Shown here: positions 1-64,000 of the stretch, piece after piece | How positions within the stretch are numbered: position 1 is the first letter of the stretch | Layout: the number at the start of each line of letters is the position of its first letter | Assembly (NCBI RefSeq): GCF_051401765.1 | Contig: NW_027480432.1 | Span: 13,286,501 to 13,350,500, forward strand | Length of the DNA: 64,000 bases | Direction of reading: 5' to 3' | Source of the DNA: Calliopsis andreniformis | Lineage: Eukaryota; Arthropoda; Insecta; Hymenoptera; Andrenidae | Notes under the pieces: model-generated | Told to the model about the DNA's origin: nothing | The model's database searches: none | Seen by the model: only the letters and a program-made list of their open reading frames with translations | Translations under genes and position numbers: made by a program

Positions 1-72
1 GTCCACTTAGTGATTTACTTAGTGGCCTATTTAGTAGCCTACTTAATAGCTTACGTAGTGGCCTACTTAGTG
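1..72. repeat. Short tandem repeat, ~12-bp unit
   Basis: Degenerate copies of GCCTACTTAGTG follow each other from the window edge to about base 72. The array probably continues to the left of the window. No coding potential is seen. Confidence 0.75.
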
Positions 73-389
73 TCGTCGTTAAAAATGGTACATAAATTGT
101 GTTCCATAATGATAGGAGGGAGTATTTCATGGTTTGTCTTATTGTAAACTACATATTAAAAGTGACCTGAACAGCAGTTCCAATGGTAGTTCATGAGTTA
201 TCGATGATCCACGTGGCAGGGAAGGTGTTAACATTGTGTCTTTGGGCCCCTAAAATATTGTGATCGTAAGAGTGTGGGGGGTCCAACTTGTGGAAAATTT
301 ATTTGTGGAGTGTCAAATTTGTTGAGAGTTAAATTTGTGGTGAGTTCGACTTGTAGGGATCACAATAATCACAATAATAAAGGAATTTT
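73..389. other. Unannotated stretch
   Basis: GT-rich, low-complexity-leaning sequence. A 65-residue frame begins here at 274 but runs into the transposon TIR and has no recognisable motif. I see no gene or element boundary other than the transposon end at about 390. Confidence 0.4.
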
Positions 390-555
390 GGGAAGTTTTA
401 AGGGAGAAACTACCCCTTTAATCCAAATCGCCCTTTTCCTTTCGGTGTTTATAGCTTGCAAAGCGCTATAAAAAAATGTTTCATACAAAAGTTTTACTGT
501 TTTTCAAGACCTATAAGATGACTTTATAAAAATGTTGAAGAAACGAATTGTTTGT

Positions 556-589
<34 letters not shown>

Positions 590-858
590 ACAAAAGTATT
601 TTTATTTCAGATAAATAAAGAGCTTTTTGTTGTGAATTCAGCATTGTATAGCAATATACAATTATTCCATTTCTTGTATACAAAAACGCTACATCATTTC
701 TGCGTAGTGTAATATTCGCCCTTATTGGTACGATGAATTGAAGTAAATATTCAATTATTACATTTTTTATTCTGATTTTCGGGTGTTATCGTTATCGTTG
801 TTCGTTACAATGCCCTAACAATAATAACAAACCTTATTTTCTGACCTTTGAATGCTAC
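390..858 (+). repeat. Left TIR of Tigger-like element
   Basis: Pairs in reverse complement with about 3520-3851. Matching blocks include the area of GCGCTATAAAAAAATGTTTC and, further in, the CATTGTAACGAACAA-like tract. Internal differences are a C homopolymer at 557-588 and loss of the outer ~110 bp. Confidence 0.75.
557..588 (+). repeat. Poly-C homopolymer, 32 bases
   Basis: An uninterrupted run of about 32 C lies inside the left TIR, directly after CGAATTGTTTGTA. Sister copies at 43534 and 61485 instead continue CGAATTGTTTATA and then ordinary TIR sequence with no C run. A similar 22-C run lies at 12408. It could be real expansion, or a sequencing or assembly artefact standing in for a gap. 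Confidence 0.9.
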
Positions 859-1146
859 CGGTAATGCAATATATTTTTTGTACACATATGACTTGTGTAT
901 GGAATGGCACAACTTGCATTGTAGTTGGCAGCTCTAGATGAACGAGAAAGAATTAAAAGGGGAGAAAAAATAGCAATATCAGTTAATTTTACACATGATA
1001 TTTTATAATTTTTATTTATTTCAAAATTAAAAAACATACAATCAGGGAGTGACAGTAGTGTAGTATTTCGATCTCACCGTCTACAATAACGAAATAGGAT
1101 TCTACAATACAATCCGACATTATATTCTGTTAATTTATTCATGTAC

Positions 1147-2818
1147 TTATTGTACGTAATTTTCACAATAATGATACTCTTCGTAAAAATGTTTAAAGCA
1201 GATGTATTTTTTACACCAAGCACAACGAAAAATTGCAATTTCTCCGCATATGTGACACCTATGAATTTTGATATTTTGTTTTCCGAAACAATAATCAACT
1301 GGATTCTCGTAACGAGCTGGGCGATTTTCAAGGTATCCACTTTTAAACCATGAATGTTTAAACATATTATGAAATCTGGGGGAAGACAGCTAATTGTGAG
1401 TAAGAGATTGTAACTTTATAATGTTATTTCTCTGGTGCAAATTGACGTCGTAATTACGCAATATTATGTGATCAAGTAAAGTTTTTACGAAATTCTTCTA
1501 AATTCGAAAACCAAGAACATCTAAAGGTTGTAGCTGCCCTGTTGTCTTTTTTGATATTGTAAGAATAATTACTTCTTTACCATGAGGTACAAGCTGTTGC
1601 ACGTGATTTGGGCAATGTCCACTCCAAGAATCCAACAATAATACGCTTCGATCTTTCACTTGTGGCAAATATACATGTATGAACCAAGTTTTAAAATGAT
1701 CGTCAGTTAATTTTCCAGATTTTGACGCTGAAACGTAAATATTGGATGGTCTGAATAAGGTACTAGCTACCACTGGTCCGAACTGTCCATTTGGTTCTTT
1801 CAGAACTAAATAGAGAGGTGAGAGTAACTTTCCATCTGCAGAAATAGTTGGTTGAATGGTATAGCTGTAAGTAGTTGCTGATGTAGATTGTATGGCAGCT
1901 TCTATGGTTTTTTTATCCGCGTACAGCTAATGTTCGGCCAGAATGTAACTCCAAATTGAAACCACTTTCATCGGAATTGAATACATTTTCTGCTCCATAA
2001 TTCCTAATCTGTGGTTTCACAGTTCTTATAAAATTATCTATTGCCAGGTTGAGATCTTCAGTATTTTGTGGACGAGGACGAGATATGAATTTCGTTATTT
2101 TTCGCGAAACTATATCATGAACACCTTTAAAGTTTGATATCCACGAATGACTTGCTTTAAATGATGGAAACTCGACATTTTCTTTTGCTTCATGCGCCCA
2201 CCTTTGAAGATCTCTATCATGAATTATGCCACCTTCGTCAATAGCATCAGTAAATTTCGCAAGGACATAATTCGAAACATACAATAACTTGTCCCTTCGC
2301 GCGCCATCTGCTTCTACATATTTTTCCCATCTATATAATTGCTGAGGGTATTTAACTTTTCGAAAACGATGTTGCACTGTTTGAAACGATTTCCGTTTAC
2401 TCGTGGCACTTTTCCAATATTCTACCGCCCTTTTCTTGTAGTCAAAATCGACTTCCCCTTCTTCGTCTTGTCCTTGTTCTTCTGGAAGACAAACTTCAGT
2501 TTCTTGTGCAAGTTCGGCATTCGTAATGTCATCAGGTGACGTATCTACAAACTCTGCTTCTATTGATCTTGATTCTTCAAAATCCAAGGTGCCAGCTCGT
2601 TCTGCCGTAAATGATTCATCCTCCATACTTCGAAGTATAATTTCCTCTAATATTTCCGATAAGATGATCTCCTTATAGTTCACAGGAGTGAGGGTATACC
2701 TCGAGAAGTATGCTGTTGTAAAGAGCAAATTAATTACATTTGCCGGATTTATGAATACTATTTTCAGTAGATGAAGCACTAACTGGCGAAAGTTATAACC
2801 TCCACTCTTTAAACTCAT
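1147..2818 (-). pseudogene. Tigger/pogo-like transposase, broken
   Basis: This would encode a DDE transposase that binds the TIRs and cuts and pastes the element. Reading the minus strand, the N-terminal ~230 residues are acidic and then basic, consistent with a psq/CENP-B-type helix-turn-helix region. Catalytic-type motifs follow in order: NSDESGF (first D, near 1960), LLLDSWSGH (second D, about 1620) and QPLDV (third D, about 1515), with 36 residues between the last two by my count. A C-terminal Cys/His cluster with CHIC, CAWC and further Cys/His lies at about 1150-1260. Two lesions are visible: an extra base beside the A run at about 1914 creates a TAA and shifts frame, and a TAG at 1498-1500 interrupts an otherwise continuous frame into the C-terminal part. 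The true start is uncertain; I used the first ATG of the long frame. Confidence 0.85.
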
Positions 2819-3519
2819 TAACTAGTTATGCGTTTGCTTGCTTCTTGCATACTTCTATACAACTATCAGCAGCACACAGAGGTCAGAAAAACAAGACGAG
2901 CTACTGCTTATGATATTGTATTTGTCACGACTGACAATGAGGTCCCAGGAATCGAGTTTTTAAAAAAAAAGTTATTATCTACAAGGCGAGAATATTACAA
3001 ACGGAAGAATTATTTTACAAACGAGCACGAGAGTTACGTGTAGGGACGAATGTATGCGAATGAATCCGCTGCTACTGATGCTGTCTTATACCATGGTTAT
3101 TTATGCATTTGGAGAAAATAGCTGTGCGTTGGAGGTGTTTCCCAAATTCCTGCATTCTTGGATGTCATATACTCAATAACCAGATATCAAGAGAAATCAG
3201 AAAAATTGGGTGTGTTATTGCCATCTAACTATAACTATCTCTATCTAACTAATAATATTGTTACGTACATCACTTTTATTTATTATATATCTTTATAGTA
3301 CACACATTATTTAGTACTTAATTGAAAATAACATTTACATTTGCTTCTAAATTTACACATGCTTTTGTAGCGCTTACGTGCAGAAGCTCCAGACAAATAC
3401 TTCAGTGCCTACTCAAGCTTTGTAAAAATAACATCACGCTTGAAACATATCAAAATGTTAAAAACAGAAGAAATTTCTTATCGAATTCATCATTTAATTG
3501 TTTCGGACTGCCGTAATAA

Positions 3520-3851
3520 ATTCAAAGGTCAGAAAATAAGGTTTGTTATTATTGTCGGGGCATTGTAACAAACAACCATAACGACAACACCCGAAAATCG
3601 GAATAAAAAATGTATTGCTATACTATGCTGAATTCACAACAAAAAGCTTTTTGTATGAAACATTTTTTTATAGCGCTTATACTTTGCGAGCTATTACCGA
3701 ATGGAAAAGGGCGATTTGGATTAAAGGGGTAGTTTCTCCCTTAAAAGTGCGTATGGGCAGCTACTTTGTACGGCAAAATTCTTAGGTAGAACCATAGAAT
3801 AATTGTACAAAGTTTCATTAAAATCGGCGATTAACACTTCCTAAACTTCCC
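3520..3851 (-). repeat. Right TIR of Tigger-like element
   Basis: Reverse complement of the left TIR, but with the complete outer segment (about 3745-3845). The same outer segment is shared with the pieces at 43534-43830 and 61248-61400. Confidence 0.75.
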
Positions 3852-4689
3852 TTGTAAGTATAAGTAAAAAGATTTCATTGCTAAATTAGTCGAATTGGTC
3901 GATGAAAAATAAATTTGTAAGAACTGTATGAGTTCAATGAGTGAGAGAGAATTATTGTTAGTTATCATTGTTAGCGTTGAGGGGTCTAAAGATGCACAGT
4001 GGGCCCAAAGACGTCAAAACCCTTCCACAATACAATTTTTATAAGCAACGAATATTTTTTATATGAATTATGGATTATGAAACATTGCATAACACTTTAA
4101 AGTATTTTAAGAAAAATAAAATAAAAATTGGGAAAATAAAATTGAAATGATTTATATGCTGTATTTTTGAAAAGACAAAATAAAAATTATTAGAAGAAAA
4201 AATTGATCATAAAAATTGTTAAATGCTAAAAAGCTTAATTAAAACAGGTTGAAATAGAAGGGTGTCTCAGGAAACGGGAAATAATTTGTGAAAATTGTGT
4301 TATGAGCCTAAATATTATAATTGTCGAATATTATTTCCTCAGAACTTTTCTTTGAAAAGTAAATATTATTAAGAAAATAATATACTCTATCCTGATATGT
4401 TCTATATAATGTTTCTTTGGTGATATTGTGTTCAATTTTTGGACATTGAGACATTTCTTTCATCGAAAACGGTATCTCTGTGATTCAAGACGAAATATTA
4501 TTGATATTATTTTTATGATACTGTGTGAAGATATACAAAGCATGAAATACACGATTTTATGAAGAAAATTATCTTAATTGATTTTCATTTCCCTTATAAA
4601 GAGAAAAGAATATAAAAAAGTGATTATTGAAAAATCGATAATTTTTTATTCTTCAATTAAAAAATTGCAGTAGACAAAAATTTCTTATT
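3852..4689. other. AT-rich stretch without recognisable gene
   Basis: Very A/T-rich sequence with many short A and T runs. No long frame, no TIR pair and no splice-bounded coding-like block was seen. Confidence 0.4.
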
Positions 4690-4810
4690 TTCTTCTAATA
4701 CAGATCTGGGACTTGTTTTATAACATTGTATTGTTAATTAAGTTCATAAAAAACTATGTGGAAATTCCCAGAGCTTTAGAGAAAGGAAATAAATAGTTCA
4801 ACAAGAGGCG
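4690..4810 (+). repeat. AT-rich dispersed module
   Basis: Contains AGAGCTTTAGAGAAAGGAAA after a GTTAATTAAGTTCATAAAAA tract. The same order of words recurs at about 5870-5960, 30270-30420, 30500-30600, 31240-31420 and 31440-31560. It looks like one degenerate, anciently dispersed module of roughly 100-170 bp. Confidence 0.45.
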
Positions 4811-4934
4811 ACAATATATTTCTTATTGTTCTTCTAGTAGGGACACAGCTCTACATATATGTACTCCTAGCAAAGTCTATTTCACATTGCGTCAAGACGC
4901 GGTTTCCTGTTGCTCGGCTAGCCTCCTTTCGCAG

Positions 4935-5033
4935 ACGGTTTCTTGGCAGTCGCAAAGGAGGTCGCGAAAAATGGATTAGGTGGAAGGCACCTAGGGAGAG
5001 AGCGGAACGCTTGCTGTGGCCGGCGAACAAACG
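4935..5033 (+). other. Candidate 99-nt GC-rich exon
   Basis: In an AT-rich setting, a GC-rich block is preceded by a pyrimidine-rich tract ending CTCCTTTCGCAG and followed by a GTGAGA donor-like site. The enclosed 99 nt are a multiple of three and open in at least one frame (the 4943 frame, rich in Gly, Arg and Lys). No family is recognised. Overlapping minus-strand frames (4851-5148) also exist, so strand is not certain. A TATTTATAAC sequence lies about 55 bp downstream. It could equally be a GC-rich non-coding island. Confidence 0.25.
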
Positions 5034-5160
5034 GTGAGAAAACTGCAAGTGAAGGGAGATCCCACCTCTCGAGCATCTGTTCTCTATTTATAACTTGTGA
5101 GAGGAATCCTAGCTTGCGAAAGCTTAGCCAATCTGCAACAGGGAGCACCTTCAGATAAAC

Positions 5161-5370
5161 TAGTAGAAGTATGACTAAAATTGTTTATAATAATAATATC
5201 AAAAGTAGGAAAGGTATAAATTCAGAGTTCTAATATATTAATAATAAAAGAAGTAGGCAAGGTATAATTCAAATTGTTTATATTTCTAAGAAAATACAGG
5301 AAGTATGATTCAAATTGTTTATTTTTATAAAGAAATAACAAAAACAGAAAGAGTATAATTCACAGATGAT
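5161..5370 (+). repeat. Imperfect ~70-bp tandem repeat
   Basis: Three to four degenerate copies of a unit containing GGTATAATTCAAATTGTTTA, followed by an A-rich stretch with a CAGGAAG or AGTAGG word. Confidence 0.55.
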
Positions 5371-6031
5371 TCGTTAGAAAAAGAGGTAGGAGGGGATCAG
5401 ATTTTTCTTTACACGAGTTTAACTTTGGCTTCCTATATTATTATGGTCACAGTATTTCTAATCCTATTCAATATACTGCTGACTACACAATTAGGGATGT
5501 GAACGTATTATTTGTTCTAATTAGTATTAGGTGTTGCCTCGCTTTCAAGAATATTAATAAAGTGTTAGTAGGCCTGTGTTGGAGTCATGGTTTACATTTG
5601 CTAATGAAAAAGTAATGTTAATTAAAAAAAGAAAAAGGTACTAGTGGTAGAGAACTATCAATAGTTACTGATTACAGCCACCGTTGAAAACCATCAATGA
5701 TTTTTTCTGACTATCAATAGTTTCCGATAGTGAAAATTTGTATTACGTCATGGTACTTTAATTTTTGATTTTTTAAAATAAGTATAATTAACAATTTATG
5801 CAAGTAATAGCATCTATATTAAAATCAACGTAGATCTTAAAAGATATGTTTAAATAGAATTTAATGTTATTAACTGTTAATTAAGTTGATACAAAATTAT
5901 AGAAAAATTCTCAATTTTATAAGAAGAAAAAAAAGTTTTTGTTCCTTGCAATTTTTTTAAAAATTAATAGAAATCAAATTTAATATTATTGAAAAGTAAA
6001 TCATTTTTTAAATTCTTACCTCGAACATTAT
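5371..6031. other. AT-rich stretch without recognisable gene
   Basis: No coding-like frame was seen. A copy of the AT-rich module is around 5870-5960. Around 5650-5725 the words ACTATCAATAGTT and AACCATCAATG recur in both orientations, a weak local inverted repeat. Confidence 0.4.
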
Positions 6032-6417
6032 ATAGTGTCGTCCAGAGTTATCAGAAATTTTAGGGTGTGGTTCTACGTGTTAAAATAAGACGAAAATGAA
6101 GATAGACGAAATTGCGTTTGGAGCTTTGTTTTCAAGTTATTAATTGTTATTAATGATAATACCCAAAATACGCATAAAATGTGTCTGCCTTAAGATGTAT
6201 TCTACCGATTTCACCGTGTCTAACTTTACTAATGTATGTTACCAGTAGAATGACTTTCAAATCAACCATATTTCACGCGTACTTTAAGTGTTATCCCAAC
6301 AATTAATAACTTGGAAACGAAACCGAAAACACAATTTTGGCTATTTTTATTTCTCGTCGTATGTTAACATGTAGAATCGCCCTTTAAAATTTCTGACATC
6401 TGGTATCGAACATCCTG
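6032..6417. mobile_element. MITE, ~386 bp, inverted-repeat arms
   Basis: The arms pair over about 130 bp. TCAGAAATTTTAGGG (left) matches the complement of CCTTTAAAATTTCTGA (right). CAAGTTATTAATTGTT on the left is mirrored by AACAATTAATAACTTG on the right. The right tip CATCCTG is followed by TA, as expected of a Tc1/mariner-type target. A fragment of the same family is at about 22250-22363. Confidence 0.6.
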
Positions 6418-6811
6418 TACATATTATAGTCGATAGTATATAGAAGATATAATCCATAGAATATTTCTAAAAAGGAAAATAAGAAAATAAAACAAAAAAA
6501 GAAACGATCTTTAGATAGCTCACTGTTCCTATTCCCAAACGCCAGTGGTTAACCTTCCGGAAGCCGTTCCAGCGATCTTCCGGGGATTGTCTCTGCCACT
6601 CGGTCATGGTCTATTTCCGGCACTGGGCGATCGCTTAACGACGCATTGTACGTTCGTATTTATGATAGAAGCGATAGATAGAAGGTAATAAATACTGTTA
6701 GACTGACATTAGCGTTGCCAACGGTGCAGATCCTCTTTTTCCACTGCTTCCTCTGTTAGGGGGACAATGAGAAAGGTATTTTTCTGAGTATTCTAACAGT
6801 ATAATTTTTAT
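6418..6811. other. Unannotated stretch, partly GC-richer
   Basis: About 6535-6650 is clearly GC-richer than its surroundings and includes two CTTCCGG words. No frame or splice-bounded exon stands out. Nothing recognised. Confidence 0.35.
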
Positions 6812-6990
6812 TTTATTTTAGTTTAGATTCGTTTAGTTTAATTTAGTTTAGTTTAGTTTAGTTTAGTTTAGTTTAGTTTAGTTTAGTTTAGTTTAATTTA
6901 GTTTAGTTTAGTTTAGTTTAGTTTAGTTTAGTTTAGTTTAGTTTAGTCTAGTCTAGTCTAGCTTATTTTAGATTATTTTACACTATTTTA
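6812..6990 (+). repeat. (TTTAG)n microsatellite
   Basis: Near-perfect 5-bp periodicity of GTTTA from about 6831 to 6945, fraying at both sides into TTTTA, GTCTA and TTATTTTA variants. Confidence 0.9.
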
Positions 6991-7231
6991 TCGTAGAGGA
7001 GAACGGATTTTTTATCTTTGGCCTAGCTCCCAATAACCTTTTAAAGATATAAAGAGCAAAACCTATGCCTTAGGAAAGTATGTATGTTTATTGGTTTATC
7101 ATTTGACCCACGTTTCAGTCTCATGTGGTAAGCAGTCAAAGAGCTATGACAATTTTCTGTAGTCATTGTTACAAGCATGAAGATAACGTACCTACTATGG
7201 GGATAGAAATAACATTAATTGTTTTCAAAAA

Positions 7232-7357
<126 letters not shown>

Positions 7358-7937
7358 GTTTTGTCCAATACGAAACAGAACTTTTTATTATAAAAAACGA
7401 TAGAAATGAGCATTTAAATAAACATATTTTAGGTAATAATAAAAAAATATAGGCATATTATATTTTAAATAACGAAAGATAAAAAGTATAATCTACTTCA
7501 TATATTTCCTTGGTATCGTGTGTTGGTTTAATGATCTTTTTATATCTACTCCAAATTACAATTATGATAGATGTAGTGAAGATCACGTATAGCGCAGTCT
7601 TCGTAGGACCAGCTGTTATAATTTAGACATTGGATCCACTTTTCTCTTGAACAGTTTTCATTAAAGGGCTACAAATAAATCACCATATACAGTTATTGTC
7701 ATATGAAAAATTCCAATCCTGTATGCTACTTTGCTTGCCTTCTTTCTTCATGGTTTTCGTCGTAACATGTTACTTTCATCGGTATAGTAACGTGTTATTT
7801 TTGCCTCTATCCATGTCTTCAAGAATAAAGGTGTTATACCCCATAAACAACAAAAGACTTTTTGAAAACGAGTACAAGAATTTATAAACACATTTTTATT
7901 ATCTAAGAATGCTTTGGCAAATGATTGGTTCAATATC
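7358..7937. other. Unannotated stretch before mariner-like element
   Basis: Two overlapping ~60-residue frames on opposite strands (7696-7933) have no recognisable motif. Otherwise AT-rich and featureless. Confidence 0.35.
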
Positions 7938-7939
7938 TA

Positions 7940-8871
7940 CAGGGTGTCTTGTTTAAGTAATTACAGCAGGATATCTCGGAAGGAGTTATAGTTATTAAAA
8001 AAATGTTCGTACAAAAGTTGTTTGATAGGACAGACTACATCATATAGTAGTAATTGTTTACTTGTGGGTGAAGTAGTGGAGATCTGAAGGTCAATCTAAT
8101 TTTCTTAAATGGAATGTTATATTTTTTTCTTCAGAAAGTAACAGCAGGTACTGAGGCAAATCCAAAGAGGTGCTATACGATATTATTCTGATTTTGATAA
8201 AGGCAAATCGTTAGCTTATGTTTACGTTCTGCATCGGTCGACAGCCAACAGCTAGCAACCGCTGCTGAGCAGCGTCGGTAGCAGCGTCCGTATCAAGTTA
8301 CTGCAATTATGATACATGTTATAAACAGAGATTGAGGATTATAGCTAATGCCATAAATTATCAATTATAACTTTCATTTACCAGTTAAATAATTTTGTAT
8401 CCTTCTACGTGTCCACCATCGTTGAAAATACATATTTGTAATCTTTTTAAGAATTGTTTCTCAATAGTTTTTAACATTTCCTCCGATATTGATCTGCATG
8501 CTATTGTAATTCTTGTTCGTAAATCATTTACGTTTTCGACTGGTGTCTGAAAGACTACTTGCTTTAAATAGTTCCACAGACAAAAAATTACACGGAGAAA
8601 GATCTGGCGATCTTGGAGGCGATGTACTTGGTCCGCCACGTCCAATCCATTTATTTTTGAAATTATTATTTAGCCAGTTACGAACTGCTATAGTATAATG
8701 GGGAGGAGCTCCATCTTGTTCAAACTAAAAATTTTGTCTTTGTACTAGTGGCATTTCATCCAAAGTATCAGATAACTCTGTTTCGAGAAATCTTAAATAC
8801 CTAGGGGTATTTAAGGAGTAAATAACTCCTTCCGAGATATCCTGCTGTGCTCACTTAAACATGACACACTG
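7940..8871 (-). mobile_element. Mariner-like element, internally deleted
   Basis: The termini are CAGGGTGTCTTGTTTAAGT on the left and the complementary ACTTAAACATGACACACTG on the right, both flanked by TA (7938-7939 and 8872-8873), the Tc1/mariner target. The TIRs extend about 50 bp with AGGATATCTCGGAAGGAGTT. The left non-coding part (7940-8290) is also present in reverse orientation at about 47100-47455. Only the C-terminal half of a transposase remains, starting next to the right TIR. Confidence 0.8.
8385..8820 (-). pseudogene. Mariner-like transposase C-terminal half
   Basis: On the minus strand, coding-like sequence begins beside the right TIR. It contains QDGAPPHY (second catalytic D region), GRGGP, PRSPDLSP (third catalytic region), then LWNYLK and a terminal GGHVEGY, which closely matches the C-terminal half of IS630/Tc1/mariner-type transposases common in ants. 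Defects: a TAG just before the QDGAPPHY motif where the family usually has an aromatic residue, an extra base around 8580 that shifts frame, and loss of the whole N-terminal DNA-binding part with the first catalytic D. Not functional. Confidence 0.85.
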
Positions 8872-8965
8872 TATAGTTTAACTATGAATGTTAATAAAAA
8901 AACTAAAAAATACAAACTTACCTGGATGATCTAAATATCAATACACAAATTTTGCTTGATCACTT
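8872..8965 (+). repeat. Flank repeated at 47456-47552
   Basis: The ~94 bp immediately outside the right TIR (TTTAACTATGAATGTTAA and onward to TTGATCACTTG) is nearly the same as 47456-47552, where it also abuts an element terminus. The two loci therefore share host sequence as well as element sequence. Confidence 0.7.
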
Positions 8966-10022
8966 GCAATTTGTATTAGTGCTCAACGCTAATCTATGAA
9001 ACATAAGAAACATTACTATACATATACAGGATGTCCTACATAAGTCGGCGAAGTTCTTAAGGGAAGATTCGTGAGGTGATACTAAACAATTTGTTTCTTT
9101 ACAAAAATGTTCTCTGAAGCTTTGTTAACGAGTTATTAACGAAACACTTCGACCAATCAGAGAGCGCCTATAGCGGATGGATGACCGTCCAGGAACAGGA
9201 CACAAGTTACGCGTAGCGTTTACTGCTGGCTGTGCTCTAATCTTGTACAAAAAACTCAAGTTCTCTACGTTATTGCCAAATTTCTCTTAAACTATTGGAA
9301 TAAAAAGTATGAAAAAAATCAGGGACATGTTAGTTATTGCAACACATATTATGGCATTTTTTTTAGATTTTTAAATTAATTATCCAAGTTGTAAAAAATA
9401 GAAAACGAGGAACAAGATTTTAAAAATACGGATTTAGTACTGTAGGAAAACCGGGTTTATGACTATATTAATTCAGTACATAAATATCACTAATACCATT
9501 GTATAATATTTTTTTCGCATTTTTTAACCTGATACGCCACAGCAAAGAAATAAAAAGCAATATTTTCATAGTTCCTACGGATTGTACATTATTTTACTAT
9601 GTATTAAAACATTGAAAATTGAACAAAAATACTTATTTCATAAGGAATGACCGAAAACTGGACGTATTAGTTGCTATAATCGATAAAAAGTACGGAAACA
9701 TAACTTTTTATTTTTTATATTATGACGGTCCAAAGCAAAAAATGTTCAAATAAATTGAGGTTAATAATATGACTCCCTCATTCGATTGAACTCTTTATTG
9801 GATGGTGAGTAAGTAGACATGTAATTACTATCGGTAAAACTCACCCATTCAGAGAGGAATTCACCTGCTGCCTGAACACTTGCTCCACTGGGTCACTGTG
9901 CCGATCCTGGTCGTTGGGGGGTGATGCACAGGTAGCATACAGCACAGGTCCTACTGATCGCAGGTGTACAACACCACAGGAAGCCACCTTGCATTTATGA
10001 CACTCTGCGGTAACTAATCTGA

Positions 10023-10415
10023 TCACTTCACGAAACGAGCACTTGACCTCTTAGTGACCGACAACCGCGGAACGCATCGAATTAAAAGCCCCACGGTCGT
10101 GGAATAGTTTGAAACGTTTTGCGGCGCGACGTTCGCGATGCCGTGCCTTTCCCTGAATAAATACAAGATGTTGCACAGTTCGACGGCGGAATTACGATCG
10201 ATACTGACGATTTTTTCGGAAGTCTCTTTCCTCATGCCCTCGCATACCTCCACCGCGACTTCTCGGGGTGTAACTTCGTCGATATACTCGAATTTGATTT
10301 GTTGGTTGACACCAATAACGTTGGGTCTTCCTCGGTTACTTTTTTTAGTGGAGCTGGTAGTCTCCTCTTCGGATCGAAAAAGTCGCAATAAATTCATGGG
10401 GGAAAGCAAAGACAT
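10023..10415 (-). CDS. Unknown ORF in left foldback arm
   Basis: A 130-residue open frame. Its central part contains the words SEEETTSSTKK, GRPN and VSIDRNSAVELCNI. The other arm (about 10530-10800, plus strand) encodes a recognisably similar but stop-containing version with SEEETT, TKKSN, SIDRNS and ELCNI in the same order. Preservation of protein-level similarity between the arms suggests it was once a real gene carried by the element. I do not recognise the family and see no catalytic or membrane motif. It may be a decayed accessory gene or a captured host fragment. Confidence 0.35.
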   Translation of the reverse strand: MSLLSPMNLLRLFRSEEETTSSTKKSNRGRPNVIGVNQQIKFEYIDEVTPREVAVEVCEGMRKETSEKIVSIDRNSAVELCNILYLFRERHGIANVAPQNVSNYSTTVGLLIRCVPRLSVTKRSSARFVK

Positions 10416-10529
10416 ATTGGATTAGTGTAGGAGACGGCAACGAGTGTCTCGCAAATCATTGGTATTGCCCTACAAGTTCGAGGGAGCCATCGGTACTCGA
10501 GAGTGAAGGGTCGCTTCGCGCTTACTTTT

Positions 10530-10810
10530 TCGATCTGAAGAAGAGACTACTACATCTACTAAAAAAAGTAACTGAGGAAGACTCAATTTCGTTGGTGTCA
10601 ACTAACAAATCAAATTCAAGTATTTCGATGAAGTTACATCACGAAAAGTCTCGCTGGAGGGACGCGAGAGCGCGAGGAAAGAGACTTCAGAAAAAATTGT
10701 CAGTATCGATCGTAATTCCGTCACTGAACTGTGTAACATCTCGTTCTTATTTACGGAATGCCACGGCATTGCGGATATCGCGTCGCAAAACGTTTTAAAA
10801 TAATCCACGA
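10530..10810 (+). pseudogene. Mirror copy of the foldback ORF
   Basis: Read on the plus strand, this right-arm segment matches the minus-strand frame at 10023-10415 in residue order, with internal stops (for example just after TKKSN). The opposite-strand frame at 10602-10808 and the plus frame at 10138-10425 are shadow frames that also resemble each other, simply because the DNA is palindromic. Confidence 0.5.
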
Positions 10811-11398
10811 CCGTGGATTTAATTTATTTAACCGTTAACCTCAATTTATTTAAATATTTTTTGCTTTGGTCCATCGTAATTAAAAAAATACTATGGCATA
10901 TCAACTTAAAAAATGTGAAAAAAATATTATACAATGGTATTAGTGATATTCATGTACTGAATTATTATGATCGTAAATCCGATTTTGCTACAATACTAAA
11001 TTGGCATTTTTAAATTCTTTTTCTACGTTTTTTATTTTTTACAACCTGGATTTAAAAATTTGAAAATATTCCATAACATGTGTCGCTATAGCTAATGTGT
11101 GCCTGATCTTTTTCATAATTTTTATTCCAATAATGTAAGAGAAATTGGGCAATAACGTAGAGAACTTGAGTTTTTTGTAGAAGATTCGAGCACAGCGAGT
11201 AGTAAACGCTACGCGTAGCTTGTGCCCTGTTACTGGTCGGCCATTCGCCCGCTATAGGCGCTCTTTGATTGGTCGATGTTTTTCGTTAATAACTCGTTAA
11301 CATAGCTTCAGAGAACATTTTTGTAAAGGAAAGGATTGTTTAGTATCACTCCAGGAATCTCCCCTTAACGACTCCGCCAACTTACGTAGGATATCCTG

Positions 11399-12079
11399 TA
11401 TAACTGTGTAAAAGAAACTTTTCGAAAACGTTTATAGAAAGAGGAAGAAGGCTTGTTAGTTTCATAACGCCATTACTTTTGTCCTCGCGGTTCGCTGTTA
11501 TACTCTGTGTTATTGTGTTTTACTACATTTACTCTATTTTATTCTGTTGTCTTTCCTGTCCTTTTCTATTCGTTCTGTTCCTTTCCATTCCCAAAAAGTA
11601 TTTGCATTTATAATTATATGACTGATATAATTTAATTTTCCGTATGTAGTTCTGGCCATTCTTTTTTTTATTATTAATAATGAAAAGAAACGAAGAGGGA
11701 AAGCGAAGCGAGAAAGCAACACAGACAGAAAGGGGAGAAAAGATTAAAAAAATACCACTATGTACCAACAAAAGTTGTCCTCGGTCGAATTGTATATCGA
11801 CAACTTTATTTTATTATTGTACGTACCGTTGGTCTAGAAATCTAGAAGAAATCGAAGCATCAAGTGGGAGTGCTGCCTAATATAAACAGATAATAACAAC
11901 AAATTGTTATCCTGCAAGAAGTTGAAGCCCTCACATTCCCCTATTCCTATCACTTTATATGTCTAGTGTCACAAACATGCCACAAATCGTTTGATTAATT
12001 TTACGACCACATTATATTTCTAATTGAACTATATCTTGTCGTATAATGGTTACAGTGAAATGCACATAAACTTCACAAA
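11399..12079. other. Unannotated stretch
   Basis: Several overlapping 60-80-residue frames on both strands (11529-11880) lack motifs and are driven by purine/pyrimidine bias around 11670-11750. Nothing recognised. Confidence 0.35.
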
Positions 12080-12370
12080 GTGAAGATTTTTAATGTTCTT
12101 CTTTTGCTGCTCTCACTCGGAAGCTTCTTGGCGGAGACGAAAGCTGCCTTTGAGAGTCTTCTGAGTCAGTTTTACAGCGGGACAAACCTAGATTCTTGTA
12201 TTCAAAGCTTCCATAGACGTATCCGCAAATTGGACAAATCATGCGAACCTTTTTGGCGCGCTTCATCATTAGAGGCACGAAGCAAAATGGCCAACATCTG
12301 TAACGAGTCATATTATTTTCTTAATTTTCTATCTGCAGCCTGGCTCACATGCAGTTTTTATTGTTTATAA
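12080..12370 (+). CDS. Possible secreted-protein exon, non-ATG start
   Basis: A 96-residue frame opens with a strong signal-peptide pattern: Lys, then LLLLLSLGSFLAE, with a plausible cleavage after the TKA. It continues with scattered Cys (about five) and a basic patch. The first codon is GTG, preceded by AAAG. Two readings are possible: an ATG decayed to GTG, or a start codon split by an intron, with A at the end of an upstream exon and TG here after the AG. A minus-strand frame over the same bases has a CPIC motif but no convincing finger. No family recognised; may be a venom-like or other small secreted peptide, or chance. Confidence 0.25.
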   Translation: MKIFNVLLLLLSLGSFLAETKAAFESLLSQFYSGTNLDSCIQSFHRRIRKLDKSCEPFWRASSLEARSKMANICNESYYFLNFLSAAWLTCSFYCL

Positions 12371-12407
12371 TATCACACAAAGAATGTATCGCTATCAGTC
12401 GAATATG

Positions 12408-12429
12408 CCCCCCCCCCCCCCCCCCCCCC
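12408..12429 (+). repeat. Poly-C homopolymer, 22 bases
   Basis: Uninterrupted run of about 22 C in AT-rich sequence, like the run at 557-588. Confidence 0.9.
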
Positions 12430-14488
12430 ATGCTCACGCGTTTTGTCCAAAATATTGAAAAACCTATGTCTAAATCCTGTATCTACGGACATGCGCGTTT
12501 GTGTTTTATGTTTTTCTGATTCAAATGATTCAAAAAAATTGTTAGATACTCTTTCAAGTCTGCAGAATATTATCCAATAGGTTTCATTTCTATATTGAGA
12601 GCTAACCTAACCTAAATCCTTTAATTATTTTGCAGATAATTTTTAACATAGTATTCGAAGTAATTTATTTCATTAAATCTCCGTTTCTTAGATAAATTCA
12701 TATCATTTGAATAAAATAAATAAAGCGCGAGCAGTAGAAAATTAAATTTTGTAACAAGTACACTCACATTAGTCTGGCTTTTGGTATAACCTGACTGGTA
12801 TAACTATAATTTCTATAATCTATATCTACTATAAATATCTATCGAGCAACGGAAACGTGTTATCGTAATTAAAGTACAGCATATAGATGTTGAAAATAAA
12901 AATAGTATTTATATTATACAAACTATTGCTTAAATATTAGGAGAACAGCCGGCTAAGAACCATATTTTGTGTTTTAAAAATATTCGAGCAGTTTATAAAT
13001 TTTAGTTGAAAATCTAACATGATAATTTTTTACAGAGTTACGGACAAAATAGAATAGATACGTGTTTGTTGCAGATAAAAAGCTTGTAATTCTATGCTTC
13101 TTTTTAATTAATTACTAGGTTTTCTATTCCTGAATCCTTGAAAAAATGTATAGTTTTTTTTACTTCGTATATTGGTGCATTGACCTGTTACAAGATAAAA
13201 TCATGAGTGACACATATTTTTTCCACAAATATTTTCAAATTTTCATTTATTGAGACAACATATCGACTGCGTTTACAGAATCCGTTAATTGCTACCAAAT
13301 TTCCAAAGCTAGATCAAGAAAAACGCTCCACATCATAATACTACTTTTGGCAAAAAGTTTTTGTCTAACTGTAACAATATTATTTAAAAATATTATATTT
13401 TTTGAAATATAAAATGCTATTGTACATGTATAAAATATATGGGAAAATAGGTGAGTTTGGTGCGATAGTAATTTACATTTTTACTATAACTACAATATTT
13501 TTAAATAACTTTGTATTCTTTCGTTTGACCTTTTGCGTCTTGCAAAAGGAACCATGGGTCGCAACTCAACCATTCGTTTTGAAAATAATATTAAAGTTTC
13601 AATTATTCTTAAATTTTCTTTACTTAATCTGTTTATATTTTGTCGCACATAAATAACTCAATGTAGTGAAGAGTTATACTGTTGCAATTCTAGTAATCGA
13701 GAAGTAACAAATGTGGATTAGGTCTACTTCCTATCTATCTTCTATCCACCGTGTTTTAAACATTTCGTTCAAAAATCGGCGAACTGGTTCATTATAGTAG
13801 TGGTAGAGTAGATGCAGTGTAATGTAGTATAATTTGACGTTCTCTCAAAAGTTGAGTTCACAGAAAGTACAGATACATCGTTCTTGTTAATCGCGTGAGT
13901 AAATAAATAGGGCCAGTGATATGATTTCCAATTATTTCAACCCACATGTTGGAAAACCATTCTTAATTAAATCTTTAGACTATTGGATGAGAATTTCTAT
14001 ACCTGAACTCAAATTCTCACATTTTGTAGAAGAAGAATGTTGCTATTCGGAAATCTGTATTCGTCTGTAAATAGCACATATTTCAAAAAGTAAAGTTCAT
14101 GTTCTATTTTATGTAGCACCGAACGGCAAAAATTTCTTCGAGTGGTATGGTTATTTAATTATAGTTATTGAACAAGTTGGATTCTATAAAATCATAGGTT
14201 TCTTTTTCGAATTATTTGTCGCATTGTCGAGTAGGAATTATCCGTCTATTCGAGCTAACCGTTTTCTCTCTCCGTCAAAGCACGAGATCGATTTGCACCC
14301 CAAGATACATGTCGCAATACTAATTGTTGATGCTGTTGATTTAGTCGTAAAAATTCGCGTGGAGTTGGAATTTCTTCTGAACCTAACGATCTTTCATTAT
14401 TTCTTACAAAAATCTGGTATACTCCTCGAGCATAAAAAGCAGTTCAGTGTTCAACTTCAGTGTCATCAATAACACAATTAATTCAATC
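12430..14488. other. AT-rich stretch without recognisable gene
   Basis: Two frames of 82-84 residues (13402-13656 and 14224-14472, plus strand) are hydrophobic or AT-driven and lack motifs. I see no TIR pair, splice-bounded GC block or RNA gene here. Confidence 0.35.
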
Positions 14489-14490
14489 TA

Positions 14491-15537
14491 CAGGCTATTT
14501 CCTTTAACTGGAAACGGTGAAATATCTTGTGAACGACTGATACGATAAAAAATGTTCTTACACAAATTGGTTGGTATAAAAGGGGACATTACATGATGGT
14601 GTAAATGACTTTTTAGTCAACAGAGTACTGGAGGAAGTTTCAAAATCAAATTACTTTTTATTAATTGAACCTTATATTGTTCTTACTTACCACACAATGG
14701 TATTTGTTGAGACTAATTCAACGAGGTACCATATGGTAATATAATGTGGTAATTTCTTGAAGTACAAATCTAGAAACGTGTACATTTTTTGAGAGTCGAG
14801 TAAATACGAATCATTGCCAGAAATATGGAGGATCATTCAAGACAATATAAATAGATAAAGTTAAGTACTATCCCCCTTGTTTAATTCAAACAATAACAGA
14901 ACTTTGACGATTTTGAATGATTATGAATATCATTTTTGTTATTCGTTTTAAGAATTTCTTTTCAACATTTTTTGAATGCTTCTTCATTATCTATAAGAAA
15001 TTTTTTATTACCTTCCGGCACTAAGAAATCATTTACTATCAAGAGAAACACGGTAAGGCCGAATAGGACGTAGCTGGTCTCTCACTCACTCATTAGTTGA
15101 TAATTGTTATAGTCGATACTACACGAATAATCGATGCTACATTTATAGGAGTATGCACTAACCGTGTCATAAGGAGAGTTAAGGAGTTTGATCTTTGTTC
15201 CCAGCAACTAGACTAATGCGTGTCAACGGGTGATTCGTGTTTACCCGACTCCGGAAGAATTTACGCGTTTTTAGATGTGCATTGCAAGAAATTACAATAT
15301 GTGGTACCTCGTTGAATTCGTTTCAACAAATACCATTGCATAATAAGTAAAACAGAAGGTTTCACTTAAAAAAGAAATAATTTGCTTTGAAAATCTTCCC
15401 CACTATTACATCTACTGAAAAATCATTTATATCATATAATGTCCCTCTTTATACCGAACAATTTTTATACGAATATTTCTTTTATCATACCAGTTGTTCA
15501 CCAGATATTCCACCATTTTCAGTTAAAAGAAACACCT
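14491..15537. mobile_element. Inverted-repeat element, ~1.05 kb
   Basis: Left and right arms of roughly 350-390 bp pair. CAATGGTATTTGTTGAGAC (left) is mirrored near 15310-15345. TTCAACGAGGTACCA is mirrored by TGGTACCTCGTTGAA. TCTTGTGAACGACTG pairs with the area of CAGTTGTTCACCAGA. The tips read CAGGCTATTTCC and, in reverse, AGGTGTTTC, next to TA. The centre (about 14870-15190) has no frame. It is a non-autonomous Tc1/mariner-type element. The Tc1 relic at 15542 abuts it almost directly. Confidence 0.7.
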
Positions 15538-15541
15538 TATA

Positions 15542-16553
15542 CAGTGACTCGCGAAAGTATTTGAACACTTACCATAGAACACTTTTACAAATATGATATG
15601 TGTGTTGTATGAAACTTTTCAGTATATTATTGGTACCGTAAGTTAATACGACTACCATAATGATGTAGGTAAAGTTTTTGAAACAAATCCAAAAATATAC
15701 GTAAGAGTCATAAGATATTTGTTACAAACATACACTTCGCGGAAGTCACAAAAGAAGATCATTAATATTTAGTAGACCATCCTTTAGCATTAATTACATG
15801 TTTAAGACGACTCTTCATACTATTGATCAACTTTTTGTAACATCTGGTGATATAGAATTCCATACTTCGAGAATTTTTTCTTTTAAAGATGTTTAGGACG
15901 TAATATCAAATTTTCGTAATTCTGTTCCTACTATTGTCCATAAATGTTCTATAGGATTAACATCAGGGCTCTGTGGTGGTGTTTGCAACGTGGGAGGTAT
16001 TATATAAAATCCATTTCTTAACAGTTTTTGCTGTGTGTATGGGGTCGTTGTCCTGTTGAAAATAAAAGTCTTTATACGATTTCAATTTTCTGGCACTTTC
16101 TTTTAAATTTTGTTTTAAAATTTGTAAATATTTATATTTATCTATTATTTCGTCTATAAATACTAAGCTCCCTGTATCATTTGCTGCCATACATCCCCAC
16201 ACCATGATCGAACCACCTCCACGTTTCTTCACCACCTCTTGCGAACTGTAGGACGACTGTGGACGACTATCTCCAGTGAATAGTTACATTCAGTAGCCAA
16301 AACAGTTTCTTTACATTCCTTTCTTGCTACATTCTTTCTACATTCCTGTGGCTACCGCGCAATGTATGTTTGTAATAAATATCTTATAAGTCTTATCTAT
16401 ATTGTTGGATTTGTTATAAACTTTACCTATATGATCTTGGTAATCGTATCAACCTATAGTACCAATAATATTTTGAAAAGTTTCATATAATACACATATT
16501 ATGTTTATAAAAGTATATAATGGTAAGTGTTCAAATATTATCGTGAGTTACTG
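15542..16553 (-). mobile_element. Tc1-like element, deleted
   Basis: Tips CAGTGACTCGCGAAAGTATT (left) and the complement of AATATTATCGTGAGTTACTG (right) are flanked by TA on both sides. The TIRs extend about 200 bp with the GTGTTCAA/TTGAACAC block and the AAATCCAA...TTGGATTTG block. The interior holds only the C-terminal part of a Tc1 transposase. Confidence 0.85.
15762..16235 (-). pseudogene. Tc1 transposase C-terminal part, frameshifted
   Basis: The minus strand encodes GGGSIMVWGCM, then DKYKYLQILKQNL, then QQDNDPIHTA with the second catalytic Asp. A single-base frame change near 15990 follows, and the next frame gives PQSPDVNPIEHLW with the catalytic Glu of the DDE triad. The C-terminus runs to a TAA at 15762-15764. 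The paired DNA-binding N-terminus and the first catalytic Asp are missing, removed by an internal deletion. The match to Tc1-family motifs is unambiguous; the gene is dead. Confidence 0.9.
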
Positions 16554-16987
16554 TACATATGTTTCACTGTCAAATGTGTGTGTTAGATTCCGATGTTTAA
16601 TAAATACTTTATTATTAATTAAACTTTATTCTCGGAGATCTTACAAAAGAACACTTATACGTAGTTTCTGAAGCTAGCGATCCTTCTTTGCTTACGAGTA
16701 GAAATCTTATTCTGTTCTAAAAGGAGTCTTGTTCCCTTTTTCAAAGGTCGAAAGTCTGGTTTTGGAGGTAGTGGGAATAAGGATAAGGACCAATAGGAAT
16801 TTTTAGATATTACTGAGGTTTTAAGCGTATGATTCAGGGTTGATGACTAAAGGTTTCAAGGGTTGTATGCGTAATTGTGCATAGAAAATAGGACGTCTAG
16901 AAACAGAATTTGAAGTTAACTTATCTTAACCGAAACAGAAAATACAAAAGTGTTTGCTTAATCTATGACGGTATCCAACACATGTAT
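16554..16987. other. Unannotated stretch
   Basis: Moderately AT-rich, no notable frame or repeat pair. Nothing recognised. Confidence 0.35.
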
Positions 16988-17826
16988 GGGTCATTCCACG
17001 CGAAATCGGGCACGTTTCGGAGCAAGTTCTTGTAATTTGCTCAAATTTGAATATGGTGTAGTCTTTAACGATATTTAAACGTACCCCAAAGGATTTTTCA
17101 AAATTTTGAAAATTGTCGATTTTATAGCTGTTTAAATTTAAGTGCTACCATTTTTTTTTTTTAAATTATAGCTGTTGAACTAGTAAGCGGATGGAGATAA
17201 GCTTTACGGTGCTTATAGAGAAAACATTGAAGTTTGTAAAAAAAGTTATTTCATTTAAAAAAAATTGTTTTTTAATCATCTTTTTTGCAATTATTTTAAA
17301 CAAATGCAGGTTTTTAAGATGATGCGCGATTTTAAAAATCTGAAAAAAAGGAGAACATAGACTCGACGCAGCGTCAACTTTCGGCAATTTTCACAGGACC
17401 AATTTTAAAATGTCCATCTTTTTGAAAGTTTGTCCATCAAGGGGAAGGATCAAACTATATTCTCCTTTTTTTTCAGATTTTTAAAATCGCGCATCATCTT
17501 AAAAACCTGCATTTGTTTAAAATAATTGCAAAAAAGATGATTAAAAAACAATTTTTTTTAAATGAAATCATTTTTTTTACAAACTTCAATGTCTTCTCTA
17601 TAAGCATCGTAAAGCTTATCTCCATCCGCTTACTAGTTCAATAGCTATAATTTTTTAAAAAAAAGGTATCACTTAACTTCAAACAGCTGCAAAATCGACA
17701 ATTTTCAAAATTTTGAAAAATCCTTTGGGGTACGTTTAAATATCGTTAAAGACTACACCATATTCAAATTTGAGCAAATTACAAGAACTTGCTCCGAAAC
17801 GTGCCCGATTTCGCGTGGAATGACCC
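16988..17826. mobile_element. Near-perfect palindromic MITE, 839 bp
   Basis: Begins GGGTCATTCCACGCGAAATC and ends with its reverse complement. The arms of about 370 bp are almost identical, including the AAGATGATGCGCGATTTTAA block. They enclose about 95 bp (roughly 17360-17455) containing CGACGCAGCGTC. Minus-strand frames of 73-104 residues here are shadows of the palindrome. No clear target duplication was seen (left flank ...TGTAT, right flank TTATA...). Confidence 0.85.
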
Positions 17827-19384
17827 TTATACAAATTAAATAAAGTGAATTCAAGAATTACTGGAATTTTAACATCATTTTTCAAGAGAATGGTTGAGTT
17901 ACAACCCATGGTTTTTTTGCAAGTTTGTTCTCTGCAATGAATAAAACACATTACGATCATAAAAAGTTTGATCTGGAAAAAATCGGCCAGGAACAACTTC
18001 GCTTCTACTTTCTTTGACTGATCTTCACCGATCCTAATATGCAGAATCACGCTGCAGTGGTCGTAACATATAATTTTGAAATAACCTGTACAATCTTCAC
18101 CGTGTTTACAGCCTACGACATGAACTTTTGTCTGAAGGCTTCATAAGTTTTTTTCCAAATTTCTCACTTTTTTTTATCCGAAGATTCAAAACACGGAAGC
18201 GTTTTCCAAGGTAAAACAGGTACGTTCATATATTTTTTGTTAAACTTTGAACGCTTCCGGTTATTCAGTTCGCTTATGAGTGGTTTTCGTAGCGGTATAC
18301 TGCAACTATGCACATTTGCATTTTCTAATCTCCAACGTTGTTAATTCGGAAGCATTCTAATTAAGTATTTCAATGATTTCACGACGTGTAGTCGATTCAA
18401 TCCTGCATTCCTTTGTGATTCGCTTATCACGCCACTTAATGGTACATTTACGACTACGACTTATCTGACTTGCTACAGTATTGCGTTTTATGAACCTCAT
18501 CCACATAATTTGATGTTTACATCGGTGGCTAAATACATGAACGATGTATATCCACTTTAGTTCAGGTTTGAATTTCTACAGGATACTGTTGTAAATTGGT
18601 CTTGTTTGTATGACCTCAAAAGAGTTTATTTTCAATTGTTACAAAAATTAATGGAAATTCTTTCTTTTCTTTAATTTAAGAATGAAATTGAAGAATGAAA
18701 TTCTTTTCATTTTTTAATTTAAACGTAATTAAATTTTGAATTACAAAAGACAAAACAAAGCTAGCGTCTCCAATAAACAGAAGAATTTGCACGTGTTCTG
18801 CGCTGTCATAATACAATACCTTTCTCAATTAATAGAAATAAAAATATAATTACCTTTATGCTTCGGTGATTTAAAATAAACTTAAAATTCTCATATTACA
18901 TGTTTTATGCACAGTACCTCTCTTAAAATAAGGATTGTTACGGATAATTATTTTAACTATTTGAAACATATTTGTTACACCTCATTCTACAGGCCTATAC
19001 CATACACACATACATACACAGATGCATACACACACGTGCAAAGTATCTCACATATGCTAGTGACATTTGTCATACAATATAAAAAATGAAAGAAATTACG
19101 AGTGTAAAGCTCAACAGATCCATTTACATTATAACAATATCCACGATTTTTTGACCATTTCAAATATCTAGTGACCCTAATTTTTTTAAACGCGATCATA
19201 CATTTTTTAATACACTATTAAATGTATCTCATTATTCCTTATAAAAAAGTGTGGAACTATTTTTTAGAAAAATTGTTAATTTGGAGGATATATGTATTTA
19301 AATATTGCGAAATGGTACTAATCAGAGATTGAATCGGTATTCTAAACACCGGTATTTTATCGCTTTTTCTAAGAATATATAGAG
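17827..19384. other. Unannotated stretch
   Basis: The opening frame (17736-18050 minus) is mostly MITE shadow. A short CA/CATA-rich patch lies at about 19000-19040. No gene, TIR pair or RNA gene recognised. Confidence 0.35.
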
Positions 19385-19740
19385 CAGGGGTGGCCAAGCT
19401 CCTTGATAGTTCAAGCCATTTTTCAAAATTTGAAATGTTTCGCGAGTCGCAATTAAATATGTATTTAAAAGGTACGCGAAAAAGGTATTAAAAAAATTTT
19501 TTTTACAGAAATTATATTTATTGAAAACATATAAATAAAAGTACAAAATATGTGTATTGAATTTAAATATTAAAAATTAAACACATTTATTTCACTTCTC
19601 TTGATAATTCTTTAAAATTTGGTGAATAATTGGTGAATAATTTGTTACAACGTTGCACTTAGTCTTTCATATTTGTCGTCAGTAATTTCAAAGACATTTT
19701 GAAACACATACGGAACGATAATAATTTTTTAAAATATAAT
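19385..19740 (-). mobile_element. hAT-like 3' fragment
   Basis: The minus-strand end reads GGCCACCCCTG, i.e. CAGGGGTGGCC on the plus strand at 19385, the typical tip of hAT elements. Just inside it, the minus strand gives short coding-like pieces: a block around 19652-19715 containing EITDDKYERLSA, then, after a frame change, YSPNFKELSREVK and a stop near 19590. These resemble the C-terminal end of a hAT-type frame, though this is weaker than the tip. The other terminus was not found. Confidence 0.45.
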
Positions 19741-19969
19741 AGCACAAAAATTAAAAAGGAACTCGGGTACATTTATCGAGAGCCATAAATAATCTTTCAA
19801 AAAGCCCCCCCCAGATACGGAGTGTGCCACGTAACACTTTTCCCGATTTCTCGGGAAAAGTTTCGGGAGTACTTGCGATAATTTCACAAAAAAATATTTT
19901 AAACAACAGTTGATCAGTTTTCGACTGGCTATACATTACAATAAAAGAAAGTTCGAAATTATATATTTT
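19741..19969. other. Unannotated stretch next to hAT fragment
   Basis: A 61-residue minus frame (19751-19936) is open and ends LDKCTRVPF. It may be an upstream piece of the same broken element, but I cannot assign it. Confidence 0.25.
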
Positions 19970-20043
19970 TTTATTATTGTCAAGGCTACTTTGTATTTTT
20001 GACTTAACAATATTATAGCCCGGATTAAGACAAATTTAACGAC

Positions 20044-21183
20044 CTAGTATACCATGACCTTCGGATAAGCTTGCAGGCAAAGAAATGAAAATTTCAACAA
20101 AAAATGACAATCTGCGTAAATAGGTGATAATAACTTATGTTTATTATTAAGATTCGAAATTACATTCAATTTAGGAACCTTGACTAAATGTTCGAATTGA
20201 AGTCCATGTTTTTGTAGGCACAATTCTGCTCTACGTAGTAAGTTTGCATTGGTTGCTCTTACGATATTGTCGTAGCGAAGTTCTTCGCATGCTGCATGGA
20301 TTCGCTGCTTTAAATGTTTCTTATTTTGTATTGGAACAGTATAAACTGTCGATTTTAAATGACCCCATAAAAAAAATCAAGCGGTGACAAATCAGGGGAT
20401 CGTGGTGGCCAAGCAATTAGGGCCATAAGTGCCTAATCAATGTTCTCCAAACTTTAAGTTTAGGTAATTACGAACGATTCGAGCATTATGAAGTGGGCAA
20501 CCGTCTTGCTGAAAATAAATACGCTGCTGAATATCATCTGGAATTAATGTTTGAAGTTGTATGGAAAGAAAATTTAAATAACTTTGAGATATTAGATTAT
20601 GTTCATAAAAATAAGGTCCAAGTAGATGATCGTGTACTAGTCCACAGCAAACATTCACTATAATTTTCTGTTGAAAATTATGTTCTCTGAACTGGTGAGG
20701 ATTATCTTTAGACCAGAAGTGATGATCATGACAGTTAATTACACCATTATTAGAAAATTTGCATTCATCCGTCCATAGAATGTAGTTTAATATTTCAGGA
20801 TTATCTTCGTATGAAATCACTAGCCAAGATATAAAATGAAGGCAACGTTGGGAATCAATTTCGCGTAAATGTTGTACTTTGTTCATTTTGTACGGATGAT
20901 AATTATTCTTTTTTATGATGCTATTAACTGAACTCTTGGATAAACCAGTATCAGGGCTAATTGTACGAATGAAAGTGTGCAGATTTTCTACTACACGTGC
21001 CAAAACAATACTGACATTGCTTTCGTTTGTAATTGTAGATGGTTTGCTTCTCTTTTTCAATATTTTTTTTTTTCTAATTTTTTTCAATATTGTAGAATGT
21101 TTGTGCAGATCGATGGAGCCTCTCTGGGTAGTTTGCAGCATACAGAATTGCTGCTTCACGTGTATTTCTTTTACATTCGCCAT
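20044..21183 (-). pseudogene. Mariner-like transposase, nearly full length
   Basis: The open part from 21183 to 20437 shows a basic N-terminal helix-turn-helix region (GLSKSSVNSIIKK), then NYILWTDECKF with the first catalytic Asp. QQDGCPLHNA follows with the second. The next part is in broken frames: a TGA at 20437 where the family normally has Trp, one extra base around 20418, PRSPDLSPLD with the third Asp, then one T too few in the T run at about 20373. The C-terminal residues to a TAG at 20044 are also encoded in the opposite TIR. It would bind the TIRs and cut at TA. At least three lesions make it non-functional. Confidence 0.88.
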
Positions 21184-21330
21184 GTATTAGTCATGAACCT
21201 TTCACTGTTAGAATACATTTTCTGCAAGTTAATATTAAACTATGATTTACTGTCGTGACAAGTCAATACTAAACAGAAGAACTGTCTTAAGTTCTAGTCA
21301 CCAACTACCTTAATAGCTAAGCCCCATCAC

Positions 21331-21534
21331 ATGTTCACATTTTTTCTTTGTTGTGAATTGTTGACAGTTTGGAAGAGCAACCAATGCAAATGCGTTCATT
21401 TAGTCAAGGTTCCTGAATTGAATGTAATTTCGAGTGTTAATAATAAACACAAGTTCTTGTTACCCATTCAAGCAGATTGTCATTTTTTGTTGAAATTTTC
21501 ATTTCTTTACTATACTTCTTTACTTCTATAATAT
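21331..21534 (+). pseudogene. Inverted copy of the transposase C-terminus
   Basis: This plus-strand frame encodes HLVKVPELNVIS and DCHFLLKFSF, matching the C-terminal coding sequence read on the minus strand at about 20060-20200. It is the coding content of the right TIR, not a separate gene. Confidence 0.75.
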
Positions 21535-21595
21535 TGTTAAGTCAAAAATACAAAGTGCCATTTAAAAAAATGAAGATGGCCTTGACAATAATAAG

Positions 21596-22249
21596 AGAAA
21601 AATAATTTCGACGAGCTGATTGGGAATTTTACGTCGAGACTACAGGATCCAAAATTCAGTTGTAATTGATGAATATCATTGAATAATAATAATCTTGTCT
21701 ATGCGTTGCAATCCATAGGACAACTTTAAACACTCACTATGAGATAGAAAGCCATACTCTTATCCGCGAATATTGAAACACTATACGAGGGTATTGTTGA
21801 ATAACACTAAACCTGCCTACTTTTTACAATCTAGAGGGCAAGTCAAAACGCGCTGTATGAAATTTCGGAGTAGAAAGGGTTAATGTATTCACCCGCCTAT
21901 TACTCGTCTGGTCCAAATCTACACACGAAAAAACTGCACACACTACTAGAAGTCCTAGGATTGGAGGAAAATTTGGTAGAATTTGGAAGAAAACCACACA
22001 TACAGCAGGAGATCGCAAGAAAAGAACTGGATTTGTGGGAGACCCAGCATGTATCACGAATATTGGCATAAATGATTAGTATGAAGGTCCGTCGAAAAAC
22101 TAACTGTATCTTTTTGAAACACTTGTTGATTATCCCAAGTGAAGGGAGGGGAGCCTTATGTCATTGTGATACTGCTGTTCGGGTAACCACTGCTGGAGAC
22201 GTTCGCGCGGACTCATTTCTGGTGCTTTTCACCAGATTTTTAGACGCTT
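21596..22249. other. Unannotated stretch
   Basis: Overlapping short frames on both strands (21824-22071, 22072-22257) without motifs. Nothing recognised. Confidence 0.3.
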
Positions 22250-22363
22250 ATAACTAACAAACGAAGCCTCAAACGCGAAATCGTTATTTTTTATTTTCGT
22301 CTTATTTTGAACTCTAGAATCACCCCCTAAATGTGTCCCCTGCTGTTCAGATGCACCCCGTAT
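22250..22363 (-). repeat. Fragment of the 6032-type MITE
   Basis: AAACGCGAAATCG, TTTTCGTCTTATTTT and AGAATCACCCCCTAAA follow the order of the left arm of the 6032-6417 MITE in reverse complement. It ends in CACCCCGTA, which looks like a worn CACCCTGTA tip. Confidence 0.5.
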
Positions 22364-22557
22364 TTGGTGCCATTTAAAAAGAATTAAGATCGCCCATTTT
22401 GTTTAATAAAAAAAATATTTCGTAAGTCTGAATCACTGGAATTTATTGGCAACGAAATACCAATCAATTTCAGGTATCAAATTTTTCTGCTTAACTATTT
22501 GAAGTGGTAAAAAAATTGTGGATATCGTTACGCTTTACATACACCTTGTATGGGGAA

Positions 22558-22757
22558 AATTCCCTTAGCATCGGACGGCATCTAATTCTGGGCATTAAGT
22601 GTACTTTAAAAAATAAAAGGCGATAAAACGATCAAACTGCAAAAGTAAAGAAGAGATTCCCCTCTATCACTTTTACAGTTTGGCCACTTTGACATGTTTT
22701 ATTTCTTAGAGATATAATTAATGTCCGGTTGTAGGTGTTGTCTAATGTAAGGGGAAC
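22558..22757. mobile_element. Small palindromic MITE, ~200 bp
   Basis: TTCCCTTAGCATCGGACG on the left mirrors CGGTTGTAGGTGTTGTCTAATGTAAGGGGAA loosely on the right. The inner TGCAAAAGTAAAG...CTTTTACAGTTTGGCC arms pair better. A relative with the same inner words (GCAAAAGTGATAG, GGGAATCTCTTG, TTGGCCACTT) is at 60270-60470. Confidence 0.55.
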
Positions 22758-23815
22758 TGCCCCTAATATGAAATCTCAAACTTGACCATAAGTGGACATA
22801 CAACGTTTGTGCATTAGGCAATCAATATATAGTATTTTTTCCCGACATTTCTGTAACTGAGTCGTCCTCGACAATTTGAAATTGCTTATGTTAAATGGAA
22901 TTTTTCGAAAAATTATACAGTTAGCATAATGAAAACATTAATACTGATTAGAATCCGAAACAGTGTCCATTTAATTCTGTCCACACTGCGTTGTTCCTCT
23001 TAGGCTTGTAAATATTCTTATTTATAGTAAACCACTTCATTTCATAAAACTATGTACGAAATGTCTTTATACCGAATGTTTCTAAACATGTGGAACATGT
23101 TTGTTCGGAAACGTATATGCTCGGAAACGCCTAGTTTCTTATCAACTATTTTGTGCCGTGCAACGCTGGTCTAAGATCCGTAGAAAATAAAAAAAAACAT
23201 AGTACAGTTTTGAAGAGTAGGTTCTAAATATGAAGACAATGAAAAATGTTCAAATGCACGTATTCGCGAAAATGCGTAGGTGTTTAGTTACACGGTATTT
23301 AGTATTGTCTAAAACGCTAGCTCATTACTTGCTTACATCATATGCTATTCTCTTTAAGGTTCTACTAGGCTTAGAAATATTCTGGCCTTGTAAATGAATG
23401 GCACACGGTCACAAACCTTAAAGAAAGTGTCGTACGCAATGTAAAATAGCGCATAATTAACAAACTCCGGACATCTGTGCACATGAAATTTTTTCATTAT
23501 CTTCATGTCTAGAAATTTACCCCCCAAAAATGTCCTATATGTTTGAAACACCCTGTATATGTATAAAGTGTGATCAGGAATTAAACAACTCGTAATTAAT
23601 TAAAAAGAACCATTGAATTACAAGCTTTTTATCTTTAATAGAAGCCTGTCTCTTCCAATTTGTTCATAAGTGTATAACAAATTATTAATTTATAACTACT
23701 TATAAAGCCTTCGAATATTTTATTAACATGAAATGTCGCTCTTAACCGGCTGTCTTTCTAACATTCAAACACCAGTTTGTTTAATATAAATAACGTAATG
23801 CCCTTTTGTTGCCCT
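22758..23815. other. Unannotated stretch with a MITE-like end
   Basis: The words AAATATGAAGACAATGAAAAA (about 23227) and their reverse (about 23497) form a weak inverted repeat, and an ACACCCTGTATA tip lies at about 23550-23561. This suggests a decayed mariner-type MITE of about 370 bp. No coding content recognised in the rest. Confidence 0.35.
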
Positions 23816-23881
23816 TGCTACGAGCCGAAGGCTAGATAGTCTGACTGAGGGTCAGGGTTTTTGGAATTTTGTTATTGTTTC

Positions 23882-24141
23882 GTGGACGAACCAACGGGTA
23901 ACTTTGCACTTGTTGGGAGCCACTTCACGGATGTGGACGAACCAGTGCGCAACTGCCAACACCGGGAGCCACCTTAGAATTCGGGTAGGTTTTCGTGGAC
24001 GAACCGACACTCAACTTGGCAAGTATCGGGAGCCACTAGGATGAAATAAAGACTGTGGACGAACCAGCAAGTAACTTTGCACTCGCCAGGAGCCACGGGA
24101 CGTGGACGAACCAGTGCGCAACTGCCAACACTGGGAGCCAC
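23882..24141 (+). repeat. Array of five hairpin units
   Basis: Units at 23882-23923, 23933-23972, 23995-24036, 24055-24096 and 24102-24141. Each begins GTGGACGAACC and ends with GGAGCCAC, so the outer 4 bp (GTGG/CCAC) pair around an ACGAA/GAG internal loop. The inner stem differs per unit: CCAAC/GTTGG in the first, CCGA..ACT/AGT..TCGG in the third, CCAGTG/CACTGG in the fifth. Loops contain AACTTTGCA or AACTGCCAA. The fourth unit pairs less well. Confidence 0.75.
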
Positions 24142-24216
24142 TTGTAGGTTAGGAAAAGGACCTTCGCAAGGATTGCGAAGATGTTAATATAGCCTCGTAA
24201 CTTTTAAATTTACAAT

Positions 24217-24242
24217 ATATATCTCAAGCGGTAAAGATATAT
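24217..24242 (+). ncRNA. Hairpin with conserved CAAGCGGTAA loop
   Basis: Stem ATATATCT/AGATATAT closes the loop CAAGCGGTAA. The same loop is present at 63693-63702 with a changed but still paired stem. Downstream of the hairpin array and after the shared word CCTCGTAACTTTTA. Function unknown; a structured element of the LTR transcript is the simplest reading. Confidence 0.5.
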
Positions 24243-24828
24243 TATTTGTGGGATCGTTTACGCGTTCGCTTCTTATTGGATTTAGGAGAGGTTTTGATTG
24301 AACTAAGTCCAATTTAACAAACCTTATAAAACTGTATATAATTACACGTTTGAGTTGACTCAAAGGAATACAAGTGTTTATGATTTTACGTATCGCGGAA
24401 CTAACTCCTCTCTCTCTCGATTACGCACAAAGGTATGCGGGGGACGCGTCGTTAAGACTACGTTACATTGAGGTTTACGTACTGTACTCAAAGATTTTGC
24501 TTGAAGGAGAACTAATGCTCGATCTTGCTTTCCAGTCTAAGCCACGTACTAATCTCGAACTGGATTACGAATGAGCCCCTTAGACCGAGTTTCTTAGCCT
24601 TTTTATAGTCAAAAATTTATGGGAAAAATGGTGGGGACTCGGCTGCATCGCAGGGTTCCCATGAAAGTTGAAAGATATTAATTTCGAAGAAATCTATTAA
24701 TTGGGCGCAACGGAAATGCCTATCGGCCCTTACATGGTGACTTCCAGGCAAAGTCAAAGGTCAACGGAAGGAGCTTTGAATCGAGCCCTTTCATAGTTAC
24801 TTTACGTAACTCGTCTGGATTCGTAACA

Positions 24829-26438
24829 CGCGTATCATTTTCAGGCCATGTTTGTTGAAAACCGTGTTTGTTATAGAGTTTAATACATGTATAAAAAGTA
24901 TCTATATTTTGGTTCGCTTTTTGTGCGTGAAAGTTGTTTAATAGTAACTTAAATATTGGAACTAAGAAATATATAGGATAAGAAAGAAAGAAATCTATGA
25001 AATATACAAAAATAACAAAAAGGTTAAAACAATATACAACAGAATTCATAAGAAAAAGTATAGCTTAGTTTGAGACCGCCCTTGCAATTTCAATAGTAAA
25101 ATTGTTTACTTTTTGCGTAATGTAAACAGTAATGTAAAAAATTTTGCAAACAGCCAAATACAACACCTGACTATAGATGGACATCTATTTTGGCTATTAT
25201 GCTGCTCCTAAACAGAAGATTAAGTACTTGCCACAATCAGAGATTTGAGGCTTTCGCGGTTCGGCATCATACAGTTCTCACTGTTGAGGCTTTCGGGTGT
25301 AAGCCATGTGAGAACTGTATTACGCCACAAGTACCATTATGCATGTATAGTTTAAAAAGAGCCAATGAAACTGGCAATAATAAAGTACCAATCGACTTAA
25401 AAATGAATTTCAGTGTATGCCAAAATCGGTACACGTGTCAGGGAATGTGTTAAACGAGTTCTAATTAATTCTTAAAAATTAATCTTTCTAATTTAGCCTA
25501 CCCTAAAAGACAAAGAGCTCCAATATGCGAAGTTGTCAGTTTGTCCCCTCGAGCGTGCAGCGTTGGTACGGTTTCCTTTTGGCATCGAGGGCAAATTTTC
25601 TTTTCATTATGTGATTTCCATGTGTCCACTGCAGTAAAAAAAATAATTTCTAATGATTTACATTACTGGAAGCGATAAATACGCATTGTGCATAAAGGAC
25701 GTGACGAATGGTGGAGGGGTTACTGTAATCGGGCCTGATCACCACTAACTATAATGACAGTTTAGTAACTCACATAGACATTACACCTTATTTTCTCAGA
25801 GCTTTTCCCCGTACTATACATTTGCCCCCCCCATTTTTTTTTAAATAGTAAATGTTAAATACATATACATAGTCCTTATTTAAATAATTACCAAAGTATT
25901 AGCAAATATTGCCTTCGGGTAAGTTTAAAACTTTAACACGTGGGCGGGAAAGCGGCTCTGCTGTGTTCTTAGCACAGACCAACACTGATCAGTTTTCCTT
26001 TCCTAATTAAGATATTGAAATACCTCTAATCTATGAAACGTATGAAAACGTCATGGAAAGTATGAAACGAACGTTTCGTTGAAATTCCAATTGTATGGTC
26101 ACGGTACGTATTTCAATATTCTCTTAATTAAGAAAGAAAGACGGATCACAATCGGCCACGGATAGACTCTTTTACAGATAGAGGCAGTATTTACTAATGT
26201 TTCGTATTAACAGAATTCCACTTTAACATTTACAAAGAATTTAAATTTGACATTTTTTTTTACAAAAATAAACAAAGATATATCATTTCTTGTCTCTCTG
26301 ACTTAAATGTAATTGTAAAAAAGAATAAGCGTGTACACAACCTAACCTATACTTATGTCTAACATTTAAAAGATGTGTAGTATTGAAAATATGTTTCTGT
26401 GTATCTCAAAAACGAAAGTCGAGCGACGGGTACATGTA
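24829..26438. other. Unannotated stretch with one strong hairpin
   Basis: Apart from the hairpin at 25269-25320 I see only short frames without motifs, such as 24720-25049 minus (partly LTR) and 25190-25453 plus (Cys-rich but overlapping the hairpin). Confidence 0.3.
25269..25320 (+). ncRNA. Perfect 13-bp-stem hairpin
   Basis: ATACAGTTCTCAC and GTGAGAACTGTAT are exact reverse complements. Inside the loop GGCTT and AAGCC can also pair. The word TTGAGGCTTTCG occurs just before and again within the loop. It could be a small structured RNA, the end of a repeat family, or a MITE relic. Confidence 0.4.
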
Positions 26439-26895
26439 CAGGGTGTAAAAAAATTAATGGCCATGGCTTTCAGGAGTGCATCTACACCTCTGGATCGGTG
26501 GATATTTGCCAAAAATACCCGTCCGCAAAATTGTTTATAACACTGAAAATTGATATTAATATTTTTATTACGTAATCGTATTCAGATCGTTTAGCGGAGA
26601 AAATGTTTGAAAGGAATCGTATGCTGCCAACGAACCGTTTAGTCAGGAAAAAGTGTTATAAATTTGGCATCGGTTTGGCTGTGTTAAGTCATAGATAGGA
26701 GCATGGGTCTACCACTACTCTGGTAGGCAGCAACGTCTACCCTGATCGTGAACCCCAGCATAGTGGTGTGCGTCCCCCAAACAGGAGGCCTAGCAAGGTC
26801 CATTGACTTAATAGGCCGAATTCGTGTAACGTTTCTGTCATTTCAATACTTTCGGTATGATATGATAAAATCGTGAACTATAGGATTATATACAG

Positions 26896-27110
26896 GGTGG
26901 TTCATCAGATATTACCATCTCGATTTACATCATTATTATGATATATAACCAAAGATGATTCAGATAGAGTTGAAAGGTTTCGAAAGAAGCATACTCTGAT
27001 GTTATTAGTTCTTTTTATATAGACGCGTAGAGGACATATGAAAGTTATTAATGTTTTTTTAAATGGGTTCATATATTTTGGATCGCACCAGTCAATGCAG
27101 CTTGATATTC
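26896..27110 (+). repeat. Terminal fragment, another mariner-type repeat
   Basis: Begins TACAGGGTGGTTCATCAGAT and contains AAATGGGTTCATATATT, a phrase related to the AAATGGGATTATATATT of the palindrome at 33999-34363. It ends where the copia relic starts. Confidence 0.4.
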
Positions 27111-27114
27111 TGGT

Positions 27115-29880
27115 GGTTAAATTTTATTCCTAGTAAGTTCGAGACTTGTCCTACGTGTTTTGTCTCAAAGTAGGATTCTAAATCTTTTCCTGTGTTTCTA
27201 AATTTTCTGCAGCAATTAGGATATCATCGGCCTTGATCTGTCTTCTTTTCATATACACAAGGATCAACGGTGTTTCTTTTAAATTCTCCTTCCTTCAGTT
27301 TCTTATCTAGATGTTTGTTCTAACACTGTCCGCTTTGCTTTAGATCATATACTGATTTCTTTAATTTGCAGTAGAGTTTCTCATTGCTCTTCTTTTCAAA
27401 ATTCTTTGGTTGCTTCATATAAATACTTTTTTCAGATTGCTGTGCAAGTATGCACTTTTTATATCGTATTGGTCTAATTTCCAAGCTTTTTGTGCACCAA
27501 GTGCTGTTAATAATCTTATTATATTGAATCTTGATACGGGTGTGCATATGTCTGCATAATTGATGCCCCTTTTCGACCGTGTCGCGAGTACCTTGTTGGT
27601 CGGCTGTATCATGAGTACCTTATTCCTCGTTATCATTTTCTATCTCATCAAGTCTGGTTTCGCTTCTGATGTCAATTAACTTAGGTAATTTTCTTTGGTC
27701 ATTAATTGCACTCGAGTTTGAAATTTCTTCATATTTTGTATTTTCTTCAAATACACAGTTTCTTGATTCTATCACTTCATTTGTTCTGGGGATCCGTACT
27801 CTGTAACCTTTTTTGAATATAGCGTATCCTACTAGTATTCCCTTCTGTGCTTTATTCACGAGCATTGAGCGTCTTCTTTCTTTGAGAACGTGTACAAAGG
27901 TTTCATAACCTATTGATCTGTAATATTTCACGCCAGGCTCCTTATTCCATATTTCGTATGGTGTTTTATTTTCATTATTAGTATTCATAAATCTGTTCCT
28001 CGTGTACGCCGATGTCAACTGTGTCCAAGCTGCTTTAGGTAAATTAGAATCGCTAATGTTACTTCGCACTAAATCTAACAGTGTTCTGTCCATTCGTTCG
28101 ACTATGCCGTTTTGTTGTGGTGTATAAGCATGGTTTTCTCATACACTACGCCTTGCGCATGACAGAATTCGCCCAAGTCTTTGGAGCAAAATTCTAATCC
28201 ATTATCGGTTATCATTCGTTTAAATAACTCTCCCGTTTGTTTTTCTGCTTGAATTTTTCATCTTAAATCCTCCAAATATCTCTAACTTTTTCAACTTTCG
28301 CTTTCGAAACATACTTTTATATATCGACTAGCATCATCTATTATGCTTTACATATACATATTTAGCACCACCCTAACTTTTCACATCCAGCAGACCCATC
28401 ACATCGGCATACACGAGCTCGAGTACCTCAGTTCGCTTTGGATTTCTAAGTAATTTTGGAAATGGCTGTCTCTTTAATTTTCCTGTCAAACAATCATTAC
28501 ATGGTGTTGGTTCTGGTGCAGTACAGTTCAGACCAAATACTGTTTCAGTTTTAATCATTTTTATAATTCTGTGTTTGTTAATATGCATAAAACGTTTATG
28601 CCATATATCTGAAGGTAAATCGTTTGATTTTTGACACTGTAGAGTCGCTGCTTTTCCATCATTTACTGCTTGTGGCTCTGTTTTTATAACAAATAATCTG
28701 TCTCTTTTAGATGCCTTTATTAATGCATTTCCCTTTTCATCACAAATGCGACATTCATATTTATCAAAGGATACTTTTTTGCCATTTTCTATCAATTGTA
28801 TAACCTACAGAATATTATTCTTGATACCAGGTACAAATAAAGCTTAAAAGCTCTTTAGTTTAAAAATCTTTTAGAATTCCTTTCCCTCCAATAATTTTTG
28901 CATTAATTATACCTTTTCCAGATACAGGTGTAGTTGACCCATCAGCTGTCACAAGATTTTCAATCTTTGTGTTCTTCCTAAATGTTACAAAGTATTTTTC
29001 ATTTAGCGCCATATGATGTGTAAGTACCAGAGTCTATGACCTATGCATTCATATCGTTAATTGCAGTATCTAATGTAACGCTTTTCAAAAATTTTCTTAG
29101 TCTTACAGTTTATGGTGATGTGATCTGGCCTTTGACATTTGAAGCAAGTTACTTCGTGTTGAGTATCTGATCTTTTCTTTTCAAATTGCTTTTGTTTCTT
29201 ATGCTGAGAAGTAAGATTATTAGTTTTTATGACCATTTCAGAATGCTTACCTTCTGTGTTTTCTTTACATCTTATTGCTTCTGCAAGAATCCGTCTTTTA
29301 ATGGTCGAACATTTCAATACATCCTCTGGTAAGTTACACAAGACAGACATTACCGTGTCCCATTACTCTGACAAGCCATACAAGATTATCATCGACAAGT
29401 CTCCATCCTATATTTGATTCCCCACGTTTGCGAGTTCTGCCACAGTCTCGTTTATTTGGCCCAAATATGTTTCTACTGAATCATGATTCCTTAATTTTAT
29501 ACAGTACAGTTTAAAACGCAATTGCACTATTCGATATCATGAGGAGCGTTCAGCTTTTTTAGTTTTTTCCATACTTCTCTGGTGGACGTTAGATACCTAA
29601 TCTGCATCTGTTACTCATCACAAATTGCAAGAGCTTTTTCTTGTTGAGGTAAAAATTTCGTTTTTTCATTGCTTTCTACTGGTTCTTGATAACTCCATGA
29701 CGCGTCATTTGTACCATTTAACTTATTTAGTATAAATGATTTGCTTTCCGTAATCATTTCAGCAACACGTAGTTATATGGACATCCTTTTTGAGATTACA
29801 CGTCACGACACGTGATACAGTTACGCTCTGTGAGTTAAGTGATCCTCTATCGCGTCGCCTGGGCACATAACCATTTGTTG
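27115..29880 (-). pseudogene. Ty1/copia retrotransposon Gag-Pol relic
   Basis: On the minus strand, from high to low coordinates: a Gag region (about 29700-29400), a CCHC zinc knuckle (CFKC...H....C, about 29130), a pre-integrase region with a paired Cys motif CNDCLTGK (about 28480), integrase C-terminal sequence (28093-27620), then reverse transcriptase with the copia-type DIKSAYLH (about 27440) and an ADDILIA box (about 27215) equivalent to YVDD. The GAG-IN-RT order is that of copia rather than gypsy. Many stops and frame changes separate the pieces and RNase H was not found. At about 29868 the minus strand reads TGGTTATGTGCCC, resembling the primer-binding site region of insect copia elements, just inside a CAACA LTR-like end. 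It is inserted in the 26439-30108 element. Confidence 0.88.
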
Positions 29881-30108
29881 GGTATATTTAATATAAATGT
29901 AAATACATATTTAAGGTAAGTATATAAGAAGAAATGTTATTATCGTTAGGCGCGAATCGGTACTACCAACCTAAAGACAGGAAGCTGTGTAATATCCTAC
30001 ATCAATGTTATAAACAATTTTGTGGACAGGTATTTTTGCAAATGTCCACCAATCTAGAGATGTAGATGCATCCCTGAAAGCCACGACCATTAACTTTTTT
30101 ACACCCTG

Positions 30109-31900
30109 TAGAGGGAAAAGTCGTTCAGAATGTTGACCTTGACAACATATTACAAGGTTATCACAACCGGTGAGATTGCCCCTAATGTAAATAATTACCA
30201 CTTAAATAATAACAACGAACAGTCTTAACGATCTTGAACGATATGTTTCAAAATAAAAGAGCATTTTGTATAATTAATTAAGTACATAAAAAATTATGGA
30301 AAAATAACTAGAGCTTTATTACGAGGAAATACTCAATTTTTATCTCTCGCCATTTTTTCCTGAAAATCGTTATAGTTCATGTTAAATTCTCTCAATTTAA
30401 AAAGAAACTGGAAAGGAAAGTTGTTTATTTTCTCCTTATAAAAAATCTCTAGAATCATATTTTTTTTTTTTTTGCAACTTGGTTAAGGATAAAGAACGAG
30501 AAGGTAATATAAAGTTATGAAAAAATTATAAGAGCTTTATAAGAAGGGAATAAACAATTTTCTGTCTTGAAAGTACCTACTTTTTAAAATTTTTTAAACT
30601 CGAGTTAAAAATAATTGAAAAATCAATAATGTAGTTGTTTCTTTAGAGAAATTAAATTGACATAGAATTACGAAAAATTCACAGCAATTTATATGAAAAA
30701 AACAAGTAATTCTTTCTCTTATACTTTCTCATTAAAATCGATAGCATTCGAATTAAAAATGATTGACACATCAATGTTTGAGTTTTCAATAATTTTTTTA
30801 CTTCGAGCAACCTCAGAGAAACAGTTCAAGGGGCAAAAATCGTTTATTTTTGCTACATAAAGCTTACGGAATTTTTCATAAATGTTTGTTAACTTTTTTT
30901 TCTGTTGGTAAATACTATAATTCCAGTTCCGAAGGTATTTTCGTGGAAAGCATTACTTCTAATGCATTCCCCGAGACATTTATCAAAACTCGAACAGTAA
31001 TAATTGATATACATGTCGTACCTCGAGTCGTGTACACTTTTCTTGGCTCGCTTTTCTTGGTAGTACAACTTGTTCTGATGGAAGATTTGGAATTTATTTG
31101 TTCGGACATTGCTCTGGTCTCGTTTTCTTCCTAACATTTCACGAACTTATTTACGTGCTTTCATCTATCCAATCATATGTTAGGTATTTTTTTTATAATT
31201 ATAGGTATGTCATTTTTAAAATGTTTTCAAGAGACATAAATTGTTAGTTTTCTTCTGATAAAGCTTTGGGAACTTTTTAATAATTTGTTATCATATTAAT
31301 TAACAATAAAAATGGAAGAATTAATAAAATATTATGAAAAATATTCTAGCCTATATCAGAAGAAAAAGAAGAATTTTTGTCTCTTTCAATATTTCTTTAA
31401 AATTGATTAAATACAGGTTGAAAAGAATTGAAAAATCAGGAATGTAATTATTTGTTGAGGGAAATTACGTAGATAGAAAATTGTGAAAAAGCTTTTCAAA
31501 GCTTCATAAGAGCAAAATAAGCAGTCTCTTCGCAATTAGTTTAAAATCAATAGAATTCGAGTTAAAAATAACTCATATTTCAATTATTTTTAGTTAAAGT
31601 AGAACAATCTTAGTAATTAAGGAACGGCAATCTAAGCCTTACAACTCGATGAAAGGCAGAAATAAATGTTACATAATAAATTAATAACATAAAATATAGT
31701 TTCGAAAAAATACAACTGCTTAGTTACATGTTATTGTTGTTTTTAGTAAAGTAAAATCTGCTCGATTAGTTACCTATTATTATTTGTAAAATATACTTTT
31801 AAGAAAAGTAAAATCTAATTAAATACATATTATTATTTTTAAAATACAGTTTTGATCAAGTAAAATGTGCTCTATTAGATGCTATTGTTACTCTGAACAT
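30109..31900. repeat. Degenerate AT-rich module array
   Basis: Several diverged copies of a ~150-170 bp unit. Recurring words are AGAGCTTTATAAGAAGG-like, a following CAATTTTTGTCTC-like pyrimidine stretch, AAAATCGATAGAATTCGAGTT-like and AAAAATAATTGAAAAATCAA. Clearest near 30290-30420, 30520-30640, 30660-30790 and 31440-31570. The plus/minus 80-95-residue frames at 30850-31137 have no motif. Confidence 0.5.
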
Positions 31901-31954
31901 TTATTAAAAAAAAAAATCTACTAAACTGATTACGTACAAGAAAGGATGAGAAGA

Positions 31955-32086
31955 TCATACTTGGTTTAAATATTGACCAGTGCGCTTGGGATGGGACTCA
32001 CGAATATGCTGCAGAAGTCCATAAGTGTCTCTTCCTTTATCACTGATTCGTTTATCACAAACAGGGCACCACGTAGCCAAAAGGGA
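31955..32086 (-). CDS. Candidate terminal exon with zinc finger
   Basis: Read on the minus strand, a TGTGTAG acceptor-like site (AG at 32087-32088) is followed by 43 codons to a TGA at 31955. The frame contains CPVC, then 16 residues, then HIRESH, i.e. C-X2-C-X16-H-X4-H, a C2H2/BED-like finger, ending RTGQYLNQV. Such a finger would bind DNA or zinc in the nucleus. A possible upstream donor (ATG|GTAAGC near 32435, after an open stretch) does not join in the zinc-finger phase, so the partner exon is not established. It may be host-derived or from a transposase. Confidence 0.35.
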   Translation of the reverse strand, partial: SLLATWCPVCDKRISDKGRDTYGLLQHIRESHPKRTGQYLNQV

Positions 32087-32159
32087 CTACACAATATATG
32101 AAATTATTAAATTTTGAATTGCACAAATCAGTGTTAATATATACGCTTTTAATTCAGTA

Positions 32160-32430
32160 AAGTGAAAGGATTAAATGAAGAATTGCCTTTAAAGGAAAGA
32201 AAATGAAGAAATAAAGAAAAAAAGAAGAAAAGAAGATAAAGAAATGCCTTTGAAGGAAAGGAAATAAATAAACGAAGAGAAAAAGGAAAAAAGTTAAATA
32301 AAGAAGTGCCTTTAAAGAAAAAGAAATAAGGGAACTATAGAAGTAAAGAAAAAAGGGGGGAAAAGAACAAAAAATGAAATAAAGAAGGAAATAAAAAGAC
32401 TGTAAAAAGCGAGCAAAATAATCTCTTTCG
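32160..32430 (+). repeat. Purine-rich ~65-bp minisatellite
   Basis: GAATTGCCTTTAAAGGAAAG, AAATGCCTTTGAAGGAAAGG and AAGTGCCTTTAAAGAAAAAG start three successive units about 65 bp apart. The rest of each unit is A/G-rich. The hydrophobic minus frame over it is an artefact of pyrimidine bias. Confidence 0.7.
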
Positions 32431-32853
32431 CTTACCATATTTCCACAAGTGTAATTAATTTTTTTAAACCAAGTTCTTCAAACATATTCTACAAAAATAT
32501 GCGACAGAAGTGGACAGAGGTAGCCTCTTCGCAGCAGGGTTAAGTTAGAAAACAAAACGAAGTTATCTAATTGTGAGTATAGGGTACAGAAAAAAAAATT
32601 AGAGCGAGTCTACTTGCATATATGCGACGATAAATAGTGTAGCGACTACCGCTGATAAAGTAAATGTTTTTAAATAAAAAGTCATTATTTACATATAATG
32701 TATGTAATAAATATGTACATATGAGTATGATGTATAAATTGAGCCATTTTCAAATCGATATTTCTACTAATGAAAAAAACAATAGACCACAAACAAGTAT
32801 ACAGAAGAGATTGTACGGACAACTCAAACAATTCTGACCACAGTGACACACAT

Positions 32854-32870
32854 ACACGCGCGCGCGCGCG

Positions 32871-32928
<58 letters not shown>

Positions 32929-33028
32929 AACTCACTCACTCACTCACTCACTCGCTCACGCGGGTGGCTCTCTTATTCTTATTCAATGGCTTCCGTGTAA
33001 GAGAGAGAGAGGGAGAGAGAGAGAAAGT
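32854..33028 (+). repeat. Compound microsatellite
   Basis: (CG)n about 32857-32870, (CT)n about 32873-32924, (ACTC)n about 32925-32955, then (GA)n about 33001-33027. The Ser/Leu and Arg/Glu repeat frames on both strands are repeat artefacts. Confidence 0.95.
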
Positions 33029-33998
33029 GTGTCAGTGCGCCCAGAATCGTCTGAGCTGGAGAGTACAGCTTATGGTAACGGCGAGATCATCTTATGGGTC
33101 ATCACGTCACATGTTCTGAAATATCAATTTCGTTAAAAACTTTTGACACCACAGACTTGGTTAATAATTAAATTAGAAGCTTCGGTGAAATATCCGGAAT
33201 TTCAAAAAAAAGGAATTTTGTGCAATATAATTGTATGTAAATTTTGAATTTAGTATTTGTAAACAGCTAAGTGCAGTAACAGCCTTTATAAGATGATACA
33301 AGTAATTTCTCATGTCGCGATCATAGTATCGAAGCTAATGTGGTTGTTTTTAATGTTGTTTTTTAGTTACATTTATTTTCATCCATCGAGTATTAGATAA
33401 ACTAAGTAATTAAGAACAAGGGAAGAAGATAAAATGATGTTACCATTGATGACTTGAGAACTGTTTGTTCTCATAACAGGAGTTTACGCTTTTGAAAGAA
33501 ATAATTACTGCATTCAGTTTTGGAATTTTTAAAAGGGAACTTTTAATGTCGATTTACTTCAAGTTTTTAATATGATTTAGTAATGTACAGCATAAGAACA
33601 AATGCGATTACCTATTTTTGAACATAATATTTGAAATAGTTTAGAATGTTAAATCTCAATCAGTTATAACATAACTTAAATGACTTGTAATGATAAATGT
33701 GGCAATACGAAATTTATTAACAGATAACACGTTAGCAATTATTAAATATATAGTCACGACAAATTTATATATAGATATGTATTTATGTTGAAAGTTGGAT
33801 ATATTCATTCGTGTCAATTAGAAAATTAATTATAATTGTAATTAATTATACTGTGTGGCCGCCAAAACCGTAAACAGTCGATTATTTTTTAATCTATTGA
33901 AAATACGAAAAAAATCTTTACATGAAATTGAATGATAAAAGGGGGCAGACTTATTGGCTGCAACGATTTTTTCTTAACATTATTGTCTACAGAGATAT
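33029..33998. other. Unannotated stretch
   Basis: AT-rich, no frame or TIR pair of note. The phrase GGGGGCAGAC near 33943 resembles the tip of the 37859-40182 element, but no TTAA or matching end was found nearby. Confidence 0.35.
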
Positions 33999-34363
33999 GA
34001 AGGTCAAACTCGGGTTTTTAAATGGGATTATATATTCTTTATCTGATCAGTTGATAGTGCATTCCAAGACGAATTCCGTAACCATTAATGTATATACCTT
34101 TTTTCAAATAGTTTTTAGGAAATTGCGCATAAAAGTATACTCATTTTCAGTAGAAGAAAATCTGCCGAGACCAGGAAGCACCGGAGGTGGTCTCGACTTT
34201 CTCTCTCTTTCTACTGAAAATGAGTAAACTTTTAAGCGCAATATCTTAAAAATTGTTTGGAGAAAAGTATATACAGTAATGGTTACGGAACTCGTCTTGA
34301 AACACGCTATCAACTGATCAGATAAAGAATATATAATCCCATTTAAAAAACCGAACTTGACCT
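33999..34363. mobile_element. Palindromic MITE, ~365 bp
   Basis: AAGGTCAAACTCGGGTTTTT on the left mirrors AAAACCGAACTTGACCTT on the right. CTTTATCTGATCAGTTGATAG mirrors CTATCAACTGATCAGATAAAG. TACTCATTTTCAGTAGAA mirrors its complement near 34215. The centre is itself a hairpin (CGAGACCA.../...TGGTCTCG). Confidence 0.75.
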
Positions 34364-35634
34364 TCGTGATTATAATAGTTTTTAATCTAGTTTAATTACA
34401 TTAACGTTTTAATATCAGTAAGTTACATTCATGTGTACATATCGGAGGTCAAAGGCGAAGAGGAATCGAAGTCAGGATTGAAGTTGAGAATTTTGACTAC
34501 TGACTCCACAACCCTGGGCGAGCGGTTCAAACAGCACTCCTCTGGATGGCTTTTCTCTTCCTCAGGTGTAATGTTGATTCTCCAGTTCCAACTTCCTGAC
34601 TTCTTATGTTCTCGTGATGTTAAGGAGAGCAACGAGACATCCGTTGCCAATCGGAGAATTCTGTATGCCTTTCTCAGTGGTTGATTCTGTGACTCATGTG
34701 GCAGTGATATGATTATTGCGATCACAGTTTTTAACTAGGTGTTATTTTGAACTAAATATACGTTTGTTTAGTTAATACATTGTCAAAATTACTCGACAGA
34801 AGCTTGTCCTGGGTATCGCGATCGACAACCGCCGCTCTGTTCTCACTATTTCGTTTGTTGTATGTCCTAAAGTATCCAAACAGTGGGAACCTGTGCACTT
34901 GAATTCGACACCCGAGAACGATAGGGCCATAAAGGACAAGGATAGGAATAGTGTTTAAGAAGTGGAAAGAATCAAATTCCTTATTTGCTATCGGACTTTC
35001 ACGCAAATAATATCAATCGATTTCTTGTGTTCCCTCGATTAAAATGATGCCAAACACGAAATGATTCAAATTATATTATTTATAACAAAGATACGTAAAA
35101 TTTGAAATGCAGAAGGGAAGGTCTTACTCGTTCTTTTGTTTGAACCATTAGCCCACTCCCTACTCGTTCTTTTCTTCCATCCCAACTTCTCTTGCACTTA
35201 CCTAACAACTGAATGGCTCGGGTGGTGACAGTAACGTACTCCCGTCTATACGCAGAAAGAGAGAGCTAGCGAGAGCCGAAGTTCGAAGGGGTCCAGGCCT
35301 CGGGCAATAGGAGCAATTCTGACCCAGCGTGTTCAGCACGCGACGACACACTACAGTCACCTTCCCTTCCCATTCGCTCCTCTGTCAAGTCATGACTCTG
35401 TCCGAAACGTGGCCGAAGCTCGCTCACTTTTGAACATTCACGCATACGCAGGCGTTCCTGCACAAATAGTCACGCTTGAAGGGTCCACGCTTCATTCCAT
35501 ATCCTTAAGACACTTGGATATACTGAATCTAAGATTGTCTTCATGACACCATTTTTCCTAGTTCACAAGATTAATCCGTAAGAGAATAGTAACATGTTTA
35601 TTTACATTAGTGCAAAATATTGCAAAATAGTGCA
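34364..35634. other. Mixed stretch, dispersed repeat inside
   Basis: About 34429-34725 is GC-richer and open on both strands (83 and 98 residues) but has no motif. About 34890-35090 is a dispersed repeat (next entry). About 35150-35470 is GC-rich with a small GCGTG/CACGC hairpin and no recognised exon. Confidence 0.35.
34890..35090 (+). repeat. Dispersed repeat, relatives at 56785 and 42125
   Basis: ACAAGGATAGGAATAGTGTT, CGATTTCTTGTGTTC and TTAAAATGATGCCAAACAC occur in the same order in the reverse complement of 56785-57045. The last part (GATTAAAATGAT...CAAATTATATTA) also recurs at about 42125-42175. Type of element not determined. Confidence 0.5.
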
Positions 35635-36236
35635 AAAATACACGTATAAAGAAGATGTGAAATCAAGTACATTGAAAAGTAGTTTAAAACTTTTTAAGCT
35701 TTTTATATATAAAAATATGTTCAAATCATATCTTCATGATATTGTTGTAACATCAATCGTTATGTTTACTATGCAATTTACTCATATCGCGAATATTTTA
35801 GAGTGAAGTTTACATAGATGTAACATTTAGAAATTTCTTTAGTTGTCCGCCACCTGGCAGTTAGATACTTAACGTTGCCAGGCAAAGGCAAGGTGTCGAT
35901 GAATGGTCCTAATTATTCAAAGATCCAAAATCATGAAAGTATTTTCATATTGTCAAAGTTTCAAATTGACAAATTATCTGATAACTTTTAGAGACAAGGT
36001 ACAGGTGTCAGTGAATGATCTTAGAATACCTTGCCTGGCCACGCCAAGTATTTAACTTCCAAGCGGTGGATATTGCAGTAAATCTCTAGATGTTACACCT
36101 ATATAAACACGCTAAAATATTCGTGATATAAGTAGATTGCATAGTAAATATAGCGATTGATGAAGACGTGATTTTAACATATTAATCTTTGCATACAGGA
36201 TGAGTCACCTAATGCTTGTACCGTAAGGGCCTAGAG

Positions 36237-37825
36237 TAGTCACGTGACTTTACGAGATTTCTTGGTCGGTATCTGTCGTTACAGTTTTCTTTACAGAAAT
36301 AATATTATCCACAGACATGTGGCTGCCTAATGAATGCGAGATGGAGCCACACTGTAATTCTCCCTCCACTATACACACTACTGCACGAGCCGAATGTACA
36401 TGAATTCGGCCCTTCGGATCACTTCGGATAGCTTCGGAAAGACAAAAGAGAAGGCAAATGTCAAATCTTACTCTCGCGTTTCTAAAATGCTATTATGGTT
36501 TGGTCCAAGTCACTTGCAAGCGGCATTGAGCGGCACGAGTCACTCACGAAATATTTCGAGTGTAAACTCTGATTTAATCTGCAAAAGTAAATCAGTTTAA
36601 TAAAAATTACATTTCGAATTTATATAACTTGAATGTAAAAGATGATATACTGACAAGTTTTACACTTTCTACGTTCTTGATACCTGCCTTTAAAAACAAT
36701 TAAAACAAGTTCATGATGATTTTTTATTAATTTACTTACAAACAATAAGAGTAAACGAATTTTACTTATCTCTTTGCATATGTGGCGAATTATTTTCAAA
36801 TCGTTTTCCCTTCAGGCCTGGGTTAGGTCTGGGTTAGGTTTGAGTATATACAAAATAAGAGGAGACGTTGCTGAAAATACTTTAATTTAATATATTTCTT
36901 TTCTAACTAGTTATAATAATTAATAATTAAATTTTTGTCTCTGTTCCCCCCTCTTTCCCCGCGACCTGGACCACGGTTGCCGCCGCGACCCCGACTGCAG
37001 CTTCTCTCGTACTTCCATTTACGGCCTTTCTTTTTAAAATCCCAGAACTGTAATATGAAAAATAGACACACGTTATTCACGAAGTTTACTTGGTTCTTGA
37101 ACAAGAAATGAATAGATAAATTACTTAGCGCTCTAGCATAAGATCGCCTACGATCTACGTACCTTTTGTCGTCATGCCTCCTCTAAATCTTGCACCGACT
37201 CTGGCATCGGCGTCGGATCTACCCCAGACCTAACCCAGACCAAACCGGAAGAAAAAATGAATTGGAAATAATTCGCCACATATACAAAGAGATAACTAAA
37301 ATTCGTTTACTCTTATTGTTTGTAAGTAAATTAATAGAAAATCATCATGATCTTGTTTTAATTGTTTTTAAAGGCTCGTATCAAGAACGTAGAAAGTGTA
37401 AAACTTGTCAGTATATCATCTTTTACATTCAAGTTATATAAATTCGAAAAGTAATTTTTATTAAACTGATTTACTTTTGCAGATCAAATCAAAGTTTACG
37501 CTCGAAATATTTCGCGAGTGACTCGTGCCGCTCAATGCCGCTTGCAGGTGACTTTGGACCAAACCATAATAGCATTTTAGAAACGCGAGAGTAAGATTTG
37601 ATATTTGCCTTCTCTTTTGTCTTTCCGAAGTTATCCGAAGTGATCCGAAGGGCCGAATTCATGTACATTCGGCTCGTGCAGTAGTGTGTATAGTGGAGGG
37701 AGAATTACAGTGTGGCTCCATCTCGCATTCATTAGGCAGCCACATGTCTGTGGATAATATTATTTCTGTAAAGAAAACTGTAACGGCAGATACCGACCAA
37801 GAAATCTCGTAAAGTCACGTGACTA
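36237..37825. mobile_element. 1.6-kb palindrome with ~600-bp arms
   Basis: Starts TAGTCACGTGACTTTACGAG and ends with the reverse complement. The arms (about 36237-36830 and 37210-37825) stay paired along their entire length with scattered mismatches and small indels, for example CATGTACATTCGGCTCGTGC against GCACGAGCCGAATGTACATG. The divergence shows this is an old inverted duplication and not a simple assembly fold-over. The unpaired centre (about 36836-37205) is GC-rich and includes exon-like sequence. A transcript across it would be a very long double-stranded hairpin. Confidence 0.85.
36907..37047 (-). CDS. RGG-rich exon candidate in palindrome loop
   Basis: On the minus strand a TTTTTCATATTACAG acceptor precedes 46 codons ending in TAG. 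The peptide starts with FWDFKKKGRKWKYERS and goes on to an Arg/Gly-rich stretch (GRGGN, GPGRGERGG), typical of RNA-binding tails. A consensus donor, AAAAG|GTACGT at 37162/37163, lies 115 bp upstream. The only open upstream frame there (ending MTTK) joins out of phase with the RGG frame, so either another exon is used or the gene is decayed. The family was not recognised. Confidence 0.3.
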   Translation of the reverse strand, partial: FWDFKKKGRKWKYERSCSRGRGGNRGPGRGERGGNRDKNLIINYYN

Positions 37826-38035
37826 CCCTCGGCACTTAAATATCTTTGTTGTTTTTAAGGGGGCAGACTCCTTGTGTTTTGAGCTGTGTGCGTGCGCTCA
37901 CACAAGCAAAGAAAGTCATACAAGTATACGCGATGAGCGAGAGAGACCAACGGTTTCGCAAATTACGCTTTACGTCTCGATACTTGCATAAATGAATTTT
38001 TCGCGGCTACAGAACCCACGAGTAGACTTCACTAC

Positions 38036-38216
38036 AGGGTGCTCTGGTCCGTTTAAACTCCAATAAACACTATACGTTGAGAAAACTGTAAAATTACAAA
38101 TTGTAAGCATGAAACAGACGCTGTTGTAAACTAGCAAGATGGCTGCCGAAGTGACATTTTCGCAAATATCTCACGATTTAATGGTTTTTTCACTCATAGC
38201 ACACCAGAGCACCCTT
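38036..38216. mobile_element. MITE, ~180 bp, AGGGTGCTCTGG tips
   Basis: AGGGTGCTCTGG at the left and CCAGAGCACCCT at the right. The interior shows no frame. Nested inside the TTAA element. Confidence 0.65.
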
Positions 38217-38609
38217 CCTTGAATTAGCACAATATCGTGGAAATGCGATTTTCCTCAATTTAACACTTCTTGAAGGCGTAAAGCGTAATTTTCGTTGTGC
38301 ACCCGTTTTGACACAAAAATAGTTCAACGATTTGCCGTTAGAAGCGTTAATGGTATATCTCAATCAATTTGGTCATATTACCATCAGCATCGATAAAAAT
38401 ACAGATCAGTCGGTAAATGTAATCTAGAATTTGACAGCTGAATGGCGTATTCATCGAATACACGAATACAGACGCAAGAAAGGCTTAGTTGCCAAAACGT
38501 ATTGAAAGTTTCGTCACGCTGTTGCCACATATATGTATGTACATATTACAATTCTGCCCATCAGGAAAACTTGAACGAATCCAACTCCAGCCGAGATTTT
38601 GATTCTTAC

Positions 38610-39490
38610 TAATAAGGGAACATCGCGAGGTGAAAGTCTCCGATTTTGATGAAACTTTGTAGGATTGTAGAATAGCCGAAAATATTCGACACGTATTTTT
38701 TTTTATTGCTTCTAATTCATCTAAAGGGTGTGAAAACCACCCCCAAAGTTGGGGGTGGAAAACATATTTCGTTTAATATCTCCAAAACTAGTGCGTATAG
38801 CAAAATGATATAAATGGGGCGATTGTGTATTTTTAAACGACGAATCCACCTATGTAAATAGTTTTTAAAAATATTAATTTATTTAAAAAATATATTAAAA
38901 TATAGTATATTGTCGTTGTTTTCACTGACAACATGCTGATCGATCGTTTTGCAAATTTGTATGCAAATACTATGAACCAAAACACAAAACACGGCTAAAA
39001 TAGAATTTTGAATTTTTACGTTATAAACAAAATAATAACATTCCTAGTTAAACTGCATTTTGTGCGAAATTGGTCCCTGAAACGAGTGGTTTTACGAAAA
39101 ATATATACCCCTATAATGTTTTTGTCATTATATTATGATACATGTTTATTGTTCACTAAATGTATAAATTATAACATTGCTAATGAATACTCGCAACGTC
39201 TTGCACTTGTTGCAAACAGTACGAGAGGTTCAGTGTGAGTGACTCTTGATCGATGAAAATGTAGCAAGTAAAGGTGATTTACAAATCATTATTCTTCAAT
39301 AAACATTCAATTAATCCACTAATTTTACACGAAAATATCTTAGTTGAGTGAATTAGGCATTCACTCATAATCTGTAGGTGCCCGGTTCGAATCTCGTGGT
39401 AGCTTTTAATTTTTTTTGTTTTCAATTTTTATTTTAAATAATTCTAATTTTTGTATACCTTTTCACAGATTACAATTATACCACTCATAA
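38610..39490 (+). repeat. Dispersed repeat with tRNA-like segment
   Basis: Shares long blocks with 54230-55060 (reverse) and 52500-52880 (forward): CTAATGAATACTCGCA, TACGAGAGGTTCAGTGT, TCCGATTTTGATGAAACTTT-like, AACCAAAACACAAAA and TTTTCACAGATTA. Near 39365-39400 it contains CTCATAATCTGTAGGTGCC and GGTTCGAATC. The 76-residue frame at 39008-39238 and its relative at 54455-54667 (minus) share words such as LRFVRNW/LHFVRNWSLKRV, so the unit may once have coded for protein. Confidence 0.6.
39335..39405 (+). pseudogene. tRNA-Met-like relic (anticodon CAT)
   Basis: CTCATAATCTGTAGG resembles the anticodon loop and 3' stem of elongator tRNA-Met, and GGTTCGAATC is a good B box. The acceptor, D and T stems do not fold cleanly, so it is not a working tRNA. 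The sister repeat at about 54230-54265 (minus) has CTCATAATTTGGAGG and GGGTTCGAAT. It suggests a tRNA-derived (SINE-like) piece within the dispersed repeat. Confidence 0.4.
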
Positions 39491-39639
39491 AATTTTTATT
39501 TTTAAGTAAAAAAAAATTAAAATAATTTCGTTTGTTTATTTCTTAAAAAGTATGAATGAATGATTGAATGAATAGCATGAATTTAATGAATTATTTATTC
39601 TATATATATAAGTTTTAGGATTTCACATATTAGTATATA

Positions 39640-39851
39640 TATATGCCCATAATTATGAAAGTGGTCTAAATTGTATATTTCTTATTTTGGGATATTTAAA
39701 GGATTACATTTAAATAAATTAGAAAATATTTTTATATTACGTAACATTATAATTAGTGTTGATTAATGAACATTTATTATAAATGTGAAATTTTGTGTGA
39801 ATCTCATACGAAAATGTTGTTTCTTAGACCACTTTCATAATTTTGGGCACA
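39640..39851. mobile_element. MITE, ~210 bp
   Basis: TGCCCATAATTATGAAAGTG at the left and CACTTTCATAATTTTGGGCA at the right, with ATAT flanks consistent with TA targeting. No coding content. Confidence 0.75.
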
Positions 39852-41102
39852 TATGTATTGTTTCATTCGTGATACTCTTTCTTTGTCGCTCGCACCGTCC
39901 TTTTCTATATTCGTATGAAGCAAAATATCGGCTCAAGGCGTATTTAGTAGAGATTTACTGATGCATAAAATTGTAATTGATGTGGCAACAGCGTGACAGA
40001 ACTTTCCTACGATGCGATTTGGCAATTATACCTTCGCACTTCTCATTTGTAATTCAACAGGATAACGCTAGATGCCACATTATCAAATGTCGCATGTATA
40101 AATTATATGTTTTCACTAATGCCCGTTTTTTCGCAACAGCGCTTCGATCGATTCGGAGTAGGCCCCGAAGGAGTCTGCCCCCTTAAAGATACGTCAAATG
40201 TCTTAAGTACGAAGTTGAATGGTGCAATGGAGCTCATGCAATACCAAAAAAATTGATGTTCTTTTGTCATTTCTTTTAGAGATATCAAGGTCACCACCTA
40301 TAATGATAGTTCCCTTCATTAGGAATTCGACGACTACCATTATTCAAGGTTATTCAAGATCACAGAGAAAGAAAACGTATAAACATGTCTTCATTAGTCG
40401 CGGGATTCTTGCGTGTACGCTTTCTCACATCTACACTGCCAGTACTTCTAAACAATTTGTAGGTATTAATAAAAGTCTGCCTAGAAGGAGTGTTTCGATC
40501 AGGGTAGTAGACATTTTGCTTTTACATTCACAGTAAACTGTTATTGTATTGTACTTTTTAATCACTGAATAAGACATAGTTGAATCGTATTTGGATACAC
40601 ACTGACCGTAAATCAATCGCACCGTAATCAGCTGGAGGATATTTGAAAATATTCAATAACATTGAATATGACCTTAATATGTTCTCAAGTCTTACTCGTG
40701 ATAAACGTATTTTGCTTTCATATTTTTAATCTTGTACGTTTTCTCTGTCCGTGATCTTGAATAACCTTAAATAATTATAGTCACTGAATTCCTAATGAAA
40801 GGGACTATTAATGTAGCTGTTTAAAAATGGTTGGTTCCATTTAAAAAAATGGGGCGGACCTTGATATCTTTAAAAAAAATTACAAAAAAACAAAAATTCT
40901 TTTGCTAGTGTATGAGCTCCATTGAACCATTCAATTTTCTCCTTGAAACATTTGACGTATTTTAAAAACCGACAAAGACATTTGAGGTGTAAACGTTAGG
41001 TGATTCATCCTGTATATAAAAGACTTAAAAAATTTTAAACCAAGTTTAAATATACTTGTAGCTCACTCTGATTTCACACCTTTTTTTTATAAGTGTATTT
41101 TT

Positions 41103-42794
41103 AGGTTACTGTTGTGATGTTTTCATTTTCGATTATTTTCATGTACTAGGCGTAATTTTACTTTTTCGAAGTCTTTTTTTATTCGTACATCGTAATACTC
41201 ATAATATAGGAGTAACAAGACACAATTTCTGTACCGCAGGAAAGATACTTGACGTAGGAGATTTGTTACAAATAAGCTAAAGTATACGAAAGATAATAAA
41301 TTTACAAGTTTCTTGATGTAACAGCTCAACCTACAAAGCAACAAATTGGGTAACCTATCCTTCTATCCTTCGCAATTTGAGAATATGGTTCTTCATCATC
41401 TCATTCCTATGCTAGTGGGTCATTAAATTATCAATTCATCATATTGCCATGTCCAAATGTTTAATAATCATGCACAGTAACCCTTGTGCACTGTTTAACC
41501 AATTATTATTATATTCATATTCTTTGGATGGCATGGAGCAAACGCTTCAAATTAAACCAAATAAATACTTTACAGACATTTTAAAGCTAAAAATTTTGTG
41601 CGCTGGCGATGCAAATATTTATTATTAAGATAGAATCGATGCATTCGCGCTTAGTTAGGTTACAGAATTGATAGTTTCAGAATAGGCTATAACCAACGTT
41701 TAAGAAATATCTAGAACAGAAACAAGACGTCTGTAAATCCACTTCTGGCCGATACGTGCGCCTGATTTGAGGTTTTCAGTTAAATTGCACACCCTGTAGA
41801 TAGTTTCGGTGAGAGCCTCTCGCTAGATCAACCTCACCCTAGCACTCGTGGTGCGAATGTATAATATTCTCGCGATAAATGTGAAAAATGCTATATGTTA
41901 AATGTGAAAGATTTATCCTCATCACTAGGGTAATTGACTTTGGTACCAGTGAAGCGGTTAATACGGCGGCGGTAGTGGCAGCACAAAGGTCCGACCATCG
42001 AACTGTATAAATAAAGTCTGGGAGCGACTATCCGTGTGAGACAATACTAATGCAACGGCAAAAATTGTTTATTTTTGATTCTTCTTGTACGCAACTTTTT
42101 TTAACATATTCCTGATATTTTTCTGATTAAAATGATATCAAATATGATATAATTTGAATTATATTACTGTTAACAAATTGGGAACACAAAAGTTATTAAT
42201 GAAGTTCAGAATAATATTGTCTGCAACGTATGTAATGTGACGTAGAAATCGTGTCTCCTATACGAAAATGTAGGACATGTGTAAACAGGAAATGTAAACA
42301 GGACATTTGTAGCTTTCTCGCCGACAATCGTGTCGTGAGTTTGTGAAATGCGACACAAACAGAGAGTTTAATCTTAATAGACATCTGCTGTTGAAACATC
42401 TGTAGTGATGCCTTCGATGTGCGTAGAGAAAATTTTGGATTAATTGCAACGTCGAGTTGACCCTCAGGTTCTTGAGGAGGCCATGCAATAAAGTGTTGCT
42501 GACTTCCAGTTTTTCTCTGTGCTATGTCATACTTCCTCTCGAGAAATTGAAGGTCCCAATATGTACATACCAGGCAGAGAAACTTTCGGCAAAACGTTAA
42601 CAATAAGAATTGTTCTTGTTAAACGACGAATGGAATCGTTCTTGTACGAGCATCGTTTCTGTAAAAGCTATAGACCATTCCAAATAAAAACTACGTAATT
42701 GTTTCGAATAATGTCCTCACCGATTTTTTTGCGTCTTTGCTATATCGTCTGTTTTGGTGTATAAATTATACGTTCATGACGGACTCGATGTATA
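41103..42794. other. Mostly unannotated stretch
   Basis: A short dispersed-repeat match lies at about 42125-42175, and a GC-richer patch at about 41800-42040. No TIR pair or RNA gene was seen. The frame at 42196-42603 is listed separately. Confidence 0.35.
42196..42603 (-). CDS. Unidentified 135-residue ORF
   Basis: The minus-strand frame is open for 135 residues and its first half (with RKYDIAQRKTGSQQHF and a Pro/Glu-rich WPPQEPEGQL) reads like protein. The second half is Cys/His-rich but matches no finger spacing I know. No neighbours give a context. It may be an exon, a TE fragment or chance. Confidence 0.2.
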   Translation of the reverse strand: MLTFCRKFLCLVCTYWDLQFLERKYDIAQRKTGSQQHFIAWPPQEPEGQLDVAINPKFSLRTSKASLQMFQQQMSIKIKLSVCVAFHKLTTRLSARKLQMSCLHFLFTHVLHFRIGDTISTSHYIRCRQYYSELH

Positions 42795-43533
42795 CAGGGT
42801 GTCCCACGCAAGGTGGCGGAGCCGTTAAGGGGAGATTCCTGGGGTGATCCTAAACAACCTTTTTCTTTGCAAAAATATCCTCTGAAGCTTTGTTAACGAG
42901 TTATTAACAAAAAACATCGACCAATCAGAGAACGCGGATAGCGAGCGCTTGGCCGATCAGTAACGGTGCACAAACTACGCGTAGTGTTTGCTCTCACTGT
43001 GCTCGAATCTTGTACAAGAAACTCGAGATCTCTACTTTATTGCCCAATTTCTCTGAAACTATTAGATGGAAAATTACGAAAGAAATCAGGCACATGTTAG
43101 TTATCGCGACACATATTATAGAATTTTTCCAGATTCTTAAATTAATTGACCCAGTTGTACAAAATAAAAAACGAAGAAAAAGAATTTAAAAATGCCGATA
43201 TAGTAAAGTAATTCCATAGTAAAAAAAAATAAAAAGCAATGTTTTCGTAGTTCCTGCGGGTTGTACGTTATTTTACCGTGTATTAAAATATTAAAAACTG
43301 TACAAGAATACTTATTTCATAATGAATGAACGAAAATTGAACGTATTAGTTGCTGTAATCGGCAAACAGTTCGGAAATATTGATTTTTATTCTTTTAATT
43401 ATGACGGACCAAACCAAAAAATGTTTAAATAAATTGAGATTAATAATATGACTCTAGTAATATGAATAGTTACTATCGGTAAAACTAACCCATTCGGAGA
43501 GGAATTCACCTGCTGCTTGAACACTTGCTTCAT
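42795..43533 (+). mobile_element. One-armed copy of the foldback element
   Basis: Begins CAGGGTGTCCCACGCAAGGT next to TA and follows the left arm of 9027-11398 through ATGACTCTAGTAATATGA... and GAGGAATTCACCTGCTGCTT. It then stops abruptly at about 43533, where the Tigger-type terminal piece begins. It lacks an internal block relative to the first copy (for example around 43210 and 43455). Confidence 0.75.
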
Positions 43534-43830
43534 TTAAAAAAAACGAATTGTTTATAAAAATTCAATTTTACCTCCGTTTCTTCAATATTTTTTTAAAGCT
43601 ATCTTATAGGTCTTAAGAAACACTAAAACTTTTGTATGCAACACTTTTTTATAGCGCTTATACTTTGTGAGCTATAAGCGTCAAAATGAAAAGGGCGACT
43701 TGGATTAAAGGGGTAGTTTCTTCCTTAAAGGTGCGTATGGGCAGCTACTTTGTACAGCAAAATTCTTAGGTAGGACCATAGAATAATTGTACAAAGTTTC
43801 ATTAAAATCGGCGATTAACACTCACCGAAC
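43534..43830 (-). mobile_element. Tigger-type terminal piece (solo TIR/MITE)
   Basis: Matches the right TIR of the 390-3851 element (GATTAAAGGGGTAGTTTC, GGGCAGCTACTTTGTACAG, AAATCGGCGATTAACACT) and continues inward with CGAATTGTTTATAAAAATTC, which links it to the left TIR. No opposite end is present. Confidence 0.7.
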
Positions 43831-44639
43831 TTGTTAGTTATGGACCTTTCTTTATTATGTTACTTGTTAGTTATGGACCTTTACAGGTCCTTGCTTATTT
43901 CCTATTTTTGTCTGGCGTCTGTCGCCTTTCCTTCTCAGCGGGGCCACCTAACGTTATTTCAATGGCAATTGACAAGGGTGTTAAATTCTATTGGCAATTT
44001 AGGAAGACTCGTGTCGCACAGAAAAAATGGCGGACAACTCGATTTCATTTAACTGAAACTCGAAACAGGTTAAACAATGTCTTAAACTACCTCTGAACTT
44101 CTTGCTGGTCCATATAATATTAAATCGGTACCAGAATTCCTTACATTGATAAACGAATACGAAAAAGGTAATCAATTTAACATGGGGTGTCTTATAGATG
44201 AAGGAATCTGCTTTATCGAGTCACTGAGAAAGATGCACTTGCTCCTAAGAGTAGAAAGAGAGATCGGATTGGGTACATAATCTGACAACGTTGCCTGAAA
44301 TACGCATCTAGTGTTGGGTCCCTGCTGGGTAATGTGCCGGTCAGTGTTATCATCTGTTAGTCGCGCCATTCCCCTTACCTTTCCATCCCTTGCTTAGCTG
44401 TCTGCAGAGCCTGCCCCACTCTTCCCATTGACGTTGAGGCGTACCGCGTGGGGAATGCTAGCGGGTGTTCTGAAAGAACCGTATACTTATGCTAGTTGAT
44501 TTGTTTGGAAAGGTAAGCTATCAGATGTTGTTCACTACGAAATTTAACTGACACGCTGTTGTAATGAAATAAATTCAGACGTGTGGTGTTAAATAAATAC
44601 AAAAGGAACACAAACTAAGGTTTAAAAACTGTATTTCCT
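43831..44639. other. Short open frames, unassigned
   Basis: Two overlapping plus frames (43831-44096) begin in a short direct repeat (TTGTTAGTTATGGACCTTT twice). A further plus frame without ATG is open from 44086 to 44280 and reads like protein (EFLTLINEYEKGNQF, then CLIDEG). None is recognised. Confidence 0.25.
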
Positions 44640-46420
44640 CTACTGAAGTGTTACTTCTTTTTCATACATACTTTTATTAAAATGTTTTAAAAAGTCATCG
44701 GTTATAACATAATTATGACATTCTGTCGCCGCGTTCCGGAATTCTAACTTAATTCGTGTCAAAGCGGCAACCATTTGCGGTTAGAGTCTATTACGGTCTG
44801 ATACTGTCAATTTCGGCGTTAGAATACGATAGCGATAAATATACTAATGCTAAATTTGATATATTCTGAAATGGTCTCTTGCCATCAGGCTTCCGTATAT
44901 TATTAATTTCTTGCCAAAATTTAGTTACTGGTAATCCTAACAAGCGCTCTTTTACAGTGTCCTCACAAACAGTTAAAAAACCTAGGGTGTACCATTCATC
45001 ATTGCATATTGTTACATCGAATTTCGTACCGAATTTTTCTAAAATAGAATCTACTGGATTGGTCTGTTTACTAATGTCTAATGCAATAGAGGGCTCTAAA
45101 AATTCTAATGCCTTTACAAAGTTGTCATTAAAGGGTTATCTTTTTAGAGCTCCTTTGTACGCTGCCTGATAAAGCTTCTAGCAGTTTTCAAGGAATTTAC
45201 TAATCTTTTGTAATTCGTGGTTGCCTGTTGCCTGTCTTTCAATTTCTTCTATCATATTTTTCGCCTTTCCTCCAATGTACATGGACTCCAGTGGCAATAA
45301 ATTTTCAGATTTGAACACATCAATGTTATGTATACTTGGTGCTGCAGCAAGAATTGTGTAATTTATAAAATTATACCCCATTTCCTTTAAAAACTTGCTA
45401 CAATATCGTAACACATTATGAATTAGGAGATTGGAAGTCTGGACAATTGTATTAAATTTAGTGATAATACCTAGTGTAAAATGTACGAATTCTAAGTATG
45501 CTTTAGTATATAAGTATCGAAAACTATCTACTATTTCAAGGAATGTCTTTCTCCATTGGTCTCCTTCTGAAGCGTCTGACAATCCTGCTTTAGACTGTGA
45601 TTGTGACGCAATATCAGATTCTGATTCGTTTTCAGATTTGTCACACACTTCAATTTCGAAAAATTGTTTAAGTGCGTCCCATTGTTCTAGCACTGTATTA
45701 ACGGATTCAAATAATGCCAACCATTTGGTCCTGGATGGCTGAATAATCTTATGTTTTTCTACATGCATTTCTTCTTGAATCTTTTCCATCTTGTCTCTTT
45801 GGACTTCTTAGAATATTTGTATAAATTTTATGCAATAATTTGTCTAATGTTCGCGGAAGACACTTGCATACATCGGATGCAAATAGATGCATGTATGGTA
45901 AATGCACGGAAAAACTGCTGTATTGGGATTTTCTGTTAAAAGCATAGAAACTACTGATTTCTTCTTCTCCAACATTACACTAGCACTATTGCTTGAAATC
46001 CCAATTATGTTTTTCAAAGATAACTGATTTCTTTCCATACAATACTGCAAATATTTATACAAACCTTCTGCATTCGCTTTTGTAATTTTAACATAATCTA
46101 ACAAGTATGTTTATATTTTCCCTTTATGCACATACCGCACCAAAGTACATAGTTTTTATGCTAGCTACATTTGTATTCTCATCTATTAGTATTGAAAACA
46201 ATTTTTTCTTGAACAGTTTCGTTGCCCTTTCGACAATTGTTTTAGTAAGGACATTCTTTATTAATGCAGCGGTTTTAGACCGCTTGAAATTCATTTTCTT
46301 CAGAGTGGGACAATTACAGTCAGGGTGTGCGGCCTGAACCATAGGAACGTAATGTTCATAAGAATAAAAGCTTCTACTATGATGTACTATATCTGAAATT
46401 ATCGGAAAACGCTAAGCATA
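44640..46420 (-). pseudogene. hAT-family transposase, broken
   Basis: Reading the minus strand: an N-terminal piece with KTAALIKNVL and SILIDENTNVA (the DDE-domain start, about 46170-46270), then ANAEGLYKYL and IIGISSNSASVM (about 45990-46070). PRTLDKLLHKIY and PSRTKWLALFESV follow, then LEQWDALKQFF (about 45665). The C-terminal dimerisation region NLALVYLSLSYSNAEI is at about 44830, ending at a TAG at 44640. This order is the hAT transposase fold (RNase-H-like domain with helical insertion and hAT dimerisation domain). Frame changes near 46120, 45845 and 45790 and stops near 45178 and 44800 disable it. Terminal repeats were not located. Confidence 0.88.
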
Positions 46421-46820
46421 ATAATTTAATCTTTTAGCAAAACGTTGCCAATATTGCAGTTCCAATAGATATCATTTTTAATCTTATTTCTTCCGCTACA
46501 GTGTGTCTCTCATTAAAAATATTTCGATTTGTTTTCCCTTAAACTATTTTTTGGAAAGGATTAAAGCAAGTTGACAAAATGGTCGTCAAATTAAATTTAC
46601 AATATTAATATAATGTAGAATAGTTTATTATATGTATGACAGCAGAAAATTTAAAACAAAGGAAAACTATAAGTGAAAACTAAAGTGATAGACTATAATT
46701 GTACATGTACTACTGAATTCATTCACATTACAGCTAATGCTTTAATTATATATTTTAATTATATCTTTAATTATATACCTGTTTTCCACTTATAACATCA
46801 GATTTGGGACAAACTGTATA
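46421..46820. other. Unannotated AT-rich stretch
   Basis: No frame, TIR or exon-like block was seen between the hAT relic and the CAGGGTG tip at 46821. Confidence 0.35.
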
Positions 46821-47455
46821 CAGGGTGTAACAACGCATATCACGCACAGATAAACTCGTCGATGAGGAAAAATATATAAATTGTATTCTCATTCTTTAGT
46901 TACTTCAATGTCAGTCCTGCATGCATTTTAATGCAATGCACATATAGTAACCATCCGATGTTGGTTTAAACCGTCACACGAATTACGTTACGTTTTTAAA
47001 TACTTTAATGTGATAAAGTTGAAAAAATAGGTACACAATAGCTGAAATATTTGGCCATAATTGAAAATTTCTTCACTTGTTTTACATATGGCAGTAATTT
47101 AATATCGACGCATTCGACGCTACTCAGCAACGATTGCTGGCTGCTGGCCGTCGACCGATGGAGAACGTAAACATAAGCTAACAATTTATCTTTATCGAAA
47201 TCAGAAAAATATCGTAAAGCACCTCTTTAGATTTGTGTCAGTACCTACTGTTACCTTCTGAAGAAAAAAATATAACATTCCATTTAAGAAAATTAGATTG
47301 ACCTTCAGATCTACTCCACTACTTCATCCACAAGAAAACAATTACTACTACATGATGTAGCCTGTCTTACCAAATAACTTTTGTACGAACACTGTTTTAA
47401 TAACTGCAACTCCTTCCGAGATATCCTGCTGTGCTCACTTAAACAAGACACCCTG
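46821..47455 (-). mobile_element. Mariner-related fragment, inverted to 7940 copy
   Basis: The right part (about 47100-47455) is the reverse complement of 7940-8290, with the tip GACACCCTG followed by TA. The left limit is another CAGGGTG tip next to TA at 46821, but its inner sequence (TAACAACGCATATC) does not match the right TIR. So this is either a chimera of two mariner-type ends or a fragment beside an unrelated end. No transposase frame. The following ~95 bp (47456-47552) repeat the flank at 8872-8965. Confidence 0.65.
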
Positions 47456-47664
47456 TATAATTTAACTATGAATGTTAACAAAAAAACCCAAAAAATACAA
47501 ACTTACATGGGTGATCTAAATATAAATACGCAAATTCTGTTTAATCACTTGTGTTAGAATCGCTTATATTGAGGGATTTAATTAGGTTCCGGATAAGGTG
47601 AGACTGAGGGATTTTGAAGAAAACAAGTACACTCAATTAAGATTCAGTCGGCCCTGACAAGGGC

Positions 47665-47806
47665 TTAGTTTACGACGTTTATTTGAACGGTTACTTGACG
47701 TGTACGGTGGGGCGGGGGCTCCTTGGTCCTCGGCAGGCTCCTGTAGCTGGCGGTGGAGCGGGGGCCCTCGGTGGTCCTGGCGACGCCGATCAACGATGCT
47801 GGGCGT
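47665..47806 (-). CDS. Second exon of BEL-associated third ORF
   Basis: A strong acceptor on the minus strand (TTCTTTTTTTCAG, AG at 47807-47808) opens a 142-nt exon. Entered in the phase left by the donor at 48881/48882, it stays open for 47 codons to a TAA at 47665-47667. The encoded segment is Pro/Arg-rich with a TVQINVV end. Other phases meet stops or give only a weak frame (47633-47836). Confidence 0.5.
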
Positions 47807-48881
47807 CTGAAAAAAAGAATAGCGGCGGAACCGCACCGGTAAGCAAGAGTATGGCGATCACGCTGTATCTATTCTCCCCGACTCCAGGCTTCGAACACGA
47901 GCCTATGTGGAGGGGGGAGCAATGCCTTGCTGTAACACAAGGTAATGCAGTGGACTGTATTATCGACTTTTCTTCTCTGGCGAAGAAGTTGTCGATGAGC
48001 GAGTGGATAGAGAGGAGGGGGCCTCTTCTCTTCGCTTTTGCACCTTATAGGAAGGCTCGCTTCGTACGAATCTCGATTCCAAGAGCGCAAATCTCGTTGA
48101 ATTGTCACCTTTTGACGAACTAGGTGCTCTGTCGTACGTACAATACGTATTAAATCGAATAGAGTAACTCCCTAGTCGCAGAAAACAGAAGTTCAGCTAT
48201 GTAGCAAGTAGGATTTCAAGTGTCTGGCGACCAAACTACTTAAAATCGTGAAACTAGCTGAGCTGATGATTGCTTGACGACCTGTCGAAAGGACTGGCGC
48301 AAGACTCATTGCCGAAAGACGACTGCTGCGAGAGCCGCGTGTGTCTCCGCAAAACGCGAAACACGCTAATTTTGCCGCTACGCGGCGCTCATCAATTATC
48401 TTTTGTATCGTTCTAATGTGATACGATTTACTCTCTCTCTCTCTCTCTTTCAGGCTCCGATGTTCCCACTCGACATCGGGCCTGGAGTTCAAAACCGTTG
48501 CTCGACAATGCTCACTTTGTTTGAATTTCAATTTTAACGATAAAAACAAGTCATACGACAATTGACCGTGTTTTGCTGTTAGGACAACGGAATCTCCAAC
48601 CGAAGGCGACCTTCGGTCGGTCACGTATACCCACAGATCACGAATCTCGCGGACGAGCCAAATGCCCGTTATATAACCGCGTTTTAAACATACCGCTCCC
48701 CTTGCAACAGAGAATCGGTAATTTTCTGCCAAATGCCCTTCGCGACGCGAAACTCGAAAGATTGCTACTTCGCGAATGAGAGAGAGAGAGAGTGAGGCGC
48801 TGCAAGTGAAGTTCAATTGAAGTGAACTCACTCGCAGCGTTGTCGTAAATTCAATCAAAGTATAAGTTCAACTGAACTTAC
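47807..48881 (-). other. Predicted intron, 1,075 bp
   Basis: Bounded by GTAAGT at the 5' side (48881-48876) and a pyrimidine-rich CAG at the 3' side. It includes a minus frame of 221 residues (48193-48858) without motifs, a (CT)n run near 48430 and a (GA)n run near 48780. Part may instead be LTR of the retroelement. Confidence 0.4.
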
Positions 48882-49699
48882 CTTCGAGCTGGTGGAGACG
48901 CGCTCTGCTGCTGTTGCAGCAGCCGCATGGAGGTCTCCACCGCCATGCCTACTGCCGTCCGGGTAAGTTCCTCCAACGTCGGTTCACGTGGCCGGGGTGG
49001 TCGCCGGTTGCGTCTGGTAGCAGGCGTGAGCCTGGAGGTTTCCGCGGCCTTCGGGATCGACGGTGCGGAGGCATTCCGCGCCTTAGGTCGGGACCGGTTG
49101 TTGGACCTGCTGCCTCCTCGCTCCCTGCCTCCTTGACTCGCTTCAGCCGCGGGGGCGGCACTCCTGACCTGCTCCTTAGTCTTCGGCTGTGGGGGCTCAA
49201 CCGCCGGCCTCCAAAGCAGCGACGTCAGTCGCTGCTCTTTGTTCCACCGGAGGACGTAGCGTCCTCCGGGGACGGCCCAGCAGTATCGCCGCGTGGTGCG
49301 TAGAACGTATCCCGGTACTCTAAGCTGCTGTGGGCCTATGGTCAGGACCCATTCGTCCGGCTCTGTGCGGTGCGCTGGCTCCTGGTGCACCGGCTCCGTC
49401 GGCTGAGCCTGGAGGGTGTCCGTCTGGAGCGCCTGCTTCCCAATCTTAGGGCAACTGTTGAACGCTGCTGCGATTTCTTTTTGTGTGCTCGCGGTGTCAC
49501 TCTCCATGGTTTTCTCTATACTGATTAGGCCATCGCGACGCTCCCAGCCGATTTCGGTGGCGCCCGCGATTTCGCGGGGGCGCTTTTTCCCTTGGAGAGA
49601 TAGAGACGGGAATACTTCGTCTCCCCTCTCTGGCGGCTTAAGGGTCAGGGAAGAGGGGGTTACGATCGTTCGACTTTCTTCTAGAACAATCGTTCTCAT
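48882..49699 (-). CDS. Third ORF downstream of BEL/Pao pol, exon 1
   Basis: A 272-codon open stretch starts 55 nt after the pol stop codon, the position of env in retroviruses. It has no signal peptide or membrane segment, so it is not a typical Env. Seen in order: a Pro/Glu-containing N-terminal part, a central block (EWVLTIGPQQLRVPGYV, then RRYCWAVPGGRYVLRW), a long Arg/Gly/Ser/Pro-rich basic tract and a Gln run near the end. The frame ends exactly at AAG|GTAAGT, where the apparent stop lies inside the donor. A second exon at 47665-47806 continues in phase. An uninterrupted frame in an otherwise battered element is notable. The start could be a later Met (near 49500). Function unknown; a nucleic-acid-binding accessory protein is plausible from composition only. 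Confidence 0.5.
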
Positions 49700-49754
49700 C
49701 TTTACAGATGTTTATTTTGTCTGCCCGACCTCGGCGGCGGTCGTCGTAGCGGAC

Positions 49755-51450
49755 TCATCCACAGGTAAACCTACACATCCTTGTAATCGGACGTGTGTAT
49801 GTTGACTTCGCTGTACGTACTTTTACCACACGTTCATTTCCCTCTTTCCCCGGGAACACCTCCTCAATTCTTCCCATCTCCCACTGATTGGGGGGAAGAA
49901 GAGGATTCTGCACTAGCACCAGATCTCCTGGTTGCAGTTGGAGTTGGGTGGCGCGCCACTTGTAGCGATTTTGGAGGTGCGTGAGATAATCGCGCGTCCA
50001 ATGCCTCCACAGTTGCTCGTGAAATTTCTGAATCGCTCTCTGTCGCGATAATCGCGAGAGTTATTCATGTTTCCACGTACTGCAGCAGAATCGCATTTAG
50101 TGGTCCATGTCGGTGTCTCCGACGTGGGCCTTCACCGCTAATGCTCTTCAACACAGCGTCCACCCCACACATGTGCATCTATTCGTCACATGGGGGTTTT
50201 GTGTGGACGTGGGAGTAGAGCTGGGTGTGGACAGTCCTCATGGCGTAACAGTCGATCCTCGTTATGTACGCTTCATGAATTTTCAGTCCACTTGCAAAGG
50301 TTAAATCTACCTTGCTGTAAGAACTCGCACGTTTGTTTAGGGATTCGTTCCCACAACAGTTTGTCGAGAGCTCCCGTACACATTTCGTCTGGATAGACGT
50401 CCTTCTCGAAGACAGGAGCGGCGAGTGTGTAAGGTTTACCGTCTTGTTTTTGCTCAACTCGAGGAGACTTCGCACGAATAAATATGGGGCACACGCCGTA
50501 CCGTAGGTCGCGGTATTTGACTCGAACGCGATAATGCGTTCGGTTTCTGGGGTACACCACACGATGCATTTAACAACGACGATCCTCTGGAGCGATGAGA
50601 ATTTGTCGAAACCTTCTCGATATTCGCTTCTAACACGTATTCCTACAGACTTCACCTCGTGTAATACGGCGGTGACTGGCGTTCTATAATTCAGGAATTA
50701 CGTGCAGGGTGTCGTTCAGCGAGCGTCCGCCCGCTGTTTCGCTGGAGGCTTTAAATACGATGCGTGAATTCGTCGTAGCGCTCTCCTTGCGACGTTTGCG
50801 AAATGCTCTTCGCATTCGTCCTCGGTTTTGATATTTACCATAGTCGAGGGAACTCTCTCTATCTTCCAAAATCACCGTGTCGCATTATCCAGTGACTCGA
50901 GGACGTTCCAATACAACATCATCATGGGATTTGGGGGAGAAGTAGCTGCGCCAGCTGGTCGAGACAGAACCCAGTCCAAGCTCGTAGCCGTGGCTGGGGT
51001 TTTCCTTCGTGCGAGTCGTGGGCCATTCGCCAGACTCGCGGAACTGAAGGGGGTCTCAGAACCCTGGGCTTTGAATGCACGCGCGATGTGCACCGTGCCT
51101 CTGTTTTCCTAACTCGCATATTCGCTGTCTCTAGGAACACAGATCACGCGCCGCTCTCTCTCTCGCACTGGAGTGAGACATCGCGTCGGTTGACGTAGAA
51201 GCACGAGACTTCGTGTTTACGTTTGCAGGCTCGCGTGTTGGGACGTTGCTCCGTCCCGCATCCCGCTGGCCCTGCTGTGGCTTTTTCGTCGATCGACGAT
51301 TGCCAGTGCCAACTCGCTGTGTATCAAAGTGCAGGATAGTATGATGCTTCCTGTCGCACGTTGTACACGCTGCGCTCTCAGGGCAGTGCGCGACTGTGTG
51401 AGTTGGAGCGAGGCAGGTTATGCAAGAATGTCTCTATGGAATGTTCTCTA
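49755..51450 (-). pseudogene. BEL/Pao retroelement gag-pol relic
   Basis: On the minus strand from 51450 down: a double Cys/His nucleocapsid motif (CITCLAPTHTVAHC, then CTTCDRKHH, about 51370-51425); a protease-like region with AQGSE where the family has DQGSE (about 51040), so the catalytic Asp appears lost; RT palm/finger sequence with RIVFKASSETAGGRSLNDT (about 50720); ATYGTACAPYLFVRSLLEL (about 50480); and DVYPDEMCTG at the YVDD-equivalent position (about 50395). After a large deletion comes the integrase C-terminal region with WRHWTRDYLTHLQNRY, LQPGDLVLV and GRIEEVFPG, ending in TGA at 49755-49757. The order and motifs are BEL/Pao rather than gypsy or copia. RNase H and most of the integrase are missing, and frames shift repeatedly. 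LTRs were not delimited. Confidence 0.85.
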
Positions 51451-52242
51451 TGGAATGAGCCCTTTCCAAGCTCAAAATCTTTTTATATATAGACGAAAAG
51501 TGTAAGTCGAAAAGTCTTCTTATATATAGACCTAAAACCTTCATTTTTGCATAATTTTGTCGATAATATCACCGGCCTGACATATCATTACATAGCGATA
51601 ATACCATTGAAATTTTTATCTGAATTACGGATCCAATGATATTTACGATTAAAGTTTCCCGGTACGCCAAACTCCGGCCAATATGTCTGCAAGCTTGTGC
51701 GACTACACCTCACATGTATTTGTCGTCGTAGCACTACCGTACAGATTGTTACCTTTATGTAAAATCCCTTATTCTACTGAATTTAATCATAAAAAAATTA
51801 GGCATCTCGTTTAGTATAAATATTGTAAAATGCAATTTCGTGAATAGCATTTTCGCCTTTGATTTGAAATTATGGTGAAGGATTGGAAGAATAGTTTATC
51901 AGACCCGCTTATTATTGGATTCACCGCTGAAAAACTAATGGTTTTTCGAGTATCTGTATTTCAGAACTTGAAACACGTAAATCTAGAAGATGTCTATTCC
52001 TGTATACTCGTCAATGATTACGGGAAATATTGTAGTGATTGACACCGATAATGTGGACTCAAAAACTATTGATCTTTCTTTTTAATTAAGTAATATTTTA
52101 TTATAAACCTAGTAGTGACATACTGAGATCACCGAGTCACACAGAATGAGCAATACAGTTTAAATGTTTATATTGCTGTACTTATTTTATAAAACAGAAC
52201 CGAATGTTAATATTAATACTTGTTTTATTATTTTCCTTGTAG
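51451..52242. other. Unannotated AT-rich stretch
   Basis: A short direct repeat (TATGGAATG and TATATATAGAC twice) lies at 51435-51535. Otherwise no feature was recognised. Confidence 0.35.
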
Positions 52243-52311
52243 TGACTGCAAATCATCCGCCTCAGAGGCCGTGGATACCGCTGACGAGGCCGAACAGGAC
52301 TAGACCGACGT
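52243..52311 (+). other. Candidate 69-nt phase-symmetric exon
   Basis: TTATTATTTTCCTTGTAG precedes and GTGAGT follows a GC-rich 69-nt block in AT-rich DNA. It is open in one phase all through (Pro/Arg-rich, with NHPPQRPWIPLTRPNRTRPT). Another phase is acidic and ends in TAG after DEAEQD. The length is divisible by three, so it could be skipped or included without a frame change. No neighbouring exon was found; if real, the introns are long and filled with the surrounding repeats. Confidence 0.4.
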
Positions 52312-52499
52312 GTGAGTAACATTTATCTACACAAAATTATGTATTTAAATAAGGAGTTGTACACGATGTTCTAAAACTGCTGGTGCACGCAGAAAAGAGA
52401 TGATTCTACATGCAACAAAATAAGTCGAAAATGTAGAATAAAATTTTTTGATATGCTTCGTTTTCGACAATATTGACTTTAAATTTTAATTGAGTACGG

Positions 52500-53253
52500 C
52501 TGTACCGAAGTACAGTTTTAGATACTTGGTAGTATACTTATGATACATATTGTTTATTATTTACGAGATGTATAAAGAATAACATCGCTAATGAATACTC
52601 GCAACGTTTCACATCCGTTGTGAACAGGTACGAGAGGTTCAGTGTTAGTGACCCTTGCATAAGGTTTATAAATAATTTTCCATCAATAATTGTTATTTAC
52701 AATAACAATGCAAACAATTGGAGTTTCTCCAGAGAATATGGTTTAATCGAACAAGTTTACAAAAAAACTTCTATCTTTTTTTCTTCAATTTTTACTTTAA
52801 ATAATTCTAATTTTGGTATACTTTTTCACAGATTAGAATTGTTTTGTAATAAACTCTTTTCTCAGTTTTTAAGAAATGCTTCGTGTTGTCTTGTACTTTG
52901 GAGGCAGAATCATTCGATCATCCGATGAGGAGACAATCACGAATGGAAGGATATTTTTCAACTTTTGATAATTGAATAATTATGTTATGTTTACATTTAA
53001 GAAAATATGGTAGTCGTGGAAAGCGCCGTTTTTGTTGTGGGATGGGTCTTCGGTGATATTTTCATCTTCGTTATAGAAGCTAGAACGGTTCAGACACTAA
53101 TATCCTTCTACATAATTAATACAAAACTGTAACCTCTGGCGAAAACGAGAAAAGTTTTTATTAGAATACGATTCTAATCTGTGAAAAAGTATACCAAAAT
53201 TAGAATGATTTAAAATAAAAATTCAAGAATAAAAGATAGAAACCTATTTAGAC
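52500..53253 (+). repeat. Left arm and loop of an inverted dispersed repeat
   Basis: 52500-52880 is a forward copy of the 38610-type repeat (CTAATGAATACTCGCA, CTCCAGAGAATATGGTTTAA, TTTTCACAGATTAGAATTG). From about 53130 the same words return in reverse (CGAGAAAAGTTTTTATTAGA, CTAATCTGTGAAAAAGTATA) and continue on the far side of the LTR at 54227. About 52880-53130 is the spacer. The 102-residue frame at 52620-52928 lies in the repeat. Confidence 0.6.
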
Positions 53254-54226
53254 TGTTACGAGCCGAGGGCTAGATGGTCTGACCGAGGGTCAGGGTTTTT
53301 GGAATATTGTTATTTTTTCGTGGACGAACCAACGGGTAACTTTGCACTCGTTGGGAGCCATCTCACAAATGTGGACGAACCAGTGCGCAACTGCCAACAC
53401 CGGGAGCCACCTTAGGATTTGGGTAGGTTTTCGTGGACGAACCGACACTCAACTTGGCAAGTATCGGGAGCCACTAGGATGAAATAAAGACTGTGGACGA
53501 ACCAGCAAGTAACTTTGCACTCGCCAGGAGCCACGGGACGTGGACGAACCAGTGCGCAACTGCCAACACCGGGAGCCACTTGTAGGTTAGGAAAAGGACC
53601 TTCGCAAGGATTGCGAAGATGTTAATATAGCCTCGTAACTTTTAAATTTACAATATATATCTCGAGCGGTAAAGATATATTATTTGCGGGATCGTTTACG
53701 CGTTCGCTTCTTATTGGATTTAGGAGAGGTTTTGATTGAACTAAGTCCAATTTAACAAACCTTATAAAACTGTATATAATTACACGTTTGAGTTGACTAA
53801 CTCCTCTCTCTCTCTCGATTACGCACAGAGGTATGCGGGGGACGCGTCGTTAAGACTACGTTACAGTGAGGTTTACGTACTGTACTCAAAGATTTTTGCT
53901 TGAAGGAGAACTAATGCTCGATTTTGCTTTCCAGTCTAAGCCACGTACTAATCTCGAACTGGATTACGAATGAGCCCCCTAGATCGAGTTTCTTAGCCTT
54001 TTTATAGTCAAAAATCTATGGGAAAAATGGTGGGGACTCGGTTGCATCGCAGAGTTTCCGAGAAAATTGAAAGATATTAATTTCGAAGAAATCTATTAAT
54101 TGGGTGCAACGGACATGCCTGTCGGCCCTTACATGGTGACTTCCAGGCAAAGTCAAAGGTCAACGGAAGGAGTTTTGAATCAAGTCCTTCATAGTTACTT
54201 TACGTAACTCGTCTGGACTCGTAACA
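53254..54226 (+). mobile_element. Putative solo LTR, copy 2, AGAC duplication
   Basis: Starts TGTTACGAGCCG, ends GGACTCGTAACA, i.e. TG...CA with a 9-bp terminal inverted repeat. AGAC is present on both sides (53250-53253, 54227-54230), a 4-bp target duplication usual for LTR retrotransposons of the gypsy type. It carries the same five hairpin units as copy 1 (from GTGGACGAACC at about 53321 to about 53580), the CTTCGCAA/TTGCGAAG hairpin and the CAAGCGGTAA-type loop hairpin (here CGAGCGGTAA). Inserted within a tRNA-like part of the dispersed repeat, just after GTTCGAATGTCT on the minus strand. Confidence 0.75.
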
Positions 54227-55070
54227 AGACATTCGAACCCGGGAGCCTCCAAATTATGAGTTAATATCTATTTACGTTCAGTTACCGGACCTTTTTGTAA
54301 ATTTGTTCGATTAAACCATATTCTCTGGAGAAACTGCAATTGTTTGCATATTGTAAATAACAATTTTTGATGAAAAATTATTTATAAACCATCGTCACTT
54401 GCTACATTTTCATCTGTGCAAGGGTTACTGACATTGAACCTCTCATACTGTTTCTCATACTGTTAATGGGTGCGAGTATTCATTAGCGATGTTACAGTTG
54501 TTATTTATACATTTCGTAAACAATAAATACCATGTACGATAATATAATGATAGAAACATTACAAGGATACACGTTTTTCTTAAAGCCACCCGCTTCAGGT
54601 CCCAATTACGCACAAAACGTAGTCTATCTAGGAATGTTATTATGTCGTTTCTAACGTAAACATTCAAAATTCTATCTTATCTGTATTTTGTGTTTTGGTT
54701 CAAAGTATTCGCATATAATTTTGCGAAACGATCGGTTAACATTTAGTCAGTGAAAACAACGAAAATATATTATTTTTTAATATATTTTTTAAATAAATTG
54801 ATATCTTAAAAAACTGTTTACATAGGTAAATTCGTCGTTCAAAAATACGCAATCACTTCTTGTACACCATTTTGCTACATGCAATAGTTTTCGAGATATT
54901 AAGCGATTATGTTTTCCACCACTAACTTTGGGAGGCGGTTTTGGCTCTCCTAACATGAAGTAGAGCCGATAAAAAAAATTCGTGTCGAATACTGTCGACT
55001 ACTCTACAATCCTATCATGTTTCATGAAAATCGGAGATTTACACCTCGCAATATTTCCTTGTTTGAAGTG
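54227..55070 (-). repeat. Right arm of the inverted dispersed repeat
   Basis: Reverse-oriented relative of 38610-39490, with GGGTTCGAAT and CTCATAATTTGG (tRNA-like) near the LTR. Then come CTAATGAATACTCGCA, AACCAAAACACAAAA and the AAATCGGAGATTTACACC end near 55040. The 70-residue minus frame (54455-54667) resembles the plus frame at 39008. Confidence 0.6.
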
Positions 55071-56295
55071 AATGAGTAAGAACAGCAGCTAGTCAATGGT
55101 TCGGTTTAACAGTTTCATATATTTAACAAGATATAAATTATTTACCAACTCCTCCTTGTTGTCTGTACAGTCTTGTTAGGTTTGAACGACCCGCGCATGG
55201 CGGTTTCTTTTGTTTCTATGCATCTTATTTGACTAGATTCATGTTGTTAACGATGGCGTGTGTGGTAATTCCTGGTGATGCTTGTTGTATCTCTAAGACA
55301 TTATAATAAAAGAAAGGCAAATTAAGTGTAATGCTGGATGTGATATTCATTTACATTTGCGCACCCTAACTCTTGCTAAAAAGTCTTGACGTCGTCACCT
55401 TGTAGGTTTAGCTGGTCGCTAATCGTTCGTGGTTGCTTCTCGACGGGGTTTCCTTACTGCACACACTTTCCTATCTCGGACATCGCGGATTCTCTCGACG
55501 CGGTCTAAGGAAGCGAATTCGGACTTTACGAAGTACACTCGCGATAGTCTTCGTTACAATACGCCCTCGCTGTTACGATGTTACAGTTCTCGCGTGGATG
55601 ACGATTAGATATTCGCTCTGATCTTTGTCTTGATATAACTCAAAATTAACTTCTTCTCCGCGCTGTCGGATTTCGCTCTCATGGTATTCTGTTTTGGATC
55701 ATAATGCTAAAAGGAGAACTTCAACATTGTTCTGCTGAATCAGCTCTGCGGAGTTGGTCACAATCATTCGCATACTTAGTTACACATTCCAAAATGCATC
55801 AGCACTTCTCATTTATCGACACCGAAAAAGGGGACCAGCTAAAGGCCGGATGTAACAGTTCCATTTATGTAATAAATTGCGTTGAAGATATAGTTTCACA
55901 CAAAATAAATCAATTCATTATAAAATTCATGTAATGGATACAAACTAGCTATAATTTCAAAAAATGTATTCATACGATTATAGTCCTGTTCAAAACGAGA
56001 TATTCCATTCCCAATATCATACCACTCTTTCAATATTTTAATCTCAGCTCTGGTAAAGCGGCAATTCGTAGTTATTTTGCTTTCAATTGTATTTGATTTA
56101 CGGTATAACTGGGTATACATGGTTATACGTAGGTATACGTACAAACCGACTTAAAACCTAACCTAGACCCGAGATATTCGTTTGGAGATTTATTCATTTT
56201 TTATACTTAATAACTTTTTAAGGAATAACGAGCGATGATTAAAATCTTCTGGAGGTTACTCAGGAAAGTATCCTCGACAACATGTCGCACATGTA
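55071..56295. other. Unassigned stretch
   Basis: 55400-55680 is GC-richer without a clear exon. Frames at 55704-55934 (plus) and 55896-56144 (minus) are 76-82 residues; the minus one contains a protein-like AEIKILKEWYDIGNGISRF but no known motif. Nothing could be assigned. Confidence 0.25.
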
Positions 56296-58128
56296 CAGGA
56301 TGTAAGAATATTAATGGTTGTGGGTTTCAGGAGCGAATCTACATCTTTGGATTGGTGGACATTTGTAAAAAGAGTCGTCTGCAAAATTGCTTATAATATT
56401 GAAAGTTAATGTTAATTTTTTTTATTGCGTAATAGTATTCAGATTGTTTAGTAAAGAAAATGTTTGAAAGGAACCACTTGCCGCAAACGAACCATTTAGT
56501 TAGGAAAAATTGTTAAAGATTCAGTATCACTTTAACTGTGTAGAGTCACACATAGAAGTATGGGTTTACCACACTACTGCGTGACAACATCTACCCTGAA
56601 CGTGGGGCACAACATAGTGATGTGCGTACCCCAATACAGGATGCCTAGCAAGGTGCTTTGTCCTAATAGGCTCAATTGGAGTAAATTTTCTTTTAGTACT
56701 TTAAATATGATATGACAAAATCAACAATCGTGAACATATAATACATGTAATGATAATAAATTTATTTATAGAGTAATGTTGCGGATGAGAGCCGCGATCA
56801 GACCCGAGTGTTTAATATCATTTTCATTGGGAGAACACAAGGAATCGACTGATGTTACTTGCATGAAAATCTGTGTGCAAATAAGAAACTTCAATTTTTC
56901 CTATTTAAATCACTAATGCTATCCTTGTCTTTTATGACCTCCTTGTTCTTGGGCGTCGAGCTTGACCGTGATAGTTCTAAGAATTGGTTTCTCGGCGGCA
57001 TATATCAAACGAGGTAGTAGGGATAGACCGCGGCTCTCGTCCCTGTGGGCGAAATGGCGCTTGTCGCAAGATTACTGTACATTGGACGCTGGTGTTAATA
57101 CGATTCTGACGTGACCTGAGTTCTGTAAGCTCCATCCCAACATCAGAATCTTTGTATACGCCCCGTTCCCTTTTTGTAACAATGTCTGCGGAAGGACACG
57201 CAAAATTGATAACTTGCTACTGTCAACTCCGGTTAGAACCATTTTAACAACGACACCGAAAGCATATCTAAGCGGCCGTTAATTTCCTTATCGTCTTATT
57301 AAAAGTTTCTACTTTTTGTCTGTTAAATTGGTTTAAATCTACTTTATTAGTATTATATGCGTATGTGTATTTGTGTCTGTCATTAGTCTTCCAGTGTAGT
57401 AGTTGCATAATAAGACAGTTGTTATTACTTAAAGTATTATTAAATGTGATGCAGTGCTATCTGTCATTAGTGTTTCAGTGCTTTGTCGTTAATGTTTGAC
57501 TATCAGTGCGATTGAGAGGCTTTTCATTATTAATGAATTTGTAACAATTAAGACGAAATTTGTGCTGACTAAAGTGTATTCCAAAAAATAGAATGAAACA
57601 ACACAGCAACAGAACATAGAAGGTTTAAACATTGAATGGGTAAGTAAATGTGTTATCATTACATATAATATTGCAGTTTACGGTTGTAGATTCTGCCATA
57701 TCATATGGACAGCGTTGGAAAGAAAGAAAAGTTACTCGAATGGGGCCTATTAGGCTTCCATTATTCCTAGGCCTCCTGATTTCGAGTATGCACACTACTA
57801 TGCTGGACCTCGCGTCCAGAGTAGCATTGTCGCGTAGCAAAGTGTGGTAGACCTATGTTCCTATGTGTAACTTCACACAGTTAAACCGATGCCAAATCTG
57901 TAACAATTTTTCCTGACGAAACGGTTCTTTTGCGGCATATGATTCCTTTTAAACATTTTCTTTGCTACATGATCTATATACGATTACATAATTAAAAAGA
58001 AAAAAGTGAACTCTAATTTTCAATGTTATAGATAATTTTGCGGACGGGTTCTTTTTACAAATGCCCGCCGATCCAGTGGCATAGATTCACCCCCTAACGC
58101 CGTGACCATTTATATTTTTACACTCTGT
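56296..58128. mobile_element. Long-TIR mariner-type element, second copy
   Basis: Tip CAGGATGTAAGAATATTAAT next to TA; right tip ACACTCTG. The arms of about 450 bp (56296-56740 and 57661-58128) pair, for example ATGTGCGTACCCCAA-type blocks and GAAACCATTTAG/CGAAACGGTTC. The interior (56740-57660) contains a unit bounded by GATGAGAGCCGCG and CGCGGCTCTCGTCC (56785-57045) that matches the dispersed repeat at 34890. No transposase. The frame at 57625-57850 lies in the TIR. Confidence 0.7.
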
Positions 58129-58558
58129 GCTTCAAAAATGACGCAGCTCAGAAAACGTGATTTTTTAATTACGTCTATGAATTAGTTTGACAAATATACC
58201 TCCATTCATTTATAGAAAATTTGCTAGTTAAACATAAAAGTCATGGAATTTATTCAATGTACTCTTCATACATAAATTACAAATTGCTTAAATAGTAACA
58301 GAAATCATTTAATGCAAGTAACAATTATTTTTTAAACTGGTTATTTAAATAAGATCAAATAAAACTACTCTTTATGTCAATATTATGTGTTTAGTAAATC
58401 ATTGTTTCCTAAATTTATAAGTAGTTTTTCCTTCCTCAGAAAGTGAAGATTATTCGAGTAGCCTATCCTAAAATAAATAATTACCCCGGGGGTACACTTA
58501 CACACTAAAATAAGTAAAAAATGTGATAGAAATTCCTTGTTTTTAAAATTCTGAAAAA
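58129..58558. other. AT-rich stretch without recognisable gene
   Basis: No open frame of interest or repeat pair between the long-TIR element and the mariner-like relic. Confidence 0.35.
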
Positions 58559-59150
58559 TTAAACAAAATGTTCAAAGTGCCCGCCTCGTGTCTTAACACA
58601 TGCTACTGCACGCCTTATAATTAGAATTGGGTTCCGCATTCGATTAAAAATGTTAGGTATTCCTCGAACAGTCTTAAATCCATGTTTTATCCTTTCTGGT
58701 AGATCTTGCACATTGTTCACTTGCGTAGTTTCAAATAATCCCACAAGTAAAAAGTGAAGGTGTAAATTTATGCGAAGGCATAAACTACAAGTTTAGCCTA
58801 ATATTCAAAGGCACATCATGTAACAGTTCCTGAAGGTTCTTTTGTAAACATTCAAGATAAACAGTCTCATGTTATCGAGCTGGAAGAAAGTAAAATCCCC
58901 AAAAATTCCTTCCCTTACATTAATACAAAATTGTTGTTGATGCCTTGACTTTTCCGATCAAACGTGTTCATTATAATTCAGTATTCCATTTCTGGTGAAC
59001 CTTGTCTCGTCAGTGAATAAAACGAAACACAAGAAAGCAGGTTTCTCAATACATTACCTCAGGAATCATATGTAAAATGTCTTTTTTAAAATGTAATCTA
59101 TCTGTTGAATACTTTGTGTACGTTGCAAATGAAAAGGATAACGTTGCCTT
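58559..59150 (-). pseudogene. Mariner-like transposase, decayed
   Basis: The minus strand gives HPYHLQRTQSIQQ (end of the DNA-binding region, about 59150), VLFTDETRFTRNGILNYNEH with the first catalytic Asp (about 59010), SRHQQQFCINV (about 58930), then a deleted middle and a C-terminal frame 58744-58559 with TQVNNVQDLPERI and a terminal GGHFEHFV. These are phrases of the same IS630/Tc1/mariner-type family seen at 62380 and 8385. A stop after NYNEHV, several frame changes and loss of the second and third catalytic regions make it inactive. TIRs not found. Confidence 0.8.
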
Positions 59151-59490
59151 GATTGTATTATTTACCATACTATAGGTTGAGAAATACTATGAGCCGCGGC
59201 TAGTCTTCTTGTGTTTATCATCAAGGATATTTCTGTTTACTTAACAGTTTCATTAACTTTGTCAAGGATTTTTTCTTCCACCTAAGACATATACACTTTT
59301 TTGTCACTTGCGATCATACCAGATTCTTAAAGCCGTCTATGAATTAAGGAATACATATTGTCGTTTTTCAAACTATTGTAATGTCCCAATGCGTTAGGTA
59401 AATAGAAGGAATAGGCTTCATCAGGAGAGTGGCTTCCTCACGAATTCAGGACAGTGGAGATTTGTGTGGCGTGCGGTAAAAGAATAAAAT
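59151..59490. other. Unannotated stretch
   Basis: Probably includes worn 5' sequence of the preceding mariner-like relic. No motif recognised. Confidence 0.3.
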
Positions 59491-59880
59491 CTAAGACTTG
59501 AATCTGTTTACCATTAACAATTTATTTAAAAAACTTAAATAATTAATTGATAAATAATTAACTATACATTGAAGAAAAGAAACTCGTAATTGATAATTAA
59601 TACATAAACGCCGGTGCGCGCATATGTGCACTGTTTTACCCTCATTTATACAACAGAGAGTGCACATGCGAGCGTTTACAGGTGCATCGCATTTTTTTCG
59701 GCACTGTGCGACGGAGGGGCAGATGCCTAATCCTACTTCAGGATTTATTTCAATATACCATCTTATATCTTTTTCATAAGTTGTCGAAAATTTGCCCGTC
59801 ATTAGTAGCGATATACCGTGAAAACTGCCCGGTACGCACGTATTAAGAGAATTGAATTTGAGCATAGCGGTACTTGACAT
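59491..59880 (-). CDS. ORF with degenerate RING-like Cys/His cluster
   Basis: A 129-residue intact frame. Its middle contains WYIEINPEVGLG, and then a Cys/His cluster with MCTLC, nine residues, CAH, three residues and C. This resembles the first half of a C3HC4 RING of the Mdm2/neuralized sort (C-X2-C ... C-X-H-X3-C), but the next expected C-X2-C pair is absent and the C-terminus is AT-driven. RING domains recruit E2 enzymes for ubiquitination. This one would be incomplete, so a decayed retrocopy or terminal exon is likely. Other readings are possible. Confidence 0.35.
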   Translation of the reverse strand: MSSTAMLKFNSLNTCVPGSFHGISLLMTGKFSTTYEKDIRWYIEINPEVGLGICPSVAQCRKKCDAPVNARMCTLCCINEGKTVHICAHRRLCINYQLRVSFLQCIVNYLSINYLSFLNKLLMVNRFKS

Positions 59881-60269
59881 GTCAAATGAACATCCAGTAT
59901 TGATATGTGATCATAACTCTTACAATCGATTCTTAACCTACATATAAAATACCTATGTGTCCCAAAATTATGGGAAACGCCGAAACATGCAAGTTTATTG
60001 TGGATAAATAAATTGAAAAGTCCTTTACCGTTTTTTAATGCAATAAAAAACTTTTCCTCGCACGTTTTCTTTCACGCTTGCTGTCTAAGCGAGGGCTCGC
60101 GAGCCCTCTGGGCTCTCCCACTCCTGCTTCCGTCGTCACAGAACCACGCGACGCTATGAAAGTTGACATGTTATGTTAGTGCCCTGTTTATAAGAAAGCT
60201 CAAACAATACAAGTGACGTATGTATTGGTAGAGTAACAGAACGATTATAAGGAGTAGCAGTAGATTGAG
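59881..60269. other. Unannotated stretch
   Basis: Contains an 18-bp perfect palindrome GAGGGCTCGCGAGCCCTC (60091-60108) in a locally GC-rich patch. No frame recognised. Confidence 0.35.
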
Positions 60270-60475
60270 GGACATCTACGCTGGGTAGCGCTGAGCTATG
60301 TGTATTCTTAAAAAATGAAACGTAACAAGGCGGTCAAATCGCAAAAGTGATAGAAGGGAATCTCTTGTTTACTTTCGCAATTTGGCCACTTCGTCGCATT
60401 TCATTTTTTAAAGGTATAGGTAACGCCCGGTATTAGGTGTCGTCCGGCGCTAGAGATACTTCTCCTATATTCTAG
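60270..60475. mobile_element. Palindromic MITE, relative of 22558
   Basis: GAAACGTAACAAGGCGGTCA and TTTGGCCACTTCGTCGCATTTC-type arms pair around GGGAATCTCTTG. It shares the same inner vocabulary with 22558-22757. Confidence 0.6.
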
Positions 60476-61247
60476 GCATAATAAGGGGCAGTACTAAAGA
60501 ACACTTTTAATATTAGAGTACGCTTAATAATAGAGTACTATTAATTAATTTGAGAAAATAATAATTGTATGGAATGCATTTCGAGTAGCTAGGTTCTGAT
60601 TTTATACGTGAGTATGTATAATCATTGATTAAGTATAGGAATAGATCTAACATCCAATGTATTTTTTTGCCCCAGGCAAACGGGGCTCTGGAGCTCTATT
60701 ACCATTTTTGTGTCACTCTCGACGTTACGATTTACTCAGAAAATTTTGCTTCTTTCGCCAATATTTCAAACATAAACTACTTCGAATCTTAAGATTACTT
60801 CAAAAAAGTAGGTTATTTTATTAATATATTTTATTAATATATTGTAGCATGAAACCGCACAAAGCTCAATTCTACCAAAACCAAACGCTTGATTATTTCT
60901 TCAATCCCCGCCGAAGACAAGTTGTCACACGTATTTATGAACACTACAGACCCTTTCCCTACTGACATTACGTTAGTGATTAGTTCTTCAACTGGCCGTT
61001 ATTCATGAACAGAGGATGCTAAAAACACCTTCAAATTTCTAAATTGGTATTGCAGTTTGACTGGACACGAAACCTTATAAGATGTTAAGTCTATTGCTGT
61101 ACTTAGTCAATGGTATAACGTAAAAATAACGTGACGCGTAATACGACATCTTATATGGAGTGTCGGTAATGCAGGTGGCGCGAAGTTAGAAAAGTTATGT
61201 TGAAGATCAATCTTAAGTTAACAGACTCTGAGTTGTTGCCTTACAAG
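60476..61247. other. Unannotated stretch
   Basis: AT-rich; ATATTTTATTAATATATT repeats at about 60815-60845. No coding-like or TIR structure recognised. Confidence 0.35.
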
Positions 61248-61570
61248 GAAAGTTCGGTGAGTGTTAATCGCTGATTTTAATGAAACTTTGTAGAATTACT
61301 CGATGATCCTGCCTAAGAATTTCGCCGTACAAAGTAGCTGCCCATACGCACCTTTAAGGGAGAAACTACCCCTTTAATCCATGTCGCCCTTTTCATGTCG
61401 GTGCTTACAGCTCACAAGGTATAAGCGCTATAAAAAAATGTTGCATACAAAAGTTTTATTGTTTTTTAAGACTTATAAGATAGCTTTAAAAAAATTTCGA
61501 AAAAACGAATTGTTTATAGAAATTCAATTTTACCTCCGTTTTTTTCGAAATGTTTTTAAAGCTATCGATT
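61248..61570 (+). mobile_element. Tigger-type terminal piece with internal hairpin
   Basis: Follows the outer TIR of the 390-3851 element: AAAGTTCGGTGAGTGTTAAT, GGGCAGCT complement region, AGGGAGAAACTACCCC, GCGCTATAAAAAAATGTT. Its inner end folds back: GATAGCTTTAAAAAAATTTC mirrors GAAATGTTTTTAAAGCTATC. The 103-residue frame at 61381-61692 is a shadow. Confidence 0.7.
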
Positions 61571-62321
61571 ACAAGTTATATCGATACTCGACGTTCAAGT
61601 TACGTCACGCATTATCGTGTTCAAGTTGGTTAATAATTATTGATATTATTTCGTTTTCTTTCAGTGTTCAATTATTTAATAAGTTTGAATAAATTATTAA
61701 TGTTAGACAGATCGGAGTCGTAGATTTCACTGTTTTACCACAGGCCACACGAACTCCCATTTTTCTAAATTCGCGAGGAAGCCGCTCTCCTCTCGAAACC
61801 TGTTCCTTCCTTTTCGTCTAGTGCATTGGAACGTTACTCCCTGATAAGTACAAGTTCTTCAATGAGGTGCTTATTGTAAACGGTTTCCGCTCTGTCGATC
61901 ACTGGGTCAGTTTTGAACAGCTGATAGTCATCAGTTTACAGTACATTTGTGTATGTTACCTACATTCTTTTTCGCTAGCATGTTTAATTTTAAAGTTTTA
62001 TAATAATTAAATTGTGAAAGATACAGCAAAATGTATAAATATTTTTTCTTCCATTGCTCCTGTTTAATATGTCTACAAAATTATAAAATTCTCGAACTCG
62101 TAGTTAATTGCATAGACATGTTAGTTTTGAAGCATTATTACTGCAAAATATGCGATATTTTGTAACCCATATGGGGTTTAAAATATTGAACTGTGTATGT
62201 GTTGCACCCTGTATAATAGCGCTTTCGGAAGTGCATTTCATTGGTTGGCCTGTCAAAGACTATGACAGCTTCACAGTTCTATTGCTTAATCGATACTTTG
62301 AGAACTTCACGTCTTTCCTTC
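61571..62321. other. Unannotated stretch
   Basis: 61700-61960 is GC-richer, with no splice-bounded frame. The 78-residue frame at 62108-62344 has no motif and ends in the hairpin. Confidence 0.3.
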
Positions 62322-62365
62322 CTGTGAGCACCAGTTGGCCGTGACGGCGTAGCTGGTGCTCACAG
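62322..62365 (+). repeat. 13-bp perfect hairpin
   Basis: CTGTGAGCACCAG and CTGGTGCTCACAG are exact reverse complements around 18 nt. It sits just upstream of the mariner-like frame and may be part of that element's terminal region. Confidence 0.6.
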
Positions 62366-62379
62366 CACTACAGGATGTT

Positions 62380-63222
62380 TCGTCCCATGTGAGACACACT
62401 TCAGGGATGGATTCTACATACCAGAACAACAAAAAAAGTTCACATAAATATATGTCCTATTCGACTTTGTTTTCGAGTTATGGCGAGTTCTGTGTTGAAA
62501 TAATTCATTCAGAAGATATTAGTGGATGGGCTATGTTTATATTACAATTTACAGATAACATTAGTAATAGTACTGAAGCAGGATGTCTGTATTCAGAGTG
62601 TTTTCCTAGAAGGCGTCTATCTAATCAGAAAAGTTTTAAAGAATATCATGAACGGCTTTATAACTCTGGTTTCTTGCGGAAAAGAAATTTCAACTTTTCT
62701 AGTCGAACTCGAACATCGATAAATTTGGAAAAGCGACTTGTAAATCCCATTGAAGTAGATAACAGAGGCAGTGCTCACAGAATAACAATAGTAGTCAATG
62801 TTTCTCATTTAATTATGTGGAGAACATTGAGAGAGCAGCAGTTGTATCCATATGGAAATTGACTAATAATAAGGAAGATTTCCTAATAAGGAAATTGACT
62901 TTGAACCTAGAGTAACATTTTGTACTTGGTTTCTCTAAATGCTCGATCAAGATCAGTGTTTTGTATCTCTTGTATTTTTCAATGGTGAAACTGGCTTTCA
63001 TAAGAAACATCATTGGGCTGAGAAAAACTCGCATGATATTATTTTCTTGAGACATCACCAACAATTTAATCCAAATGTGCGGGCAAGAATAGTAAGTGAT
63101 TATTTAATATCAACTTCTTACGTACAGAGTTGAATATACTGTTAGTCGAGTTGCGAGAAAATTATTGAATGAAAGATTTCCAAATACAGTAGGTACTATG
63201 AATTTTGGCGTCACGTTACCAG
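62380..63222 (+). pseudogene. Mariner-like transposase, cut by LTR copy 3
   Basis: The plus-strand frame 62356-62862 has a basic helix-turn-helix region and HRITIVVNVSHLIMWRTLRE and QQLYPY, the hallmark end of the DNA-binding part. After a frame change, 62939-63133 gives FNGETGF at the first catalytic site (the family has FTDE, so the Asp appears replaced by Gly), then HHWAEKN and RHHQQFNPNVRARIV. After a deletion, VSRVARKLLNERFPN follows to 63222, where the LTR-like sequence begins. Typical family length would need another ~100 residues with the third catalytic site, which are absent or beyond the window. Confidence 0.82.
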
Positions 63223-63317
63223 TGTTACGAGCCGCGGCCGAGTGCAACGCTTGAGGCTGGCGAGAGTGGTCTGTAGTTTTCACACAGGAATACGGGGTCA
63301 GTTTGTTAGTAAGGTGC

Positions 63318-63637
63318 GTAGACGAACCTGACGCGAAGTCAGGGAGCTGCTAGGATTATTGACGGCGAGGACGAACCTGATGCGAAATCAGGGAGCCTTA
63401 GGAATGGTGGAATCAGTCGCGGACGTACCTGATCCGAAATCAGGGAGCCGAAGGAGGTTGAAACTTCGTGAACGAACCCGATGCAAAATCGGGGAGTCAC
63501 TAGGATTGAAATTCGCAGACGAACTCAACGCGGAGTTGAGGAGCTGCTAGGAAGGTAGTAAATTCCCAGAAGAACCTGATGCGAAATCAGGGAACTGTTA
63601 GGATGCGAATGAACCTGATGCAAAATTAGGGAGCCGC
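63318..63637 (+). repeat. Array of seven 33-nt covarying hairpins
   Basis: Units at 63318-63350, 63367-63399, 63419-63451, 63468-63500, 63515-63547, 63566-63598 and 63605-63637. Each is 4-nt outer stem, ACGAA (or close), 6-nt inner stem, 5-nt loop, complementary 6 nt, GAG (GAA once), complementary 4 nt. Inner stems: CCTGAC/GTCAGG, CCTGAT/ATCAGG (three times), CCCGAT/ATCGGG, CTCAAC/GTTGAG and CCTGAT/ATTAGG (one G-T pair). Outer stems: GTAG/CTGC, GAGG/CCTT, GTGA/TCAC, GCAG/CTGC and others with one mismatch. Loops: mostly GCGAA or GCAAA. The 63359-63550 frame is a by-product. Confidence 0.8.
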
Positions 63638-63682
63638 AGGATTGTTAATTTGGCCTCGTAACTTTTAGTAATAATAGAATAG

Positions 63683-63712
63683 AAATATAACTCAAGCGGT
63701 AAAGTTATATTT
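63683..63712 (+). ncRNA. Hairpin with conserved CAAGCGGTAA loop, copy 3
   Basis: Stem AAATATAACT/AGTTATATTT, 10 perfect pairs, loop CAAGCGGTAA identical to 24225-24234. Relative to copy 1 the stem has changed on both sides (ATCT/AGAT to AACT/AGTT) with pairing kept. Confidence 0.6.
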
Positions 63713-64000
63713 CGTGTGGGAACGTTCGATTATTACTAACGATTGTGGAGTTAGAATGCAGGTTCAAACTTCAACTCGAATGAAAAGTTAAAATCTAAAA
63801 TATATTCTAACTAAATCTTTTGTTTACAGCTGTGTCCTGTAACTTTTGTTACGTGTAAGAGTATTTAGAAATTACCAAATAGTTAATGCTCGGTTTTAAC
63901 GCACTGGCAATGCGGGGGTAGAGTGATTGAAACTAATGCCTGAATAGAATTTATGTCGACTCGCGGATCTTATAAGGTTTGCTCCGATTCGAAAGGGAAC

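Follow-up and report, generated by a model that had tools for sequence, protein, structure and literature searches.

Three related LTR families in the 1.02-Gb genome of Calliopsis andreniformis, termed A, B and C here, carry tandem arrays of small hairpins in which both sides of the stems change together and pairing is kept. The arrays are predicted to be transcribed within the 5′ leader of their elements, before the PBS, and may tentatively be regarded as docking sites, likely for Gag/nucleocapsid, that would mark the genomic RNA for packaging.

Hairpin Units in the Window

The window, meaning the whole stretch of 64,000 nucleotides that was analyzed, contains seven tandem 33-nt hairpin units at 63318-63637, all of them at the positions and with the stems quoted in a preliminary description of this DNA. 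As read on the plus strand, each unit has an outer 4-bp stem, an internal loop ACGAA/GAG, an inner stem of 6 bp and an apical loop of 5 bases, with the internal loop altered in units 3, 6, and 7. The units are as follows, with letters as on the plus strand:

63318..63350, minus strand: hairpin unit 1, outer stem GTAG/CTGC, internal loop ACGAA/GAG, inner stem CCTGAC/GTCAGG
63367..63399, minus strand: hairpin unit 2, outer stem GAGG/CCTT, inner stem CCTGAT/ATCAGG
63419..63451, minus strand: hairpin unit 3, outer stem GCGG/CCGA (end mismatch), internal loop ACGTA/GAG, inner stem CCTGAT/ATCAGG
63468..63500, minus strand: hairpin unit 4, outer stem GTGA/TCAC, inner stem CCCGAT/ATCGGG
63515..63547, minus strand: hairpin unit 5, outer stem GCAG/CTGC, inner stem CTCAAC/GTTGAG
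63566..63598, minus strand: hairpin unit 6, outer stem CCAG/CTGT (end mismatch), internal loop AAGAA/GAA, inner stem CCTGAT/ATCAGG
63605..63637, minus strand: hairpin unit 7, outer stem GCGA/CCGC (one A.C), internal loop ATGAA/GAG, inner stem CCTGAT/ATTAGG (one G.U)

The six inter-unit spacers are 6-19 bases long and each starts with TAGGA or AGGA. The window copy is decayed, with three G-U pairs, one A-C pair and two other mismatches among its 70 pair cells, rather than the single G-U substitution reported initially. A chance or low-complexity repeat was ruled out through shuffle folding, a core-pattern search and the covariation score. In the orientation first read, the array region folds better than 100 of 100 shuffles (z −4.47), and a 26-base core, allowing up to three mismatches, has five matches in the 64-kb window, all within the array, and none in 100 shuffles.

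That no named RNA motif fits the units was upheld by the Rfam scan of the window, which returned no matches at gathering level, and by those of the B and C LTR copies, where a single weak, sub-gathering match per copy (E 0.19 and 0.99) fell outside the array. ARAGORN found no tRNA or tmRNA in the window.

Covariation of the Stems

The observation that both stems change together is reinforced by an alignment of 25 units (7 from the window, 8 from copy L022 and 10 from the family-B copy L009, with no unit of these three left out). Standard pairs occupy 97.2% of the 250 pair cells. Two-sided change is present in nine of the ten pairs and in a total of 50 cells, a number that 0 of 500 shuffles (13.2 ± 3.2) reached, and the covariation score is 0.645 against 0.310 ± 0.023 (0 of 500), falling to at most 0.147 when the partners are slid. 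Two of the five measures are not clearly above the shuffles, which do not keep relatedness: the count of two-sided pairs was reached by 23 of 500 shuffles and the count of pair types by 429 of 500.

A second alignment added family C and kept 9 of the 15 family-A units, with units 2, 3, 6, and 7 of the window and units 3 and 6 of copy L022 omitted. Decayed units are among those omitted, and the 97.3% of 188 cells found paired is therefore flattered; MAFFT also placed unit 7 of family B wrongly in this alignment. Two-sided change occurs in all eight pairs, and the covariation score of 0.750 compares with 0.316 in shuffles (0 of 500) and at most 0.151 with slid partners. The same two measures are again weak, with the two-sided-pair count reached by 33 of 500 shuffles and the pair-type count by 307 of 500.

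Gene conversion between units could in principle produce such a pattern. Units were also compared directly by their order, using units 1-5 of A versus B, the later units being without a sure counterpart by order. Between the window and L009, 49 pairs comprise 39 unchanged, 7 two-sided and paired, 2 one-sided and paired, and 1 one-sided and broken, that is, seven two-sided changes against three one-sided. Copy L022 versus L009 gave 40 unchanged, 7 two-sided paired, 1 one-sided paired and 1 one-sided broken, whilst the decayed copy L021 gave 37 unchanged, 6 two-sided paired and 2 unpaired, and 1 one-sided paired and 3 broken. For L023, with four units and 39 pairs, 28 were unchanged, 6 two-sided paired and 1 unpaired, and 2 one-sided paired and 2 broken. 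The results were the same with L010 in place of L009. Because each unit was set against its counterpart by order, the covariation is not explained by conversion from one unit to another.

In family C, the outer stem and ACGAA...GAG are kept, and the inner hairpins are other, longer sequences, yet paired, with apical loops such as AACTTTGC or a 12-base loop. The unpaired parts had been described as the more constant ones, which applies to the internal loop, among the most constant parts of the unit, but not to the apical GCGAA or GNRA-like loop, which varies in B and C. Within the one lineage that the comparison covers, the three families being related and from one genome, the outer stem and the arrangement of the asymmetric internal loop are constant across A, B, and C, and the loop sequence is nearly so; the stems vary in sequence, as do the apical loop, the length of the inner part and the number of units. 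In family-C units 2 and 5 (L056:2793-3002) and in other copies, though not in L104, the 12-base apical loops hold GGCC, which could allow loop-loop dimerization.

LTR Families Carrying the Arrays

A genome search with the window array returned at least 47 matches (the best 40 of 210 candidates were scored), which split by identity into two groups: family A, to which the window array belongs, and family B, at ∼75%. Fuller copies of family A have 7-9 units. The family-B LTR is 1,226 bp long, has 9-10 units and ends TGTTACG...CGTAACA, and the whole repeat is present in at least 40 copies, all at 97-100% (the best 40 of 348 candidates scored). Exact 4-bp target-site duplications flank 10 of the 12 family-B copies read, which identifies those copies as solo LTRs. 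Together with a full-length copy containing gag, pol, and env, these duplications support the proposal that the array lies inside a retroelement LTR.

Family C was reached via a relative (84%) of a Tudor-domain ORF of family B, with the LTR ∼9 kb upstream. Its LTR is 1,019 bp in copy L104 and has five units, which are longer and score 16.4-21.1 bits under the unit model. At least 40 places match a 434-base query at 93-100% (the best 40 of 182 candidates scored). Same-strand pairs of C arrays, 6,867-6,869 bases apart, were found on at least five contigs (C270, C25, C17, C245, and C14), with a third array at a further 6,666 bases on C14. No Tudor match lies between the paired arrays (11 of 11 candidates scored genome-wide), nor does an env match among the best 87 of 269 candidates, and the role of the array therefore seems not to be tied to Env or Tudor.

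The LTR in the window, for which the strand is taken from homology to B and C, has these parts:

63223..64000 and beyond the window end, minus strand: family-A LTR, with edge TGTTACG at 63223
63883..64000, minus strand: block common to A and B (∼75-79% identity), lying after the predicted start site and before the array in the sense direction

Homology of this LTR to copy L021 ends at about window-equivalent position 64273, short of the terminal CGTAACA of L021. In the 10 kb to the left and in the stretch L037 to the right, internal pieces of family B had no nucleotide or protein match and the internal piece of family C no nucleotide match, which suggests that the window LTR is probably a truncated solo LTR. 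It seems to be inserted in or beside decayed frames at window 62353-63120 that presumably resemble an insect HTH and DDE transposase, the frame at 62353-62862 having no Pfam match. By eye, a frame just beyond the window, near the end of L037, looks like what we take to be a CNOT6 deadenylase exon.

Genes and Classification of the Host Elements

The full-length family-B copy, on C183, has two LTRs with the target-site duplication ctat and, between them, gag, pol, env, and a Tudor-domain ORF in that order. The gag frame encodes 410 aa with one CCHC knuckle and is overlapped by the pol frame; the pol frames contain RT and integrase motifs in gypsy order, as judged by eye. Env matches PF12259 (Baculo_F) in two overlapping frames (Pfam, E 1.7e-10 and 2.3e-34). 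The PBS, TGGTGACAGCGGTGGGA, starts three bases past the 5′ LTR in gene sense, and a purine tract precedes the 3′ LTR. The same PBS core follows the LTR of the family-C copy L104, whose gag frame is related and likewise encodes a CCHC knuckle.

From their genes and LTRs, the host elements of the array are provisionally classed as Ty3/gypsy-type, env-bearing and errantivirus-like. Family B has direct TG...CA LTRs, a short duplication, a PBS and a PPT, as is usual of the Ty3/gypsy type, and an env related to baculovirus F, as in errantiviruses. Insect errantiviruses and env-bearing Metaviridae likewise have gag, pol, a Baculo_F-type env, TG...CA LTRs and 4-bp duplications, but the bee element adds the hairpin array and the Tudor-domain ORF after env. 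Gag had no family match in Pfam, and a protein search with it found 13 relatives, of which the eight that are named are all from bees, including Lasioglossum baleicum (68%), Colletes gigas (65%), Osmia bicornis and two Anthophora. Viral contigs gave no related DNA or protein with one exact pattern, the Tudor ORF and Gag as queries.

The last ORF of the C183 copy (L038:3599-4189) encodes 196 aa with a Tudor domain (PF00567, E 3.4e-17). It has 10 matches in the genome, the C183 copy included, and one further homolog (41%) in the protein collection. Tudor proteins are factors of the piRNA pathway, and by analogy a counter-defense or RNP role is conceivable for that of the element. The small ORF between env and the Tudor ORF (L038:3255-3611) had no Pfam match.

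Position of the Array and a Second Hairpin

In the sense direction of the family-B copy L009, a TATA sequence, TATATAAAC, is found at LTR base 210 and an initiator-like TCAGAA at 243. A second hairpin follows at 589, the ten units occupy 659-1137, and the LTR ends at 1226, with the PBS 3 bases on. The layout of the family-C copy L104 is similar, with TATA at 223, a hairpin loop at 602, five units at 692-953, the LTR end at 1019, and the PBS again 3 bases on. AATAAA is absent from both LTR copies in sense. With a predicted promoter and start site upstream of it, the array is predicted to be transcribed within the 5′ leader, just upstream of the PBS.

The second hairpin is present in all three families and lies, in sense, downstream of the predicted start site and upstream of the array. 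In the window it is located as follows:

63682..63713, minus strand: second conserved hairpin, stem GAAATATAAC/GTTATATTTC and loop TCAAGCGGTAAA, letters as on the plus strand

Its stems differ between families yet pair, being GAAATATAAC/GTTATATTTC in A, GATACAACTT/AAGCTGTATC with one A.C in B, and TATATCT/AGATATA in C. The loop contains GAGCGGT in antisense, or AAGCGGT in the window copy, and is TCGAGCGGTAAA in copy L021. Two genomic sites, C6:19241169-19241188 and one on C24, match the PBS complement with T-arm sequence, and 14 match a D-arm pattern with GAGCGGT. One D-arm match, C6:19241118-19241134, starts 51 bases upstream of the C6 PBS-complement site on the same strand; the C24 site has no D-arm match beside it. 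In sense, the loop is therefore the complement of part of the D-arm in the PBS-matching tRNA gene on C6, over 7 bases, a correspondence that was spotted after the fact. The tRNA is, we take it, a leucine tRNA.

Probable Orientation of the Folded Form

The strand first read had been taken for the transcript, which does not agree with the elements: the genes seen in the B and C copies run opposite to it, and the same orientation is presumed for A from LTR homology. Its reading as the gene-sense strand was dropped on the internal frames, and this wrong sense seemed to have no PBS or PPT. The constant internal loop, ACGAA/GAG as read, is therefore CUC/UUCGU in sense. A kink-turn, to which the context of the internal loop had been likened, has a 3-nt bulge followed by tandem G.A and A.G pairs in set order, and this arrangement was not found in the units on the antisense strand, where the order of the G.A pairs is wrong. 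The kink-turn and GNRA resemblances are restricted to the non-sense strand, and so carry little weight.

As to which strand folds, the near-fixed imperfect pairs of family C (17 copies) include five that are G.U only in sense versus one that is G.U only in antisense. The latter is a G.T in unit 1 (17 of 17); A.C or C.A pairs, wobbles only in sense, are found in unit 2 (14 of 17), unit 3 (17 of 17), and unit 5 (16 of 17), and the two further sense-only G.U pairs of unit 4 were read by hand. In copy L104, the sense fold is the more stable one for four of the five units, and the one A.C of the family-B second hairpin is G.U in sense. In family A, the mismatches balance, with 42 G.U against 45 A.C and 9 other (18 loci, 17 of them with at least one unit, and 113 gapped cells set aside), making them uninformative for a strand call.

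Folding energies do not all point the same way. For each of the 17 single units folded from the window and B copies, antisense is the more stable strand, and the window array alone folds clearly only as antisense (z −3.98 versus −1.10 in sense, where 13 of 100 shuffles fold at least equally well). For the B array, folding is as good in antisense (z −4.95) as in sense (z −5.05), and the whole C array, compared without shuffles, is slightly more stable in antisense (−121.5 versus −116.9). The sense RNA is tentatively favored as the folded form by the substitutions in family C.

Possible Role of the Array

Of the roles proposed initially, packaging or protein docking would fit the predicted leader position best. 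A constant outer stem and internal loop, with the rest varying, is the pattern expected where a recognition site has been multiplied to gain avidity. Transcription would place 5-10 hairpins into the leader RNA of the element, just upstream of the PBS; a protein would then read the internal loop of each folded hairpin in the sense RNA, the many copies would give avidity, and the docked array would mark the genomic RNA for packaging. The reading protein would most likely be the element's own Gag, the B and C Gags each carrying a CCHC zinc knuckle, but nothing in the evidence singles out Gag over a host protein. Base-pairing between the second hairpin and the primer-tRNA D-loop is predicted, which would put the array inside the region where reverse transcription is initiated.

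A fuller version of the docking reading, which is possible but somewhat less probable, is that of a modular and expandable array, MS2-like in its use, read multivalently by the element's own Gag and kissing the D-loop of the primer tRNA, and as such a new class of packaging/initiation element; the internal-loop motif would be repeated 5-10 times in U5/leader, with the apical hairpins exchanged freely. To our knowledge, little is established about the packaging signals of env-bearing gypsy elements in insects, and we know of no homogeneous hairpin array in a leader. A literature search by title and start of abstract, mostly of open-access papers, found no paper describing such an array, and none on errantivirus packaging signals by title.

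Retroviral packaging signals (Psi) consist of leader RNA near the PBS that is read by Gag/nucleocapsid. Psi and the 5′ ends of Ty1 and Ty3 RNA (compare PMC4974528 and PMC5454406) are structured leaders near the PBS, as the bee array is predicted to be, but the array repeats one small motif 5-10 times, with a constant loop and changing stems. Structured RNA is also known from the LTRs of Cassandra, with its 5S rRNA-like sequence, and of plant retrozymes, with hammerheads (described in PMC10853983 and PMC4918200), but the bee array has no 5S rRNA or ribozyme match in Rfam. The array would be a structured retroelement leader RNA, a known kind, in a repeated-motif form that seems new. With unit numbers that vary naturally (5, 7-9, and 10) and strong covariation, it would offer a ready test of multivalent docking in genome selection, and the D-loop hairpin one of extended primer contacts, whilst a constant internal loop amid changing stems presents a clean, probeable problem of RNA-protein recognition.

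Env made from spliced RNA would require export of the unspliced form, and an array of internal loops that recruit a host export receptor such as NXF1 is an unlikely alternative to docking for packaging, as repeated identical internal loops between paired stems are in principle the architecture of the CTE of D-type retroviruses. According to the account in PMC4330393, AAGACA is conserved in the internal loops of the CTE, whose symmetrical units each bind one Tap-p15. The bee arrays, in contrast to the two AAGACA units of the CTE, have 5-10 units in a predicted 5′ leader, AAGACA is missing from both strands in the window array and in the B and C LTR copies, and the array is also present in C pairs without listed env. 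Slightly less probable still is an architectural role, with the array compacting U5 and so bringing the D-loop hairpin and PBS together on the primer tRNA. The D-arm-complementary hairpin does lie across the array from the PBS in B and C and has an equivalent position with respect to the array in A. Primer sites are bipartite in Ty1 and Ty3, the Ty3 primer contacting several places of the genomic RNA, its D arm included (as presented in PMC5371799); there, however, the D arm contacts U3, whereas the contact predicted in the bee is in the leader, 5′ of the array. Pure spacing would need no constant internal loop, and the D-loop match has only 7 bases and is post hoc. A translation element (IRES or shunt) that aids ribosome entry is improbable: the predicted leader is long and structured, with ∼1 kb or more ahead of gag in B and a long stretch in C, but no Rfam IRES was found at gathering in the window, nor in either the B or the C LTR copy at E ≤ 1, and nothing specific indicates such an element.

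The fold might also belong to an antisense LTR transcript or to the minus-strand strong-stop DNA of reverse transcription. The purine-rich antisense loops, the stability of the window and B units and the good folding of the window copy in antisense alone would agree with this, but the near-fixed wobbles of family C and most L104 units favor sense, leaving it about as unlikely as the compaction of U5. Selection on folding may be dispensed with altogether if template switching within imperfect palindromes copies one arm to the other, since retroelements use a switching-prone enzyme for their own copying. Arm-copying would, however, tend to symmetrize the internal loop, which stays asymmetric (5 versus 3 bases) in the read units of all three families and, though unpaired, keeps its sequence whilst the stems change; this explanation is considered very improbable. 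Equally little probability is given to DNA-binding sites past the promoter, like the Su(Hw) site array that gypsy of Drosophila bears. Tandem copies with spacers in a predicted transcribed LTR region resemble that arrangement, but DNA-binding sites keep their sequence and the stems of the array change theirs while keeping their pairing. Docking of a protein, likely Gag, on the sense leader RNA is the reading that these comparisons leave as the best, if tentative, explanation.

Other Repeats in the Window

Elsewhere in the window, TTTAG is repeated ∼35 times at 6807-6980. Pfam relics of two transposable elements are present at 1498-2821 and 27620-28804, comprising a Tc5/pogo-type transposase, with a DDE_1 match and HTH_Tnp_Tc5 just below the cut-off, and a copia-like integrase region, with SH3_retrovirus and gag_pre-integrs.
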